The position numbers and the translations under genes are program-made. Of a stretch of DNA of 64,000 bases, positions 1 to 64,000 are shown one piece after another. How positions within the stretch are numbered: the first letter of the stretch is position 1; each line of letters begins with the position of its first letter. The notes beneath the pieces are model-generated. The model searched no databases. It worked only from the letters and a program-made list of their open reading frames with translations, and had not been told where the DNA came from. The stretch comes from Saprospiraceae bacterium (GTDB lineage: Bacteria > Bacteroidota > Bacteroidia > Chitinophagales > Saprospiraceae). The stretch lies in NCBI GenBank assembly GCA_022448955.1, contig JAKVCU010000001.1, forward strand, positions 57,243 to 121,242. Reading direction: 5' to 3'.

Positions 1-638
1 ATATTCAAAATTTTATGGGTTTGAATGCTCAAATTCCACTTAGGATGTTGTAGGCAATATTCTAACGTTGCTTTTATATTTTCTTTTGTTTGAGGCCCAT
101 CCATCGGTTGTAGGTAGAAATGCTCAAATTGGAGATGCTCAAATTGCTCAGGTAGGGCAGTGGGTTGAGGATAAACGAGTTTTAATTCATTTCCTTTTTG
201 AATTAGGATTTCGGTCTTAGCTTTTGGACTCATACAAATCCAGTCAATACCCTCTGGGGCTTCAATGGTACCATTGGTTTCTACCCCAATTTCTAAACCT
301 GCAGCATGGAAGGCTTCTATAAGAGGGGCATCGAGTTGTAAGAGAGGCTCTCCGCCTGTACATACCACATAAGGTGTGCCACTAATTGGCTGTGGCCAAA
401 GTGAAATGACTTTTTGGGCAAGGCTTTCAGCAGTGTATACACCACCATTTTCGCCATCTATTCCCCAGAAATCGGTATCACAGAATTGGCAGATGGCCTT
501 GTGTCGATCTTCTTCTCTTCCACTCCATAGGTTGCAGCCTGTGAATCGGCAAAAGATAGCGGGGCGGCCACTATGTGCGCCCTCTCCTTGAAGGGTGTAA
601 TATATTTCTTTGACTTTATAATTTTTTGCTTTATCCAT
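1..638 (-). CDS. queE: 7-carboxy-7-deazaguanine synthase QueE (3' end outside window)
   Basis: Radical SAM enzyme that makes 7-carboxy-7-deazaguanine from carboxytetrahydropterin in queuosine (7-deazaguanine) synthesis. The frame opens at ATG 636-638 and runs off the left edge with no stop, giving 212 visible codons. The translation has the family start YYTLQGEGAHSGRPAIF, then CRFTGC followed about 13 residues later by CQFCDT, which together supply the Fe-S cluster cysteines. TGGEPLLQ is the SAM-binding GGE motif, and the visible end reads SIQTHKILNI, typical of the QueE C-terminus. It is divergent from the BatA-like gene, with about 155 bp between the two starts. Family assignment is firm; only the last residues are missing. 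Confidence 0.93.
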   Translation of the reverse strand, partial: MDKAKNYKVKEIYYTLQGEGAHSGRPAIFCRFTGCNLWSGREEDRHKAICQFCDTDFWGIDGENGGVYTAESLAQKVISLWPQPISGTPYVVCTGGEPLLQLDAPLIEAFHAAGLEIGVETNGTIEAPEGIDWICMSPKAKTEILIQKGNELKLVYPQPTALPEQFEHLQFEHFYLQPMDGPQTKENIKATLEYCLQHPKWNLSIQTHKILN

Positions 639-793
639 ATTTGAGTTTTCTACCTTGCTTCGCACAAAATGTTGCCAAAAACTTAAATTTCAACACGAAG
701 ATACTTGTAAGCGTTCAATTTAGTACATTTGCCAACCTAACTGTTTGGAATTTCGTTTGTAGATTTCCAAATATAAAATTTTGATCATACGAT

Positions 794-2824
794 ATGCAAT
801 TTGTATACCCGGCATTTTTATTTGCCTTGGCGGCCCTAGCGATTCCGATCATACTTCATTTGTTTTATTTTCGTCGATTTAAGAAGGTGTACTTTACGAA
901 TGTACGGTTTCTAAAAGAAGTAAAAGAAGAAACAAGTGCCCGATCAAAACTTCGTAATTTTTTGGTGCTTTTGATGCGGTTAATGGCAATATTATTTTTA
1001 GTATTGGCTTTCGCTCAACCCTTTATACCACAAGATGTAGAAGTCAAAAAAGGGAAAAAGGCAGTAAGTGTATTCGTAGATAACTCATTCAGTATGAGTG
1101 CTCTAAGTCAAGATGTACCCTTGATCGATAAAGCCAAGCAAAGAGCAAGGGAAATTATACAAGCCTATGAAATCGGCGATGAATTCCAGGTTTTGACTAA
1201 TGATTTTGAAGGTAGGCATCAAAGAGTAGTGAGTCAAGAAGATGCCTTAAGCCTGATTGATGAAATTGAGCTAAGCCCCGCTGTAAAATCTATGGCAACA
1301 GTTTTGTCCCGCCAAGATCAAGCATTAAATACTGGGAAAGCGAAGAATAAAGTTGCTTATATAATTTCTGATTTTCAGAAAAACATCACAGATATTGAAA
1401 GTAAACCAGATACGTCCTTAGAAGTTAATTTATTACCACTTCAAGCAGTGCAAGAAAAAAATATCAGTATTGACTCTGCATGGTTTGATGTACCTGTGCA
1501 AACTTTGAATCAGACGAACCAGCTGGTGGTGAAGGTTCAGAACCTTAGTAATGAGGCGACTGAAAATATTCGTCTTTCAATCAAATATGAAGGCCAAACA
1601 AGGCCAGTAGGTACACTAAGTATTCCTGCAAAAGCCGCTGTATTAGATACTGTAAACATTACGATCCTACGAACAGGATGGCATGAAGCAGAATTAGCCA
1701 TTACGGATTATCCAGTTCAATTTGATGATAAGTACTATTTTACTTTTGACGTAGCAGAAGAGATCAATGTATTGGTCATCAATGAATCCCAACCTAATCG
1801 TTTTTTGGATGCTGCATTTAGAGGTATTAGTTATTTCAATTTGGTGAATGCATCGGTTCAGAATCTAGACTATTCGAGCTTCCCTGATTATCAATTGATT
1901 GTACTGAATGATATTAATGCTATATCCTCTGGTTTGTCATTTGAGTTAAACCAGTATATCGTTAATGGGGGAAATCTCTTAGTTTTCCCAGGGCGAAACT
2001 GCAGTATAGGTAGTTACAATCAATTTTTAAATACCTTTCCTGCTAATGAATTACAGGAATTTGAAAGCCAAAAGAGAGAAGCTGGACGCCTAAACACAGA
2101 GGAGTTTGTTTTTGATGATGTCTTTGAAAATGCCAATGCCAATATTAAACTACCTATTTCAGAGGGTAATTATAAGTTTACCAACTATTCCAATAGAGGA
2201 GAAGAGCCACTTATTCGTTATCGTGATGGTACCATCTTTTTAGCGAAATATAAATCTGGCCAAGGGCATTTATACCTCAGTGCGGCACCGCTATCTACCG
2301 AATTTAATGACTTAGTTCGCAATGGAGAAATTTTTATTCCAATGCTCTATAAAATGGCGATTTCCTCTGGTAAAGAAGGCCAGATTGCCTATGTTATAGG
2401 AAAAGATGAAGTCATTGAACATCAGCACAAAACAGAAAGCACAGAGATTGTCTATAAATTACGCGGAAGCGAGGAAGAATTCATTCCAGAGCAACGCATT
2501 GTTGGTGCACAGGCCTTTTTGGGCATTAATAACCAAATCAAACAGGCTGGTTTTTACGATCTGTTTCTGAATAAAGAGGAGCCTTTAGCTACTTTTGGAT
2601 TTAACTATGACCGTAAGGAGTCTGCTTTAGAATATCTAAATGGCGACGATTTAGAAGCTCAGTTTGGTACAATAGCCAATGTGCTAGCATCCCAGTCTTC
2701 GACTGTTTTAACGGGTAAGATTCAAGAAAGAAGCCAGGGGATCAAGTTATGGAGATGGTGTTTAATTTTGGTATTAGTATTTTTAATCTTCGAAATTTTG
2801 TTACTTCGCTTCTGGAAAGTATAA
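794..2824 (+). CDS. BatA/vWA-domain membrane protein
   Basis: Membrane-anchored protein of 676 residues. The first 80 residues are the BatA N-terminal module (PF07584 type): a helix at about residues 6-24, an FRRFKKVYFTNVRFLKE linker and a second helix at about 58-78. A von Willebrand A-like domain follows with an intact MIDAS start, D-N-S-F-S, at D96. The middle is a large periplasmic beta-rich part and a last helix lies near residues 652-672. Such proteins are common in Bacteroidota, often called aerotolerance-related, but their biochemical role is unproven. The next gene starts 25 bp downstream, so co-transcription is likely. Confidence 0.8.
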   Translation: MQFVYPAFLFALAALAIPIILHLFYFRRFKKVYFTNVRFLKEVKEETSARSKLRNFLVLLMRLMAILFLVLAFAQPFIPQDVEVKKGKKAVSVFVDNSFSMSALSQDVPLIDKAKQRAREIIQAYEIGDEFQVLTNDFEGRHQRVVSQEDALSLIDEIELSPAVKSMATVLSRQDQALNTGKAKNKVAYIISDFQKNITDIESKPDTSLEVNLLPLQAVQEKNISIDSAWFDVPVQTLNQTNQLVVKVQNLSNEATENIRLSIKYEGQTRPVGTLSIPAKAAVLDTVNITILRTGWHEAELAITDYPVQFDDKYYFTFDVAEEINVLVINESQPNRFLDAAFRGISYFNLVNASVQNLDYSSFPDYQLIVLNDINAISSGLSFELNQYIVNGGNLLVFPGRNCSIGSYNQFLNTFPANELQEFESQKREAGRLNTEEFVFDDVFENANANIKLPISEGNYKFTNYSNRGEEPLIRYRDGTIFLAKYKSGQGHLYLSAAPLSTEFNDLVRNGEIFIPMLYKMAISSGKEGQIAYVIGKDEVIEHQHKTESTEIVYKLRGSEEEFIPEQRIVGAQAFLGINNQIKQAGFYDLFLNKEEPLATFGFNYDRKESALEYLNGDDLEAQFGTIANVLASQSSTVLTGKIQERSQGIKLWRWCLILVLVFLIFEILLLRFWKV

Positions 2825-2849
2825 ATGTTTAAAAAAACAACAACATTAA

Positions 2850-5171
2850 ATGAGCTCCAATAATGCTTCAAGAAAGGAATGGCTAGCCAGGTTACTTGTT
2901 TTAGGAATCGCTATTCTTTTGGTGTCTATTCGCTTTTATCAAGAATTAGATACCACGAGAGGTATGGTGATTTCTCAGCATGGTGATGGCTATAAAGCTT
3001 ATACTGTTATTCAGTACCATGTTCAGAATGATAGTACCTATTCCCATTTTGAAGGGATGAATTATCCTTACGGAGAGCATGTCATACCTGGAGCATGCCA
3101 ACCATTATTTTCCAATACTTTAAAATTTATTAATAATAACATAATAGAGATTCCCACTTGGACGATCATTCCTATCATTAACTACTCGATGGTTTTATCC
3201 TTTGTGTGGTGCATATTGTTTGTATTTTTGATTTTGAGGAAGTTTGACTTACCAGTCTGGTATAGTCTTTTGGTAAGTCTTGGCATTAGTTTCTTGACAC
3301 CTCAGACTATGCGAATAGCAGGGCATTATGGTTTAGCACATCCTGAGGTTATACCTATTGTGTTGTATCTTTTGTTGTTATATGCAGAGAAAGAAAGCTG
3401 GAAGATAAGTTTTTGGATGATGTTGACCGTATTTTTTTATTCCTCCATTCATTTCTATTACTTCGCTATTATTGCATTTACGATTGCCTTTTACTTTCTA
3501 TTTAAATTTTTGAATGAATGGGACTGGAGCAAAATTCCTAAATATGCGCTGCATTTTGGGATTATGTTAATTATTCCATTTGCTTTTTTTTCTATTTGGA
3601 TGGACGATCCAAGTATAGTTGATCGAACAGCTCAGCCTTGGGGATTTTTTGCTTATCGCTCTTTCTTGGAAGGCGTTTTCACCACTCCTAAGTTACCGCT
3701 CTATCAATGGATTGATAAACAAATTATTGATATTCGATCGATGAATATAGAAAACGTCAATTATATCGGGATTATTGGTGGACTTTTCTTTTTGATTTTC
3801 TTTTTCAAATGGTTGGGTAGTGGCTTTAGAAAAGCGTTCATTCGTTTAGAAACAAAACAAGTATTTGCCAATCATTTAGTATATGCTGCAATTGCTATTT
3901 TGATTTTCAGTCTTGGAATACCGTTCATTATTCCTGGTTTCGAAAACTTTTTGGATTACACGGGACCAGTGCAGCAGTTTCGTTCCATTGGACGTTTTGC
4001 TTGGGCTTTTTACTACATTATGAATATTTTGGCCTTCACTACGCTTTATTATTGGGCGAAAGCCAAAGGTACTGCCATCTCCAAGGTAATAATGGCTATG
4101 GCCTTATTCGTACTTGGTGTAGAAGCCTATCAGTTTACAAATAGCAAGAGTTTCAAACCAAAAGAAATTCCTGCTATAACACAAGACCACAGCTTTAAGA
4201 AAGAAACAGGAATTGATTTTGATAAATACCAGTCTATTCTTCCTATCCCTTACTACAATATAGGATCGGATATGTTTTGGCTAGGCATGTATGGTTTTGG
4301 AGCGCAACATTCTTTAAGCCTAGGCTTGCAAGAGCATATCCCCTTATCAGCTGCTATGTTGACGCGTACATCAAGGAGTCAAACTATCAATCAATTGCAA
4401 TTAGTTTCAGAGCCCTATCGAATACCTAAAATTTTTGACGATTATCCAAATACGAAACCCTTACTGTTAATGTGGGATATTGGGAATAATGATAAAACTA
4501 TAGTGGATACGTATGGGCAGTTATTAGAAGGAGCAAGTGTTATAGGAGAATATCAGGATCAGGTGCGTTTTTATAGCTTACCATTGACCAGCTATAGCTA
4601 TCGGATAGCTTTAAGAAAGCGTGCCATTCAATCCGCATTAGAGACAAAGGATTCTCTGTTATACCCAATCGATCAATTTTACGTATCGGATAGCATTCAA
4701 AACTTTGTTTTCCGATCTTATGACAATCAGGAGAGTGATCGAACCTATTTAGGAAATGGTGGGTTCAAGGGAGTGATGGAAGAGGAAAATTTATTGTTTG
4801 ATGGGTATTTACCAGCACAGAAAATGGAACCTTATAAAATGGCTTTTTGGATGTATATTGATCTTGATCGATATACTAGAGCTGATGTATTTGTTCAAGA
4901 ATATGATCCAGCTAATGGTTCGCTCCTACAACAGTGGGCAGGAGGTATACATCAATTAGTATGGACCTTCGATACCAATGGCTGGGGCATGTTCGAGTTA
5001 GACTTTACACCTCAATCTGAAAGTTCTAAGATTAAGATTTTCATTAAAGAGAACAAACTAGGAAGCAAGCCACTATGGATTGATGAATTATTGATACGAC
5101 CTGCATCCGTCGATATCTATAAAGAAAGTGATACCTACATTTGGAAAAATAATCGTCATTTTCTAAAATAA
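2850..5171 (+). CDS. large polytopic membrane protein, possible GT-C-fold glycosyltransferase
   Basis: A 773-residue protein with one helix near the N-terminus (about residues 12-27), then roughly ten further hydrophobic segments up to about residue 430, and a soluble C-terminal part of about 330 residues. The first extracytoplasmic loop is acidic and aromatic (QHGDGYKAY, then NYPYGEH), the arrangement seen in GT-C-fold lipid-linked sugar transferases and YfhO-like proteins. I could not see a diagnostic family motif, so the glycosyltransferase reading is an inference. It sits 25 bp after the BatA-like gene and 30 bp before the dihydroorotase-like gene, so the three may form one transcript. 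Confidence 0.55.
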   Translation: MSSNNASRKEWLARLLVLGIAILLVSIRFYQELDTTRGMVISQHGDGYKAYTVIQYHVQNDSTYSHFEGMNYPYGEHVIPGACQPLFSNTLKFINNNIIEIPTWTIIPIINYSMVLSFVWCILFVFLILRKFDLPVWYSLLVSLGISFLTPQTMRIAGHYGLAHPEVIPIVLYLLLLYAEKESWKISFWMMLTVFFYSSIHFYYFAIIAFTIAFYFLFKFLNEWDWSKIPKYALHFGIMLIIPFAFFSIWMDDPSIVDRTAQPWGFFAYRSFLEGVFTTPKLPLYQWIDKQIIDIRSMNIENVNYIGIIGGLFFLIFFFKWLGSGFRKAFIRLETKQVFANHLVYAAIAILIFSLGIPFIIPGFENFLDYTGPVQQFRSIGRFAWAFYYIMNILAFTTLYYWAKAKGTAISKVIMAMALFVLGVEAYQFTNSKSFKPKEIPAITQDHSFKKETGIDFDKYQSILPIPYYNIGSDMFWLGMYGFGAQHSLSLGLQEHIPLSAAMLTRTSRSQTINQLQLVSEPYRIPKIFDDYPNTKPLLLMWDIGNNDKTIVDTYGQLLEGASVIGEYQDQVRFYSLPLTSYSYRIALRKRAIQSALETKDSLLYPIDQFYVSDSIQNFVFRSYDNQESDRTYLGNGGFKGVMEEENLLFDGYLPAQKMEPYKMAFWMYIDLDRYTRADVFVQEYDPANGSLLQQWAGGIHQLVWTFDTNGWGMFELDFTPQSESSKIKIFIKENKLGSKPLWIDELLIRPASVDIYKESDTYIWKNNRHFLK

Positions 5172-5201
5172 AACTTATTTTGTGCTAAATATTGTCTTTC
5201 C

Positions 5202-6452
5202 ATGAATTTCTTGCTCAAGAACCTAACAATATTAGGTGAATCTTCTACGACTAACATACTTATTCAAGATGGTATTATTCAAGCTATTGGACCCGATATT
5301 TCAGCAGAAAATGCAGAAGAAAAGGAGTTCAATGGTGCCATTGTTTCCTCAGGATGGATGGATGCAGATGTCCAAGTTGGGGATCCAGGCCTTGAGCATC
5401 GAGAAGATCTAAGCTCTGCGGCTAAGGCAGCAGCAGCAGGTGGATTTACTGCTTTTGCTTGCCAACCCAATACGCAACCTGTTTTGCAATCTAAGTCGGA
5501 GATATTATATATCAAAAATAACTCGCAAGCGTTAATTGTTGATGTTTATCCCATAGGAGCCTTGAGTCATAACTGCGAAGGGAAAGAAATTACAGAAGTG
5601 GTAGATATGCACCATGCAGGCGCCATTGGCTTTTCAGATGGCAAACGCTCTATTCAACATAGTGGTCTGATGCTTCGTGCTTTGCAGTATGTGAAAACAG
5701 TTGATGGTATTGTGATTAACCGACCTTTGGATGCTGCCATCAATGGAGAAGGACAAATTCATGAAGGTTATGTGAGTACTACACTTGGAATAAAAGGTAG
5801 TCCTTCCTTGGCCGAAGAAATGATGATTCAGAGAGATCTGTATTTGACGGCTTATGCCGAATCAAAATTACTCATTGCAGGTGTTTCTACGGCAAAAGGT
5901 GTAGAGTTAATTCGTCAAGCTAAGGCAGAAGGTGTACAAGTTAAAGCATCGGTAGCCGTACTGAATTTGCTATTTGATGAGTCCTCTCTGAGTACGTTTA
6001 ATAGTAATTTAAAAGTAAAGCCTTATTTACGTTCTAAAGAAGATCAGGAGGCCTTGTGGGCAGGCTTGAAAGATGGAACAATTGATATGATTATTTCCAA
6101 TCACTTCCCATTAGAAGAAGAAGCCAAAAAATTGGAATTCTCTTATGCCAAATTTGGTGCGATTGGATTAGAAACTGCATTTGCTGCTTTGCATTCCCAA
6201 TTAAATGGTCGAATGAGCAGTGAAGCTTTGATTCAAAAGTTGGCTACAGGCGTCCGGCAGGTATTTGGACTGCCAATTCCCAAAATAGCAGTTGGTGAAA
6301 AAGCAAATATTACGATAGCTGATCCAAGTGATATCTGGACCTTCAAAAGACAAAATATCTTGTCGAAGTCAAAGAATACGCCCTTTATCAATGCATTATT
6401 TAAAGGGAGAGTCCTTGGTGTGGTGAATGGAATACGTACTCACTTTAATTAA
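5202..6452 (+). CDS. dihydroorotase-like protein lacking the metal ligands
   Basis: Amidohydrolase-superfamily protein of 416 residues with dihydroorotase architecture throughout (AAAAGGFTAFACQPNTQP, then a TIM barrel and a small beta C-terminus). The catalytic sites are lost. The usual D-x-H-x-H-x-R-x-P-G reads DADVQVGDPG at residues 54-63, replacing both histidines and the substrate arginine. The mid-barrel metal histidine region reads VINRPLD, and the catalytic aspartate motif (TDHAPH type) reads SNHFPL. Inactive dihydroorotase homologues that partner aspartate transcarbamoylase are known (PyrC' of Pseudomonas), and Bacteroidota carry similar divergent copies. Dihydroorotase activity is unlikely; a structural or partner role is inference. 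Confidence 0.8.
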   Translation: MNFLLKNLTILGESSTTNILIQDGIIQAIGPDISAENAEEKEFNGAIVSSGWMDADVQVGDPGLEHREDLSSAAKAAAAGGFTAFACQPNTQPVLQSKSEILYIKNNSQALIVDVYPIGALSHNCEGKEITEVVDMHHAGAIGFSDGKRSIQHSGLMLRALQYVKTVDGIVINRPLDAAINGEGQIHEGYVSTTLGIKGSPSLAEEMMIQRDLYLTAYAESKLLIAGVSTAKGVELIRQAKAEGVQVKASVAVLNLLFDESSLSTFNSNLKVKPYLRSKEDQEALWAGLKDGTIDMIISNHFPLEEEAKKLEFSYAKFGAIGLETAFAALHSQLNGRMSSEALIQKLATGVRQVFGLPIPKIAVGEKANITIADPSDIWTFKRQNILSKSKNTPFINALFKGRVLGVVNGIRTHFN

Positions 6453-6667
6453 GGTTTTCTTTCTTTTTTATCTTAAAAAGCCATACTGCTGTCTAATTCC
6501 TCCCCACCTCCACCGATTGATTTTGGAGCTCCACGGGTTTATTTGCATATTGGGATTGGTTGATAAGATATAATTGATAAATGATCCATCATAAGGTATA
6601 AGTGATAGGTTATCAATTATAGAATTATCAATTATCATTCATAAAACTAACTTTAAACCTTTCCATT

Positions 6668-7231
6668 ATGAGTACATTAGACCATCCAAATCAAGGCGTT
6701 GATCCGTCAACTGTTTCTCCATGGCCAACGAGTAGTCGGTATGGCTTAATCGGAGCACTTATTCTAATTGTAGCAGGCCTAGGCATGTATCTGGGTAATA
6801 TGATTGATTATACAGGTCAAGATTCTTCTGCAAATTGGATTTCCAATATTATCAATTGGGGAATTATGATCGCAGTTACGGTATTAGCAGTAAAAAAACA
6901 CCGTGATGAAGAACTGGGCGGCTATATCAGCTTTGGTCGAGCTTTTCAATCAGGCTTTTTCGTAAATCTTGTTATTACTTTAATAACCGCAGTTTGGACC
7001 TTCATCTTCTTCAGCTTTGTGGCACCTGATCTTTTGGATATTATTTTAGAAGCATCTAGAGATCAAATGATTGAGCAACAAGGATTGAGTGGAGAAGATT
7101 TAGACAATGCCATGGGATTTGTTTCTTGGATGTTTACACCAACCATGATGACCTTATTCGCCACTTTTGGTACTTTAGTATTTGGAGCAATCCTTTCTGT
7201 TATTGTAGGATTGGTCATGAAAAAAGAATAA
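6668..7231 (+). CDS. DUF4199 membrane protein (first copy)
   Basis: A 187-residue membrane protein with four hydrophobic segments (about residues 25-45, 62-80, 96-120 and 160-185). The third is preceded by YISFGRAFQSGF, the conserved DUF4199 signature. A long amphipathic stretch of about 40 residues lies between helices 3 and 4. DUF4199 proteins are typical of Bacteroidota and have no assigned function. The gene opens a run of seven closely spaced genes for surface-glycan synthesis, and a second DUF4199 gene follows 50 bp later. Its role may be to assist the neighbouring GtrB-like transferase, which is inference from position only. Confidence 0.8.
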   Translation: MSTLDHPNQGVDPSTVSPWPTSSRYGLIGALILIVAGLGMYLGNMIDYTGQDSSANWISNIINWGIMIAVTVLAVKKHRDEELGGYISFGRAFQSGFFVNLVITLITAVWTFIFFSFVAPDLLDIILEASRDQMIEQQGLSGEDLDNAMGFVSWMFTPTMMTLFATFGTLVFGAILSVIVGLVMKKE

Positions 7232-7281
7232 ACTGATTACTTAAAATACTTATCTTCGCGCTTCACTATACTAAGTTATAA

Positions 7282-7785
7282 ATGGATCGGAATTTAAGTA
7301 TAAAATATGGTATAATAGCAGGAATAGGTGTCATGGCATTTTTCCTGCTATTTTATTTGATAGATAAAGCCTTGTTTTTTGATAGAGGTGTTTATTGGAG
7401 CTCTTTATTCGTTTACCTCGGCTTTATGTACATGACTTGCCAAAAGGTTTTTGAAAAAGCTGAAAAACCTACCTATTTCACTTACCTTCAGACCGCTTTT
7501 GTCGTATATATTATTGCGAATGCAATGTACTATTTGTTGTATTTCTTCTTGTACAACTATATTGATCCTTCTTTATCGAGTATTCAAGAAGAAGTTGTGA
7601 GAGCAAGTTTGGATCAGAATAGTGAATTGTTGAATACAGAAATTAGTTCTCAATTACGTTCTAATTTAGATAAAGAAGGTTTGACCTTTACTCCTAATCA
7701 AGCATTTTTTGGCTTTGCCACCGGTTTGATTGGTGGTTTTGTATTGGCCTTTATTATGGCTTATTTTTTTGACAGAAAATCTTAG
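7282..7785 (+). CDS. DUF4199 membrane protein (second copy)
   Basis: A 167-residue, four-helix membrane protein that is a diverged relative of its neighbour: two N-terminal helices (about residues 7-28 and 38-52), YFTYLQTAFVVYIIANAMYY in place of the sheet-forming signature segment, an acidic amphipathic loop, and a last glycine-rich helix (FGFATGLIGGFVLAFIMAYF). It lacks the N-terminal extension of the first copy. The stop lies 3 bp before the GT2 start, so translation is probably coupled. Function unknown; paired DUF4199 proteins next to a dolichol-phosphate-mannose-type transferase recur in Bacteroidota. Confidence 0.78.
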   Translation: MDRNLSIKYGIIAGIGVMAFFLLFYLIDKALFFDRGVYWSSLFVYLGFMYMTCQKVFEKAEKPTYFTYLQTAFVVYIIANAMYYLLYFFLYNYIDPSLSSIQEEVVRASLDQNSELLNTEISSQLRSNLDKEGLTFTPNQAFFGFATGLIGGFVLAFIMAYFFDRKS

Positions 7786-7788
7786 TGA

Positions 7789-8727
7789 ATGGATTTATCC
7801 ATTGTTATTCCCTTATTTAACGAAGAAGAATCACTTCCAGAATTGGAAGCATGGATTCGTAAGGTGGTGGAAAGAGAAGGTTACTCTTACGAAATCATCA
7901 TGGTTGATGATGGTAGTAAGGATAAATCTTGGTCGGTAATTGAAGATTTACACAGCAAAAATCCGAAGGTTAAAGGGATAAAGTTTAGAAGAAATTACGG
8001 TAAATCAGCTGGCCTAAATGTGGGCTTTGCTGCCACACAAGGTGATGTAGTCATCACAATGGATGCTGATTTGCAAGATAGTCCAGAGGAGATTCCAGAA
8101 TTGTATCGCATGATCAAGGAAGAGGGATACGATATGGTTTCTGGTTGGAAGAAGGTACGCCATGATCCGATGTTTACTAAAAACTTGCCTAGTAAGTTTT
8201 ACAATTGGACGGCTCGTCGCTTGACAGGAATTATGCTCCACGATTTTAATTGTGGTTTAAAATCATATAGTAGTCGTGTGGTCAAAAGTGTTGAGGTATA
8301 CGGCGAAATGCATCGTTATATTCCAGTTTTGGCTAAGTGGGCTGGATTTAAGAATATTGGAGAGAAGGTGGTACAGCATCAGGAGCGAAAATATGGCGTT
8401 ACCAAATTCGGCTTAGAGCGGTTCATTCGCGGCCCATTAGATTTGATCTCTGTTATTTTTATGTCTCGCTTTGGCAAAAGACCTATGCACTTTTTTGGAG
8501 CATTAGGAGCGGTGTTTTTTGTGATTGGCTTTCTGATTCTTGGTGGTTTGAGTGTAGCTAAGTTGATGTATCAAGAGTATGGGATTACTGAAAGACCATT
8601 GTTCTTTCTTGGTATTTTGGTACTCATCATTGGTACCCAGCTATTCTTGACTGGCTTCCTAGCAGAAATGATTTCTAGAAATGCAGTTGATCGCAATAAT
8701 TACTTAATTGAGAAACGACATGAGTAA
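7789..8727 (+). CDS. GT2 glycosyltransferase, polyprenyl-phosphate sugar synthase type
   Basis: Family 2 glycosyltransferase of 312 residues, resembling dolichyl-phosphate mannose synthase and GtrB. It has the N-terminal nucleotide-sugar fold (SIVIPLFNEEESLPEL), the metal-binding DADLQD motif at about residues 89-94, and the RRNYGKSAGLNVGF block. The C-terminus has two membrane helices (about residues 229-255 and 264-290), the usual GtrB topology for charging undecaprenyl phosphate on the cytoplasmic face. The sugar cannot be told from sequence. Its last 8 bases (ATGAGTAA) overlap the start of the next glycosyltransferase. Confidence 0.88.
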   Translation: MDLSIVIPLFNEEESLPELEAWIRKVVEREGYSYEIIMVDDGSKDKSWSVIEDLHSKNPKVKGIKFRRNYGKSAGLNVGFAATQGDVVITMDADLQDSPEEIPELYRMIKEEGYDMVSGWKKVRHDPMFTKNLPSKFYNWTARRLTGIMLHDFNCGLKSYSSRVVKSVEVYGEMHRYIPVLAKWAGFKNIGEKVVQHQERKYGVTKFGLERFIRGPLDLISVIFMSRFGKRPMHFFGALGAVFFVIGFLILGGLSVAKLMYQEYGITERPLFFLGILVLIIGTQLFLTGFLAEMISRNAVDRNNYLIEKRHE

Positions 8728-9862
8728 GATATATATCCTCTCACCGGCACATCCGCTTAGAGGAGGAATTGCTGCATCGTCTGAACGTTTAGCGCAAGCA
8801 TTACAAGAAGCAGGCCATGAAGTGGAGATGATCTCCTTCAGCTTACAGTATCCTAACTTCTTATTTCCAGGTAAAACACAGTTTACAAATGATCCCGCAC
8901 CTGCAAATCTAAAGATTCGCACTTTACTCCATTCCATCAATCCATTAAACTGGTGGTCAGTAGGTCAGCTCTTGCGAAGGGAGCTTCCGGATCTAATTAT
9001 CGTTCGTTATTGGTTGCCGTTTATGGGGCCTTCCCTTGGTACTGTTTTGCGAATAGCAAAGTGGAATAAGCACACTAAAGTAATTGCCCTTACGGACAAT
9101 ATCATTCCTCACGAAAAGCGTCCTGGCGATCGTCTATTTACCCAATATTTTGTAAAAGCTATTGATGGGTTTATTTCGATGTCTGCATCGGTAGCTAAGG
9201 GTATTCGTACCTTTACGATGGCTAAACCTATCCAAGAAACCGTCCATCCTATCTATGATAATTATGGCGCCTTAGTAAGCCGAGCTGAAGCATTGACAAA
9301 GTTGGATTTACCGAAAGGTGGACGCTACCTGTTGTTTTTTGGTTTTATTAGAGCTTATAAAGGACTTGATTTATTGCTTAAGGCTTTCGCCAAATCAGAG
9401 GTGAGGAAGTTAGGTTTAAAGCTAATTGTTGCTGGGGAGTTTTATAGTAATGAAGAAGAATATCAGCAATTGATTGATGAACTTGGTATCCGAGAGGCTT
9501 TGATTTTGCACACGCACTTTATTTCAAATGATGAGGTAAAATACTATTTTGGAGCTGCTGATTTATTGGTACAACCTTATCGTACAGCCACACAAAGCGG
9601 TATTTCTCAAATGGCCTACCATTTTGAAAAACCTATGATCGTAACCAAAGTGGGAGGATTGCCAGAGATTGTTCCAGATGGAGAAGCCGGATATGTGGTA
9701 GAAGTAGATGAAAATGCAATAGCTGCAGGCATTGTACGCTTTTTTGAAGAGGAAAAAGTAGCGGAAATGACCAAAGTAGTGATGGAACGTAAAGCACTAT
9801 TTTCTTGGGCAGCAATGGTAAGGGTTGTGGAAGGTTTATATGAGAAAATCTCAATCAAATGA
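8720..9862 (+). CDS. GT4 family glycosyltransferase
   Basis: GT-B-fold glycosyltransferase of 380 residues starting at ATG 8720 (MSKIYILSPAHPLRGGIAAS); a TTG 12 bases upstream is possible but the ATG fits the family start and an 8-base overlap with the GT2 gene. The N-terminal domain has the glycine-rich LRGGIA acceptor loop. The C-terminal domain has FFGFIRAYKGLDLLL, AADLLVQPYRTATQSGI and VGGLPEIVPDGEAG, the donor-binding and E-x7-E regions of GT4 enzymes. It probably adds a sugar to a lipid-linked glycan at the cytoplasmic face. Stop and next start overlap as ATGA, indicating translational coupling. Confidence 0.87.
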   Translation: MSKIYILSPAHPLRGGIAASSERLAQALQEAGHEVEMISFSLQYPNFLFPGKTQFTNDPAPANLKIRTLLHSINPLNWWSVGQLLRRELPDLIIVRYWLPFMGPSLGTVLRIAKWNKHTKVIALTDNIIPHEKRPGDRLFTQYFVKAIDGFISMSASVAKGIRTFTMAKPIQETVHPIYDNYGALVSRAEALTKLDLPKGGRYLLFFGFIRAYKGLDLLLKAFAKSEVRKLGLKLIVAGEFYSNEEEYQQLIDELGIREALILHTHFISNDEVKYYFGAADLLVQPYRTATQSGISQMAYHFEKPMIVTKVGGLPEIVPDGEAGYVVEVDENAIAAGIVRFFEEEKVAEMTKVVMERKALFSWAAMVRVVEGLYEKISIK

Positions 9863-10347
9863 ATAAAGAATTCCAAGTTGCCATAAGGGCAATAACCATA
9901 GCTGCTATCATTCTACAAGTCTTATTTGTTGGTTTGGCTATTGTTTGGCCAATGATTGCCCCTGAACAAAATACTTTCTGGAATAGCCTTTTAGTAGGAT
10001 TGAACTTATTTCTACTTTGGCTAGTAGTCACGAGTACATTAAGAAGTATCAACCGTATTGTACCTGGTGTAAATGGTGGTTTATTATTGATGTCAGGTTT
10101 GGGTATCGGTGTACTGAGTTTAATGTTGCAATATGGTATTTTTTATATGCTGAAGATGACCAAAAATACAGATCTTGTTCAAGCACCTAAACAAGACGAA
10201 TTATTCTTTTTTATGGGGATTTGTTTTGTTGTGTCTTTTTTAGCCATGATCAAACTAAAGGTAAAGAGTAATTTCTGGGGAAATGTTTTAGAGGTATTAT
10301 TCATTGGTGCTCTTGCTTTCTTTTTCTTTAATTATTGGGTGAAATAA
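9859..10347 (+). CDS. four-helix membrane protein of unknown function
   Basis: A 162-residue protein with four predicted membrane helices (about residues 10-33, 42-62, 74-98 and 115-158, the last region possibly two helices). There is a short acidic loop, NTDLVQAPKQDE, before the last hydrophobic block. No catalytic motif is visible and I do not recognise a named family. The ATG overlaps the glycosyltransferase stop by 4 bases, and gmhA starts 6 bases after its own stop. Synteny suggests a part in envelope-glycan assembly, which is inference. Confidence 0.7.
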   Translation: MNKEFQVAIRAITIAAIILQVLFVGLAIVWPMIAPEQNTFWNSLLVGLNLFLLWLVVTSTLRSINRIVPGVNGGLLLMSGLGIGVLSLMLQYGIFYMLKMTKNTDLVQAPKQDELFFFMGICFVVSFLAMIKLKVKSNFWGNVLEVLFIGALAFFFFNYWVK

Positions 10348-10353
10348 CAAATC

Positions 10354-10932
10354 ATGCATACGACAATTCAAAGCGTTATTGCGGATAGTATTGCTACCAA
10401 ACAGCAATTATTAGCAGATGAATCCTTACTTCAAAAAATTAATGAAGTTGTTGATTTGTCAATCGCTTGTTATAAAAATGGAGGTAAAATTCTTTTCTGT
10501 GGCAACGGTGGCAGCGCTGCTGACGCACAGCACATTGCCGCTGAACTAAGCGGCCGCTTCTATTTTGATCGTCCTCCATTATTCGCGGAAGCGCTACATG
10601 TCAATACTTCTTATTTGACGGCAGTCGGAAACGATTATGGTTATGATGAAGTATTTGCACGTATGGTTCGTGCTATGGGTAAAGAAGGCGATCTCTTCTT
10701 TGGTCTTTCTACTTCAGGCAATTCTCCTAATGTTATGAAAGCAGCGAAAGATGCTAAAGCTTTGGGCATGACCGTAGTTGGAATGACTGGTGAAAAAGGA
10801 GGAAAGCTGAGGGAAGTAGCAGATGTTTTACTCAATATGCCTTCCAATGATACGCCTAGAATACAAGAATGTCATCTACTTATCGGTCATTTGCTTTGTC
10901 AAATTATTGAAGCGGAATTATTTCCGAAATAA
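10354..10932 (+). CDS. gmhA: D-sedoheptulose-7-phosphate isomerase GmhA
   Basis: SIS-domain isomerase of 192 residues, the standard GmhA length, which converts sedoheptulose 7-phosphate to D-glycero-manno-heptose 7-phosphate. Visible family motifs are FCGNGGSAADAQHIAAELSG, the phosphate-binding and active-site loop, the LFFGLSTSGNSPNV SIS signature, and the C-terminal QECHLLIGHLLCQIIE helix with the conserved glutamate and histidine. It lies in the glycan operon and is followed 79 bp later by the bisphosphatase of the same pathway. The kinase/adenylyltransferase HldE is not in the window. Confidence 0.93.
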   Translation: MHTTIQSVIADSIATKQQLLADESLLQKINEVVDLSIACYKNGGKILFCGNGGSAADAQHIAAELSGRFYFDRPPLFAEALHVNTSYLTAVGNDYGYDEVFARMVRAMGKEGDLFFGLSTSGNSPNVMKAAKDAKALGMTVVGMTGEKGGKLREVADVLLNMPSNDTPRIQECHLLIGHLLCQIIEAELFPK

Positions 10933-11011
10933 TAGAAGCAACATAAGTAGTGTAATAGGATAACTAGCGTATAATCTAGAATTGATAATTAACTATTAAC
11001 CAACAAACAAG

Positions 11012-11569
11012 ATGATCGATCAAACGTGGACTTTGTTTTTAGATCGAGATGGCGTGATTAACGAGCGCCTACCAGGAGCCTATGTTGATCGTTGGGAGGA
11101 TTTTCAATTTAGAGAACGAGTGCCTCAAAGTATCTCTTATTTCTCTTCTATTTTCTCAAAAATCATTGTGGTAACTAATCAGCAAGGGATTGGTAAAGGC
11201 TTGATGAGCACTCATGATCTCACTGCTCTTCATCATCAAATGATAGCAGAACTTTCAAACTTTGGTGCTCGAATTGATGGTATTTATTTTTGTCCAGACT
11301 TGAAAACAAAAACTCCTAATTGTCGCAAACCTGCTCCCAGTATGGCTTTAGCTGCCCAGAGAGACTTCCCATCTATAGATTTTCAAAAATCCATCATGGT
11401 AGGTGATTCTTTATCTGATATGGAGTTCGGTAATAGCCTAGGAATGAAGACCATCCTGATTGAAAGTAAATTAGACGAACTGGAGCAAATTAATCATGCT
11501 GGAGAAAAGATAGATTATCGCTTTCAGCACCTTTGGCAATTGGCAGAAGAGTTGGAAGAAGGGCTTTAG
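11012..11569 (+). CDS. gmhB: D-glycero-manno-heptose-1,7-bisphosphate 7-phosphatase (GmhB-like)
   Basis: HAD-superfamily phosphatase of 185 residues with motif I FLDRDGVINE (nucleophile D10 and acid/base D12 of the ORF), motif II VVTNQQGIGKG, the RKPAPSM lysine region and motif IV MVGDSLSDMEFG. Histidinol-phosphatase/GmhB enzymes use this layout. A bound zinc site is reduced here: only one clear cysteine pair remains (CPD and NCRKP). With gmhA beside it, the heptose pathway is the best reading; a general sugar bisphosphatase is the alternative. Its last 4 bases overlap the convergent App1-like gene. Confidence 0.87.
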   Translation: MIDQTWTLFLDRDGVINERLPGAYVDRWEDFQFRERVPQSISYFSSIFSKIIVVTNQQGIGKGLMSTHDLTALHHQMIAELSNFGARIDGIYFCPDLKTKTPNCRKPAPSMALAAQRDFPSIDFQKSIMVGDSLSDMEFGNSLGMKTILIESKLDELEQINHAGEKIDYRFQHLWQLAEELEEGL

Positions 11570-12684
11570 GATTTTCTATTTTTCTTTCTGAAAGACTTAA
11601 AGGTGTCAAAATGGAGGTAGCCTTTTTTGGAGGCATATTTTGCAGCTTGGAAATAATCCTTTACAAAATAGGCGTCAATACTAGAGGCATTCTTAATAAG
11701 CTGTGCAATGCGTTTGGCTCTACGTGGACTTTCAACATCACGGATGTAGATCGATTTTATCCTTCCGGGAAATTCTTTGGCTAGGGCCAAATAGACATCT
11801 GTATCTTTCTCCCCACTATCACCGATGAGCACAAATGGAAGCTGAGGGTAGGTGTTCATGATTTTTTTGATACTTTCCTTTTTATGCCCTTGATAATTAC
11901 GTGGCACTCTTTGCCTAGGGATGCCAAAGTCTCGCAATAAGATAGGGCCTTTCGGCAAGCCATTGATCCTTAAAAAAACAACAAGAAAATCATATAAATT
12001 CCAAGGACCATTCGAAACATAGAAGATAGGGTTTCTGGCTTCTCCATTTGCTCCTTTTTGCAAGGCATTATAAAATGCTTTGGCTTCCTTAAATACATTC
12101 CTGTTAAAGGCATTTTTTAAAAAGGTGAGGTATAACATTCTGATTTTTAGCAGGGATGTAACATCCGTCTGTAGGATCGTATCATCGATGTCAGAGATGA
12201 TACCATAATTTCCCTTTTGAGGAACAAGTATTTCAGATTCTGATTGTACTTCCAACTTTTTGAGCGGAGTATTTACTAATTTGACTTCAATGTTTCGCCA
12301 ATCTTTTTCGAGTGGAGAAAAGTGATTTTTTAGAGAAGTGCTGAGGTCGAAATAGCCTTCTTTGTCTGTTTTTATAGCAAATATTTCTTCGTTAATTTTT
12401 ATTTCCAGTTCTGCATTAGCCACTTTTGTGCTGAGGAAGCGGCGGAGGTTATTTCGGAAGTTTTTCCATTTGGAGTCTTCTCGAGTCGTCTTGATTAAAA
12501 CCTGTTTGATTACACGACCTTTAACTACTACTTTATCTGAAGTACCATACGATCGATAGTTGATGATAGTAATAGGAGTAGTATTACCAATTCGGAAAAA
12601 TCTCTTGAAATGGAATTTAAACTGATCATAGAAGCGGTCGATCGGACGTAAGGTATTTAGTACGATACGTTTCCAGGGGCGCAT
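11566..12684 (-). CDS. App1-like phosphatidate phosphatase domain protein (DUF2183)
   Basis: A 372-residue protein with an N-terminal beta-rich region (about residues 30-145) and a C-terminal DUF2183/App1 catalytic domain. The domain has the HAD-like D-x-D-x-T motif as SDIDDTI near residue 162, a conserved VSNGPWNLYDF block and GDSGEKDTDVY as the metal-binding acid motif. Yeast App1 dephosphorylates phosphatidate; bacterial members are widespread and mostly uncharacterised, so the lipid substrate is assumed from the family. There is no signal peptide. It is convergent with gmhB and its start region faces a terminator for the gene upstream. Confidence 0.85.
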   Translation of the reverse strand: MRPWKRIVLNTLRPIDRFYDQFKFHFKRFFRIGNTTPITIINYRSYGTSDKVVVKGRVIKQVLIKTTREDSKWKNFRNNLRRFLSTKVANAELEIKINEEIFAIKTDKEGYFDLSTSLKNHFSPLEKDWRNIEVKLVNTPLKKLEVQSESEILVPQKGNYGIISDIDDTILQTDVTSLLKIRMLYLTFLKNAFNRNVFKEAKAFYNALQKGANGEARNPIFYVSNGPWNLYDFLVVFLRINGLPKGPILLRDFGIPRQRVPRNYQGHKKESIKKIMNTYPQLPFVLIGDSGEKDTDVYLALAKEFPGRIKSIYIRDVESPRRAKRIAQLIKNASSIDAYFVKDYFQAAKYASKKGYLHFDTFKSFRKKNRKS

Positions 12685-12725
12685 TTCTTTTTTTGCGAAA
12701 ATAGGAAAAAATGAAGGTCCACCAA

Positions 12726-12765
12726 AAAATAAAAGCCTGTTCCCCGGTCGAGGAAACAGGCTTTT
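12726..12765 (-). terminator. intrinsic terminator of the TfoX-N gene
   Basis: On the minus strand the arm at 12752-12765 (AAAAGCCTGTTTCC) pairs with 12731-12743 (GGAACAGGCTTTT) around a short loop and is followed by a run of U residues (12725-12730). The stem starts inside the stop codon of the TfoX-N gene. Confidence 0.85.
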
Positions 12766-13141
12766 AGACTAGTAGCTTTATTTGTTTGATGAGTAATCGC
12801 TTTTTGGCGGATTGGTAAGCTCGTTCTGCCCAGCTTTTTAATATAGATTTATTGGCGATAATATCTTCTGGTACTTCAAAAAAAATAGTATCGTCAAAGG
12901 TGTCGCTATCTTCTCCAAAGTGAGTTCTTGGAGGGCTCACTTGGCCACATTCAGGGTCGGCTTGCAATAAGAACTTTCCACCTCTTATTGTACCAAAATG
13001 ATATCCATTTCTATAGAAATCGATACCCCCAAAGATTTTCTTAAACCTAAAGTTTTCAACATCTGACAATTGATCGAGGATATAATTTAAGAAATTACCT
13101 CCCGCGTTTCGTCCTTTGTCTTTGTTTTCTGTATTTCTCAT
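12764..13141 (-). CDS. TfoX/Sxy N-terminal domain protein
   Basis: A 125-residue protein matching the TfoX N-terminal domain: FKKIFGGIDFYRNGYHFGTI, then GKFLLQAD, then a C-terminal helix with SWAERAYQSAKKRL. In gammaproteobacteria TfoX/Sxy proteins activate competence genes, but stand-alone TfoX-N proteins in Bacteroidota have no shown role. A 12-residue charged N-terminal tail precedes the domain. It is a single-gene unit with its own terminator. Confidence 0.78.
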   Translation of the reverse strand: MRNTENKDKGRNAGGNFLNYILDQLSDVENFRFKKIFGGIDFYRNGYHFGTIRGGKFLLQADPECGQVSPPRTHFGEDSDTFDDTIFFEVPEDIIANKSILKSWAERAYQSAKKRLLIKQIKLLV

Positions 13142-13485
13142 AATCTCATAAATAGTGGGTGATTAAATCAATGAGGATACTAGATATTTAGGTTCTATTA
13201 TAAAACATTATTTGACGTACTAGAGTTGAATTTTTAATCTAGAAAACAGTGAGGTTCCTCCTTAGAAATAAAGCATTTGTAGTAAAGTACTACGAACTGG
13301 CCATTGTAAATAAAAACTGGCCATGAATAGCAGAAGAATGTATACATTTGCATGTATCATAGAATTTGGCAGGCAGGTTCTAGCCTAACTACTTATACGA
13401 GCATGTTAATTGGGAGCAATGAGTTGGATTGTGAAAAAAGCTTATATTAGCAGAAGGCAAGATCAAACCATTGGCCCCATTAAGC
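13142..13485 (+). promoter_or_regulatory. upstream region of the WD40 gene: palindrome, direct repeat, -7 box
   Basis: This 340 bp gene-free stretch holds an inverted repeat GTAGTA-aag-TACTAC (13279-13293), the direct repeat AACTGGCCAT twice, 20 bases apart (13295-13304 and 13315-13324), and TACATTTG (13343-13350), which matches the Bacteroidota -7 consensus TAnnTTTG. No clear -33 TTTG lies at the usual spacing. From 13435 the reading frame of the WD40 protein is already open before any good start codon. Regulatory roles are inference. Confidence 0.4.
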
Positions 13486-16401
13486 ATGAAGTTTGAATTT
13501 ATACACGATACGATTGCAAATGTTGTAAGTAAGAAAGCATCTGCTGACTCCAAAATAAGGAAGCAGCTTAGAAGCATGGTAGAAAGAGCTCACCAAAGGT
13601 ATCTGGATAAAGGAATATTACTCACCAAGGATGATTTAGAAGAGATTCGACCTTTCCAAAATCAAATTGATTTTTCTGAAGCAGAGACTAAATTCATTAA
13701 AAAAAGTAGGCAAGTCCTTTCGCGAAAGCGTAGAAGAAATCAATTCTTAATAGCTGCTTTTATTACGGCACTGATCATTGCTCTTCTATTGGTTTTACGA
13801 GCCCAAAGAAAGGCAGTCGCATCTGAACAAACTGCCTTAGCGGCAAATGAAGGACTGCATACTGCAAATGCCAACCTAGATCAAAAAATAAAAGAACTAA
13901 ATCAAACAAATACTTCATTGTCTGAAGCTCGAGCTAATTTGTTGGCGAGAGAAGATAGCCTTAGGATAGCTGTTGATTTAGCAAAAAAGAATGAACGAAC
14001 AGCCTTAAAAGCTAAGAATGAAGCATTGTTCCAAAAGTCTAGAGCATTAAAAGGCGAAAATATTGCCGAGGCAAGAAGGATTGCAAGTTTGGCACAACTG
14101 ATTGGCCGAGAGGGAAAGCTAAATGATGCCTTGAAGATGTGCGTAGTTGCAGCTCAAAAAACACCTACTATTCAACCAGAAGTGTACCAAGCCTTGCAAG
14201 GTGTTTGGTTGGAAGATGAAGAGCAAAAAGTACCTATCCTTGATGAAAAGAACAGCTTTAAAATTCCTTATACCTACAGAGTTGCTTTATCTCCAACAGG
14301 CGATACCTTAGCCGTTTCACTATTTGGTAATATTACACAATTGCGATCTAAAGAAGGTAAAGTACTTCGTAACTTCCCTGAAATGACTTCGCTGATTGAT
14401 GAGCCTATTTTTTCTCCGAATGGACAATTCTTATTTGCTAAATCTTTAGAAGGCAATTGCTATTTATGGTCATTTAAAGAAAATCGCTTATTGGTAGACA
14501 TCCCAGCTGTTCAAGGTGCTCTACATAGACAAGCATTTTTTACTGCGGATAGTAAAAAACTAGCTTTGACTAAGGGCGCAGATATATTGCTTTATGATGT
14601 AGAGGAAGGGAAGTTAATAACTTCTTTGAATGCCAATTCTTCGGATATTATCCTAATATCTTTTTCACCTGATGGAAAACGTTTGCTTAGTTCAGATAAC
14701 CAAGGAGGGTGGATGTTATGGGATGTTGAAAAGCAAGAATTAATTAAGCATGAAAAGATGCCAAGTGAAAGTGCAATTAGAGCACTGAGGTTTTCACCAG
14801 ATGGCCAAACTTTTACCTTAGCAGCGAATAAAATGATTTATCAATATTCCTCTGAGGGAGATGATATAAATGAAAATTGGACAGATTACTCCAATGTAGA
14901 TGATATCCAATACTCTAAAGACGGCAAACATCTAGCTGTTCTACTTGATTATGGCGCTATCTTATTATTTTCTTCCGATTTAAAAGATAAGAGAAAGATT
15001 TCCAAGTTTATTTCTACAGAAGAAATACTATTTTCTGAAAATGGAGATTATTTGTGGGTAAATGGGTATAAAGGTACTTTTAAAATTAATCTAAAAGGAG
15101 ATGAAATTTTTGCTGTGCCACAGAAGCCTTTTCTTGGCTATAATTTAATTTCGCCACAAGAAAACTATGTTTTATCCATAGATGAAAAAGGGGAGTATAG
15201 TTTTTGGGAACCTAAGCCTTCTCCAGTCCAAAAAATGCTTGCTGAAAATAAGACGAGCAATGAGCTTACCTTATATAGCCCGACCTTTGGAGTAGATGAA
15301 AGGCAGCTTTTTTTTAATACTGGTGGTCAATTATATTTTTGGGAAGAGGGCAAAGGTTGGAAGGATAGTTTTTATCCAAAGGATACCTATAATTCAGTGA
15401 CTTCTTATCATAAGGAGAATAATAGCATTTTGACTGCTGCTGATAGTACATTGATTTGGATGGAGGTAGATGGAAGTGTGAAGCACAAGTTCTTTCACCC
15501 TTGTTTTGTAGTTAATGCTCAATTTAATCCTAGTTATAAAAAAATTGTTTCTACTTGTGATAGCGTTATCTATATTTGGAATACCAGTGGTAAACTTTTA
15601 GAAACGATTTCTTCTCCAGAACATATCCTTGGAACCGATATTTTAGAAAATGACTATTTGCTTACGCAAACTGAAAACGGCAAGGTGTTTTTAAGGGATG
15701 AAAAGGGCAATCTTATCAATAATTGGACGGTAGAAAATGAAGATAGCTTATTGTTGTATGTTCCACCAACGCTCGATTATTTTTTGATAGTAGAGCAAGA
15801 AAAAACGTTAAGTATATGCAATCTAAGAGGGCAGGTTACAAAACAAATTGATATAAAGGGGCAGGGGTATATTGCAATTAAGTTTTCAGAGGATGGACGA
15901 TACTTTTTGATCCATGACATCAATAGTACAATCAGTTTTTGGAATAAAAATGGAAATAACCTCTGGACAAAAACGATTGAAGGAAAAGATGTTTTTTATA
16001 CAAAGATATTTAAAGAGAAGAGTCAACTTTTAGTAACTTTTAGTGATGGTGTAATTCATATTTTGGATTTAAAAGGTAGGTTGCTACAAGAATGGGTAGG
16101 GCATAAAAATGCTTTATATGATTTTGTATACTCAAAAGATGGCTCTAAAGTGCTCACCTGTTCTAGTGATAAAGTAGCTAAGCTTTGGACTAAAGATGGG
16201 CAGCTTTTAGCTGATTTTGTGGGTCATAAAAATAGAGTTCATCATGTTTTATTTTCGCCTGATGAAAAATGGGTACTTACGACTTCAGCAGACGGTTCTG
16301 CTATTAAATGGCCAATGCCATCTACTTATATAGAATGGATTGAAAATTTGAAATTACCTCCTTTTACAAAAGAGGAAAAAAGATTCTTTGGAATAGATTG
16401 A
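13486..16401 (+). CDS. WD40-repeat membrane protein, N-terminally truncated STAND-type relative
   Basis: A 971-residue protein. Residues 1-75 (KFEFIHDTIANVVSKKAS and KGILLTKDDLEEIRPF) match the segment that follows the NTPase in nSTAND-WD40 proteins of Bacteroidota. A cluster of basic residues and one membrane helix come next (about 85-105), then a coiled coil (110-190), a helical repeat (GENIAEARRIASLAQ), and about 14 WD40-like blades to the end (FSPDGKRLLSSDNQGGWMLWD type). The NTPase and any effector domain are missing. ATG 13486 is chosen; TTG 13471 is possible, and the frame is open back to a TGA at 13432. It may be a truncated gene or a stand-alone membrane-bound propeller. Confidence 0.7.
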   Translation: MKFEFIHDTIANVVSKKASADSKIRKQLRSMVERAHQRYLDKGILLTKDDLEEIRPFQNQIDFSEAETKFIKKSRQVLSRKRRRNQFLIAAFITALIIALLLVLRAQRKAVASEQTALAANEGLHTANANLDQKIKELNQTNTSLSEARANLLAREDSLRIAVDLAKKNERTALKAKNEALFQKSRALKGENIAEARRIASLAQLIGREGKLNDALKMCVVAAQKTPTIQPEVYQALQGVWLEDEEQKVPILDEKNSFKIPYTYRVALSPTGDTLAVSLFGNITQLRSKEGKVLRNFPEMTSLIDEPIFSPNGQFLFAKSLEGNCYLWSFKENRLLVDIPAVQGALHRQAFFTADSKKLALTKGADILLYDVEEGKLITSLNANSSDIILISFSPDGKRLLSSDNQGGWMLWDVEKQELIKHEKMPSESAIRALRFSPDGQTFTLAANKMIYQYSSEGDDINENWTDYSNVDDIQYSKDGKHLAVLLDYGAILLFSSDLKDKRKISKFISTEEILFSENGDYLWVNGYKGTFKINLKGDEIFAVPQKPFLGYNLISPQENYVLSIDEKGEYSFWEPKPSPVQKMLAENKTSNELTLYSPTFGVDERQLFFNTGGQLYFWEEGKGWKDSFYPKDTYNSVTSYHKENNSILTAADSTLIWMEVDGSVKHKFFHPCFVVNAQFNPSYKKIVSTCDSVIYIWNTSGKLLETISSPEHILGTDILENDYLLTQTENGKVFLRDEKGNLINNWTVENEDSLLLYVPPTLDYFLIVEQEKTLSICNLRGQVTKQIDIKGQGYIAIKFSEDGRYFLIHDINSTISFWNKNGNNLWTKTIEGKDVFYTKIFKEKSQLLVTFSDGVIHILDLKGRLLQEWVGHKNALYDFVYSKDGSKVLTCSSDKVAKLWTKDGQLLADFVGHKNRVHHVLFSPDEKWVLTTSADGSAIKWPMPSTYIEWIENLKLPPFTKEEKRFFGID

Positions 16402-16417
16402 TCACTTAATTGATCAA
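16398..16417. terminator. short inverted repeat after the WD40 gene
   Basis: TTGATCA (16398-16404) and TGATCAA (16411-16417) form a 7 bp stem with a 6-base loop over the stop codon. No U-run follows, so termination is uncertain. Confidence 0.3.
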
Positions 16418-16526
16418 ATAAACGCTTTACTACTCAAAAAACCTGCATGATCATGAAGGGGACTTTTGAGGATTAAAGTTTTGCTATCTTGTTGAAGAAA
16501 TATTATTAAACCACAAACTCAAAAAA

Positions 16527-16913
16527 ATGAAAACCTTACCATTTCTTGTATTGACTTTTTTATTCTGTTGTCCATTTTTAATATCTGCTCAGTCTATTGT
16601 AGGCTCATGGAGTTGGGACGCAACCACTCCTGATGGAAAAGCAGCAAAGAATATGCTTACCTTCCAAAAGGATGGTGTTTATAAAGTGGATCTTGGTATG
16701 AATGGCTCCTACGAAATCGAAGGAAGTTATACCTTAGAAAACGATCAGATCACCATCGTTGATACTTCAGAAGGACCTTGTAAAGGCGTAAAAGGCGTCT
16801 ATAATATGAAAATAGAGGACAATCAAATTGTTACCACTTTAGTATCTGATGATTGTCTTCCAAGAAAAGGGAATGACCCAGATACTCCGATGATCATGAC
16901 AAGGGTACAGTAA
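16527..16913 (+). CDS. secreted lipocalin-like protein
   Basis: A 128-residue protein with a signal peptide of about 21 residues (hydrophobic core, cleavage after ISAQ). A small beta-barrel-like sequence of the lipocalin-like type follows: IVGSWSWDATTPDGKAAKN, YEIEGSYTLENDQITIVD, IEDNQIVTTLVSDDC. The two cysteines of the mature part (GPCKG and DDCLP) may form a disulfide. Ligand and role are unknown. It stands alone between the WD40 gene and the sigma-factor gene. Confidence 0.65.
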   Translation: MKTLPFLVLTFLFCCPFLISAQSIVGSWSWDATTPDGKAAKNMLTFQKDGVYKVDLGMNGSYEIEGSYTLENDQITIVDTSEGPCKGVKGVYNMKIEDNQIVTTLVSDDCLPRKGNDPDTPMIMTRVQ

Positions 16914-17074
16914 TTTGTTATTATGTGGCTATGTGAGGGCGTTATTTGCGAAAACATATCCTAATTATTCCCTCCTAAAGTCATTTTATTACAAGGCTCT
17001 TTCTAACTTTTTTATAATGCCAAATAGAAGTTTTCTTTAAAAAGAAACTATATTTTCAGAATCTTTTATTTTCT

Positions 17075-17082
17075 TAGATTTG
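17075..17082 (+). promoter_or_regulatory. -7 promoter box before the ECF sigma gene
   Basis: TAGATTTG matches the Bacteroidota -7 consensus TAnnTTTG and lies 18 bases before the sigma ATG at 17100. The -33 region is weak (TTTC near 17054). Confidence 0.45.
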
Positions 17083-17099
17083 AGATTTTGCGATATACT

Positions 17100-17648
17100 A
17101 TGCGTGATACGAATGAATCTAAGTTGAGTCCTAGCCAATTTGAACAAGTGTTTCGTTCAAATTACAGACTGTTGTTTCATTATGGTTATCAAATTAGTAA
17201 TGATCGAGAACTAACCAAAGACGTGATTCAGATCTTATTTTTAGAGTTTTGGGATAAGAGAGATCGATTAGTTGGCGTGGAAAACTGGGAAGCTTATCTC
17301 AGAAGATCTATGCACCGAAAAATGATTGAGGTATTAAAAAAAGAAGCTCGTCAATACAAAAATCAAGTGAATACAGAAGCTGAATTCCAACCTTCCTATG
17401 AAGCCATCCTCATTAAAGTCCAATCAGAAGAAAAAGCTAAAGAAAGATTAGAAAACGCTATTAAAGATTTACCAGAAGCACAAAGAGAAGCGATTGATCT
17501 ACGATTTAAAGAGGGCTTGAGCTATGATGAAATGGCTGCTCTAACGGGCAAAACAAAGCAAACGATTTACAATCAAATATTCTCAGCTATTCAAAAGCTG
17601 AAAGATACGCTTACCTTCATTCTATTCTATTTCTTCGAAAACTTTTAG
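17100..17648 (+). CDS. ECF RNA polymerase sigma-70 factor
   Basis: A 182-residue ECF sigma factor of the Bacteroidota FecI-like type. Region 2 covers about residues 12-75 (FRSNYRLLFHYGYQIS, then DVIQILFLEFWDKRD). Region 4 covers about 118-170 (IKDLPEAQREAIDLRFKEGLSYDEMAALTG, then TIYNQIFSAIQKLK), a clear helix-turn-helix. ATG 17100 is preferred over the upstream TTG. The C-terminal tail ends in FILFYFFENF. The FecR-type anti-sigma factor gene follows 158 bp later, and a SusC with an N-terminal STN domain comes next, the three-part surface-signalling arrangement. It probably controls the polysaccharide locus downstream. Confidence 0.92.
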   Translation: MRDTNESKLSPSQFEQVFRSNYRLLFHYGYQISNDRELTKDVIQILFLEFWDKRDRLVGVENWEAYLRRSMHRKMIEVLKKEARQYKNQVNTEAEFQPSYEAILIKVQSEEKAKERLENAIKDLPEAQREAIDLRFKEGLSYDEMAALTGKTKQTIYNQIFSAIQKLKDTLTFILFYFFENF

Positions 17649-17806
17649 TTTAGTACAAAGGGTGTTTGGAAACTTTTTTCAAAAAAAAAGTAAAAAAATT
17701 TCCCTTTTGATAGTAAATGCCAAATTTTCTTCCCTCTTCTATTTAGAAAGAATGTTTTTCATTGGCTATTCTAGCCTTGAAATAACTTTCTTCTAAATAG
17801 GAAATT

Positions 17807-18787
17807 ATGAAGAGAAAAAAGATTACAGTCGAATCTTTAGCAGCAGATGAGCGCTTTCAGAATGATTGCCTTCGCCCCAATGCAGATAACATTCAAATTT
17901 GGGAGAAATGGCAAAAAGAATATCCAGATTCAGAAGAGATATTGGCAAAAGCACAGGAACTGGTTTTGCATTTGCATAGTACGATCGCTGATGGAGAAGT
18001 GGATAATGAATGGCAGAAATTAGCCGCTTCAATAAATCAGAAGAAAGGTCACTCACAGCAAAAAGTGGTTTACCTAAATTATCTTCGATACGCTGCAGCT
18101 GTCCTCGTCCTTCTTGTGTTAGGAGTTGGCCTCAAAGTATTCCTGACACCAGCGCCATCAATGAATATTGTTCAAACTGACTTAGGAGCAATGGATTCCA
18201 TTATTCTGAGTGATCAAACCAAAGTTGTATTAAATGCTAACTCTAGTGTTAAATTCAGTGAAAACTGGGAAAGGGATGAAATAAGAGAAGTATGGTTAAA
18301 AGGGCAAGCTTGGTTTGATGTCAGGCACAATCCTGATCAACCATTTATTGTGCATACCTCGAAAGGAGATATTAGGGTGTTAGGGACCGTCTTCAATGCC
18401 TCGCAGAGAGCCGATCATTTTGATGTGGTATTAGAAGAAGGACATATTCGCGTAGAGTTAGAGGATAATCAAGCGATCAATGTTGAACCAGGTGAACAGG
18501 TCCTCATAAATGGTCGCATTATTACCAAGCAAAAAGCTAATCTAAAGGCACTTACTGCTTGGAGGCATGGAAAACTTGTCTTTAAAAATAGCAGTGTTCA
18601 GCAAATTATTCATCGATTACAAGATGAATATGGCTGGGATATAAGCGTGCAAAATGAGGCACTCTTAGAAAGAAAGGTAAATGCTATTGTACCAAGCACT
18701 AAGCCAGCACTCTTACTGAAAGCATTAGAGGAACTCTACGAATTTGATATTCAAGAGATTCAGAATGACGTCTATCTCATTCGATAA
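17807..18787 (+). CDS. FecR-family anti-sigma factor
   Basis: A 326-residue membrane-bound anti-sigma factor. The N-terminal cytoplasmic part of about 85 residues should bind the sigma factor, one helix follows (about residues 93-112, AAAVLVLLVLGVGLKVFL), then the periplasmic FecR domain (about 118-220; DLGAMDSIILSDQTKVVLNANS, then AWFDVRHNPDQPFIVHTSKG, then VLGTVFNASQ) and a C-terminal DUF4974 domain (about 240-326, LVFKNSSVQQIIHRLQDEYGW). It should relay substrate sensing by the SusC STN domain to the ECF sigma factor. Position between the two supports this. Confidence 0.92.
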   Translation: MKRKKITVESLAADERFQNDCLRPNADNIQIWEKWQKEYPDSEEILAKAQELVLHLHSTIADGEVDNEWQKLAASINQKKGHSQQKVVYLNYLRYAAAVLVLLVLGVGLKVFLTPAPSMNIVQTDLGAMDSIILSDQTKVVLNANSSVKFSENWERDEIREVWLKGQAWFDVRHNPDQPFIVHTSKGDIRVLGTVFNASQRADHFDVVLEEGHIRVELEDNQAINVEPGEQVLINGRIITKQKANLKALTAWRHGKLVFKNSSVQQIIHRLQDEYGWDISVQNEALLERKVNAIVPSTKPALLLKALEELYEFDIQEIQNDVYLIR

Positions 18788-18905
18788 AATTATTTGAAAA
18801 AGCCTTCGCTTCTACTAAGGTTGAAGTGAAACTAGAATAGACAGTGATGAGGATAAAGAATATTGATCCTGTCTATCGTATTGCTACTTCATACCTAAAC
18901 CACTA

Positions 18906-21900
18906 ATGATGAAACTTAAAAGAAACAAAAAACTGGGGCAAACCATCTTGACTGTTTTGATTCTTCTATTGTCAATAGTTTGTGGACAAACAAAAAACAA
19001 TACAGAGCTTAACCAAAAGAAAGATATTCTGCTTTTTGAAGCATTAGATGAATTGGCAGAAGTTTATCAAATTAGTATCATTTATGATATTCTGCAGCTT
19101 GAAAAAGTCAAGCTGAAAAAATGGGAGTTATCTAAAATTTCTATTGAGTATGATCTCAAAAACTTACTCAAAGGGTATCCTTTCACTTATAAAAAGTTAG
19201 ATGAAGCAACCTTTGTAATTAAAAAAACGAAAAAAATTGAGGAAAAGCAAAGCTTAGCTTTAGCTAAAAAGAGGGGGCCGACTAAGTCAAAAATTCAAAG
19301 AATTAATGTAAATGGAGTAGTCCAAGATGCCTTTACAAAAGAGCCACTCATTGGTGTAAATATTGTAGTGAAAGAAAGCAATATAGGAACCACCTCAGAT
19401 TTTAATGGTCGTTTTTATTTAGAGCTAGAAAAGGGACAAACACTAGTTTTTTCGTATGTAGGTTATGTTGAGAAGGAACTCACTGTTCGCGGATCCAATC
19501 TTGGTACTATTTTTCTAACAGAAGATACTAAGCAATTGGACGAAGTGGTAGTTGTAGGTTATGGAACGCAAAAAAGAAGTGACTTAACAGGGGCATTATC
19601 TTCTATTACAGATAAAGAATTGCAACAATTGCCTTCCACTGGTTTAGATCAAGCTATACAAGGGCGAGCTGCAGGTGTTTTTGTTACCCAGAATTCTGGT
19701 GCTCCTGGCGGTGCGGTTTCTATTCGGATTCGTGGAATTGGCTCGACACTTACTGCAGAGCCACTTTATGTGATTGATGGCATACCTGTTGTTAATGATA
19801 ATCAAGGGACATCAACTAATTTTGCAGAACTAGATGGTGGAGGCCAAAACCCCAATGCCTTGAATACGATTAATCCAGCAGATATTGAGTCGATTGAGAT
19901 TTTAAAAGATGCCTCTGCAACCGCTATTTATGGGGCTCGCGCAGCAAATGGAGTTGTTCTGATTACAACTAAAAGAGGGAAACAAGGTAGATCAACTATC
20001 AACTTTGATTCTTACTATGGCTCACAAAGGCTGGCAAGAAAAATCCCTGTTCTGAATTTGCAAGAATATGCTGCCTACTATCAAGATGTTGGCTGGACCG
20101 CAATTGATGAGTTTTCACGTCCAGAGCTTTTAGGAGCAGGAACAGATTGGCAAGATGCCGTTTTTCGCGATGCTGCTATGCAAAACTACCAATTGACCGT
20201 TTCGGGGGGGAATGAAAACACTAGTTATGCATTGTCAGGAAGTTATTTCTTCAAAGAAGGGATCGTAATTGGCTCAGATTTTAGCCGTATTTCAAGTAGG
20301 ATCAATATTGATCACAAGTTTTCTGATCGATTGAGAATCGGGAATAGCCTATTAGTCAGTAGAACAAAGGAAAATATTACATTCAATGATAATAGTAGTG
20401 GAGTGGTATACACTGCTTTGTTGATGGTTCCTAATGCTCCTATTCGAAATGCAGATGGCTCTTTTGCAGGACCTCAAGAAGAAATCACCCTTTCTTTTGA
20501 TAATCCAGTAGCAAGGGCATTGGAAACGGAAGATATAAACGAAAAAACACGTGTTCTAGCAAATTTATTCTTAGAGTTTGACCTATTTCCTTTTCTGAAG
20601 TATAGAACAGAGTTTGGAACAGACCTGGTTTATTCTAATCATCAAACTTTTTTTCCTTCTTTCCAAAGAGGAAATTTCTTTGGAAAATCTGGCATTCGTG
20701 AAAATGCTAATAACAATAACTTCTGGATAAATAAGCATCTACTAACATTTAATCAAAAACTTGGTGAAAATCACCATTTAAATTTGTTAAGTGGATTTGA
20801 AGCACAGTCAGGTCGATTCGAGTGGCTTTTCGCTTCGCGCGAAAATCTTCCAACCAATGACTTGAAGTCAATCAACCTTGGGGATATCGGTCAGCAACAA
20901 ACAAATGGTGGTGCAGGGCATTGGGCTCTACTTTCTTACTTTGGCCGCTTGAATTACAACTTTGATGAAAGGATCTTATTTACGGCTACCTTACGAGCAG
21001 ACGGTTCCTCTCGCTTTTCCCCTGATAACCGCTATGGTGTCTTCCCTTCTGCAGCTATCGCTTGGCGTCTTTCGAATGAAAAGTTCCTGGAGAATATTGA
21101 AATATTAGATAACCTAAAAATTAGAGTTGGCGTTGGAGAAGTGGGGAATCAAGAAATTGGTCTTTACTCGTATCTAGCTAATCTAAGAGCTGTAAGTGTG
21201 GCATTTGGCGATCAATTGACTACGGGGTTTGTGCCTGATAATCTGGCCAATCCGAATGTTCGTTGGGAATCTTCCTTTCAAACTAATTTTGGTGTAGATG
21301 TGGGTTTGTATAACAATAGACTAGAGCTAATACTTGATTTTTATACCAAGAGAGCAGATGGAATGCTTCTACCTGCATTACTACCTACAACTGCCGGAAG
21401 TTTGAATCCTCCATTCGTAAACATTGGAGCCATTGAAAATAGAGGGGTAGAGCTTTCGCTAAATACAGCTAATCTGACAGGGAAATTCAAATGGAATACT
21501 AAACTGAATTACACGTTTAATCGCAATAAGGTCATTAGCTTAGGTTCAAATGGTAGTCTCATTGGTATTATCCAAAGATTGCCCGTAACTAGAACGGAAG
21601 AAGGCCAAAGTATCAGTCAATTTTATGGCTATGTAATGGATAAAGTATTTGAGTCACAAGCAGAAGTAGCAGAAAGTCCTTTTCAATCAAGTGGAACTAG
21701 AGCAGGTGATATCAAGTTCAAAGATATTAATGGTGATGGCCAAATTACCGATGCCGATCAGACCTTTATTGGCAATCCACTACCCGATTATACAATCAAT
21801 ATGATGAATGAGTTCTCCTTTGGTGGATTTGATCTGAATATATTTTTTCAAGCTGTGTTTGGCAATGAAATTCTCAATCTAATTCGTCGAGATACAGAAG

Positions 21901-22283
21901 GACAAGCTGGTCTGAATAATCAGTCAGCAGCCGTAAAAAATCGTTGGACGACGCTTAATACCATAACAAATGTACCTCGGCCAACAGGTTCTGATCCAAA
22001 TGATAATCGTAGGATTTCTTCTCGCTTCATTGAAGATGGTAGTTTTATCCGCTTACGCAATATTAGTTTGGGATATAATGTGCCAAAAAATTGGTTGCTT
22101 CGAGCGCGTATTCAGCAATTGCGAATATATGGGAGTGCACAAAATATTTACACATGGACGAATTATACCGGTTATGATCCAGAGGTCGGTTCCTTCAATC
22201 AAAACCCATTGATTAATGGGGTAGAAAATGGGCGATATCCCATTTCTTCTTCCTATACCTTTGGTTTGAATGTGACCTTTTAA
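18906..22283 (+). CDS. SusC/RagA-type TonB-dependent receptor with STN domain
   Basis: Outer-membrane transporter of 1125 residues. In order: signal peptide (about 1-28), STN signalling domain (about 35-100, LFEALDELAEVYQISIIYD), a basic linker, a carboxypeptidase-regulatory-like domain (about 138-202, VNGVVQDAFTKEPLIGVNI), the TonB box and plug (DEVVVVGYGTQKRSDLTGA, then PLYVIDGIPV, then ILKDASATAIYGARAANGV), and the 22-strand barrel to the C-terminal TFGLNVTF. The STN domain marks it as a signalling receptor for the FecR/ECF pair upstream. SusD follows 37 bp downstream. The substrate is likely an oligosaccharide, probably xylan-derived because of the GH10 gene in the locus. Confidence 0.94.
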   Translation: MMKLKRNKKLGQTILTVLILLLSIVCGQTKNNTELNQKKDILLFEALDELAEVYQISIIYDILQLEKVKLKKWELSKISIEYDLKNLLKGYPFTYKKLDEATFVIKKTKKIEEKQSLALAKKRGPTKSKIQRINVNGVVQDAFTKEPLIGVNIVVKESNIGTTSDFNGRFYLELEKGQTLVFSYVGYVEKELTVRGSNLGTIFLTEDTKQLDEVVVVGYGTQKRSDLTGALSSITDKELQQLPSTGLDQAIQGRAAGVFVTQNSGAPGGAVSIRIRGIGSTLTAEPLYVIDGIPVVNDNQGTSTNFAELDGGGQNPNALNTINPADIESIEILKDASATAIYGARAANGVVLITTKRGKQGRSTINFDSYYGSQRLARKIPVLNLQEYAAYYQDVGWTAIDEFSRPELLGAGTDWQDAVFRDAAMQNYQLTVSGGNENTSYALSGSYFFKEGIVIGSDFSRISSRINIDHKFSDRLRIGNSLLVSRTKENITFNDNSSGVVYTALLMVPNAPIRNADGSFAGPQEEITLSFDNPVARALETEDINEKTRVLANLFLEFDLFPFLKYRTEFGTDLVYSNHQTFFPSFQRGNFFGKSGIRENANNNNFWINKHLLTFNQKLGENHHLNLLSGFEAQSGRFEWLFASRENLPTNDLKSINLGDIGQQQTNGGAGHWALLSYFGRLNYNFDERILFTATLRADGSSRFSPDNRYGVFPSAAIAWRLSNEKFLENIEILDNLKIRVGVGEVGNQEIGLYSYLANLRAVSVAFGDQLTTGFVPDNLANPNVRWESSFQTNFGVDVGLYNNRLELILDFYTKRADGMLLPALLPTTAGSLNPPFVNIGAIENRGVELSLNTANLTGKFKWNTKLNYTFNRNKVISLGSNGSLIGIIQRLPVTRTEEGQSISQFYGYVMDKVFESQAEVAESPFQSSGTRAGDIKFKDINGDGQITDADQTFIGNPLPDYTINMMNEFSFGGFDLNIFFQAVFGNEILNLIRRDTEGQAGLNNQSAAVKNRWTTLNTITNVPRPTGSDPNDNRRISSRFIEDGSFIRLRNISLGYNVPKNWLLRARIQQLRIYGSAQNIYTWTNYTGYDPEVGSFNQNPLINGVENGRYPISSSYTFGLNVTF

Positions 22284-22320
22284 CGAACCTCTATTATTGA
22301 CGACTAAATAGAAAAGAGTG

Positions 22321-23805
22321 ATGAAAAATAAATATTTATCAGCGGTCAGTATTTTTTGTGTTTTACTTCTGATTTCTTGTGACAACTTCTTAGATCGCGA
22401 GCCATTAGATCAGATCGTAGTGGACAATTTTTATCAAAATGAAAATGAGCTTAAGCTTGCTATAATCGGTACTTATGGCCCTATGATGGATATAGATTGG
22501 CAAGGAAAAGGTTGGATGATTACTGAAATACCATCTGATAATTCCATGCCGGGCGGAACAGATCCAGACTTCTCACCTATTGATAACTTCACAGTAACTG
22601 CGGATAATTTGATAGTAGGTAATTACTGGGCTAGGCATTATCAACTCATTGCTTATGCAAATACAGTGTTGGATAAGAGTATAGATTCCCCTATTGATGA
22701 GCAAACCCTATTACCTTATTTAGCGGAAGCTAGATTCTTAAGAGCTGTGGCCTACTTTGATTTAGTTAGAGTATTTGGGGGAGTACCTATAGTAGACAAA
22801 GCTGCTGTATTTGGAGAAGATTTGCTTCCTGCCCGAGCAAGTGTGGTGGAGGTTTACAATTTCATAAAAGAGGATTTTCTTTTTGCTGCAGATCATTTGC
22901 CATTAGAACGTTCTGGTGCAGAATTAGGACGGGCTACTAAAGGGGCTGCACTTGGCTTTCTTTCAAAGGTATATTTAACGAGAAGAGAGTATAATATGGC
23001 AAAAGATGCTGCTCAGGCCGTCATGGAATTAGGTGTATATCAGTTGATGGATAATTATGCAGATAATTTCGAGCTAGAAACAAACGATAATAATATTGAA
23101 TCGATCTTTCAGGTTCAATTTACAGGCTGTGGTCCTTTTGGAACCGGCAACCCTATGCAAGCATTTTTTGCGCCATGGGGTGAAGGCATAACAAAGGATA
23201 GAGACGGTTGGGGATCACAAATCCCTACTGGACCAGTTATCGCTACTCCCAACACCACCATTATGGATGCTTTTGAAGAAGGAGATCTTCGTAAAAAATG
23301 GACTGTGATGACTTCCAATGAGCATTATCCAAGTATTAATGCGGAGGATGGTGGATATACTTATCCCGCGAGTGGTGCTTCAGCAAGTGCTGGTAATATT
23401 AAAAAATATGTGATTGGTAGTGGTCCAAATATTTGTTTTATGAGTACTCCTCAGAATGCCCATATCCTTAGATATGCTGATATACTGTTGACCTACGCGG
23501 AATGTATCATGGAAATTGAAGGAGGGGTTAGTTCGAATCCAGTAGCATTAGAGTTGTTTAACCAAGTTAGACAGAGAGCTGGTTTGGAGGCTTTAGATAG
23601 GATTGATAAAGAAATCATACTGCATGAAAGAAGAGTGGAGTTTGCTTTTGAAGGGCATCGTTGGTTTGATTTGTTGAGGAGCGGAAGAACCATTGAAATT
23701 TTAAGCATTCATGGCAAAAATCCAGATATCCATAATTTACTATTTCCCATTCCATCGGGAGAACTACAAATCAATCCAAACCTAGAGCAGAACCCTGGTT
23801 ATTAA
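22321..23805 (+). CDS. SusD/RagB-family glycan-binding lipoprotein
   Basis: A 494-residue surface lipoprotein. The N-terminal signal ends in the lipobox LLISC, followed by DNFLDREPLDQ, the classic SusD start. The TPR-like body includes YLAEARFLRAVAYFDLVRVFGGVPIV and ATKGAALGFLSKVYLTRREYN. The C-terminus has RYADILLTYAEC and LHERRVEFAFEGHRWFDLLR, the two signatures of RagB/SusD. ATG 22321 is used; a GTG immediately before it is in frame. It caps the SusC barrel as a lid and binds the glycan. The next gene begins 17 bp after its stop. Confidence 0.93.
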   Translation: MKNKYLSAVSIFCVLLLISCDNFLDREPLDQIVVDNFYQNENELKLAIIGTYGPMMDIDWQGKGWMITEIPSDNSMPGGTDPDFSPIDNFTVTADNLIVGNYWARHYQLIAYANTVLDKSIDSPIDEQTLLPYLAEARFLRAVAYFDLVRVFGGVPIVDKAAVFGEDLLPARASVVEVYNFIKEDFLFAADHLPLERSGAELGRATKGAALGFLSKVYLTRREYNMAKDAAQAVMELGVYQLMDNYADNFELETNDNNIESIFQVQFTGCGPFGTGNPMQAFFAPWGEGITKDRDGWGSQIPTGPVIATPNTTIMDAFEEGDLRKKWTVMTSNEHYPSINAEDGGYTYPASGASASAGNIKKYVIGSGPNICFMSTPQNAHILRYADILLTYAECIMEIEGGVSSNPVALELFNQVRQRAGLEALDRIDKEIILHERRVEFAFEGHRWFDLLRSGRTIEILSIHGKNPDIHNLLFPIPSGELQINPNLEQNPGY

Positions 23806-23822
23806 TCCATAAATCGTAAAAA

Positions 23823-24926
23823 ATGAACGGCATAAAATATATATTATTCTTAAGTATAGGGCTATTGTTTTTGAGTTGTGAAAAAGATCCTCCTGCACCA
23901 GTTATTACAGCGGTATCGCCTTCTTTTGGTCCAGCAGGCCAATTAGTAACATTTGAGGGGATGAACTTGGCAAATATTAGAGAAGTAAGCTTTAGTGGTC
24001 AATTGACTAACTTCAATACGGCATATAACTCTGATGTAGCTCTATTATTTCGGATTCCTAATAATATTCCTTTGGGAGAACATGAAGTGCTGATAAAGAC
24101 AGATGGAGGAACGGTAAGTACATCATTTAGGATAACCTTAGATCCACCTACTGTTTTTTCGGTGATGCCAGAGTTTGCTTCTTCAGGAGATATTGTCACT
24201 ATTACTGGGAAGAACTTTTTTGAGCCAATAGAAGTCTATTTTTTTGATAGTGTACAAGCCGAAATACTCAGCTTATTTCCAGATTCCATGGAAGTAATCG
24301 TTCCAGAGGGGATTGAAAAAGGTAAAATCACAGTAAATGCGAACGGAGGTGTTGCTACTACACCTGTAAATTTCTTTTCAGTTAACTCGATTTTAGTAAA
24401 TGATTTTGACGGTAATGGCATCCGTAGTGAAACGAATAAGTGGGGCTTTACTGGGCAAATTGATCAAAATGCCTTTAATGCTATACACAGCTCTAATCCC
24501 GACCCTATCAGTAATAACTTTTTGAAATTAACTGGAACTGACAACCTAGCGATTAATTGGATTGGCGGCGCCCAAAGTCATTTTGGCTTTCCAGGTGATA
24601 ATTTTGAAACCTTTGGGATTAGTACAGATATCAATAATACATTGCTGGAAATGGATATTAATAATAATGGTCGAAATAACACGCACCTTATTTTGATTCT
24701 GCTAGAGCATGATGGTTTGACATCTGATTTTACCCATGAAATTCATGTGGATTGGGATGGATGGGAAAAAATTTCTATCCCTTTGAACCGCTTTTCAGAT
24801 TTTGAAGGCATTTTAGTAGATCCGGCCAAGGTGAAATTGCTGAAAGTCCACTTGATAGATAACGAAGATAGCAATACACTTTTAGAAGTGAATATTGATA
24901 ATATCCGATTTGTAGAAATCCTATAA
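23823..24926 (+). CDS. two-IPT-domain surface glycan-binding lipoprotein
   Basis: A 367-residue lipoprotein with lipobox FLSC (acylated cysteine near residue 19). Two IPT/TIG immunoglobulin-like domains follow (about residues 27-105, PVITAVSPSFGPAGQLVTFEG, and 108-185, PTVFSVMPEFASSGDIVTITG). A C-terminal beta-sandwich of about 180 residues begins at ILVNDFDGNG and ends DNIRFVEIL, with WDGWEKISIPLNRFSDF resembling carbohydrate-binding modules. The position after SusD and the rigid IPT stalk match surface glycan-binding proteins (SusE/F-position). Binding specificity cannot be read from sequence. Confidence 0.83.
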   Translation: MNGIKYILFLSIGLLFLSCEKDPPAPVITAVSPSFGPAGQLVTFEGMNLANIREVSFSGQLTNFNTAYNSDVALLFRIPNNIPLGEHEVLIKTDGGTVSTSFRITLDPPTVFSVMPEFASSGDIVTITGKNFFEPIEVYFFDSVQAEILSLFPDSMEVIVPEGIEKGKITVNANGGVATTPVNFFSVNSILVNDFDGNGIRSETNKWGFTGQIDQNAFNAIHSSNPDPISNNFLKLTGTDNLAINWIGGAQSHFGFPGDNFETFGISTDINNTLLEMDINNNGRNNTHLILILLEHDGLTSDFTHEIHVDWDGWEKISIPLNRFSDFEGILVDPAKVKLLKVHLIDNEDSNTLLEVNIDNIRFVEIL

Positions 24927-24929
24927 AAA

Positions 24930-24959
24930 TAGGATCAGAGATTGAAGCATCTGATCCTA
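24930..24959 (+). terminator. hairpin after the glycan-binding lipoprotein gene
   Basis: TAGGATCAGA (24930-24939) and TCTGATCCTA (24950-24959) form a perfect 10 bp stem with a 10-base loop, 4 bases after the stop codon. There is no U-run, so it may protect or attenuate the mRNA between susD-side genes and the repeat-protein gene. Confidence 0.5.
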
Positions 24960-25062
24960 CTTAAATTAATTCATTCAAATAGTTGGTTTATTAGGTAAGT
25001 AGTTCTATGTCCAGTAGCAATCTACTTGCCTTCCAACCTACTATTAAAACAAAATTAAGATT

Positions 25063-28005
25063 ATGAAACGAACTTTCACCTTACTTTGCAGTCTTTGTTT
25101 GTTTTTAACATTTTCCTTTGGGCAAGTATATGTAGATGAGTTTGACAATGACGATCCTGCATTTATGGGGGGGGCAGGGAGTTATGCTTTTGAAGAATCA
25201 AATAATGAACTGACGATTAGTGCAACTAATACAGGGCCATGGGATGTATTTACGTATCAGTTCCACGATCCTTCTTCCGCTAATGCCATTACTGTTGATG
25301 CCACAGGTAATAACAAAGTATACATTCGTGCAAAAGCTAGTAATGTAGGGGTACAACTTAGAATGGACCTCCAAGATATTAATGGATATGTAACTTCCTT
25401 AGCAGGTATTTCAAAAATTCTTACTACCGATTACCAAATCCTTGAATTTGACTTTACGGGATTGTATCAAGATGGTGGATATGGAGGTACTGCTTGTGAT
25501 GCAGGCCCTTGCCCTGTGGATGGAGAGCAATTATCTCAAGCTGTTTTCTTTACAGATCCGGGTGTGGGCGGCTTTAATGGCTCTGTCGTTATTGATTATA
25601 TCGCATTTGGCGAAGAACCAGATGGAGTGATTATGTCAGAGGTATTTCAAGATCATTTTGATGTAGATAGTTCTTTAACCTCCTTCACTGGCGCAGCAAC
25701 TTATAGTTTGTCTCTCAATGATAATTCTGAGCTTATTATTGCAGGTGATGGGAGTAATCCTATGTGGGATCCACTATCATACACCATTCGCAGTGCGGCT
25801 ACTTATGACCCCATCGATATCGATGTAACAGCGAATAATAAGATGTATATTAAGGTGAAATCAACCGTTCCTAATACCGCCATTCGTTTTGATTTAATCG
25901 ATATTGACGGCTTTGCGAACACGCAAGGTTCGATTACTAAGCTGGTTGGAACGGACTACGAGGTCATTGAGTTTGATTTTGCAGGAACCTATATCGACTT
26001 AGGCTTTGGTGGTACACCATGTACTGCGGATACTGCACCTTGCCCGGTAGATGGAACGCGTATCGCACAATTGAACTTATTCATAGAGCCAGGAGTAGGT
26101 GAATTTTTGGGTGAACTGACGATTGACTATATCTCTTTTGATATCCCACTAGAACCAGCAGGACCCAGCGCAGATCTGATCTACCAAGATCATTTCAATA
26201 ATGAAAACTTAGAATTTACAGCAGATGCACCTGGTTTGGCAGTAGCAGAAATGGAAAGCGATTTGATTATTACTGGAGATGGAACTGCAGAGGCTTTTGC
26301 TGCAATTTCTTATGAATTGCATGACAAAGATTTGAACGAACAGATAGTACTGGATATGGCTCCTGGCCAAGATAAAGTATTTGTGAGAGCCAGAACAGAA
26401 GTTGGTAGTGTTCCGCTTAGAATTGATTTGATTGATACTGCTGGTTACACAACCAATCAAGCTAGCTTGACAAAAATTATAAGTAACGAGTTTGAGACCT
26501 TTGAATATAACTTTACTGGTAATTATTTTGATGGTGGCTTTGGTGGAACGCCCTGTGATGCAGGTCCCTGCGAAGTTGATGCTTCTGCTATTGACCAGCT
26601 ATTAATCTATGTAGATCCTGTTGCAGGAGCTTTTGATGGAACCGTATATATCGACTTTATCTCTGTTGGGCAACCGGCTGAATCAGATGCTGGGGTAGTG
26701 GGTATTCCAAATTATTCGGATCAAATGGATGATGAAACGATCAATTTTGTCACTGATGCGAATGGATTGAGCTCTAATTTTATGGACGATGAGTGGACAA
26801 TTACTGGTGATGGGAATTCTGATATGTGGACAGCCATCAATTATGGTATCCATAATGAAGCAGGGGAATTAATTATTGCAAGTGCGGTAGCTAGTAATGA
26901 TGTGCTTTATGTACGAGCAAAGACTAGTGTTGTTGGTACGCAGCTTAGAGTTGATTTGCAGGATCAAGATGGTTTCGTGACAAATGCAGCTGCTGTGGCG
27001 AATACGCTATCAGAAAATTATCAGGTTTTTGAGATAAATTTCTCCGCTAACTATAATGATGGTGGCTTTGGTGGTACCCCTTGTGATGCAGGCCCATGCC
27101 CAGTAGATGGAGACCGTATTGCTAATTTGCAGTTCTTTATCAATCCTGGTGTAGGAGCATTTGATGGCACTGTGACAATTGACTGGGTTTCTTTTGGTCA
27201 ACCATTAGGAAATAGTGGACCAACTGGGGTAATCAATTACTTCGATGAGATTGATGCTAATACGGTCTTATTTATAGATGATAGTGATGGTTTTACTTCT
27301 ACGACAGATGATATTTGGACTATTTCAGGTGATGGTAGTGGTACGCCTTATGCACCAGTAGTTTATGCAACGCATGATGATAATGGAGCGTTACTTTCAG
27401 TAGATGCTGTAGGAAGTAGTAATTTATTATACATTATGGCAAGAGGATCAGAAGAAGTCAATTTAAGAATTGATTTACAAGATGAAGAAGGGTTTGTTAC
27501 AAATGCCAATGCCCAATCCGTAGATTTGACTACAGCATTTGAAATTTATGAGCTAAATTATGCGGGGGCCTATAACGACGGAGGCTTCGGTGGTACTCCT
27601 TGTGATGCAGGGCCTTGTCCAGTAGATGGCCAGAGAATTGCCAACCTGCAGTTTTTTGCCAATGCAGCTACTGGTGGTTTCGCAGGTGATATTGAAATAG
27701 ACTGGATCGCTTTTGGTATGCCAATTGTAGGCATACCAAACCAGGAACGATTAAATACCCTAACCGCTTATCCAAACCCAGTGATTGATCAATTGAATGT
27801 TGTATTTGAAACGACTCAAGCTAGTGAGGTAGAAATCTGGTTGGTAAATAGTTTAGGACAAACTATTCAAAGAACAGGTTTAGGAAATATGCCAGCAGGA
27901 CGTCTGACGCATAGTTTGGATGTATCCAAATTCGATGCTGGTATGTACACCTTAATGCTAAGAGTAGATGGTGTAATGGGTGGCTTCCTTAAATTTATAA
28001 AATAG
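25063..28005 (+). CDS. secreted five-repeat beta-rich protein with T9SS sorting domain
   Basis: A 980-residue protein with a signal peptide of about 20 residues (cleavage after FSFG). Five tandem modules follow, each about 175-190 residues, starting near residues 21, 200, 370, 550 and 725. Each has a start like DEFDNDD or DHFDVDS, a core of NKVYIRAK followed by LRMDLQDINGYV, a loop DGGFGGTPCDAGPCPVDG with two cysteines, and an end like VTIDWVSFGQP. Cysteine spacing is changed in repeat 2. The last 80 residues (LTAYPNPVIDQLNVVFET to FLKFIK) are a type A T9SS sorting domain. The modules resemble carbohydrate-binding beta-sandwiches. No catalytic motif is visible, so it is probably a multivalent glycan-binding protein, by inference. 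Confidence 0.75.
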   Translation: MKRTFTLLCSLCLFLTFSFGQVYVDEFDNDDPAFMGGAGSYAFEESNNELTISATNTGPWDVFTYQFHDPSSANAITVDATGNNKVYIRAKASNVGVQLRMDLQDINGYVTSLAGISKILTTDYQILEFDFTGLYQDGGYGGTACDAGPCPVDGEQLSQAVFFTDPGVGGFNGSVVIDYIAFGEEPDGVIMSEVFQDHFDVDSSLTSFTGAATYSLSLNDNSELIIAGDGSNPMWDPLSYTIRSAATYDPIDIDVTANNKMYIKVKSTVPNTAIRFDLIDIDGFANTQGSITKLVGTDYEVIEFDFAGTYIDLGFGGTPCTADTAPCPVDGTRIAQLNLFIEPGVGEFLGELTIDYISFDIPLEPAGPSADLIYQDHFNNENLEFTADAPGLAVAEMESDLIITGDGTAEAFAAISYELHDKDLNEQIVLDMAPGQDKVFVRARTEVGSVPLRIDLIDTAGYTTNQASLTKIISNEFETFEYNFTGNYFDGGFGGTPCDAGPCEVDASAIDQLLIYVDPVAGAFDGTVYIDFISVGQPAESDAGVVGIPNYSDQMDDETINFVTDANGLSSNFMDDEWTITGDGNSDMWTAINYGIHNEAGELIIASAVASNDVLYVRAKTSVVGTQLRVDLQDQDGFVTNAAAVANTLSENYQVFEINFSANYNDGGFGGTPCDAGPCPVDGDRIANLQFFINPGVGAFDGTVTIDWVSFGQPLGNSGPTGVINYFDEIDANTVLFIDDSDGFTSTTDDIWTISGDGSGTPYAPVVYATHDDNGALLSVDAVGSSNLLYIMARGSEEVNLRIDLQDEEGFVTNANAQSVDLTTAFEIYELNYAGAYNDGGFGGTPCDAGPCPVDGQRIANLQFFANAATGGFAGDIEIDWIAFGMPIVGIPNQERLNTLTAYPNPVIDQLNVVFETTQASEVEIWLVNSLGQTIQRTGLGNMPAGRLTHSLDVSKFDAGMYTLMLRVDGVMGGFLKFIK

Positions 28006-28015
28006 CATGAGCCAT

Positions 28016-28042
28016 ATGGTCAGCTAATTTTTAGCTGACCAT
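28016..28042 (+). terminator. perfect 12 bp hairpin after the five-repeat gene
   Basis: ATGGTCAGCTAA (28016-28027) pairs exactly with TTAGCTGACCAT (28031-28042) across a 3-base loop, 11 bases after the stop. Only AC and a short A-run follow, so it is a terminator or an mRNA 3' stabiliser. Confidence 0.6.
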
Positions 28043-28190
28043 ACTTAAAAAGTATACCCCAAAATAGTTGGTAGGCTTATTTACTTATTATTTTTAGGCA
28101 GTCACCTGACTGATTTTGGTTTACATTGTTAGCATAGGCAATTTTGTATGGGTATATACTTTATTAGTTGAACGCTTCAAGTGAATAATA

Positions 28191-30314
28191 ATGAAGAAAC
28201 TTTTAAGCTTAGTTTTAATTTTTACAGGAATTCTAGCGCAAGCACAGGATGGGTATCATACTTATTTAAATCAGGTATTTGAGAATGATTATAATTTGCC
28301 GCAAGGCGAATGGGTATTCTTTGATTCAGAGACGGATATATATGATGCAACTATTGCTTATGGAGGAAGTTTTAGTTTACAAACTGCCAATAATCAAGCT
28401 TTTGATAATAAGATCAGAGGGATTATTAGCAATGCTGGGAGTAATCCATGGGATGCAGGCTGGAAGGTTTCTAATCAACAGACCATACAAACAGGAGACA
28501 AGCTGCTGGCTGTATTTTATTTGCGTTCTGTAAATGGAAGTGGAGAAGTGAATTTTTTTATAGAAAATAATACCACTTATGCCAAAGAAGTTTATTTGCA
28601 GTTGCCTCTTTCTGAGGAATGGCGCTTATACTTTGTACCATTTGAGTCCATGAATACTTATGCTCCAGGTGCTTGTGGATGGGGGTTTCATTTGGCTAAT
28701 CAGGCACAAACTATTGAAATAGGTGGTTTTACTGCGATTAACTTTGATTCTAATGTAAATATCGAGGACTTGCCTAGTCAAGTGAATAATCAATTTTATG
28801 GTGGTTATGAAGCTGATGCGCCATGGCGTTCAGCAGCTGCAGATCGAATTGACAATTTGCGTAAAGCAGACCTCAATATTTCCGTTCAAAGAACCGATGG
28901 ATCACCCATTGAGAATGCTGCAGTAAAGGTGAAAATGCTTGAGCACGAGTTTGGGTTTGGTTCAGCAATTGTTGCATCAAGGATTGCGAATAATCCGGCC
29001 TATAATGTTATTTATGAAAATAAAATCACAAATCTAGATGGCCAAGGGCATGGATTTAATACAGTAGTTTTTGAGAATGATTTAAAGTGGGATGCTTGGG
29101 AAGAAGAATGGTTGGTCAATAAAGAAGAACTAGCCGATGCAGTGGCATGGTTAAAAGAGCAAAATATTGAAATTAGAGGGCATACGCTGGTGTGGCCAGG
29201 TACAAATTTCCTTCCAGATGATATTCCTCAGAACTATGGTAACCTTTCGTATATTCAAAATCGCATCAATGACCATATAGAAGAGATTATGCTTTATCCA
29301 GGAATTGGTCCTGAAATTCATGATTGGGATGTGCTCAATGAAATAGCTGTGAATCAAGATATTGCTAATGCATTTTCTGCATCTGATCAATATGATACAG
29401 GAAGAGAATTATATGTCGAAATTTTTGAAAAGGCCAGAGAAGTAGATCCTAATGTTGGACTTTGGTTGAATGATTATGTGACGATGACATTGAATCAAAA
29501 TGCTGGAGATGTACTTTATGACCGTTTAAAGCAATATACCCAAGAATTAGTAGATGCAGGTGTCGATATAGCAGGTATTGGCTTCCAAGGACATATCGGC
29601 GGCTCTCCAAATAGTATCTATGAAGTATTAGCAACTTTGGATGATTTTCACCAAAGTTTTGGACTGAAAGCAAAAATTACAGAATTTGATCTGCCTTCAT
29701 TTGTAGATGAACAGTTGGCTGCGGATTATTTGCGTGATTTCTTGACGGCCATTTTTAGCCACGAGAGCGTAGATGGGTTCTTGTTTTGGAGCTTCTGGGA
29801 TGGCCAAACGTATATGAATGAAGGTAGTAATCTATATCGACAAGATTGGAGCGAAACTCCTGCCCATACGGCATTTGTTGATCTGCTTTTTAATGAATGG
29901 TGGACAGACGAAAGTCATTTGTCTGAAGCAAATGGCCAAATTGATACAAGGGTATTTAAGGGATTGTATGAAATATCCTATGAGTGTGATGGTACGATCG
30001 TAAGAGACAGCTTATCTATTGCTGACTTAGTGGATTATACCATTACTTGTGATAATATTAGCACAAATACAAAGGAAGTAGAACAAAAAGAATTTAAGGT
30101 TTTTCCCAATCCTTCTAATGGAAATTTAAGGGTGGAGAACAACTCATCTGCTCCAACAACAATAAATGTAGTGGACTTAAATGGAAAAATCATTCGTACT
30201 GTAGATTCAATGGAGTCTTCCTTCCAACTAGATCTAACCGATTTAAAAGGTCTTTATTTTATAGAGTTCCGAACGTTTGAAAATCAACAATACGAACGCA
30301 TACTTATTGAGTAA
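28191..30314 (+). CDS. GH10 endo-beta-1,4-xylanase with CBM and T9SS sorting domain
   Basis: A 707-residue secreted glycoside hydrolase. Signal peptide about 1-18 (cleavage after LAQAQ), an N-terminal CBM4_9-like beta-sandwich (about 25-190), a linker, then the GH10 barrel (about 215-580). The acid/base glutamate is E384 in DWDVLNEIA and the nucleophile E498 in KITEFDLP. GHTLVWPG and GFLFWSFWDG are further GH10 landmarks. The last 75 residues (FKVFPNPSNGNLRVEN to YERILIE) are a type A T9SS sorting domain, so the enzyme should be exported and tethered to the surface. It cleaves internal xylan bonds, feeding the SusCD system upstream. Confidence 0.92.
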   Translation: MKKLLSLVLIFTGILAQAQDGYHTYLNQVFENDYNLPQGEWVFFDSETDIYDATIAYGGSFSLQTANNQAFDNKIRGIISNAGSNPWDAGWKVSNQQTIQTGDKLLAVFYLRSVNGSGEVNFFIENNTTYAKEVYLQLPLSEEWRLYFVPFESMNTYAPGACGWGFHLANQAQTIEIGGFTAINFDSNVNIEDLPSQVNNQFYGGYEADAPWRSAAADRIDNLRKADLNISVQRTDGSPIENAAVKVKMLEHEFGFGSAIVASRIANNPAYNVIYENKITNLDGQGHGFNTVVFENDLKWDAWEEEWLVNKEELADAVAWLKEQNIEIRGHTLVWPGTNFLPDDIPQNYGNLSYIQNRINDHIEEIMLYPGIGPEIHDWDVLNEIAVNQDIANAFSASDQYDTGRELYVEIFEKAREVDPNVGLWLNDYVTMTLNQNAGDVLYDRLKQYTQELVDAGVDIAGIGFQGHIGGSPNSIYEVLATLDDFHQSFGLKAKITEFDLPSFVDEQLAADYLRDFLTAIFSHESVDGFLFWSFWDGQTYMNEGSNLYRQDWSETPAHTAFVDLLFNEWWTDESHLSEANGQIDTRVFKGLYEISYECDGTIVRDSLSIADLVDYTITCDNISTNTKEVEQKEFKVFPNPSNGNLRVENNSSAPTTINVVDLNGKIIRTVDSMESSFQLDLTDLKGLYFIEFRTFENQQYERILIE

Positions 30315-30333
30315 TCGTATGAAACATTTATTG

Positions 30334-30363
30334 GAGTAGCCTAGTTTTTTATTTAGGCTACTC
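30334..30363. terminator. bidirectional terminator between the xylanase and AAA genes
   Basis: GAGTAGCCTAG (30334-30344) pairs with TTAGGCTACTC (30353-30363) around an 8-base T-rich loop. It lies 20 bases after the xylanase stop and overlaps the last codons of the convergent AAA gene. Confidence 0.6.
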
Positions 30364-32124
30364 GCCTTTAATGGCCTGTTTGATCCCTTGTAGCTCATCT
30401 GTAAAGCGACTCATCTGAGCAACAACTTGTGAGACCGGATTTTGCTCATCCATAGATTGGAATATCTTATTTTTATTGAAGGCTGTTTTAATTTCTTGCC
30501 AACGTTGTTGTTCTTTGGTAGTTTGAACATTCATCAATTCTTTTAGCTTTAAGAAATTAGCCTCAGCTGCGGAAGTAAGCGTTTGGGATTCGCCTTCGTA
30601 GTGAGATAAAATGAGTGTCTCGAGTTCTTGATCATTCATGATCGGCACTACTTTTTCTGCCATCTTATTCATATTGCGGTAGGAACCTTGTAGTTTGAAA
30701 GCGGGTTCTGTACGATATTCATCACTCGTAGCTGCGGATTGGATATAAGTTTGATTCACACTCAGTATCACATCTCTTATGCGCAATAATTTTTTTAGAA
30801 TAGCAATGTATTCATTTAGCTCAGCTGTACTATGATTGGCTTCCAAGGCTAAGGTTTCCTTAGCGTCATTTTCTGCCCTTTTCAGAAGGGTATATACATC
30901 TTTCATGCTTTTTCCTGCTAGCCTTGCTAGGATATGGTTAGAGCTCAGTGCATTCTCGATGTAACTTAGTTTGAAAACATCTGCACTATCGCCAATGATG
31001 TCACCAAGGTTGTAAATATCTGCACGGTTTGCTAACATATCGGGAATTTGGAATTGATCACCACTTTCCGTGTAAGGGTTACCAGCCATAATTACGCATA
31101 GGCGCTTTCCGCGAAAATCGTAGGTCTTACTTTCTCCTTTCCAAATACCTTCTATTTTACGTTGAGCATCACAAAGAGAAATGAACTTTTGTAAAAACTC
31201 TGGATTACAGTGCTGAATATCATCTAGATAGATCATCACATTGTCGCCCATTTCAAAAGCTAAATTCAGCTTTTCTAACTCTTGCTTGGCTGCACGATTA
31301 GGCGCATCAGCTGGATCAACGGAAACCACATGATGACCAATGGCAGGGCCATTGATTTTCATAAAAATGAGCCCTAGGCGATTAGCTACGTACTCCATTA
31401 AAGTAGTTTTACCATAGCCAGGTGGCGAAATGAGCAGCAGCATTCCCATACGGTCGGTGCGGGTATCATCACCTGCTGTACCAATCTGCTTCGCTAGGTT
31501 TTCACCGATAATGGGCAGATAAACTTGATCAATCAGTTTATTACGAACGAAAGCACTCAGTACTTTTGGTTGAAATTCTTGTAGTCGTAATCGTTTTTTA
31601 TATTGATCTGTGAGTCTTTTTTTAGTTTGTGTAAACGTTTTGTATAATGGGACTACTTCCGTTTCGTACTGATCTAATCTTGCGATAAATTCGTTAAAAT
31701 CAAAGGTATATTTACCTGCTTGAATTTGTGGATGGTCGCCATGCAAGTGGGGAATTACTTTTTTGCTTGGTGCTTTAATGACTAGCTCTTGATCAAAGCT
31801 ATTGGTCTGGAGTACTATGGTTGTTTCATTTAGAAATGGAGCATATTGCTGCTCTGTTTGGCTTTGTTCTGTGTAAGCATGCAGCCACTTTCGGATCAAC
31901 TGAAATTGTTCAATTGGGCTTTGCTGCAGTTGTTGGATGGAATTTTCAAAGGACTTGGTGGCTTTTTTCCCTTTTAAGTACTTCAGAAACTGTTGATGCA
32001 GCTCTGCTGCTTCGGAGCTAATAATAAAAGAATGAGCACGCGTCATTTCTTTAAAAAGATAAAGAGCTGCTTTTGATAAAAACTGTTCTTGGTTGTTTCG
32101 GGTATTCAAAATCGTCTTTGGCAT
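30358..32124 (-). CDS. AAA ATPase, C-terminal part of the DUF3686 DNA-repair-ATPase family
   Basis: A 588-residue ATPase. Residues 1-210 are helical and poorly conserved. The AAA core follows: Walker A PPGYGKTT near residue 245, MKINGPAIGHHVVSVDPADAPN, Walker B MIYLDDIQHCNPEFLQK near 315, sensor region CVIMAGNPYTESGDQFQIP, and RADIYNLGDIIG. The tail is helical (about 400-588). These motifs belong to the large fused DUF3686 ATPases, usually well over 1000 residues. Here only the C-terminal portion is present, with no coding remnant in the 380 bp upstream. It is either a truncated derivative or a short form. Role not established. Confidence 0.75.
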   Translation of the reverse strand: MPKTILNTRNNQEQFLSKAALYLFKEMTRAHSFIISSEAAELHQQFLKYLKGKKATKSFENSIQQLQQSPIEQFQLIRKWLHAYTEQSQTEQQYAPFLNETTIVLQTNSFDQELVIKAPSKKVIPHLHGDHPQIQAGKYTFDFNEFIARLDQYETEVVPLYKTFTQTKKRLTDQYKKRLRLQEFQPKVLSAFVRNKLIDQVYLPIIGENLAKQIGTAGDDTRTDRMGMLLLISPPGYGKTTLMEYVANRLGLIFMKINGPAIGHHVVSVDPADAPNRAAKQELEKLNLAFEMGDNVMIYLDDIQHCNPEFLQKFISLCDAQRKIEGIWKGESKTYDFRGKRLCVIMAGNPYTESGDQFQIPDMLANRADIYNLGDIIGDSADVFKLSYIENALSSNHILARLAGKSMKDVYTLLKRAENDAKETLALEANHSTAELNEYIAILKKLLRIRDVILSVNQTYIQSAATSDEYRTEPAFKLQGSYRNMNKMAEKVVPIMNDQELETLILSHYEGESQTLTSAAEANFLKLKELMNVQTTKEQQRWQEIKTAFNKNKIFQSMDEQNPVSQVVAQMSRFTDELQGIKQAIKGE

Positions 32125-32507
32125 CTTTTGAATTTTAGTTTTCTTTTGGTTGATACAGACATAAAACAGGCCTGTTTACTTTACTTATTATATAATCTTA
32201 CGGTCTTCAAATAATACTTGAATTTAAAGAAATAGCAGAATTTTAAGGGCAAAATGAGTAGAATATTCGACAGAATAAGAGGCGGTTAATCATATGAATA
32301 GGAGCGTTTATGAAAAAAGAAGTAAAAAATATAATTGCTTATTTACTTGATTAAGCATAGTTATTGAATAAAAAAGCTAAGAAAGAAGAATAATTAAATG
32401 GTGAAATGGTTAACTTTCAGAACAGAAGTTGAAAGTTTAAACTAGCAAGTGTTTGTGATGGAACCCTTTCCAAAGGGAAGTCGTTCTTAAGTTCAAATTA
32501 TTGGACT
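32125..32507. other. gene-free AT-rich divergent spacer
   Basis: This 383 bp spacer separates the divergent AAA ATPase and MFS genes. All six frames are broken into short pieces. Apart from a short CCCTT/AAGGG hairpin near 32464-32477, I see no repeat, RNA or promoter of consensus quality. Confidence 0.5.
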
Positions 32508-33719
32508 ATGCTCAAGCTTTACCGAGAATCGTTTTCTGGCCTTTCAAGGTCTATTTGGATGTTAGCGTTGGTATTATTTATCAACCGAAGTGGTACGATG
32601 GTTATACCTTTTATGACCGTTTATTTGACGACTGATTTAGGATTTACCTTTTCCCAAGCCGGTGTCATTATGATGTTTTTTGGAGGAGGGGCCGTCTTAG
32701 GTTCCTTTGGAGGAGGATGGCTCACAGATAAGATTGGGTTTTATAAAGTTCAGTTTTGGTCTTTATTCCTTTCCGGCATGATGTTTATCTTATTAGCCTT
32801 TATGGAAACTTTTTGGGGTCTGTGTATTACTATCTTTATATTGAGTATGATTGCCGAGTCATTTCGACCAGCTAATTCTACCGCTGTTGCTGCTTATAGT
32901 AAACCAGATAATTTGACCCGTTCGTTTTCTTTGTTGCGAATTGCGGTGAATGTAGGATACAGTATTGGCCCCGCGCTTGGTGGCTTACTAGCTAGTACTA
33001 TAGGATATAAATATCTTTTTTGGGTAGATGGATTTACGTGTATGTTTGCTGGTTTGATGATGTTAATCTTTTTACCATTCAAACGGATTGCTCCTTCCTT
33101 GAAGAAAAAAAGGATAGCAAGCGGTGTTGTTCGAAAGGCACATACGGATATTCCATATTTGGTATTTATCGGGATGGTATTTTTAACGGCGGCAGCCTTT
33201 TTACAGTTATTTACAGCTATACCAGTCTTTTTTAAAACGGAGTTACACTTAACGGAATTACAGATTGGCGGACTCATTACGATGAACGGTTTACTCATAG
33301 GTATAACGGAAATGCCTTTGGTACATAGTATAGAAGGTCGATTTAGGCGGCTACATTTAGTTATTATTGGAACAACTTTATTTGGAATCGCTTTTTTAAG
33401 CTTTATGCTGCCTATTGGCGGTTTGTTATTAGGGGTGATTGCGATAATTATTTTATCTATTGGTGAAATGCTCAACATGCCTTTTGCTAATACCATTGCA
33501 ATGGACCGTGCTACTGAAGCAACTCGAGGTCAGTATATGGCTTTTTATACCTCGGCTTATTCGATTGCTCATATTTTTTCTCCATTCTTGGGAATGCGTA
33601 TTGCGGAGCAATTTGGCTTTGATATTCTTTGGGTGGTTTTGTTTAGTTTATGTTTCTTTGCAATTTTAGGATTTTGGTCTTTAGACCGTTATTTGATTAG
33701 ACAAAGTGCATTGGCATGA
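32508..33719 (+). CDS. MFS transporter, drug-exporter type
   Basis: A 403-residue, 12-helix major facilitator superfamily protein. The loop 2-3 signature reads GGWLTDKIGFYKVQ (motif A type), and helix 5 has a proline-glycine pattern, GYSIGPALGGLLAS (motif C), typical of H+-coupled antiporters. A basic cytoplasmic loop (KKKRIASGVVRKAH) joins the two halves. The substrate cannot be predicted. Its last bases overlap the tsaC/sua5 start (ATGA), so the two genes are translated together. Confidence 0.85.
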   Translation: MLKLYRESFSGLSRSIWMLALVLFINRSGTMVIPFMTVYLTTDLGFTFSQAGVIMMFFGGGAVLGSFGGGWLTDKIGFYKVQFWSLFLSGMMFILLAFMETFWGLCITIFILSMIAESFRPANSTAVAAYSKPDNLTRSFSLLRIAVNVGYSIGPALGGLLASTIGYKYLFWVDGFTCMFAGLMMLIFLPFKRIAPSLKKKRIASGVVRKAHTDIPYLVFIGMVFLTAAAFLQLFTAIPVFFKTELHLTELQIGGLITMNGLLIGITEMPLVHSIEGRFRRLHLVIIGTTLFGIAFLSFMLPIGGLLLGVIAIIILSIGEMLNMPFANTIAMDRATEATRGQYMAFYTSAYSIAHIFSPFLGMRIAEQFGFDILWVVLFSLCFFAILGFWSLDRYLIRQSALA

Positions 33720-34681
33720 TAGGAACAGATTTAGACAAGGCAGTTGCATTATTAGAGGCAGAAGAAGTGGTCGCTATTCCCACAGAAACGGTGTATGGAT
33801 TAGCAGGGAACGCCTTTAGTGTAAAGGCCGTAAGTGGTATTTTTGAAGCCAAAAATCGTCCAAGTTTTGATCCATTGATCGTACATGTGGCCGATAAAAA
33901 TAGTATTAAGGAGGTCGTTCAGAATATACCAAAAGAATTGGATACCCTGAGCCGACATTTTATGCCCGGGCCACTAACATTACTGCTACCAAAAAATGAA
34001 AAAATTAGTGATTTAGTAACGGCTGGTTCCCCCTTGGTTGCTATCCGTATTCCTAAACATCCTTTGGCGAAAGCCTTACTACAAAGACTTCCTTTTCCAT
34101 TGTGCGCACCTAGTGCGAATCCATTTGGTTACATCAGTCCTACTCATGCTGAGCATGTTGAAGCACAGCTTGGCGAAAAAATTGCCTATATCCTTGACGG
34201 CGGAGCATGTGAGGTAGGGGTAGAGAGTACGATTGTTGGAATGGAAGAAGGCAAACTAACGATTTTCCGAAAGGGTGGAATTCCAGTGGAAGCTCTAGAG
34301 GCGCTCATTGGTCCTGTTCAAGTGAAAACGCACTCCTCTTCCAATCCTAAGGCACCAGGGATGCTGAAAAGTCATTATGCACCCCAAAAGCCATTTGTAA
34401 TAGGAGATATCTCGCTTTTGCTTCAAAAATATAGTCAAACGACTTCCGAAAAGGAAAAAAAGGTGGGTGTCTTGAGTTTTAAACAAACTTATTCGAACAT
34501 TTCCGCTGCATATCAGCGAACACTTTCTCCTATGGGAGATTTGCGAGAAGCTGCTCAAAACCTTTTTGCAGCTATGCGCTATCTGGATGAAATAGATGTA
34601 GATGTCATCATTGCTGAACTACTACCGGAAGAAGGATTAGGAAGAGCAATTAATGATCGCCTGAAAAGAGCAGCCGTCTAA
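33716..34681 (+). CDS. sua5: L-threonylcarbamoyladenylate synthase (Sua5/TsaC)
   Basis: A 321-residue long-form (Sua5) enzyme that makes threonylcarbamoyl-AMP for t6A modification at position 37 of ANN-decoding tRNAs. The N-terminal YrdC domain (about residues 8-200) shows the family motifs IPTETVYGLAGNAF, KNRPSFDPLIVHV, PGPLTLLLPK and LCAPSANPFGYISPTHAEHV. A C-terminal Sua5 domain (about 225-318) follows, with PGMLKSHYAPQKP at the linker. It overlaps the MFS stop by 4 bases. Confidence 0.92.
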   Translation: MIGTDLDKAVALLEAEEVVAIPTETVYGLAGNAFSVKAVSGIFEAKNRPSFDPLIVHVADKNSIKEVVQNIPKELDTLSRHFMPGPLTLLLPKNEKISDLVTAGSPLVAIRIPKHPLAKALLQRLPFPLCAPSANPFGYISPTHAEHVEAQLGEKIAYILDGGACEVGVESTIVGMEEGKLTIFRKGGIPVEALEALIGPVQVKTHSSSNPKAPGMLKSHYAPQKPFVIGDISLLLQKYSQTTSEKEKKVGVLSFKQTYSNISAAYQRTLSPMGDLREAAQNLFAAMRYLDEIDVDVIIAELLPEEGLGRAINDRLKRAAV

Positions 34682-34703
34682 AAAGGTCAAATTTGGATAG
34701 CAT

Positions 34704-34888
34704 GAAGTTGTTTGAAAAGTATGTTGCCAATCGAGAATAATGGCTTGAGTGTTAATGCGAAGCCCTTTTTAAGTTTCATAGCCTTGGTTATGGGATGAAA
34801 AAAAACTGCCCGTCCGGCAGGCGGGGCTGAAGCATTTGGTGCTCCATACATTGTTCGTAGGTGGTAAGATATATTTTTAAACAACTTC
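34704..34888. repeat. MITE-like element with imperfect terminal inverted repeats
   Basis: The left end 34704-34728 (GAAGTTGTTTGAAAAGTATG...) recurs inverted at 34863-34888: the outer 10 bases match exactly and about 20 of 25 overall. The interior has a GC-rich palindrome (GCCCGTCCGGCAGGCGGGGC, near 34808-34827). A 65-codon minus-strand ORF spans almost the whole element and looks like a by-product of the repeat. No transposase is present. Confidence 0.5.
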
Positions 34889-34969
34889 TATATTAAGATG
34901 CATAGTGAAGAACCTGAAAATTCCTAAACAAATAGAAGCTTAGGCAGATAGGCTTTTTGAAAAAATACC

Positions 34970-34977
34970 TACTTTTG
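34970..34977 (+). promoter_or_regulatory. -7 promoter box before purC
   Basis: TACTTTTG matches TAnnTTTG and lies 18 bases before ATG 34996. A TTTG at 34956-34959 is too close to be a standard -33 element, so support is partial. Confidence 0.4.
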
Positions 34978-34995
34978 CCTTTCAATTTTGAACGC

Positions 34996-35931
34996 ATGAA
35001 TACAGCTATTCTTCAAACAAATTACAATTTTCCAAATCAAACGGCTTTTTATAGAGGAAAAGTACGAGATGTTTACACTATTGGTGATCAATTAGTCATG
35101 GTGGCGAGTGATCGTATTTCTGCTTTTGATCATGTTTTGCCACGCCCCATACCGTACAAAGGACAGGTTCTTAATCAAGTAGCTAACTACTTTTTAAATG
35201 CTACAACAGATATTTGTCCAAATTGGCTAGCGAGTAGCCCAGACCCTAATGTATCTATTGGTGCTAGTTGTGAGCCATTCAAAGTAGAAATGGTTATTAG
35301 AGGATATTTGGCAGGTCATTCATGGCGTACTTATAAAGGTGGTGAACGTATGCTCTGTGGTGTAGAAATGCCAGAGGGGATGAAGGAAAGTGATTCCTTC
35401 CCAAACCCGATTATTACCCCTGCTACCAAGGCAGAAGAAGGACATGATGAAGATATTTCAAAAGAAGACATCATTGCACAAGGTATTGTTTCTGCGGAGG
35501 ACTATGCCGTATTGGAAGACTACACCTATAAGTTATTCCAGAGAGGTACGGAAATGGCTGCAGAAAGAGGCCTAATTTTAGTAGATACAAAGTATGAATT
35601 TGGTAAAAAGGATGGCAAAATCTTCCTAATCGACGAAATTCACACACCGGATAGCTCCAGATATTATTATGCAGAAGGTTATGCCGAACGCCAAGCTGCT
35701 GGTCAAAAGCAGCAGCAATTGTCTAAAGAATTTGTTAGAGAATGGTTGATGGCGCATGGTTTTCAAGGAAAAGAAGGCCAAATGATGCCTATCATGCCAG
35801 ACCCATTTGTGGAAGAAGTATCTGAAAGGTATATCGAATTATACGAAACCATCACAGGACAAGCTTTTGAAAAGCAGGATATTAGTCAAATGGAGGAGCG
35901 TATTTACAATAATGTATTGAAGGCACTTTAA
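34996..35931 (+). CDS. purC: SAICAR synthase PurC
   Basis: Phosphoribosylaminoimidazole-succinocarboxamide synthase, 311 residues, joining CAIR and aspartate with ATP in purine synthesis. Motifs: [27 protein letters not shown] split as GKVRDVY and SDRISAFD (nucleotide and CAIR binding), [31 protein letters not shown], and LVDTKYEFG with [16 protein letters not shown] 34996 fits the family start; a TTG 39 bases upstream in frame would add a non-family leader. The length is of the larger, eukaryote-like form common in Bacteroidota. A GNAT gene follows after 2 bases. Confidence 0.93.
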
Positions 35932-35933
35932 GC

Positions 35934-36419
35934 ATGAATTATCAGCTACTCAAAGCTTCCACAGATGAGCATTTTGAGGCAATCAAGGCTTTGCTTCAAG
36001 CTTATCAAAATGAATTGAAAAGAAACTTAAGTTTCCAACAATTTGACGAAGAATTGAATGATTTGAGAAAAATTTATGTGCATGATAAGGCTGCGATTTT
36101 TGTCTTATTAGATGAAGAAAAACAAACCTATGCGGCCTGTGTCGGCTTGAAAGAAATACAAGCAGGCATTTGTGAAATGAAGCGATTGTTTGTTGCTCCA
36201 GCCTTTCGGCAAAAAGGGTACGGCCAAGTGCTCACGAAACACATTATCGAAGAAGGAAGACAGATGGGCTTTCAATCTATGGTTTTAGATACCTTAGAAG
36301 AGTTAAAACCAGCTATACGTCTATATAAAAAATTAGGCTTCAAAGAAATTGAAGCCTATAATGACAACCCGTTTGAGGATGTTATTTTTATGCGTTTGGA
36401 TTATTCTCCATCGACATAA
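35934..36419 (+). CDS. GNAT-family N-acetyltransferase
   Basis: A 161-residue acetyltransferase. The acetyl-CoA binding motif A is FVAPAFRQKGYGQVLTKHII (R/Q-x-x-G-x-G), preceded by CEMKRLFV and followed by MVLDTLEELKPAIRLYKKLGF, the motif B tyrosine region. The substrate is unknown; a small molecule is more likely than a ribosomal protein. It begins 2 bases after purC and its last 19 bases overlap the convergent oxidoreductase gene. Confidence 0.85.
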   Translation: MNYQLLKASTDEHFEAIKALLQAYQNELKRNLSFQQFDEELNDLRKIYVHDKAAIFVLLDEEKQTYAACVGLKEIQAGICEMKRLFVAPAFRQKGYGQVLTKHIIEEGRQMGFQSMVLDTLEELKPAIRLYKKLGFKEIEAYNDNPFEDVIFMRLDYSPST

Positions 36420-37618
36420 TCCTGCAAATAGGCAAAATGCTTGCCTAGTGCACCATTTTCTGTAACGGTAGCTCTTTCGAGCATTGCACTTTCTTCCTTT
36501 AAAAATTCTGGTAGCACATGCTCTATAAACTGATTTCCAAAAGAGGCTGACGCATCCCTAGGTAGTTCATTTGGAAGATTATCGATGGTCATCATGTCGA
36601 TGATGTTTTCCTGAAAAGGAGCGGCTTCTTTACCAGTGTTGGGATCAAATCCGAAGATAGGATCTGCAATAGTAGATGCTTTTAGGGTCGAAGGAATAGA
36701 CGATACTGGTGCAATATCACAAGTAACATCGGCAATGGTTTTGATATTCCAGTCTGCTGCTTGCATTTCATCTAGCGTGAAAAAAGCAGGGGCATCATTA
36801 TCCCAATAAATGCCATTAATCATGACATCAGCCACCTTGGTATAAGGTGCAAAAATGCTTTTATAGGCTTTGGGGTCGGTGTAAAAATCTTTTTTACTAA
36901 ATGCAGTACCATCCTTTCTTGCTACATAGTCTGAACAAATCAGTTGTGTAAATACGGCTTCATCAAACTCTTGCTCTAAGAAAGCTTTTGCCTCAACCTT
37001 ACGGATGCCCATATCTAATAACACTTCTTCAGCTCCTTGGCCAACCCGACCTGTACCAGTGAGTACGATTTTCATGGCAGGTAAGTTGATATTTTTATAA
37101 GCTTCTTTTGCTTCCGCATAATCATGATGTTCATGCATTCGCTTTAGCGAAAATTGGCCTGTACGCATACCGTAAGTCATCATACCATTATGTGCGCCTA
37201 CCATTCCGGCAAATCGGCCGAAGGCAATAACTCTTTTGCCGTTTTCATTGGTTAAGACTTCCCAATCGATTAATCGAATATTCCTTTCTAAGATAGCTAA
37301 AAGCAGTTTGCGATTGTAAGCTTGCTTTTTTATCGTATGAGAAAAGAAGCAATAAGTTTTATTCGCAATGAGTTGATCGATAGGTACTTCTTTTACGCCA
37401 AGTAGTACATCCTGCGCACTAATATCATCTGTCATAGGGACAGATAAACTGCTATAATCTTGATCGGAGAAGCAACGAATAGGAGAGTGCTGTACCTTAA
37501 GATCGATCTCAGGATATTGACTAGTTTTAGCACATTGTTCAGGAGAAAGCGGTACCCTTGTATCTGGTGGTGTTTTCCCTTCTCGGATAATTCCGATAGA
37601 AAGCTGTTTTTCGTTCAT
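36401..37618 (-). CDS. saccharopine dehydrogenase / alanine dehydrogenase-like oxidoreductase
   Basis: A 405-residue NAD(P)-dependent enzyme. The N-terminal part has the alanine-dehydrogenase/PNT fold (IGIIREGKTPPDTRVPLSPEQC, then VLLGVKEVP, then FFSHTIKKQAYNRKLL, the LYS1-type motif). The nucleotide-binding loop reads IVLTGTGRVGQGAEEVL near residue 190. The closing region has ADVTCDIAPVSSIPST. This layout matches lysine-forming saccharopine dehydrogenase (LYS1) and bacterial relatives. No lysine-pathway partner lies nearby, so the substrate is unsettled. The 19-base convergent overlap with the GNAT gene is unusual but both frames look intact. Confidence 0.75.
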   Translation of the reverse strand: MNEKQLSIGIIREGKTPPDTRVPLSPEQCAKTSQYPEIDLKVQHSPIRCFSDQDYSSLSVPMTDDISAQDVLLGVKEVPIDQLIANKTYCFFSHTIKKQAYNRKLLLAILERNIRLIDWEVLTNENGKRVIAFGRFAGMVGAHNGMMTYGMRTGQFSLKRMHEHHDYAEAKEAYKNINLPAMKIVLTGTGRVGQGAEEVLLDMGIRKVEAKAFLEQEFDEAVFTQLICSDYVARKDGTAFSKKDFYTDPKAYKSIFAPYTKVADVMINGIYWDNDAPAFFTLDEMQAADWNIKTIADVTCDIAPVSSIPSTLKASTIADPIFGFDPNTGKEAAPFQENIIDMMTIDNLPNELPRDASASFGNQFIEHVLPEFLKEESAMLERATVTENGALGKHFAYLQDYVDGE

Positions 37619-37777
37619 GGTTAATCTGGTGGCAAATGAATGCGCTTTATTTGTTCTCCCCTTAATTATTTGTGACCTTTGGCCACGGAAAGGCAGATAG
37701 GTTAGGATTAAATCTGTCGCAGCAAAAATAAAATAATTTCTTCCACAATCGAACTTTTATTCTTCCCAAATAGTTAT

Positions 37778-37785
37778 TAGTTTTG
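37778..37785 (+). promoter_or_regulatory. candidate -7 box of the tmRNA gene
   Basis: TAGTTTTG matches TAnnTTTG about 80 bases before the mature 5' end of tmRNA. The -33 element is not convincing. Confidence 0.35.
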
Positions 37786-37866
37786 GCAATCCAAAAAAGT
37801 GTAATGTTTGATAAGAAAACTTAAAACTTTCAATCACTAACAATTACACGAATAACCAAAAGACCA

Positions 37867-38242
37867 GGGGACGTAATGGAATCGACAGGAAAGAATGTCT
37901 TTTGAGTAAGCATGTCGGAGCATCCTAGTTTACTCCGTTATCAAATAGCTTGGAACACTTTTTTATATGGCAACAGACAGTTCGCCATGGCAGCATAAGA
38001 CTAGGTCTTATAATGCCTTTGTGCCATACGCTTGACGCCTAATACACAGCGTGTCGCATATCAACCAACCCTTAGGCTAGTCGGTGGGGATGCCTCGACC
38101 AATCGGCGAAATTCAGAGGATAAGGAATGATCTGGGAGGGTTTCCAATCCTTTCTCATTCTCGAAAATCTAACTGGAAACTAAGCATGTAGAAAGCTCCT
38201 TAGTGCTTTCTCTGGACGCGAGTTCGACTCTCGCCGTCTCCA
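37867..38242 (+). ncRNA. ssrA: transfer-messenger RNA (tmRNA)
   Basis: One-piece tmRNA that rescues stalled ribosomes by trans-translation. The 5' end GGGGACG (37867-37873) pairs with CGTCTCC (38235-38241) as the acceptor stem, including one G-U pair. GGAATCGACAGG after the 5' strand and GCGAGTTCGACTCTCGC near the 3' end (T arm) are diagnostic. The tag frame is GGC AAC AGA CAG TTC GCC ATG GCA GCA TAA at 37969-37998, encoding GNRQFAMAA. The glycine resume codon and the A-hydrophobic-A-A ending fit Bacteroidota tags. The 3' CCA is not encoded (CAG follows the A at 38242). Confidence 0.95.
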
Positions 38243-38258
38243 CAGAATTAAAAGTAAG

Positions 38259-38292
38259 AACCTTGTAAATGATTGATTTGCAAGGTTTTTTA
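38259..38292 (+). terminator. intrinsic terminator of ssrA
   Basis: AACCTTGTAAAT (38259-38270) pairs with ATTTGCAAGGTT (38276-38287), one G-U pair, loop GATTG, followed by a run of T. It starts 17 bases after the tmRNA 3' end. Confidence 0.88.
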
Positions 38293-38406
38293 CATTTAAA
38301 TAAATACTATATTGATATTTTATGACAGTACATCCAATGTGTAACAAAAAAACATCCCACCCAAATGGATGACACTCAAGATGATGGTAATAGATAAATT
38401 ACCAAT

Positions 38407-38562
38407 TTATTCTTCTTTGGTAAAATCATTTATAAGTTTGATCGTTGCACTCACTTTTTTTAAAGTTTCAGAATTTTTCAATTTGACTTTTTTAATTTCT
38501 ACTATCACATTTTCCTCTTTTCGCTCAGCGAGTAGTCGTTCCAACTTTTTCAAATAACTCAT
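38407..38562 (-). CDS. small charged hypothetical protein
   Basis: A 51-codon frame, MSYLKKLERLLAERKEEN to LINDFTKEE, rich in lysine and glutamate, predicted to be helical then extended (VIVEIKKVKLKNSETLKKV). An in-frame ATG at 38574 would add MFLD. The composition is protein-like, while the plus-strand frame over the same bases (38369-38557) is hydrophobic and phenylalanine-rich, typical of an antisense shadow. I do not recognise a family. It stands alone downstream of ssrA. Confidence 0.45.
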   Translation of the reverse strand: MSYLKKLERLLAERKEENVIVEIKKVKLKNSETLKKVSATIKLINDFTKEE

Positions 38563-38574
38563 GTCCAAGAACAT

Positions 38575-39343
38575 TGCACTAATCATGTGGGCGACATGAA
38601 AGATGGATTATGTAAATGCTATTTATATTATTGAAAAGGATAGGGGTTGAAAAAAACTAGATAGCAACCTTTAATCATTTCCTATTTTCGCTCCGAAAAA
38701 AGGTTTTTAACTTGTCCTTGTTGGTTAGAATCTATTGTGCATTACACTCAATTAAGGAAAGTAAATATAAGTTATTTGTAATAACTAAAAACAGTAAGTA
38801 GTTTGCTCGAAACCTTGCCTGTCGGCAGGCTGGAATTGGTACAATAAAATTCAGCCATATCTAGACAGGTCTTTTCGTTCATTCAAAAATCATGCGTAAC
38901 TTTCCTATCGTCAGTTACTTACTGTTTTTGAGCTGACGCCCTGCCTGCCGGCTGGCAGGAATTTATTATACAAGCAATTTTGACTAGTCGCCTAAACCAT
39001 TAAGTTTAGTAACTTACTGTTTACTGTAATTTTTGTAAATTAGTATTTAATATACTATTGTAAAGACAGAGGGGGCCATCATAGTTTATTAAAACCGCTG
39101 CCATGGTAAATAAACTGGCCTCCTCAGCTTTGTTTCTTTATAGGGTATTAATATCCGTCACAGTAATACCTAATATGATGTCAATGATTAAACCTACTGT
39201 CATGTCTATTGTTTTTAAAAGTGAATTAGTAATAGCAAACATAGACAAGTAGCATAGATTATCTTAGGCAAAAGGTATATAGGTGTTTGATACCTTAGAG
39301 AAAAAGTCAATAGTTGTAATTGTTTGATTTACAGCTTATTGTT
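38575..39343. other. gene-free region downstream of ssrA
   Basis: About 770 bp without a credible gene. It contains one copy of a dispersed repeat (38805-38990), and an outer inverted pair: AAAAACAGTAAGTA at 38787-38800 against TACTTACTGTTTTT at 38916-38929. Near 39008-39022 the same motif recurs as AGTAACTTACTGTTT. The stretch from 39050 to 39343 holds no recognisable signal. Confidence 0.5.
38805..38990. repeat. dispersed intergenic repeat, copy 1
   Basis: Shares three exact blocks in the same order with 47228-47390: 15 bases (38843-38857 against 47265-47279), 34 bases (38883-38916 against 47303-47336) and 25 bases (38963-38987 against 47362-47386). Between the blocks the sequence differs, including different small palindromes: here GCCTGTCGGCAGGC (38817-38830) and GCCTGCCGGCTGGCAGG (38942-38958). 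Confidence 0.75.
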
Positions 39344-40747
39344 ATGAGTAGTCTAATAGATTTTATCCGAAAAGCTCCCATTACTACTTTGATTGGTGCC
39401 GATCAAAAATCAAAAGACTTGTTCCATTTAATTCAATCAGAGAAGGTATTGACTAAGGAAGAAGTAGCCAAAGCCTTCTATGAGAAGACGATGTCTAGGT
39501 CAATGGTATATGAGTTATTAGGTAAGTTAGAGTCGGATGTGGTGAATTCGATTATTCAGGAAAATCCTAGTACTATTCCTTTACGAGCAAATTACAGATA
39601 TGTTCACCGCATGGAGTGTGCCGTAAAGTTATTAGACCGCCAAGGCGATAATGAACTAGCCGTATATCTGGCAGAAAAAGTCCTCAAGAAATCTATCCTC
39701 TACGAATTTACAGATTTAACTTTAAGTCTAGCAGAAACCTGCCGTTATTATTTTGCCATTACAGGGCATCGAAAGAAATTTGAGTATTACCTAGAGCTCT
39801 GCACCGATACGGCAAAAGTCATGAATTTGGAAAAGAAAGCAGAAGGATTACATGATCAGTTAGTGTTTGCCATTTCTCAAAAGAAATCCAATTACGATCA
39901 AGAAGAGCGGCTTGCTCAGGAGATATATGATGAGTTGACGCCAGCTATAGAAAAGAGCAATCGTATCATGGTCATATGGGGCGTAGTAGGTGTGATTCTG
40001 TATTCCATTAAAAATGATCATCAAGAAGGATCAAAAATCTGCAAGCAAGTCTTAAATCACTTATTACCACAATCAGATACCGTTTATTTATCCTGGATAT
40101 TTACCTTTCTATTTCACTTGGTGCCAAGCCAGTTAAAATCTGATAAAGCTAAGGATGCCCTGCAATACATTCAAGAGATAGAAAAGAACAGTCAGCTGCA
40201 GCGCTATAATAAGATTGTACTGCAGCAATATAAGTTTATAGTAGCGATGCATGCTCAGCAATTGGATTTGTCTGCAGACAGCATACAAGCTCTCCAGAAA
40301 ATGCGCTTGAATGAATTACAGAAAGAAATCTTTGAGGTTCATCAATCATATCAGCTATTATTAGAAGGTAAGCCGTTACGCCTAGCACGCTTCCTCAATC
40401 AAGTCCCAACCTACAGCAAGGATAAGGAGGGCATGAATATCAACATCATTATTATACAACTGCTGTATCTGATCCGAGAGGGCAAGCTTTATGCTTTTTG
40501 TGATCGATCGCCAGGCATTCAGAGATACCTCCATCGCTACCTCAAGAGTTCACCTAACAAAAGAAGCACCTTTTTTATTCAATCGCTTTTAGAACTAGAA
40601 ACCAGCGGTTTCGATCGCAAGAAAATCGATAGGATAAAGTCCATCAAGAAACTGGAAAAATACCCTTATCAGGAAAGCCCACAAGATTTTGATATAGAAA
40701 TTGTACCTTATGAAATATTATGGCAGGAGGCAATGGCGTGGCTATAG
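39344..40747 (+). CDS. helical-repeat protein of unknown function
   Basis: A 467-residue, mostly alpha-helical soluble protein. ATG 39344 (MSSLIDFIRKAPITTLIGAD) is chosen over a TTG 24 bases upstream. Residues 1-60 resemble a short DNA-binding-like or adaptor domain (LTKEEVAKAFYEKTMSRSMVYELLGKLES). The rest looks like TPR-type helices (CAVKLLDRQGDNELAVYLAEK, AETCRYYFAITGHRKKFEYYL, QEIEKNSQLQRYNKIVLQQY). No enzymatic motif is visible and I do not recognise a named family; lineage-specific paralogues would not surprise me. It is flanked by about 1.1 kb and 0.8 kb of non-coding or decayed DNA. Confidence 0.7.
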   Translation: MSSLIDFIRKAPITTLIGADQKSKDLFHLIQSEKVLTKEEVAKAFYEKTMSRSMVYELLGKLESDVVNSIIQENPSTIPLRANYRYVHRMECAVKLLDRQGDNELAVYLAEKVLKKSILYEFTDLTLSLAETCRYYFAITGHRKKFEYYLELCTDTAKVMNLEKKAEGLHDQLVFAISQKKSNYDQEERLAQEIYDELTPAIEKSNRIMVIWGVVGVILYSIKNDHQEGSKICKQVLNHLLPQSDTVYLSWIFTFLFHLVPSQLKSDKAKDALQYIQEIEKNSQLQRYNKIVLQQYKFIVAMHAQQLDLSADSIQALQKMRLNELQKEIFEVHQSYQLLLEGKPLRLARFLNQVPTYSKDKEGMNINIIIIQLLYLIREGKLYAFCDRSPGIQRYLHRYLKSSPNKRSTFFIQSLLELETSGFDRKKIDRIKSIKKLEKYPYQESPQDFDIEIVPYEILWQEAMAWL

Positions 40748-40819
40748 ATCATGTTGGCGCCTAGCCTTCTTAGAAATATCATTGAGTATAGCCTTTGGCA
40801 TCTGCATTTTTAATAGCCC

Positions 40820-41322
40820 TCATTTGATCATTTGAAGTTCCTCTAGGAAGATCATTATTTTATCAGGATCAGAATGAAAGACTATAGAAGTCAAGCCAGA
40901 ACGAGCAATTCCAAAGTTACAGCCATTCGGAAAATTGAGACCTAAATCTTCATATTTGCTGGAACGATTATCGAGATTATTTTCCAGAGCACAGGAATAT
41001 TGGGTATGTTTCCATTCCCTAGCTAAAGATTGCCATTCTCCTTTTCTTGATTCGTTGCATAATCAAAGAGCCTGACTCCCTGATAATCCAAACTAGTTTC
41101 CTTGTCTCTTTTGTGTGATGAGGTCAATAAGTGCGACCTTTACAATTGGTATGCTCCCTAAGACTTTTCCATGAGGATAATAATAGATAGCATGCTCCAG
41201 AACTTAAATTACTTCATTTTGAGCCATTCCAAAATATTTGGATAAGCACTGGTCGTTTTGCTTAAAGATGCAAAATATGATGTAATTGTATACCACGTAT
41301 CTGATTTGTTATCATACCAATC
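40820..41322 (-). pseudogene. multiply frameshifted gene remnant
   Basis: Four consecutive protein-like segments in different minus-strand frames abut in order: DWYDNKSDTWYTITSYFASL... (41209-41322), VLEHAIYYYPHGKVLGSIPI... (41093-41203), SLDYQGVRLFDYATNQEKEN (about 41032-41094), and EWQSLAREWKHTQYSCALEN... ending LEELQMIK at the stop 40820-40822. Each of the first three ends in a stop shortly after the next begins. Together they would encode about 165 residues. No frame is open throughout, so the gene is dead. Parent family not recognised. Confidence 0.65.
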
Positions 41323-41588
41323 TTACTGAAAAGATATAATTATAATTTACTTAAATGTATGCTATTTGGCAACTAAAATCTATTAGTCCTATAGCTAAAG
41401 ATGTGATATAATGCATTGATCCTTTGGTATAAAGAGGAATTTTAAGACTTACAAAGCAATCATTTGCGGGGCTTTTTATGTTTTGAAATTAGGACGTCTT
41501 TTTTTGCCAAGCATTCCCTATATTAGGACCTGCCTAATGGATCGGGAATATTTCTCTATCTAAATCTTTTTTACTGAAAAATCGACTT
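41323..41588. other. gene-free upstream region of the CocE-like gene
   Basis: AT-rich spacer between the pseudogene and the hydrolase. A weak AAAGC/GCTTTTT arrangement lies near 41452-41478. No consensus promoter or repeat seen. Confidence 0.35.
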
Positions 41589-43460
41589 ATGAAACATCTT
41601 AAAATGTTGGGTTGTTTGACCTTGCTTTTGGGTTCATTTCTGCAGGCGCAGAATGATGCCCTTGTTCAATTGGAAGATATCGCCATTATTGATCAAAAAG
41701 TAATGATGCCTATGCGAGATGGTATTCGTCTTGCCACTGATATTTACAGACCAAAAACGGATAAGCCAGTACCTGTTATTTTTTCCCGAACACCTTATAA
41801 CTTCAACTCATGGGGAGATGGTGAGCGTAGAACAAGGACTGCACAACGTGCTCTAGCTGCTGTCAAAAGAGGCTATGCTTATGTAGTACAGAATGAACGC
41901 GGACGATACTACTCTGAAGGAGAGTGGGACATTCTAGGGGTTCCTCTTACCGATGGCTATGATGCCTTCTCATGGATGAAAGAACAAGATTGGTGTAATG
42001 GTAAAATAGGAACCTATGGCTGCTCTTCTACTGCGGAGTGGCAGATGGCCGTTGCTGCCTTGGATCATCCTTCACACGCAGCTATGGTACCTCAGGGCTA
42101 TGGAGCGGGTGTTGGACGAGTGGGAGATATCAATGAACAGGGTAATTGGTATAGAGGAGGAGCAGAGCAAATGTTGTTCTTCTCTTGGTTGTATGGCGTA
42201 GAGCATGATAAATTTAAACCTCGTATTCCGGCTGGAGCTACACAAGAAGATCTGATTCGTATATCTCGATTCTATGATTTGGCACCAGAAAATCCAAGAG
42301 TAGATATGTCTGAAGCTTTGCAGCATTTACCAATACAAGATATCCTTCAAAATATAGGTGGTAAGCGAGAAATTTTTGATAAGATGATTATTAGAAAGCC
42401 AGAAGATCCTGCATGGTATAAAGGAGGATTGTATCACGATAATATGGATTTTGGTGTACCTAGCTTCTGGTTTGCTTCTTGGTATGATGTTTCCATTACG
42501 CCAAATATAGCTTTATTTAACCATGTTCGTGCGAATGCTTCTGATCCTGAGGTGCGAGATAATCAGTACATGGTCATCGCTCCTACCTTGCATTGTCGGT
42601 TTACTAGAGCAACTGAAAATACCATTGTAGGCGAACGTAGTGTTGGTGATGCACGCCTGAATTACGATGAGCAGATCTATGCATGGTTCGATATGTGGCT
42701 GAAAGGTAAAGAAAATGATTTTAAAGAGAATACGGCAAGGGTGCAATATTATACCATGGGAAGTAATAGATGGCAACAAGCAGAGACCTGGCCACCAGAA
42801 AATACAGAATTGGTTTCTTATTATCTAAATAGTGATGGTTCGGCGAATAGCCTTTATGGTGATGGAAAACTATCGACTACTATGGCTGAAAAAGATCATC
42901 CGGATAGCTTCACCTATGATCCAATGAATCCAGTGCCTTCTTATGGTGGTAATGTTTGTTGTACGGGCAATGCTATTAAAGGTGGATCATTCGATCAGCA
43001 ACACATGGAAACCCGTAATGATATATTGGTATATACCACAGATGTACTGGAAGAGGGCGTAGAAGTTTCTGGCTTTATTGAGTCTACACTATATGTTTCA
43101 TCAGATGCTAAGGATACAGATTTCACGATTAAGTTGATCGATGTGTATCCAGATGGCTCCGCTTACAACTTAGACGAAACGATCCAACGTGTACGCTATC
43201 GTGAAGGATATGATAAGGAGGTGTTTATGGAAGATGGTAAAATCTATGAGTTGAATTTAACCCCTATGGCTACTTCCAATTATTTCAAAAAAGGCCATCG
43301 TATAAGAATTGAGATATCCAGTTCTAATTTTCCTCGTTTTGCAAGAAATCTGAATACAGGAGGCAATAACTATGATGAATCAAAGTCTGTAATTGCTCGT
43401 AACAAGGTGCATCATTCATCTACTTATCCCTCTGTTATTAAATTGCCAATTGCGAAGTAA
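41589..43460 (+). CDS. secreted CocE/NonD-family hydrolase (X-Pro dipeptidyl-peptidase type)
   Basis: A 623-residue alpha/beta hydrolase with a signal peptide (about residues 1-20, cleavage after LQAQ). The N-terminal part has [16 protein letters not shown] and [10 protein letters not shown], the family start, and [12 protein letters not shown]. The nucleophile serine lies in [17 protein letters not shown]. The C-terminal jelly-roll domain (about 430-620) starts near [15 protein letters not shown] and contains [15 protein letters not shown]. Members cleave acyl-ester, amide or X-Pro peptide bonds, and specificity cannot be read here. The protein is probably periplasmic. Confidence 0.85.
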
Positions 43461-43470
43461 TGTACCAAAG

Positions 43471-43511
43471 AGCTAAGCATGCAGTATAAAATCAAAACTG
43501 CATGTTTAGCT
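43471..43511 (+). terminator. terminator after the CocE-like gene
   Basis: AGCTAAGCATGCAGT (43471-43485) pairs with ACTGCATGTTTAGCT (43497-43511), 15 bp with one G-U pair and an 11-base A-rich loop. It lies 10 bases after the stop. A T-rich stretch follows after ATATGC. Confidence 0.6.
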
Positions 43512-43644
43512 ATATGCTTTCTTTTATTAGTTCATACTTGACAATACTGGATGCTGAGTATATCATATCGCACCATCTTTTCTCTTTGTCGAAAAATCTT
43601 GCCCTTTTAACCTCATTTCCTGCATTATACAACAAAAACAAAGC

Positions 43645-43863
43645 ATGGAAGATAAAAGATATCTCACATCAGGTATTGGTTTAGGCGTAGTATCAGGGGC
43701 TTTATTAGGTGTCCTTATCGGTATTTTGAGTGAGAATCTTAGTTTTTGGATGGGAATGGGAATATCTATGGGTATATCCATTGGACTTGCTTTTGGTGCA
43801 GCTTTCCAGTACCAATATGATCAAAAAATGAGAAAAAAGAACTTCAATAGAATAAATAATTGA
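43645..43863 (+). CDS. small glycine-rich two-helix membrane protein (first of a pair)
   Basis: A 72-residue protein with two glycine-rich helices (SGIGLGVVSGALLGVLIGIL at about residues 9-28 and FWMGMGISMGISIGLAFGAA at about 34-53), then a basic, aromatic tail (YQYDQKMRKKNFNRINN). Glycine spacing suggests tight helix packing or oligomers. It is followed 20 bp later by a related small gene sharing the layout and the same terminator. Function unknown; lantibiotic-immunity or pore-like proteins share this look, but nothing else supports that. Confidence 0.6.
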   Translation: MEDKRYLTSGIGLGVVSGALLGVLIGILSENLSFWMGMGISMGISIGLAFGAAFQYQYDQKMRKKNFNRINN

Positions 43864-43883
43864 AACACTCAAAAAACTAGAAA

Positions 43884-44084
43884 ATGAAAAGCAAAAAGTA
43901 TATATCTCGCGGTATGGCAATTGGGGTAAATGTAGGTCTGTTTTTAGGCCTAATTATTAAGATTTACACTAATGATTATACTGCTACTCCTCTAACGGGC
44001 ATTTTAATGGCTGTTGGTATAGGCATCGGTGCACATATCGGTGCAGATATCCAGATCAAAAAAGATGCAGCATTGAACAAATAA
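43884..44084 (+). CDS. small glycine-rich two-helix membrane protein (second of a pair)
   Basis: A 66-residue paralogue of the preceding gene: KKYISRGMAIGVNVGLFLGL parallels DKRYLTSGIGLGVVSGALLG, and GILMAVGIGIGAHIGADIQI parallels the second helix. The charged tail is shorter (KKDAALNK). The pair probably arose by tandem duplication and forms one transcript ended by the strong hairpin downstream. Function unknown. Confidence 0.6.
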   Translation: MKSKKYISRGMAIGVNVGLFLGLIIKIYTNDYTATPLTGILMAVGIGIGAHIGADIQIKKDAALNK

Positions 44085-44109
44085 TCGAAACTAATTCACC
44101 ATTATTCCG

Positions 44110-44152
44110 AATAGAATAGCATTTGCTGAAAAGCAAATGCTATTCTATTTTA
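44110..44152 (+). terminator. strong hairpin terminator after the small membrane-protein pair
   Basis: AATAGAATAGCATTTGCT (44110-44127) pairs perfectly with 44132-44149 over 18 bp, with a GAAA tetraloop of the GNRA type, then TT. A long A/T stretch follows. Confidence 0.75.
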
Positions 44153-44254
44153 AAAACGCACTTACAAACACAATTATATAAAAGTGGTTAATATCCATTA
44201 ATATGCTTAAAGCACCATGCACGAAATGTTGGAAGTTTTTTGAAAAAAGAGTAA

Positions 44255-44830
44255 ATGAAAAAGGTCGAGGAAATATATTTAAAAAATAAAAAAGAATGGA
44301 GAAATTGGCTTGAGTTGCATCATCTTGAAAAGGATGCAATATGGCTTATCTTCTATAAAAAAAATTCTCCAAACTTTAACCTAAGTTGGAGTGAATCTGT
44401 TGATGAATCACTCTGTTTTGGTTGGATTGATAGTACAAAAAAGAAAGTAGATAGCGAGCGGTTCAAACAATACTTTAGTAAACGAAAACCAAAAAGTAAT
44501 TGGTCAAAAGTGAATAAAAACAAAGCTAAAAAACTAATCGACCAAGGATTAATGAGAGAAGCGGGTTTTAAAAGTATTGAAATCGCAAAAGAAAATGGTT
44601 CTTGGACAGCCTTAGATTCGATCGAAAACCTAGAGATTCCAGAGGATTTAAAGCAAGGGCTTAGTGGTCAAAAAGATGCAATAGAATACTTCGAAAAGCT
44701 TTCAAAGTCAGCAAAAAAAATGCTATTATATTGGGTGTTGTCAGCTAAGAGAGAAAAAACTAGAAAAAGAAGAATTGTGGAAATTGTTGAAAATGCTAGT
44801 AAGCAAATGAAGCCTAAACCATTCAGATGA
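44255..44830 (+). CDS. YdeI/OmdA family protein
   Basis: A 191-residue protein of the YdeI/OmpD-associated family. The N-terminal domain reads EWRNWLELHHLEKDAIWLIFYKK, then SWSESVDESLCFGWIDSTKKKVD, then RKPKSNWSKVNKNKAKKL. The C-terminal OmdA helical region has FEKLSKSAKKMLLYWVLSAKREKTRKRRI. Family members have been linked to bacteriocin or peptide resistance in some genera, but biochemistry is missing. It is a single gene after a strong terminator. Confidence 0.85.
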   Translation: MKKVEEIYLKNKKEWRNWLELHHLEKDAIWLIFYKKNSPNFNLSWSESVDESLCFGWIDSTKKKVDSERFKQYFSKRKPKSNWSKVNKNKAKKLIDQGLMREAGFKSIEIAKENGSWTALDSIENLEIPEDLKQGLSGQKDAIEYFEKLSKSAKKMLLYWVLSAKREKTRKRRIVEIVENASKQMKPKPFR

Positions 44831-45399
44831 AAAAGTACTAAGCCTGCAATTGTATAATAACAACAGTGTCAAGTGGTAAAAATCAGCAATACTCATATAT
44901 ACCGCAAATCGATGATTTAGCTTACAAAAATGAAAAATAAAATATAAGCTTCTGGCAACGCCCTAAATAGCTCGGAGGTAATGTTAATGTGATCTTGTAA
45001 TTTTATAAAACTTATATTCAAAGTTGCAACAATCCTTTTTTTAACCTAAATTTATAATGTTCTTAATTCTAACCATAATTTCAGCACAACACTAAAATAC
45101 TGGTGAACGATTGGGATTCTTTGTTCATGGATAAAGAAATTTCCTATTTTTATAATCTTTCTGTCGATTGTTTAACATATCGCCGAATATAAAATAAAGC
45201 GTTCATATATGCCCAACGAATGCTTTCACCAGTTTAATATTGTAATCTCAGAACTTTTCTACAGCTCAACATTCCATTTTAACCCAAACACACTTCAAGT
45301 AGCTTTTTATTTGACATTTCTATGAATAACATTATGCAAAGTTTTTGCTTTATCAATCTATATTGATTGAGCTATTTTTGAATCATCAAGAAAGTGACT
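44831..45399. promoter_or_regulatory. AT-rich upstream region of the NOS gene with a -7 box
   Basis: A 569 bp gene-free region with no protein-like frame. TATTTTTG at 45373-45380 matches TAnnTTTG, 20 bases before the NOS ATG. A TTTG lies at 45344-45347, 25 bases further upstream, longer than the usual spacing. Nothing else stands out. Confidence 0.35.
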
Positions 45400-46518
45400 A
45401 TGAATTCGATTGGTGCACAGGTAGAAAGGATTTCTGTGGGTTTGAAAGAAAAGGCTAAATCCTTTTTAGGGCAAGTCTATGAAGAGAATAACTTGTTGGA
45501 AAAGCTTCCTGCAAGATGGAAAGTTGTTGAAAAAGAAATTGAAGAAACGGGTTCCTATATCCACACATTTCTAGAACTGGAATATGGTGCTAAATTGGCA
45601 TGGCGCAATTCTAATCGATGCATAGGTCGACTGTTTTGGAAAAGCCTGAAAGTCATTGATTGTAGGGATGTTGAGACTGAGAATGAAGCATTTGACTGCA
45701 TTTTGGATCATATCGATTATGCCACTAATGGTGGCAAAATTAGGAATACGGTTAGTATTTTTGCACCTCCTTCCTTATCCAACGAACCACTCAAAATTTG
45801 GAACCATCAATTGATTCGATATGCTGGATTTGAAACTTCAAAAGGCATTATTGGTGATCCTGCAAGCATTGAGCTAACGCATAAAATGAAATTGTTAGGT
45901 TGGAATCCTAAACCTGCGCCATGGACTATCTTGCCGATCGTGATCCAAAAGGGAGATAAAGCGCCTCAAATCTTTGAAATTCCCAAATATATGATCAAAG
46001 AGGTGCCTATGGAACATCCTGATCACCCTTGGTTCGCTGATCTTGGATTGCAATGGTATGCTGTTCCAATGATTGCAGATATGGAACTGCACATCGGAGG
46101 TATTAAATATCGCTTTGCTCCTTTTAATGGCTGGTATATGGGAACCGAAATCGGTGCTCGAAACTTCGCAGATGAGAACCGATTCAACATGTTGCCAGTG
46201 GTGGCCGAAAAAATGGGTCTCAACCGTCAAAGAGGTTCACTTTGGAAAGATCAAGCTTTACTTACTTTAAATGAAGCAGTCCTTTATTCCTTTCGGAAAA
46301 ATCGAGCTCGAATCGTAGATCATCACACAGCAGCAGAACAATTTCAAAAGTTTATTAATGATGAAAATGCAGTAAATAGATCAATTACTGGTGATTGGAA
46401 TTGGTTGATTCCACCTAGTTCGCCTGCATCTACCTTCATTTTTCATCGATCTTTTGATAATACCATAAAAGATCCTAACTTTTATTACCGAAAGAAAACT
46501 TGCCCTTTCCTCGGATAG
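45400..46518 (+). CDS. nos: bacterial nitric oxide synthase oxygenase
   Basis: Oxygenase-only nitric oxide synthase of 372 residues, the size of bacterial NOS. It oxidises arginine to citrulline and NO with haem and a pterin, drawing electrons from unlinked reductases. The haem-thiolate cysteine is C74 in AWRNSNRCIGR, and the arginine-binding glutamate is E250 in FNGWYMGTEIGARNFAD. APWTILPIVIQ, PDHPWFADLGLQWYAVPMI and the haem-facing tail ITGDWNWLIPPSSPAST are also present. ATG 45400 is used; an in-frame GTG lies 6 bases upstream. There is no reductase domain or partner gene beside it. Bacterial NOS is best known in Firmicutes and Deinococcus and is patchy elsewhere. Confidence 0.95.
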   Translation: MNSIGAQVERISVGLKEKAKSFLGQVYEENNLLEKLPARWKVVEKEIEETGSYIHTFLELEYGAKLAWRNSNRCIGRLFWKSLKVIDCRDVETENEAFDCILDHIDYATNGGKIRNTVSIFAPPSLSNEPLKIWNHQLIRYAGFETSKGIIGDPASIELTHKMKLLGWNPKPAPWTILPIVIQKGDKAPQIFEIPKYMIKEVPMEHPDHPWFADLGLQWYAVPMIADMELHIGGIKYRFAPFNGWYMGTEIGARNFADENRFNMLPVVAEKMGLNRQRGSLWKDQALLTLNEAVLYSFRKNRARIVDHHTAAEQFQKFINDENAVNRSITGDWNWLIPPSSPASTFIFHRSFDNTIKDPNFYYRKKTCPFLG

Positions 46519-46662
46519 TTATTCAACTGAAGTCTATTCCTAAAGTAGTAAGGCTAAAAAATGACTTGTACAATAAAGTTTTGCCTAGACAACTTCGTCA
46601 ATCTATGCTATAGTTAGTTATCATATATCATCAACTTAGGTTGGGCTATAGCTAAACAGAAA

Positions 46663-47070
46663 CTATCCTAAGTGCTCCCTTTTATTGCCGTCCTTAAACC
46701 ATAGCTTTCGCTGAACGGAAGGATCACCATTGTAGTTCACTGTGATTTCATCGCCTGCTTCAATGGGTTTTAACGCATAAAATTGTAAGGTTTTATTGTC
46801 AAAATCTGGCGAGTACTCTGCGTTGGGCTTAAAAGAGTGATTATAAATTGAACCATAACCTAGAATAATCGCAGATTGATCATCTTCTTTTCCCCAAATG
46901 AAATAATAATCGTGCAGCTTTGTTTTATGAATTTTAGAAGTATCAGAATCAGAAAGAACAATGACAGGACTAATTTCGATGAGTGAACCCTCTGGAATAT
47001 CCGCCGCTGTAAATACACCTCGACCTCCTAAATGACTGGGGCCTACAAAAATAGATGGAAGAACTTGCAT
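46663..47070 (-). CDS. SET-domain protein methyltransferase
   Basis: A 135-residue minimal SET-domain protein: GGRGVFTAADIPEGSLIEISP at the start, the pseudoknot motif GYGSIYNHSFKPNAEY (NHS-x-x-PN), and EITVNYNGDP near the end. Such short bacterial SET proteins probably methylate lysine using SAM. There are no zinc-binding pre- or post-SET cysteines. The substrate is unknown. Convergent with the NOS gene, spaced by about 145 bp. Confidence 0.85.
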   Translation of the reverse strand: MQVLPSIFVGPSHLGGRGVFTAADIPEGSLIEISPVIVLSDSDTSKIHKTKLHDYYFIWGKEDDQSAIILGYGSIYNHSFKPNAEYSPDFDNKTLQFYALKPIEAGDEITVNYNGDPSVQRKLWFKDGNKREHLG

Positions 47071-47227
47071 ATGTTTTTTGTTCGTGAAAAAATGGCCAAG
47101 TCGATTACCTTCATGAATATTTAGAAAGCTCTCATAAATGTATTTTTTACTCGCTTGACATTACCCATCAGACTTAAGTTAATGCATAATTTTGTATTTT
47201 TCAAAAAGTTTTACTTTCTAAGTCGTT

Positions 47228-47390
47228 AGGCTAGAACCTTTCAGCCTCTGGCTGAAAGAGGTATAATAAAATTCAGCCACAGGCTGACACGGTTACGTTC
47301 GCTCAAAAATCATGCGTAACTTTCCTATCGTCAGTTTCTTATAATTTTCGTAGGGACAATTTTATTATACAAGCAATTTTGACTAGCCGC
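47228..47390. repeat. dispersed intergenic repeat, copy 2
   Basis: Second copy of the element at 38805-38990, with the same three exact blocks. GTATAATAAAATT (47261-47273) recurs inverted as AATTTTATTATAC (47358-47370), so the core can fold as a long hairpin. A second small hairpin, TTTCAGCC-tct-GGCTGAAA, lies at 47239-47257, where copy 1 has an unrelated palindrome. The ends of the unit are not exactly defined. Confidence 0.75.
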
Positions 47391-47424
47391 TTAAGTTATT
47401 AATTATCATAATATCTTGATTCTT

Positions 47425-47892
47425 ATGAAACGAATTGGCTATTTCCTTTTGCCTTTTTTCTTTTATGCTTGCTCGCCAAACACAACTTTACAAGAAGAGC
47501 TAAAATCCGCTCAGTCCACTATCAATCAACAAGAAGAAATCATCGATTCTTTACAAGCACTTTTAGCGCCTGAAAGCAAGCAAAAATTAGTACATGTTGT
47601 TTATTTTAAACTAAAAGAAGACTTAGCTGAAAGTGATCAAAAGAAACTGATGGATGAGATGGAAAAAATTGAAGCGATTCCCGTGCTGTCTAATTTAAAG
47701 ATAGGTAAATTTCAAGATTTAGGAGATCAAAGGGCAATGTCAGATTTCAGCATTGTCATGCAAATGGATTTTGATAGCGAAGAAAATTACCGCAGATATC
47801 AAGAGCACCCTATTCACTTAGCTTTAAAAATGGCAATAGGTCCTTTTTTAGGTGCCTCGCCCACAACTTATGATTATTGGACGATAAAATAG
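47425..47892 (+). CDS. Dabb-domain lipoprotein
   Basis: A 155-residue lipoprotein starting at ATG 47425 (MKRIGYFLLPFFFYACSPN), with lipobox FYAC. A short coiled coil follows (residues 24-48), then a stress-responsive A/B barrel (Dabb) domain: LVHVVYFKLKEDLAESDQKK and FSIVMQMDFDSEENYRRYQEHP. Dabb domains usually dimerise and appear in stress proteins and small enzymes. The stop lies 17 bases before the ATG of the TIM-barrel gene, so co-transcription is likely. Confidence 0.83.
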   Translation: MKRIGYFLLPFFFYACSPNTTLQEELKSAQSTINQQEEIIDSLQALLAPESKQKLVHVVYFKLKEDLAESDQKKLMDEMEKIEAIPVLSNLKIGKFQDLGDQRAMSDFSIVMQMDFDSEENYRRYQEHPIHLALKMAIGPFLGASPTTYDYWTIK

Positions 47893-47909
47893 CATACAAA
47901 TCTAAATCA

Positions 47910-48803
47910 ATGAATAGAAGAAAATTTGTAACTCAAGCAGCAGGCTTTGGCTTGACTGCCGCCTGGCCACATTACTCTTTTACAGGAACGAAGAAGCCAA
48001 AATATAAAATGGGCTATCAGCTCTACTCCATTCGGGATGAAATGGCTAAGGATGCCATCGCAACCCTAAAGGCTTTAAAAAAAATGGGCTATCAAGACTT
48101 TGAAGTCTATGGGTTTGATACCCAGGCAGGTACGTTTTATGGGCACCCCTCCAAAGAGTTTAAAATGATTCTTGATGATCTAGACTTAACAGTTACTAGT
48201 GGCCATTATGGGTTTGCTGATTATCTAGATCAATCTGAAGCGGATTTAAAGCGCTTCGTAGATGCTTGTATCCAGGCTGCAAAAATTATTAAAAGTGATT
48301 ACATCACTTGGCCTTGGATAGCGCCTGAACAAAGAAATATTGAAACGTTCAAGAGAATGACCGCTAAGCTAAATCTCATTGGAGAGCAGGTAAATAAAGC
48401 TGGCCTAGGATTTGCCTATCACAATCATGGCTTTGAATTTGATGAGCATAATGGCGAACATGGATATGAAATTATCTTAAATGAAACAGATCCCAATTTA
48501 GTGAAACTCCAAATGGATATGTATTGGGTAATGCATTCTGCAAAAGTTACTCCTATTGCCTTAGTTGATCAACACCCTGGCAGATTTGTAATGTGGCATA
48601 TCAAAGATATGGATGTTAAAACTAGAGATTATACCGAACTCGGAAATGGTGCCATCAACTACTTAAATCTTCTGCCTGATCCTGAAAAATCTGGATTAAA
48701 TTATTATTACTTAGAACAAGGAGGAAACTTTGCCACTTCTTCTATGCAAAGTGCTGCAGATAGCGCTGCATACTTTAAAAAATATCTTCAGCAACTATTC
48801 TAA
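47910..48803 (+). CDS. Tat-exported sugar phosphate isomerase/epimerase-like TIM barrel
   Basis: A 297-residue xylose-isomerase-like TIM-barrel protein. The N-terminus NRRKFVTQAAGFGLTAAWPHY is a twin-arginine signal, suggesting folded export to the periplasm. Metal- and substrate-site motifs include YQDFEVYGF, TSGHYGF, GLGFAYHNHGFEFDE (the conserved H-N-H) and LVKLQMDMYWVMH, followed by MWHIKDMD and EQGG. Exported members of this family occur near glycan or inositol catabolism genes in Bacteroidota. Substrate not known. ATG 47910 is preferred over the upstream TTG. Confidence 0.82.
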   Translation: MNRRKFVTQAAGFGLTAAWPHYSFTGTKKPKYKMGYQLYSIRDEMAKDAIATLKALKKMGYQDFEVYGFDTQAGTFYGHPSKEFKMILDDLDLTVTSGHYGFADYLDQSEADLKRFVDACIQAAKIIKSDYITWPWIAPEQRNIETFKRMTAKLNLIGEQVNKAGLGFAYHNHGFEFDEHNGEHGYEIILNETDPNLVKLQMDMYWVMHSAKVTPIALVDQHPGRFVMWHIKDMDVKTRDYTELGNGAINYLNLLPDPEKSGLNYYYLEQGGNFATSSMQSAADSAAYFKKYLQQLF

Positions 48804-48882
48804 AGAAAGTGACCTTCATACCATACTATCTGAAGTGATCATGCCATTTACTGTACAAATTGCTCTATTGTGATAGATTTAA

Positions 48883-48914
48883 TTTGCTTTACTAACGAAC
48901 ATTCGTTAGTTTTG
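48883..48914 (+). promoter_or_regulatory. paa operon promoter
   Basis: TTTG at 48883-48886 and TAGTTTTG at 48907-48914 match the Bacteroidota -33 (TTTG) and -7 (TAnnTTTG) elements with 20 bases between them. The transcription start would fall near 48921, about 20 bases before the paaE ATG. The palindromic operator lies between and over these elements. Confidence 0.75.
48891..48910. promoter_or_regulatory. palindromic operator in the paa promoter
   Basis: ACTAACGAA-CA-TTCGTTAGT is a perfect 9 bp inverted repeat around a 2-base centre. It fills the spacer and overlaps the first four bases of the -7 box, a placement that would let a bound dimer block RNA polymerase. The length and symmetry fit a TetR-family operator such as the PaaR type; no TetR gene is in the window. 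Confidence 0.8.
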
Positions 48915-48941
48915 TAGAGTTGATATTGAAAAAACTATTGA

Positions 48942-50009
48942 ATGCCGACTAAATTTTATCCTGTTAAGGTTCAAGCCGTAGAAAAAACGACTTCCGATTG
49001 TACCATTATTTCCTTGGAGGTTAAGGAAGAGTGGAAGGAAGAATTTGCCTTTAAACAAGGCCAGTATCTTACCTTGAAAACCATAATAAATGGCGAAGAC
49101 GTTCGTCGCTCTTACTCTTTGTGCTCTTCTCCAGTTGATGGGCAGTGGAAGGTAGCTGTCAAAAAGATTGATGGTGGACGGTTTTCTACCTTCGCCAATG
49201 ATGTTTTGAAGCAAGGGGATACGCTTGAGGTCATGCCACCCAACGGCAGATTTTACGTAGAGGTAGATTCGGCGAAAGCCAAAAATTATGTCGCTTTTGC
49301 AGCAGGAAGTGGTATTACCCCAATACTTTCTATTATCAAAACACACCTTCACTTAGAGCCTGAAAGTACTTTCCAATTATTCTATGTTAATCGTTCGGTT
49401 GGATCTATTATTCTCAAAGAAGAGATTGAAGGCTTGAAGAATCAGTTTTTAGATCGCCTAGAAATATATCATTTTTTGACCCAGCAAGAAAGAAGCACAC
49501 CTCTTTTTAATGGCCGTATTGATGAACAAAAGTTAGCTGTTATTTATAAGCAATTCATAGACGGAGATGCGACGGATGATTATTTCATTTGTGGACCAAC
49601 AGCTATGATTTTCTTGATTAGAGATTTCTTAAAGGAAAAAGGAGTGGATGAAGAAAAAGTCCATTTTGAACTCTTCAACACGGATGGTGCTGCTCCTTCT
49701 AAGAAGAAACGTACCATTGATAATAGCCTTTTATCACAAATTACTATCATAGAAGGCGGAAAAAACTTTAAATTTAGTATACCAAGAGGTTCTGATAATA
49801 TCTTGGATGCTGCTTTGAATAAAAATGCTGACCTACCATTTGCTTGTAAAGGGGGTGTTTGTTGTACCTGTAGAGCAAAGTTAGTGGAAGGTGAAGTAGA
49901 TATGGAAGTTAACTACGCGCTTGAAAAGAGTGAAGTGGAGGCTGGATATATTTTAACATGTCAAGCTATTCCATTATCAGAAAAGGTAACGGTTGATTTC
50001 GAAGCATAA
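48942..50009 (+). CDS. paaE: phenylacetyl-CoA epoxidase reductase subunit PaaE
   Basis: A 355-residue reductase that passes electrons from NADPH to the PaaA di-iron centre. The ferredoxin-reductase half (about residues 1-240) has [10 protein letters not shown] (FAD), [12 protein letters not shown] (NAD(P)H) and FICGPTAMI. The C-terminal plant-type 2Fe-2S half (about 260-355) has the cluster loop C302-KGGV-C307-C308-T-C310 and a last cysteine in ILTCQ. It is the first gene of the operon, 28 bases from the promoter -7 box. Placing paaE first, before paaA, is a recurring Bacteroidota arrangement rather than the E. coli paaABCDE order. Confidence 0.92.
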
Positions 50010-50052
50010 CCAACTTATTTTTTTAAAACTACTCAGTCCAAACCAAAGATAT

Positions 50053-51012
50053 ATGTCATTAAATATAGAGCAACTCGAAAAAGAGTTTCAAGACAAGATC
50101 GACAGAGGTGAGAATATCGAACCTAAAGATTGGATGCCTGAAAAGTATCGCAAAACCCATATCCGCCAGATTTCTCAGCATGCCCATTCTGAAATTATTG
50201 GTATGTTGCCAGAAGGCAACTGGATTACGCGTGCACCCTCTTTACGTCGTAAAGTTGCGCTTCTAGCAAAAGTGCAGGACGAAGCAGGGCATGGGTTATA
50301 CCTGTATAGTGCTGCAGAAACACTCGGCATCAGTCGTGATGAACTATTTGATCAGCTCCTTACGGGAAAAGCAAAGTACTCCAGTATTTTTAACTATCCT
50401 ACACTGAGTTGGGCAGATATTGGAGCTATCGGTTGGCTGGTAGATGGTGCAGCTATTATCAATCAGGTAATGCTAACGCGTACCTCTTATGGGCCTTACG
50501 CACGCGCAATGGTACGCATTTGTAAGGAAGAAAGTTTTCACCAAAGACAAGGATATGAAATTATGCTTACGCTCTCTAATGGAACAGAAGCACAAAAGCA
50601 AATGGCTCAAGATTCCTTGAATCGTTGGTGGTGGCCAAGCTTAATGATGTTTGGTCCTCCAGATGAAGTTTCTACCCACACAGAGCAATCCATGAAATGG
50701 AAAATTAAGCGTAAAACAAATGATGAATTGCGCCAGCAGTTTGTCGATATCACAGTACCACAAGCAGAAATCCTTGGTTTGACCGTCCCTGATCCAGATC
50801 TGAAATGGAATGAAGAACGTGCTCATTATGATTTCGGAGAAATCAACTGGGATGAATTCTGGCAGGTCATCAAAGGATATGGACCTTGCAATAAAGAGCG
50901 TATGACTACTCGAAGAAAATCTTGGGATGAAGGAGAATGGGTTCGTGATGCAGCAGTAGCACATGCAGAAAAGAAAGCAGCTAGAAGAGCTGAATTAAAG
51001 AAAGCAGTTTAA
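50053..51012 (+). CDS. paaA: phenylacetyl-CoA epoxidase catalytic subunit PaaA
   Basis: Di-iron monooxygenase subunit, 319 residues, that makes 1,2-epoxyphenylacetyl-CoA. Iron-ligand motifs are [14 protein letters not shown] (E-x-x-H) and [15 protein letters not shown] (E-x-x-H), with [20 protein letters not shown] upstream as the family N-terminal block. The C-terminus has [25 protein letters not shown] 50053 ([12 protein letters not shown]) is used because the frame upstream reads through PaaE-end sequence without family similarity. The paaB start is 3 bases downstream. Confidence 0.95.
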
Positions 51013-51015
51013 TCA

Positions 51016-51309
51016 ATGTATATTATGAAAAAGGAATGGCCAATCTGGGAAGTTTTTATCCGTAGCAAAAATGGATTGGAGCACCGACATGTCGGTAGCT
51101 TACATGCTGCTGACGAGACCATGGCAATTGAAAATGCTCGTGATGTTTATACACGTAGACAAGAAGGGGTAAGCATCTGGGTCGTAGAATCAAAGCACAT
51201 CACTGCTTCTAATCCAGACAATAATGGAGAGATGTTTGAACCAGCAAAGGATAAGGCTTATCGCCATCCTACTTTTTATGATTTGCCAGTGGAGCTAAAA
51301 CATATGTAA
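51016..51309 (+). CDS. paaB: phenylacetyl-CoA epoxidase subunit PaaB
   Basis: Small structural subunit of 97 residues. The signatures WPIWEVFIRSKNGLEHRHVG, SLHAADETMAIENARDVYTRRQEGVSIWVV and KDKAYRHPTFYDLP are those of PaaB. MYI at the start may be extra: ATG 51025 would give the more usual MKKEWP. It lies 3 bases after paaA and 1 base before paaC. Confidence 0.95.
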   Translation: MYIMKKEWPIWEVFIRSKNGLEHRHVGSLHAADETMAIENARDVYTRRQEGVSIWVVESKHITASNPDNNGEMFEPAKDKAYRHPTFYDLPVELKHM

Positions 51310-51310
51310 G

Positions 51311-52060
51311 ATGTCAAAATTGTATGATTATTTATTGCTTCTAGGCGATAGCTCAATGATCTTGGGACATCGCTTATCTGAACTTTGTGGTCATGGCCCC
51401 AATTTGGAAACAGATATTGCATTGACTAATATATCGCTTGACCTTTTTGGCCAAGTTAGAAACTACTTTCAATATGCTGCGGAGATGAAAGGAGAAGAGG
51501 CAACGGAGGATAGTATTGCTTTCTTGAGGCTTCCACACGAATACAGAAATGTGTTATTAGCAGAACAACCCAATACGGATTTTGCTTATATCATTGCTCG
51601 TCAGTTTCTTTTTGATGCATATCATTTGCCTTTAATGGAAGCATTAATAGAAAGCAAAGATGAACAAGTTGCAGCGATCGCACATAAGTCAATTAAAGAG
51701 GTGCGTTATCACCTGCGATTCTCTTCTGAATGGGTGAAGCGTCTAGGGGATGGAACAGAAGTGAGCCATCAGAAGATGCAGGAAGCCATTGATTACTTAT
51801 GGCCATACACTAAAGAACTGTTTGAAGAAACACCTCTTGAGGCAGCTATGAAAACAGAGGGCATAGGTGCTGATTTAAATGCTTTAAAAGTAAAGTATGA
51901 TGCACATGTGCAAGGAGTTTTAGCGGAAGCGACCATCAATATTCCAGAAACACCCTTTGCACATTCTGGAGGTAAAAATGGCATCCATACAGAACACCTG
52001 GGTTTTCTTTTAGCAGATTTGCAATACATGCAGCGGGCTTACCCGAATATGGCATGGTAA
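51311..52060 (+). CDS. paaC: phenylacetyl-CoA epoxidase subunit PaaC
   Basis: Structural, ferritin-like subunit of 249 residues that pairs with PaaA. It begins with LYDYLLLLGDSSMILGHRLSELCGHGPNLETDIALTNI, abbreviated here as GHGPNLETDIALTNI, the PaaC signature. AIAHKSIKEVRYHLRFSSEW and FAHSGGKNGIHTEHLGFLLA follow. Most iron ligands of PaaA are replaced, as expected for the non-catalytic partner. Confidence 0.94.
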   Translation: MSKLYDYLLLLGDSSMILGHRLSELCGHGPNLETDIALTNISLDLFGQVRNYFQYAAEMKGEEATEDSIAFLRLPHEYRNVLLAEQPNTDFAYIIARQFLFDAYHLPLMEALIESKDEQVAAIAHKSIKEVRYHLRFSSEWVKRLGDGTEVSHQKMQEAIDYLWPYTKELFEETPLEAAMKTEGIGADLNALKVKYDAHVQGVLAEATINIPETPFAHSGGKNGIHTEHLGFLLADLQYMQRAYPNMAW

Positions 52061-52070
52061 AATAAATAGT

Positions 52071-52559
52071 ATGACGGTAGTAGTAAACGAAGTGATAGAA
52101 CTTATTAGAGAGGTAAGTGATCCTGAAATTCCAGTACTTTCTATAATGGACTTAGGAGTAGTAAGAGATGTAGAAGTAAAACAGAAAGATGTATTGGTTA
52201 AAATAACGCCTACTTACTCTGGATGTCCAGCAATGGACATGATCTCTACCGAAATAAAATATAAACTCGATCAGGCAGGCTACAACACAACAGTAAAGTT
52301 GATACTTGCACCTGCTTGGACGACGGATTGGATCACTGAAAATGGAAGAAAAAAACTAGAAGCCTACGGTATTGCAGCACCACTAGAAGCATCAGCAGAT
52401 AAGATGGCCTTGATGGGCGAATCTAGAATGGTGAAATGTACCAATTGCGGTTCTACCAATACGGTCTTAGTTAGCCAATTTGGTTCTACCGCCTGTAAAG
52501 CACTCTTTAAGTGTAAGGATTGCCTAGAGCCATTTGATTACTTTAAGTGTTTGAAATAA
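52071..52559 (+). CDS. paaD: PaaD, epoxidase maturation protein (DUF59 plus zinc ribbon)
   Basis: A 162-residue protein with an N-terminal MIP18/DUF59 domain (VSDPEIPVLSIMDLGVVRDV, then PTYSGCPAMDMI) and a C-terminal zinc-ribbon-like region with the C-x2-C pairs VKCTNCGSTNT and FKCKDCLEPF. PaaD is needed for assembly of the epoxidase, probably in iron-sulfur or di-iron site loading. Its TAA shares one base with the paaI ATG. Confidence 0.93.
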   Translation: MTVVVNEVIELIREVSDPEIPVLSIMDLGVVRDVEVKQKDVLVKITPTYSGCPAMDMISTEIKYKLDQAGYNTTVKLILAPAWTTDWITENGRKKLEAYGIAAPLEASADKMALMGESRMVKCTNCGSTNTVLVSQFGSTACKALFKCKDCLEPFDYFKCLK

Positions 52560-52990
52560 TGGATCCACAACCACATCTTCCTACTGCAGTTTTCCAAAAA
52601 ATGATGGAAAAAGATTATTGCAGCCAATGGCTTGGAATTAAACCCATACTATTAGATGAAGGCCATTGCAAAATTCAAATGACCATTCGCAAAGAAATGC
52701 TGAATGGTCATGGCATTTTACACGGAGGCATAGCATTTACTTTTGCAGATAGTGCCTTTGCTTTTGCTTCTAATTCTTATGGCAGAATAGCCGTTTCTAT
52801 TAATGGTAGTATGGTATATTCTAAATCTGCTCAAGAAGGGGAAACGCTTGTTGCTGAAGCCATCGCACTAAATGTTACACACAAAACAGCTGACTTCGAT
52901 GTCAATGTGATGAGTGCAGCAACCAACGAAATTTATTACCGATTCAGAGGAACAGTTTACAGAAGCAGTAAAGAAGTGCTAAAATCATAA
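52559..52990 (+). CDS. paaI: hotdog-fold acyl-CoA thioesterase PaaI
   Basis: A 143-residue hotdog thioesterase that hydrolyses phenylacetate-pathway CoA esters, probably to release CoA from dead-end intermediates. GHGILHGGIAFTFADSAFAFASNS contains the conserved H-G-G and catalytic acid region. ATG 52559 overlaps the PaaD stop by one base and gives the usual length; a GTG 12 bases upstream is also in frame. Confidence 0.92.
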   Translation: MDPQPHLPTAVFQKMMEKDYCSQWLGIKPILLDEGHCKIQMTIRKEMLNGHGILHGGIAFTFADSAFAFASNSYGRIAVSINGSMVYSKSAQEGETLVAEAIALNVTHKTADFDVNVMSAATNEIYYRFRGTVYRSSKEVLKS

Positions 52991-53024
52991 AGCCAATTTA
53001 TCACACAGACCTAACCAAAGCGAA

Positions 53025-55520
53025 ATGACTAAACTTGAAAACTTTTCTTGTGGACAATGGTTGGCCCACGATGGCGAAGGAATTCCACAATATAATGCCG
53101 TGACAGGCGATTTGATCGCTACCTGTGGTAGCGAAGGCCTCTCTTTTGGAGATATGGCAGCCTATGCCAGAAAAGTAGGAAACAACAACCTACGTAAAAT
53201 GACCTTCCAGCAACGAGGCATGATGCTCAAAAAGCTAGCCTTGTTTTTACATAAAAGAAGATTAAATTATTATCCTGTTTCTTACCAAACAGGAGCAACC
53301 AAAGCCGATAGTTGGATCGATATCGATGGTGGAATTGGCACCTTGTTTGCCTATGCTAGCCTGCGTAAGCAATTTGCCAATGCCGCCTTCCATGTAGATA
53401 GTGAAGCGGTTAACCTTTCAAAAGAAGGCACCTTTATTGGGCATCATATCTTAGTGCCAAAGCGCGGTGTGGCAGTCCATATCAATGCCTTTAACTTCCC
53501 AATCTGGGGGATGTTAGAAAAGTGCGCTGTAAACTGGTTAGCGGGGATGCCTGCTATCGTGAAAGCCGCGGAACCTACTTCTTTCCTTACTCAAGTAATG
53601 GTAAAAGATATTGTCAATTCTGGTATTTTGCCAGAAGGTGCTTTACAATTGGTGTGTGGACCAGGAGTCGGAATCTTAGAGCCATTAAATGAACAAGATG
53701 TGGTATCCTTCACGGGGTCTGCTTCTACAGGTAGAATGCTGAAGTCAAATCCAAACATCATCAACAATGCGATTCCATTTAACATGGAGGCAGATAGCTT
53801 GAATGCAGCTATTCTTGGAGAAGATGCAGTGCCTGGTACGCCAGAGTTTGACTTATTTATCAAAGAAGTACGCCGTGAAATGACCGTGAAATGTGGTCAG
53901 AAGTGTACAGCGATTCGAAGAATTATTGTTCCAGAGAACTTACTAGAAGATGTTCAAATCGCTTTAGGCCAACAGCTTTCAAAAATTACCATCGGTCATC
54001 CAGAAGAGAAGAAGGTAAGAATGGGGGCATTAGTAAGCAAAGAACAGGTGGAGGAAGTGAGTCGTCGAGTAAAAGAATTAGCGGAAGAGAGTGAATTGGT
54101 TTTCGGAAACTTAGAGGCTAGCTTTGATGTCTTAGGTGCTGATCGCAAAAAAGGTGCATTCTTCGCGCCACTATTATTCTTAAATGACCATCCATTCCAA
54201 AAAATAAAAGTACACGAAACCGAAGCATTTGGTCCAGTCAGTACTTTGATGCCCTACAAAACAATGGATGAGGCAGTGCAGCTTGCGCAAATGGGTAAAG
54301 GGTCTTTGGTCTGTTCCATTGCCACATTTGATGACCAAATTGCAAGTGAATTTGTGGTGGAAGCAGCAACTCATCATGGCCGAATCTTAGTTCTTAATCG
54401 TGAAAGCGCAAAAGAAAGTACAGGACACGGATCGCCAATGCCCATGTTGCTGCATGGTGGGCCTGGCCGTGCAGGCGGCGGCGAAGAGATGGGCGGAATG
54501 CGGGGCGTAAAACACTACCTACAAGCTTGTGCTATCCAAGGAACACCAACAACAATCACAAAGATAACAGGTGTTTATCAGGCTGGGGCCAAATATGATG
54601 ATACGCCACAGCATCCCTTCAAATACCACTTTGAAGATATCCAAGCAGGTATGTCTTTAGCAACGCATCGTCGTACCATGACCGATAGCGATATCATCAA
54701 TTTTGCTAACCTCACTTGGGATCACTTCTATGCTCATACCGATATTACTTCTCTTGGCGGAACGATCTTCGAAAAACGTGCAGCACACGGCTATTTCCTT
54801 TTAGCCGCAGCAGCAGGTTTGTTTGTTTATCCAAATAAAGGCCCTGTAGCAGCAAATTATGGTCTAGAAGACTGCCGTTTTATGCGCCCCATCTACCACA
54901 ACGATACTATCTACGTGCGCTTGACTTGTAAAGAAAAACAAGATCGCGATACCAGAGGTAAGCAGTTCCCTTCAGGCGTTGTGAAATGGTTGGTAGAAAT
55001 TTTTGATCAAGATGACGAAAAGGTCGCTATTGCTACTATTCTTACTATGGTGCAAAAAAAATGCCCTTTCAAGGAGATCAACCGTAAAGTGATTGAGGAG
55101 ACCATTGCTCGCTTGACAGAAGATACAAAACCTAAATGGGGCTTGATGACATCACAGCACCTGATGGAACATTTTGAGTTCTTCTTCCGCATGGCTATTG
55201 GTGAAATTCCAACAAAAATTGTAACGCCAGAACATAAGATCGAACGTTTGCAAGAAAGCTTGTATAATTATCGCCCAATGCCAAGATCTTTCGATCATCC
55301 TTTATTAAAGAAAGGAGAAAAAGAAGATTTGCGCTTCGAAGATTTAGCGACAGCGAAAACCGCTATGCTAGAAGCATACGATAAGTTTGAAGCCTTTTTT
55401 AAAGAAAATCCAGCAATCACCACTCCTAATACCGTTTTTGGTGACTTGGATAAGGAAATGTGGGATTTATTAAATCGTAAGCATTTCAATCACCACTTTG
55501 AGCAATTTGACTTATTTTAG
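53025..55520 (+). CDS. paaZ: PaaZ, oxepin-CoA hydrolase / aldehyde dehydrogenase, with C-terminal extension
   Basis: Bifunctional ring-opening enzyme, 831 residues against about 680 in E. coli. The aldehyde dehydrogenase domain (about 1-520) keeps E255 (NMEADS) and C294 (GQKCTAIRR). The MaoC-like hydratase (about 530-685) has [21 protein letters not shown] further 140 residues follow, from [20 protein letters not shown] to [16 protein letters not shown]. This tail resembles DinB/DUF1569 proteins, with the spaced histidines MTSQHLMEH and RKHFNHH. The enzyme opens the seven-membered oxepin-CoA ring and oxidises the resulting aldehyde. The role of the tail is unknown. Confidence 0.9.
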
Positions 55521-55534
55521 GAAAAAATAGTCAC

Positions 55535-56869
55535 ATGCTTTATAATAAAGAGATTGAAACCCTTGCACTTCCTAAGCTACGTGCTTTGCAAAATGAACGT
55601 TTAACCACGCTTGTTCATCGCTTGTATGAAAAAGTGCCCTTTTATAAGCGTCAATTTGATGAGGCGGGTATCACGCCTATGGATATCAAAAGAGTTGAGG
55701 ATTTACATAAAATTCCCTTTACTAAAAAGACCGATTTAAGGGATAATTATCCATTCGATCTCTTTGTTGTCCCTCAAAATGAAGTGCTGAGAATCCATGC
55801 TTCCAGTGGTACCACGGGTAAACCAACTGTGGTAGGCTATAGCCGAAAAGACTTAGATATTTTTGACGAAGTAGTGGCGCGTTCACTCGTAGCTGCTGGT
55901 GCTCGCCCTGGCATGAAATTGCATAATGCCTATGGTTATGGCCTTTTTACAGGCGGTCTGGGTATGCATGGTGGTGCAACTAAGTTGGGCATGGCGGTTA
56001 TTCCCGTGTCCGGAGGAATGACCGATCGGCAATTAATGATTTTGCAGGATTTCAAACCAGAGGTAATGTGCTGTACGCCTTCTTACGCCCAGACACTGGC
56101 GGAGGAATGTAAAAAGAGAGGAATTGATACGGCAGAATTAGCCGTACAATATGCTATTCTAGGAGCGGAGCCTTGGACAGATACGATTCGTGCACAAGTG
56201 GAGGCAGGTTTAAACGTCAATGCAACGAATATCTATGGATTAAGCGAAATCATAGGACCGGGTGTTTCGCAGGAAGACTACGAGGAGAAGGGGAGTGGTA
56301 GTTATATTTGGGAAGATCATTTCTACCCAGAAATAGTGGATAGAGATACAGGAGAGCCTTTACCTTACGGTGAAGAAGGGGTACTTGTTTTTACTACCAT
56401 TAGTAAAGAAGCTATGCCTCTGTTACGATATTGGACCAATGATATTTGTAGCATTTATTACGATTCAGCTGCCAAGCGAACGCACATCAAAATGAGTGCG
56501 ATCAAAGGAAGAGCAGATGATATGTTGATTGTACGAGGCGTGAACTTATTCCCAAGTCAAGTGGAAGTATTGATTGATGAATTTGAACATTTCGTACCTA
56601 ATTATCAGTTAGAAGTAAGTCGAGAAGGTACGATGGATGAGGTGAAAGTGAATATTGAATTAAGTGAAAGTTTGTCCAATGCTATCGGAGTGGATGGCCT
56701 TTCGGCAAATGAACAAGTGAAGCAATTAATACATGACTTTCGTCAAAAAATCAAAAATAATATAGGCTTAAGCATGGACGTCAATGTTCAGCCTTTCGGC
56801 AAAATTCCAAGAAGTGCAGGTGGCAAATTAAGCCGTGTGAAAGATTTGCGTAAGCTTGATTCAAAGTGA
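55535..56869 (+). CDS. paaK: phenylacetate-CoA ligase PaaK
   Basis: A 444-residue adenylate-forming enzyme that converts phenylacetate to phenylacetyl-CoA with ATP, the entry step of the operon. Signatures: YEKVPFYKRQFDEAGITP, IHASSGTTGKPTVVGYS (P-loop), NAYGYGLFTGGLGMHGG, NIYGLSEIIGPGVSQE, and MLIVRGVNLFPSQVE. The C-terminal KIPRSAGGKLSRVKDLRK carries the catalytic lysine region. It lies 14 bases after paaZ, and its stop directly abuts that of the convergent Lrp gene. Confidence 0.95.
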   Translation: MLYNKEIETLALPKLRALQNERLTTLVHRLYEKVPFYKRQFDEAGITPMDIKRVEDLHKIPFTKKTDLRDNYPFDLFVVPQNEVLRIHASSGTTGKPTVVGYSRKDLDIFDEVVARSLVAAGARPGMKLHNAYGYGLFTGGLGMHGGATKLGMAVIPVSGGMTDRQLMILQDFKPEVMCCTPSYAQTLAEECKKRGIDTAELAVQYAILGAEPWTDTIRAQVEAGLNVNATNIYGLSEIIGPGVSQEDYEEKGSGSYIWEDHFYPEIVDRDTGEPLPYGEEGVLVFTTISKEAMPLLRYWTNDICSIYYDSAAKRTHIKMSAIKGRADDMLIVRGVNLFPSQVEVLIDEFEHFVPNYQLEVSREGTMDEVKVNIELSESLSNAIGVDGLSANEQVKQLIHDFRQKIKNNIGLSMDVNVQPFGKIPRSAGGKLSRVKDLRKLDSK

Positions 56870-57337
56870 TCAAGAAGTCAAACGAATAAAAGAAGTATTC
56901 TTACTCGCTTCCAATGACATAAAGGATTCAATTTTACCAATATTGGGTATATCAAAGAGTTTTTCCATGACAAACTCTTTGTAATCATCCATATCTTTGA
57001 CCATGATTTTGATGATAAAATCAAAGGCCCCTGTCACATAGTGGCATTCCATTACTTCATTCAGCGCCGTTATTTTTTGTACAAATTCTTCCACTCGATC
57101 TTTAGAGTGGTCTTTCAAAGAAACGTGCGCAAAGGCAATAAATTTTCGGCCTAATTTTTCTGGGTTGAGCACTGCTGTATAGTGATCAATAATCCCTTTT
57201 TTTTCGAGTTTTTTGATACGTTCGAATATAGGAGTGGTAGAAAGATTAAGCCTTTCAGACATTTCTTTTACCGTCATTCGACCATTTTCCTGAAGTAATT
57301 CTAGTATTTTTTTATCTGTAATGTCTAATTCTTTCAT
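56870..57337 (-). CDS. Lrp/AsnC-family transcriptional regulator
   Basis: A 155-residue regulator with an N-terminal winged helix (ILELLQENGRMTVKEMSERLNLSTTPIFERIKKLEKKGII, of which GRMTVKEMSERLNLSTTPIF is the core) and a C-terminal RAM ligand-binding domain (AHVSLKDHSKDRVEEFV, then ECHYVTGAFDFIIKIMVKDM). Lrp-type proteins sense amino acids or related acids; phenylalanine breakdown feeds phenylacetate, so a link to the operon is plausible but inferred. It ends exactly at the paaK stop. Confidence 0.9.
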   Translation of the reverse strand: MKELDITDKKILELLQENGRMTVKEMSERLNLSTTPIFERIKKLEKKGIIDHYTAVLNPEKLGRKFIAFAHVSLKDHSKDRVEEFVQKITALNEVMECHYVTGAFDFIIKIMVKDMDDYKEFVMEKLFDIPNIGKIESFMSLEASKNTSFIRLTS

Positions 57338-57378
57338 GCTTTCACTTTGAAAAAGTGAAGATAGAAGAAATTTATGGT

Positions 57379-58092
57379 TTATGTAGTTCCATACTTTTGT
57401 CTTTCATATCGTCTTTTTGCCCCCCTAATGCCAAGAACTAATAATGCAATAGCAAGACCAATGCCTAAAATCAACAATAAAAAAGCTACTGCTTCAGCCC
57501 CTGAACAAGCAAGATTACAACTTAGGTATAATACACCAACGGCTAAAAAAATAGCCAAGACAGAAAATAAAATGATAAGGAGTACAAATTCAAGCTTAGG
57601 AGCATCACTTTGATATTTGTCTATTTTAGCTAATTTGTTTTCTAGCCATTTTTCAGCATTTTGTATGAAAATCTGTCTCTTAACTTTTTGTTCCTCTCCC
57701 TTTTTAATTTTGACAGCGGTAAGCATGGGTTTAGCTTCTACTTGGGAAATCCTATTGGAGGGTAAGAAATTCGGAGAATAGTTGGCCAAAGAAACACCTA
57801 AAAGAAAGGCAGTCGAAAACAAGATGATATCATAGGTTTTTCGTCTTTTAAAAGTATCCCAATTACTTTTTTTACGATTGAAAAATACGCCTGGATATAA
57901 AACTGCAGCAACGGTATAGATGCTGAGCAATCCTAAGGTTAGATATAATGGAATCTCAATGCCTACAACGAATAGGTACCAACCAAAATGTAAGGCAATA
58001 GTGTAGAGCAAGAGATGTGCAGCGACAAGGAATATACGCGCAGTGTGCGCATTTTGTTTAGCCCAAACTGCCCATTGTTGTAAAGAATTCAT
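57379..58092 (-). CDS. membrane protein of unknown function
   Basis: A 237-residue protein with five hydrophobic segments: about residues 19-38, 41-65, 87-103, 165-188 and 193-222. A lysine- and glutamate-rich central loop (KIKKGEEQKVKRQIFIQNAEKW) separates the third and fourth. The last helix pair is cysteine- and glycine-bearing (YLSCNLACSGAEA). No family is recognised. It starts downstream of the IS3 remnant and ends 41 bp before the Lrp start, reading in the same direction. Confidence 0.6.
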   Translation of the reverse strand: MNSLQQWAVWAKQNAHTARIFLVAAHLLLYTIALHFGWYLFVVGIEIPLYLTLGLLSIYTVAAVLYPGVFFNRKKSNWDTFKRRKTYDIILFSTAFLLGVSLANYSPNFLPSNRISQVEAKPMLTAVKIKKGEEQKVKRQIFIQNAEKWLENKLAKIDKYQSDAPKLEFVLLIILFSVLAIFLAVGVLYLSCNLACSGAEAVAFLLLILGIGLAIALLVLGIRGAKRRYERQKYGTT

Positions 58093-58162
58093 CCTATAGG
58101 GTTTTTGTATAAAGTTAGGGCCTTATTGAAGTCCGTTTTTTGTCTCGTCCTGAAAATAGAGT

Positions 58163-58183
58163 ACAAAAATGGGGTCAGAGGGC
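58163..58183 (-). terminator. terminator at the 3' end of the transposase remnant
   Basis: On the minus strand GGGG (58181-58184 side) and CCCC pair around CCCTCTGA, followed by ATTTTTG. The stem overlaps the transposase stop codon. The stem is short. Confidence 0.4.
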
Positions 58184-58708
58184 CCCATCAAAAAATTCAA
58201 GCCGCTTTCGCCTGATTTTTTTTGATTGGTTAAGTTTATGGTTTAAATATACAAAATTAGGCGTTAAATACTGCAAGGAAATATGCTTTATTTTCTTGTT
58301 GTAAATATCAATAACATATTTGATAACAAACTGAGCTTCCTTGAGGGAATTAAGACCGATGTTGATATCAAATTTTTGTTCAAGAGTACCATTAACTCTT
58401 TCGGCTAATAAGTTCTGATAAACATGATCCTTATCAGTCATAGAAGGGATGATATTGTGTTTTTGGAGTTGCTCAATATATCTGGGATTACAATATTGAA
58501 AACCTCTATCAGAATGATGATAAAGTTGTTGATCATACTTTCGATTTTTGAGAGGCATTTTGAATGCCTTGGTACCATCGGATACCCTCATGTTGGAATC
58601 GAGACTCCAATCGACCATTTTCCTAGAATAGGCATATTCATTTTTGATTTTGATGTAGGTAATATCAGCCACCCAGACTTTTTCAGGGCGATCAGAAAAA
58701 CAGGGCAT
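58175..58708 (-). pseudogene. IS3-family transposase OrfB, N-terminally truncated
   Basis: A 177-residue frame covering the integrase catalytic core. The DDE residues are visible: D in VWVADITYIK, D in HHSDRGFQYC and E in LAERVNGTLEQKFDIN. The C-terminus has IYNKKIKHISLQYLTPNFVY, the usual end block. The protein normally has about 100 more N-terminal residues with an HTH_21-type domain, absent here. RNase H-like core residues are all kept, but lack of the binding domain and of one end makes it non-functional. Confidence 0.8.
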
Positions 58709-59312
58709 AAACCAATATACCTACAATAGCTCCAGCAATGACATCAATGAAATAATGTTGTTTGGTAGTTGTGGTGGATATGATAATGGCCAATCCGAAT
58801 ACAGCGAAATAAGGAAAATAGTGTTGCTTACTTTCGTAAAATAAACCAGCAAATAATATGGTTAAAGACACATGCATACTTGGTACGCAGTTGACTGGTT
58901 TGTCTACTGCACGGAGTTTTTCAAAATTCCATTTGGTCCAACGATCTGCACTTTCTGGTATAGGATAGATGTCTCTAGGAATAGTCGTAGGAAAAAAGAA
59001 AAAGAAAAAAGCACTGCTGATGACCAAGGCAGGAAAGGCAAAAAGAAGGCTATTCAGTGTGGAAGGCTCTGTCGTCAAGATATAAGCTAACAGCACAAAT
59101 GGCCCAGTAGCTTGATAAATCCAAATGGTCCATGGCTGGAAGGGAATAAACTGATCAATAACTAATTGAGGTACTTTTTGAGGTGTAAAAATTAGACTTC
59201 TTTCTACGCCTAAATAAAAAATAGTCCAGATGAGTGTACCCGCTAGAGGGTAAAAGTATTTGAATGAAGGATCATAAAGATCAGGCAGATTCATGGTATT
59301 TGTTTTCGGCAA
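58692..59312 (-). CDS. PAP2-superfamily membrane phosphatase
   Basis: A 206-residue membrane protein with about six helices. The phosphatase signatures are in weak form: KLRAVDKPVNCVPSMHVSLT contains the CPSMH motif (P-S-x-H) and TTTTKQHYFIDVIAGAIVG the terminal K/H-x5-D motif. The first motif (K-x6-RP) is not clear. It may act on lipid phosphates such as undecaprenyl pyrophosphate or on inositol lipids. The last residues (VYALFF) are encoded at the edge of the IS remnant, so the original C-terminus may have been replaced. The start is ATG 59312, with 59294 as an alternative. Confidence 0.75.
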   Translation of the reverse strand: MPKTNTMNLPDLYDPSFKYFYPLAGTLIWTIFYLGVERSLIFTPQKVPQLVIDQFIPFQPWTIWIYQATGPFVLLAYILTTEPSTLNSLLFAFPALVISSAFFFFFFPTTIPRDIYPIPESADRWTKWNFEKLRAVDKPVNCVPSMHVSLTILFAGLFYESKQHYFPYFAVFGLAIIISTTTTKQHYFIDVIAGAIVGILVYALFF

Positions 59313-59332
59313 GGTCGCAAAAAATGCCCGAC

Positions 59333-59363
59333 TTGAAAAGCCTACTAGGGTTTTGTATTTTTG
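59333..59363 (+). promoter_or_regulatory. promoter of the Uma2 pair
   Basis: TTG at 59333-59335 (CTTG) and TATTTTTG at 59356-59363 match the -33 and -7 elements with 20 bases between. Transcription would start very close to ATG 59369, leaving no or almost no leader, or an 11-base leader if ATG 59381 is used. Confidence 0.5.
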
Positions 59364-59368
59364 TAGAA

Positions 59369-59971
59369 ATGAAAGTAATTATGCCAATTACCAGTTTAGA
59401 CCAACTAGATTTGAATGCAACATATACTTATGCAGACTATCTTCAATGGCAATTGAAAGAACGTTTGGAGTTATTGCGTGGGAAGATTGCGTTGATGTCG
59501 CCTGCGCCGAGTAGAAAACACCAGCAAATTCTAGTGAATTTATTGTTACCAATAGGGAATTATCTTGATAGAAAATCTTTTTTTGTTTATTGTGCGCCTT
59601 TTGATGTGAGGTTGCCTATAAATCGAGGTGATCGTACTGAATATTCAGTAGTACAACCAGATTTATGTGTAGTTTGTGATGAAGATAAATTAGATGGAAA
59701 AGGTTGTACAGGAGCACCAGATTTAGTCGTAGAGATATTATCTCCGGGTAATACTAAAAAGGAGATGAAGGATAAGTTTGATTTATATGAAGAGGCAGAT
59801 GTGCAAGAGTACTGGATAGTTGATCCAGAGCGTTTACATGTGCTCATTTTTGAACTAAATGATCAAGGGAAATATATTGGTAAACCTCCCATTACGAAAG
59901 GCGATCAATTGGAAACTTCAATTCTTCCGAATTTAGTCATAGAAGCAGATAAAATTTTTGAAAAGGTATAA
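59369..59971 (+). CDS. Uma2-family nuclease-fold protein (first of a tandem pair)
   Basis: A 200-residue protein of the Uma2 family (PD-(D/E)XK nuclease fold). The catalytic region reads VVQPDLCVVCDEDKLDGKG, then GAPDLVVEILSPGNTKKEMKDKFDLYEEA, then EYWIVDP; D and E-x-x-x-K-type residues appear kept. ATG 59369 aligns with the paralogue start; ATG 59381 is an alternative. The family is very expanded in cyanobacteria and has been linked to nuclease-like domains without a proven role. The second copy begins 2 bases after its stop. Confidence 0.85.
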   Translation: MKVIMPITSLDQLDLNATYTYADYLQWQLKERLELLRGKIALMSPAPSRKHQQILVNLLLPIGNYLDRKSFFVYCAPFDVRLPINRGDRTEYSVVQPDLCVVCDEDKLDGKGCTGAPDLVVEILSPGNTKKEMKDKFDLYEEADVQEYWIVDPERLHVLIFELNDQGKYIGKPPITKGDQLETSILPNLVIEADKIFEKV

Positions 59972-59973
59972 TA

Positions 59974-60567
59974 ATGGAAGTAATTACCAGTTTGGACCAA
60001 CTAGATTTGAATGCAACATATACTTATGCAGACTATCTTCAATGGCAGCTGAAAGAACGTTTGGAGTTGTTGCGTGGGAAGATTGCGTTGATGTCGCCTG
60101 CGCCGAGTGTACGGCATCAAAGAATTTCAGGAAAACTCCATGGTATATTATGGACGTATTTAAATGGAAATCCTTGTGAAGTATTTTCAGCTCCATTTGA
60201 TGTGCGTTTGACTCGTCAGAAGAACGCAGAAGAGGTAACAACTATCGTTCAGCCTGATTTATGTGTTATTTGCGATGCTTCTAAATTGGATGAACAAGGT
60301 TGTAATGGTGCGCCTGAGTTAATTATAGAGATTTTATCTCCTGGTAACACCCATAAAGAAATGAAAGACAAATTTGACCTTTATCAGGAAGCGGGAGTGG
60401 AAGCATATTGGATAGTACATCCACAAGATAATAATGTACTGATTTATGAATTGAATGAGGAGGGTAAATTTATTGGTAAACCACCTTTAACAGAAGGTGA
60501 TATTTTAACATCAAATTTATTCACTGATTTAACCATAGATTTGAAAAATATTTTTGCAGAAAAATAG
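59974..60567 (+). CDS. Uma2-family nuclease-fold protein (second of a tandem pair)
   Basis: A 197-residue paralogue of the preceding gene. The first 42 codons are almost identical at DNA level (4 differences in 126 bases, 59387-59512 against 59983-60108), while the rest is much more diverged (roughly half of residues equal by eye). The catalytic region is kept: VQPDLCVICDASKLDEQG, GAPELIIEILSPGNTHKEMKDKFDLYQEAG, AYWIVHP. Translation is probably coupled to the first copy (TAATAATG). Confidence 0.85.
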   Translation: MEVITSLDQLDLNATYTYADYLQWQLKERLELLRGKIALMSPAPSVRHQRISGKLHGILWTYLNGNPCEVFSAPFDVRLTRQKNAEEVTTIVQPDLCVICDASKLDEQGCNGAPELIIEILSPGNTHKEMKDKFDLYQEAGVEAYWIVHPQDNNVLIYELNEEGKFIGKPPLTEGDILTSNLFTDLTIDLKNIFAEK

Positions 60568-60687
60568 TAATTCTTTACACTTCATGCCTAGGATTTTTTC
60601 TTTAGTCTTTTTTTTATCCTAAATTCCAATCTCGAAATGAAGTAGGCTACTTCGTCATCCAACTATTAAACCTACAAACCACCCTAT

Positions 60688-62694
60688 ATGGCTTCGCAAT
60701 ACACTCTTTTTCGTGGCGGTCATGAAATTGTTATTGAAAAAGAACCAGACTACTTCACGGCTATCCTTCCTCATGCTTATCAAATAGAAGATGTACAAAA
60801 ATTACCTGCTGTTACTGAACTGAAACGCGTATTTGGTAACATCTTCAAAATTAAGCCAACAGAAGATGCTGTGGACGAAGTAATGGATCGCATGCGATCT
60901 AATCATCGTATTTCGCATGTGGTTCATCATGCTTATCATCCAGCAGGTGATGCCTCTACTCGTTATTATATTACAGATGCTTTGGTGGTTTCTTTTGTGG
61001 CATCAACTTCTATCTCCAGAATGCAAGAAATTGCGGAAAAACACGCGTTACATCTCATTCGAGCGTATAAAGAAGGCAGCACCTTTTTATTTCAGGTAAC
61101 GGAAAAGTCAGGAAAAAATCCGGTGAAGTTGAGCGTAGACTTAGCTACTTATAAAGAAGTGGCTTTCGCCGAACCGAACCTTATCAATCGTTATCAACCA
61201 GCCTTTACCCCAACAGATCAAATTTTTAAAAATCAATGGCATCTTTCGGCTTGGGATGGGTTTCAGTTGATCAAAGATGCAGACGTAAAAGCTACTCAGG
61301 CGTGGGATTATACTCGGGGTAGGCGAGAGGTAGTTGTTGCTATTATAGATGATGGATTTGATCTGTCACATCCTGATTTACAAGGGGAAGATAAAATAGT
61401 TGGGGCAAGAGATTTTTCCGATGGAGATTTATGGCCCATTCCAAACAGAACTAGAGGCGATTATCACGGAACGCCCTGTGCAGGTGTTGCTATTGGTGAA
61501 ATGAATGGAGAAGGAATTGTTGGAATGGCACCGGGTTGCGCATTTATGCCCATTCGGTTTAACCTAAATGCAGATGACAATTTGCTGTATGATATCTTTG
61601 ATTACACCAGTAAAAAGGCGGATGTGATTTCATGCAGTTGGGGGCCGGTACCTGTTTATACACCTTTATCTAGCTTGTTATTTAATCAAATGACAGAAAT
61701 TACGACTACCGGTGGTAGAAGAGGAAAAGGTTGTGTGGTGGCTTTTGCGGCAGGCAACTTTAATGCACCAGTAGTTGATGTAAAGAATAAAAGCTTCTGG
61801 TGGCGTCATCCACGTAATGGTATGAAACAGACGAAAGGACCTATTCATAACGCTTATGCTTCGCATCCTAATGTGGTATGTGTATCTGCCTCCACTAGTT
61901 TGAATGAAAAGGCAGCCTATAGTAATTGGGGTAAAGAAATTAATGTATGTGCTCCTAGCAATAATTGGCATCCAACAAGTCCACAAACGAAATTGGCGGG
62001 CCGAAATATATGGACGGCAGATAATGATAAATATGGTGTTGGCTATGAATCAGGGCCTTACACTGGCCGCTTTGGCGGAACTTCTAGTGCAACACCTGTC
62101 GTTGCAGGTATTGCAGCTTTGATAATTAGCGTAAATCCTACTCTAAGTGGAGATCAAATTAGGGAAATATTACAATCCTCTTGTGATAAAATTGTGGATA
62201 AAAATCCAGATATCGTACTGGGGCATAAAAAGGGCATCTATAATGAAGCTGGGCATAGCGAATGGTTTGGATATGGAAAGGTGAATGCCTTTGAAGCGGT
62301 ACGAAAGGCATTTGTACTTAAAGACCAGCAAAAGGAGAAGGAAGAAGTGACAAGAGAAGAACCTGAAATTTCTTCTCTTAAAGGACTCAAGATCATTGCT
62401 GCCATGATTAATCCTGATCGTAATGCTTCACAACAAGAATATATCCTACTAATCAATCAATCAAATGTAGCAATTAATCTGGAAGGCTTTGCTTTAGTGG
62501 ATCATTTGCAAAGAAAAGATACTTTAAGTGGCTTTATTGGAGGAGGATCGGTGCTGAAATTTATGCTAAATCGCAGCCGATTAACCAATACAGGGGGAGC
62601 TTTAAGTCTATTAGATACCGATATGCAATTGGTTGATAAAATTGAATTTATGACTAAAGATGCCAATCCAAAAGGTTGGTTGGTAACATTTTAA
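60688..62694 (+). CDS. subtilisin-like (S8) serine protease without signal peptide
   Basis: A 668-residue S8 family protease. The N-terminal 190 residues form a prodomain-like region (residues 1-190, with VVHHAYHPAGDAST and FAEPNLINRYQPAF, the peptidase-inhibitor-like end). The catalytic triad is D221 (VVAIIDDGFD), H260 (DYHGTPCAGVA) and S466 (FGGTSSATPVVAG). The C-terminus (about 565-668) is a lamin-tail-like beta domain (EYILLINQSNVAINLEGFAL, then LVDKIEF). No signal peptide or membrane helix is visible, so the enzyme is probably cytoplasmic. A HEAT-like gene and a TPR gene follow in the same orientation, suggesting a three-gene operon. Confidence 0.85.
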   Translation: MASQYTLFRGGHEIVIEKEPDYFTAILPHAYQIEDVQKLPAVTELKRVFGNIFKIKPTEDAVDEVMDRMRSNHRISHVVHHAYHPAGDASTRYYITDALVVSFVASTSISRMQEIAEKHALHLIRAYKEGSTFLFQVTEKSGKNPVKLSVDLATYKEVAFAEPNLINRYQPAFTPTDQIFKNQWHLSAWDGFQLIKDADVKATQAWDYTRGRREVVVAIIDDGFDLSHPDLQGEDKIVGARDFSDGDLWPIPNRTRGDYHGTPCAGVAIGEMNGEGIVGMAPGCAFMPIRFNLNADDNLLYDIFDYTSKKADVISCSWGPVPVYTPLSSLLFNQMTEITTTGGRRGKGCVVAFAAGNFNAPVVDVKNKSFWWRHPRNGMKQTKGPIHNAYASHPNVVCVSASTSLNEKAAYSNWGKEINVCAPSNNWHPTSPQTKLAGRNIWTADNDKYGVGYESGPYTGRFGGTSSATPVVAGIAALIISVNPTLSGDQIREILQSSCDKIVDKNPDIVLGHKKGIYNEAGHSEWFGYGKVNAFEAVRKAFVLKDQQKEKEEVTREEPEISSLKGLKIIAAMINPDRNASQQEYILLINQSNVAINLEGFALVDHLQRKDTLSGFIGGGSVLKFMLNRSRLTNTGGALSLLDTDMQLVDKIEFMTKDANPKGWLVTF

Positions 62695-62704
62695 TAATTG
62701 AAAG

Positions 62705-63229
62705 ATGCAAAACTTTGAAGATAGACTAAAAGGTGGCCATCCTAACTCATTAGGCAATACTGTCGAAGTGGTTGAAGAAGTATTGGCGGAACCAAGTTAC
62801 TTTAATGAATTGTTTGAATGTTACTTCAGCGATGATGAGGTCGTTAGGCTAAGAGTTTCTAATGCTATGAAACGTATTTGTAGAGCAGAAAAACCTATCC
62901 TAGTTCCTTACATTGATCGATTATTGGATGAGATATCCCAAATTGATCAAGCTTCTACTAAATGGACTTTGGCCAACTTATTTGCCCTACTCCAAAAAGA
63001 CATGACGACTGAACATTTGGCGAAAGCCAAAACGATTATGAAAGACAATCTAGCTCATCACAATGATTGGATTGTACTTAATAACACCATGGAAACGCTT
63101 GGAACATGGGCAAAAAAAGATGAAGAACTGAAAAAATGGATTATTCCTCATCTAGAGCGACTGGAAAAAGATGAGCGAAAATCAGTCCGTAAGCGCGCAA
63201 AAAAGATACAATTATTACTTACAAAATAA
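62705..63229 (+). CDS. HEAT-repeat-like protein
   Basis: A 174-residue all-helical protein. Pairs of helices with HEAT-like spacing include SDDEVVRLRVSNAMKRICRA, EKPILVPYIDRLLDEISQID, STKWTLANLFALLQ and NDWIVLNNTMETLGTWAKKD, and a basic C-terminus, DERKSVRKRAKKIQLLLTK. There is no signal peptide. It starts 10 bases after the protease stop and ends 19 bases before the TPR gene. The role is probably protein binding, by structure only. Confidence 0.7.
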   Translation: MQNFEDRLKGGHPNSLGNTVEVVEEVLAEPSYFNELFECYFSDDEVVRLRVSNAMKRICRAEKPILVPYIDRLLDEISQIDQASTKWTLANLFALLQKDMTTEHLAKAKTIMKDNLAHHNDWIVLNNTMETLGTWAKKDEELKKWIIPHLERLEKDERKSVRKRAKKIQLLLTK

Positions 63230-63248
63230 AGATCATTAAATAAAAGCT

Positions 63249-64000
63249 ATGTCAAAAGAACTAATTCAGAAAGCTGATTTTCTTATAGAAAGAAAAAGGT
63301 TTAAAGAGGCAGCTGATCTAATTAGGCAGGTTTTATCGAATAACCCCAATGAGCCTATGGCATTAAGTCTAATGGCAATTTGTCAAGAAGACTTAGAAAG
63401 TCCACAAAAAGCAATAGAAATCGCAAAAAGAGCCATTGAAGTTGATGCTAATGTGGCTTTTAGTTGGCAGGTCTTATGTGGATTGTTATTACGAAATAAC
63501 GCATGGCGTAGAAGATCAGAGATAGAGCAGATATTTGAAACCTGGGGAAGATTATCTGAAAGAGCACTCTTATGGATTCAAAGGTATATTACTTATCTAT
63601 TGATGAAAAGAGAAATAGTAAAGGCAAAAGATCTTCTGAAAGAAGGCTTATCGCGTTTCCCAAATGATCCGCCTTTACTTGCTGTTAAAGGATGTTTTTT
63701 AGTGGATGAAAATAACATGCAAGGAGCAAGAGAAATGCTAGAATTAGTTGGAGAACTAGATCCTAATTCAAAAGAGTTTTGGCTTTTAAAATATAGAATT
63801 GAGTATAAGTTAAACGATCTAGAAGCAGCACAAAAAAGTTATGAGGAAGTATTGAAGATCGATCCCACAGATGAAGATCATATAGAAGACTACAAGAAGA
63901 TTTTACATATTCGACATCCCTTTTCTAAGTTTTTATTTCTATCAAAGCTTAATGGAATAGTGATATTACCCATAGTAGGATTAGCTTTGGTTGCATTTAT
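63249..64000 (+). CDS. TPR-repeat protein with C-terminal membrane helix (3' end outside window)
   Basis: The frame starts at ATG 63249 and runs off the right edge (250 codons visible, no stop). TPR units are clear: KADFLIERKRFKEAADLIRQ, NEPMALSLMAICQEDLESPQ, KAKDLLKEGLSRFPNDPPL, AAQKSYEEVLKIDPTDED. Near residue 235 a hydrophobic helix begins (LNGIVILPIVGLALVAF), so the protein is probably membrane-anchored at its C-terminus. The start lies 19 bases after the HEAT-like gene. It is the third gene of the protease module. Confidence 0.75.
   Translation, partial: MSKELIQKADFLIERKRFKEAADLIRQVLSNNPNEPMALSLMAICQEDLESPQKAIEIAKRAIEVDANVAFSWQVLCGLLLRNNAWRRRSEIEQIFETWGRLSERALLWIQRYITYLLMKREIVKAKDLLKEGLSRFPNDPPLLAVKGCFLVDENNMQGAREMLELVGELDPNSKEFWLLKYRIEYKLNDLEAAQKSYEEVLKIDPTDEDHIEDYKKILHIRHPFSKFLFLSKLNGIVILPIVGLALVAF

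Follow-up and report, generated by a model that had tools for sequence, protein, structure and literature searches.

In the 64,000-nucleotide stretch of a Saprospiraceae genome analysed in this work (hereafter, the window), a perfect palindrome embedded in the predicted promoter of the phenylacetate (paa) genes very probably serves as landing site, or operator, for a TetR repressor of the PaaR type (P0002) encoded away from the paa operon. The computed evidence lies in the promoter-operator layout, in its conservation, in the association of the site with paa-linked TetR genes, and in its single place in the genome. A PaaR-type switch is already known from other bacteria, and the find is solid but fairly ordinary; what is new here is the grammar of the site in Bacteroidota, the unlinked repressor and the apparent single-promoter regulon. 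In the literature available, mostly outside subscription journals and in part as incomplete texts, we found no description of such an operator in Bacteroidota; concerning the regulation of phenylacetate in Saprospiraceae nothing relevant was found, only work on plastics. For the breakdown of phenylacetate in Bacteroidota, the analysis names a concrete predicted operator, promoter and repressor; these, if true, would provide a phenylacetyl-CoA-responsive promoter for the genetics of this group and a natural series of single and double sites for studying how TetR proteins change their register on DNA.

The predicted promoter reads TTTG-N20-TAGTTTTG, and the form TAnnTTTG is described as the sigma-A -7 box of Flavobacterium in the available part of the source (PMC9723704). 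The palindrome ACTAACGAACATTCGTTAGT, with the arms ACTAACGAA-CA-TTCGTTAGT (48891-48910), occupies the spacer and overlaps the -7 box, that is, an inverted-repeat operator candidate is found inside the predicted core promoter of the paa genes (Table 1). This nested arrangement had been proposed in a preliminary description of the same DNA, and the base-level reading proved accurate, including the bases shared by the palindrome and the -7 box (48907-48910). The palindrome ends 31 nt before the start of paaE, and 27 bases separate the end of the -7 box from the paaE ATG (48942); with transcription starting at the predicted position (48919), the leader would be about 23 nt long. A perfect 9+2+9 symmetry is by itself common, with a mean of 0.62 occurrences per first-order Markov copy of the window (n = 100), and the strong evidence is the position and the conservation of the palindrome rather than its symmetry. 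Within the window, the palindrome is unique at up to three mismatches (shuffle mean 0.04); the search of the whole genome that had been recommended gave the paaE promoter as the sole place in 6.4 Mb at the same tolerance, the reversed control pattern occurring at 8 places. The composition profile contained nothing informative.

Table 1. Features of the paaE promoter, of the neighbouring genes and of the candidate repressor gene (window coordinates, except for P0002).
Feature	Position	Strand	Basis or remark
TTTG, upstream (-33) promoter element	48883..48886	+	Read from the sequence
Operator candidate, perfect 9+2+9 palindrome ACTAACGAACATTCGTTAGT	48891..48910	.	Read from the sequence; uniqueness; conservation in G037
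Overlapping unit 1, ACTAAC-GAAC-ATTCGT	48891..48906	.	Exact ACKAAY-N4-RTTMGT match
Overlapping unit 2, ACGAAC-ATTC-GTTAGT	48895..48910	.	Offset 4
Core AACGAACATTCGTT	48894..48907	.	One mismatch to the T. thermophilus PaaR consensus AACnAACGTTnGTT, compared by eye
TAGTTTTG, -7 box (TAnnTTTG)	48907..48914	+	Overlapped by the right end of the operator
Predicted transcription start	48919	+	Inferred with the -7 box placed at -12 to -5, from the Flavobacterium consensus
Xylose-isomerase-like TIM barrel gene (PF01261), upstream of paaE	ends 48803
paaE, phenylacetyl-CoA epoxidase reductase subunit, first gene of the presumed unit	48942..50009	+	TIGR02160, 441.1 bits (cut-off 420.8)
paaA, paaB, paaC, paaD, paaI-like, paaZ, paaK-like, remainder of the presumed operon	50053..56869	+	Operon membership inferred from gene spacing and orientation; scores of the paaI-like and paaK-like genes fall below curated cut-offs
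Lrp-type gene, facing the operon	56870..57337	-	Weighed as regulator, not favoured
P0002, TetR	G000:C154:49493-50062	minus	Only paa-family TetR of this genome, unlinked to the paa operon

The preliminary description had made its case depend on the presence of the palindrome upstream of paaE in related genomes, which is the decisive test against chance, and such conservation was indeed found. With the degenerate pattern ACKAAY-N4-RTTMGT, which was chosen after part of the sequences had been viewed and is therefore not blind, a site was detected in the 200 nt preceding paaE in 49 out of 113 distinct regions (the one under study included) and upstream of 40 out of the 73 paaE genes followed by paaA, the contrast with the controls being large (reversed pattern 0 and shuffle mean 0.01 in both sets). 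Many of the 73 loci around paaE relatives show the form ACTAAC-N4-GTTAGT about 25-50 nt before paaE, and the whole TTTG-N20-TAnnTTTG promoter enclosing an AAY-N4-RTT core was recovered in 10 of the 113 regions, with a spacing of 20 in all ten even though 18-22 was permitted. In G037, the only other genome of the same genus in the comparison set, the sequence upstream of paaE is ACTAACGAATGTTCGTTAGT, where 18 of the 20 palindrome bases are identical, against only 19 of 60 in the left flank. In some rearranged loci the site is located elsewhere, i.e., directly before paaA in three Hymenobacter (L075, L076 and L084) and directly before tetR in Reichenbachiella (L044). The site is missing upstream of 33 of the 73 paaA-linked paaE genes, and in only four of those loci does it precede tetR or paaA instead. 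In L111, L113 and L114, paaE is preceded by two exact sites at a distance of 21-30 bp from each other, and by eye L115, L116, L117 and L120 resemble them in having a second exact or near copy.

Concerning the protein that might bind this site, the genome harbours 12 TetR_N genes, none of them in the window. When all 12 were compared, P0002 turned out to be the best match of this genome for each of 62 related TetR rows; among the relatives, 43 of the 73 loci with paaA downstream have a TetR of its family no more than 2.5 kb from paaE. In a tree of 68 rows, P0002 joins its G037 orthologue (98/92) and then the paaE-adjacent TetR of G073 (88/87), and the 24-row clade that contains it (99/92) includes 16 rows adjoining paaE. 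The protein has the domains PF00440 (TetR_N) and PF17932 (TetR_C_24), as do the four relatives that were scanned, and none of the NCBIfam models reached its cut-off against it. The solved folds closest to its predicted structure (pLDDT 93.7) are those of Thermus PfmR (3VPR), KstR2, and AibR with isovaleryl-CoA, yet at 23-27% identity, and the pathways of these three proteins differ from phenylacetate breakdown. The PaaR-type label of P0002 is a provisional one, based on its paa-linked relatives, on the site and on the fold.

The linkage of the regulator gene to the paa cluster, which is usual but not strictly defining for PaaR systems, is absent for P0002 (contig C154), and its gene bears no exact site, just a 2-mismatch, 8-bp-spaced match about 35 bp upstream. 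Because of these two features, the pairing of P0002 with the palindrome is drawn from the relatives; for the same reasons, P0002 is probably not self-regulated, unlike those relatives whose tetR lies behind the paaE site. The neighbours of the P0002 gene resemble what we take to be genes for ribosomal protein S20 and a 2-oxoglutarate dehydrogenase, and a similar dehydrogenase-like frame is found near the unlinked P0002 relatives of G014, G037, G121 and G125. A second, distant TetR of the family is also present in G037, G014 and G121, and three genomes (G014, G088 and G121) show an exact site immediately before the gene of a distant family member. In G055, a paaE-linked distant TetR (L245) coexists with an unlinked close relative of P0002 (G055:C55:340846) and the site before paaE agrees with the single as well as the double pattern; two repressors possibly share one operator there.

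Most of the paa-linked TetRs carry YNH in the recognition-helix stretch, and 22 of the 36 YNH rows have a site before paaE; by contrast, the linked TetRs carrying YHY lack it in ten cases out of ten, an association that counts as a single event since the ten form one lineage. These Rufibacter/Pontibacter-type loci (L047, L050, L054, L059, L060, L065, L066, L068, L080 and L085) lack an exact site shortly before any of paaE, tetR and paaA, and the operator of their TetRs probably has another sequence.

On the basis of the layout of the promoter, it can be proposed that, without phenylacetate, P0002 would occupy the paaE promoter in the stretch separating its -33 and -7 boxes and block RNA polymerase. 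Once PaaK had activated phenylacetate to phenylacetyl-CoA, the first intermediate of the pathway, the latter would bind P0002 and cause its release, as for the characterised PaaR proteins (available part of PMC9493321). Since the site is composed of two 16-bp units (ACKAAY-N4-RTTMGT) offset by 4 bp, either two dimers might sit side by side on the 20-mer or one dimer might occupy it in either register. A dimeric repressor of the PaaR kind, suggested in the preliminary description, is the reading best supported by the conservation of the site upstream of paaE and by its association with TetR genes in the relatives.

Other regulators were also considered. The Lrp-type protein is a candidate by position, its gene being the only regulator gene annotated near the operon, as had been noted from the beginning. 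However, the site tracks TetR genes, and no Lrp match was found in any of six long relative loci (16-18 kb), five of which have the site, although the same stretches are also without a paaK match, so that an Lrp gene next to a more distant paaK might lie beyond them; we consider the binding of this Lrp-type protein to the palindrome very improbable. The original preference for a TetR over the neighbouring Lrp was borne out in one respect, as a paa-family TetR does exist in the genome (C154), and not in the other, as it does not accompany the best PaaH-like gene (C41:2397-3548): in the 9 kb read there, neither a TetR-like frame nor an exact site was seen. With 12 TetR_N genes in the genome and the cognate one not beside the operon, a TetR different from P0002 might be the one that binds; this appears improbable, given that among the TetRs of this genome P0002 is the best match to the whole set of related rows, and that the others placed in the tree (L001, L002, L005, L006 and L011) have long branches and a different recognition helix.

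The palindrome might also act as RNA, for instance as the terminator of the upstream isomerase-like gene, rather than as a protein-binding site. Indeed, it can fold into a hairpin (-11.3 kcal/mol, z -3.1) that has an 8-bp stem and a 4-base loop and is followed by UUUU. Nevertheless, the stem is A+T-rich, the half-sites conserve their sequence beyond mere pairing, the palindrome overlaps the conserved -7 box, and the site recurs before paaE also where the nearest upstream frame of at least 200 aa is divergent (L023, L025, L026 and L031), all of which makes this interpretation highly unlikely. Lastly, a palindrome of this type could have arisen by chance beside a genuine promoter, as the expectation from the Markov copies would allow; its conservation and its placement in the relatives contradict this, and we regard a fortuitous origin as extremely unlikely. 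The operator of P0002 remains our preferred reading.

As for the extent of the regulon, the pattern ACKAAY-N4-RTTMGT is not enriched in the genome under study (9 places, against 24 for the reversed control). A genome-wide regulon was rejected: two of the nine exact places are the overlapping pair described here, and the other seven comprise six lying inside ORFs and one intergenic place (C157:23044). P0002 would thus apparently serve a single promoter in this genome. In G037, a TonB-dependent receptor gene is preceded, at about 47 nt, by a second double site (ACTAACTAACGTTTGTTAGT; L172, G037:C517, position 2944). A different situation was observed in G144, a member of the same family for which no P0002 match was listed: it contains 95 copies of ACTAACRAACG (control 5), against one copy each in G044, of the same genus as G144, and in G000. 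Sixteen of its loci were read (L173-L188), and in 9 of them the site falls between convergent open frames. These copies look like a dispersed family of bidirectional terminators or uptake-like hairpins sharing the sequence of the PaaR site.

The 20-mer can be read as two 16-bp sites overlapping by 12 bases, each unit being formed by one TAAC half and one GAAC half; the two overlapping inverted repeats expected of a QacR-like operator are thus present as two exact ACKAAY-N4-RTTMGT units with a 4-bp offset. The right half of unit 2 enters the -7 box (GTTAGTTTTG), a feature shared with many of the single sites found in relatives. An early idea, according to which ACTAAC-N4-GTTAGT was the motif of the family and the window contained an odd 8-bp-spaced variant, was dropped on account of the ACGAAC sites found near close relatives of P0002. 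Indeed, beside TetRs at least 47% identical to P0002, the form ACGAAC-N4-RTTCGT occurs in 12 of 20 regions and the ACTAAC form in two more, while 20 of the 41 regions beside more distant TetRs have ACTAAC or ACTAAT half-sites.

The relaxed double pattern AACNAAYRTTNRTT (either strand), loosened after some sites had been seen, was found in 14 of the 20 regions beside the close TetRs and in 4 of the 41 beside the distant ones (Fisher p 3e-6, the regions being treated as independent despite their relatedness), as well as in 7 of the 52 regions whose locus was without a TetR, a group that includes the window, G037, G014 and G121, where the close relative of P0002 is unlinked. The contrast is gone once the strict Thermus consensus AACNAACGTTNGTT is applied (1/20, 2/41 and 3/52), and the window itself fails the strict form. 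Since, moreover, the groups were cut by identity (47%) and not by the tree, and kinship was left uncorrected, the difference between lineages in single and double sites is suggestive only.

The comparison with known systems refers to the parts of the cited papers that were available. PaaR is known in Thermus, Burkholderia and Corynebacterium (PMC9493321). The PaaR of Burkholderia cenocepacia (BCAL0210) is a TetR repressor, as P0002 would be; its site, ACCGACCGGTCGGT, is located between the promoter boxes and was defined by the authors as a "dual overlapping inverted repeat" similar to the QacR operator, and mutating either half of it raises expression without phenylacetate (PMC2770484). The two overlapping units of the window resemble this arrangement; however, the Burkholderia half-sites have C instead of A (ACCGACCGGTCGGT), several paa sites exist in the genome, the promoter is of the -35/-10 type, and paaR lies near paaABCDE, in contrast to the unlinked P0002. 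In Thermus thermophilus, the consensus of PaaR (TTHA0973) is AACnAACGTTnGTT (PMC6651687), from which the core AACGAACATTCGTT is off at one fixed position (11 of 12 matching), an exact match being found in only 6 of the 113 regions. There the effector is phenylacetyl-CoA (title of Sakamoto 2011, cited in PMC9493321), and paaR is inside the regulated cluster, which has two promoter sites, whereas here we have one site and an unlinked repressor. PaaX, a regulator of the GntR type, also represses paa genes by binding TGATTC(N27)GAATCA (PMC9493321), a sequence different from the site in the window; this candidate was rejected, as PF07848 has 0 matches in the genome (E 0.001), the control giving matches in 5 of 14 genomes, three of them above the cut-off. 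A 2026 survey based on gene context reported that in Flavobacteria complete pathways are strongly associated with PaaY-PaaR; it recorded regulators inside the gene cluster, and the word "operator" has 0 occurrences in its main text as available (PMC13186573). The available part of a paper on regulons of Betaproteobacteria contains no PaaR (PMC6449761).

One might speculate, although we regard it as rather doubtful, that a single Bacteroidota PaaR lineage reads a modular array in which half-sites recur every 4 bp. In flavobacteria and elsewhere, paa promoters would mostly have one 16-bp unit, whereas in the P0002 lineage two units would share 12 bases, like those of Thermus and Burkholderia, and would be occupied by two dimers; the repressor gene of this genus would have left the operon, lost its self-control and come to serve a single promoter.

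Further upstream in the window, a gene for a bacterial nitric oxide synthase oxygenase (45394-46518; PF02898, 506 bits) is followed by a small SET-domain gene (46663-47070), and similar-looking genes are found in the same order upstream of paaE in G037.
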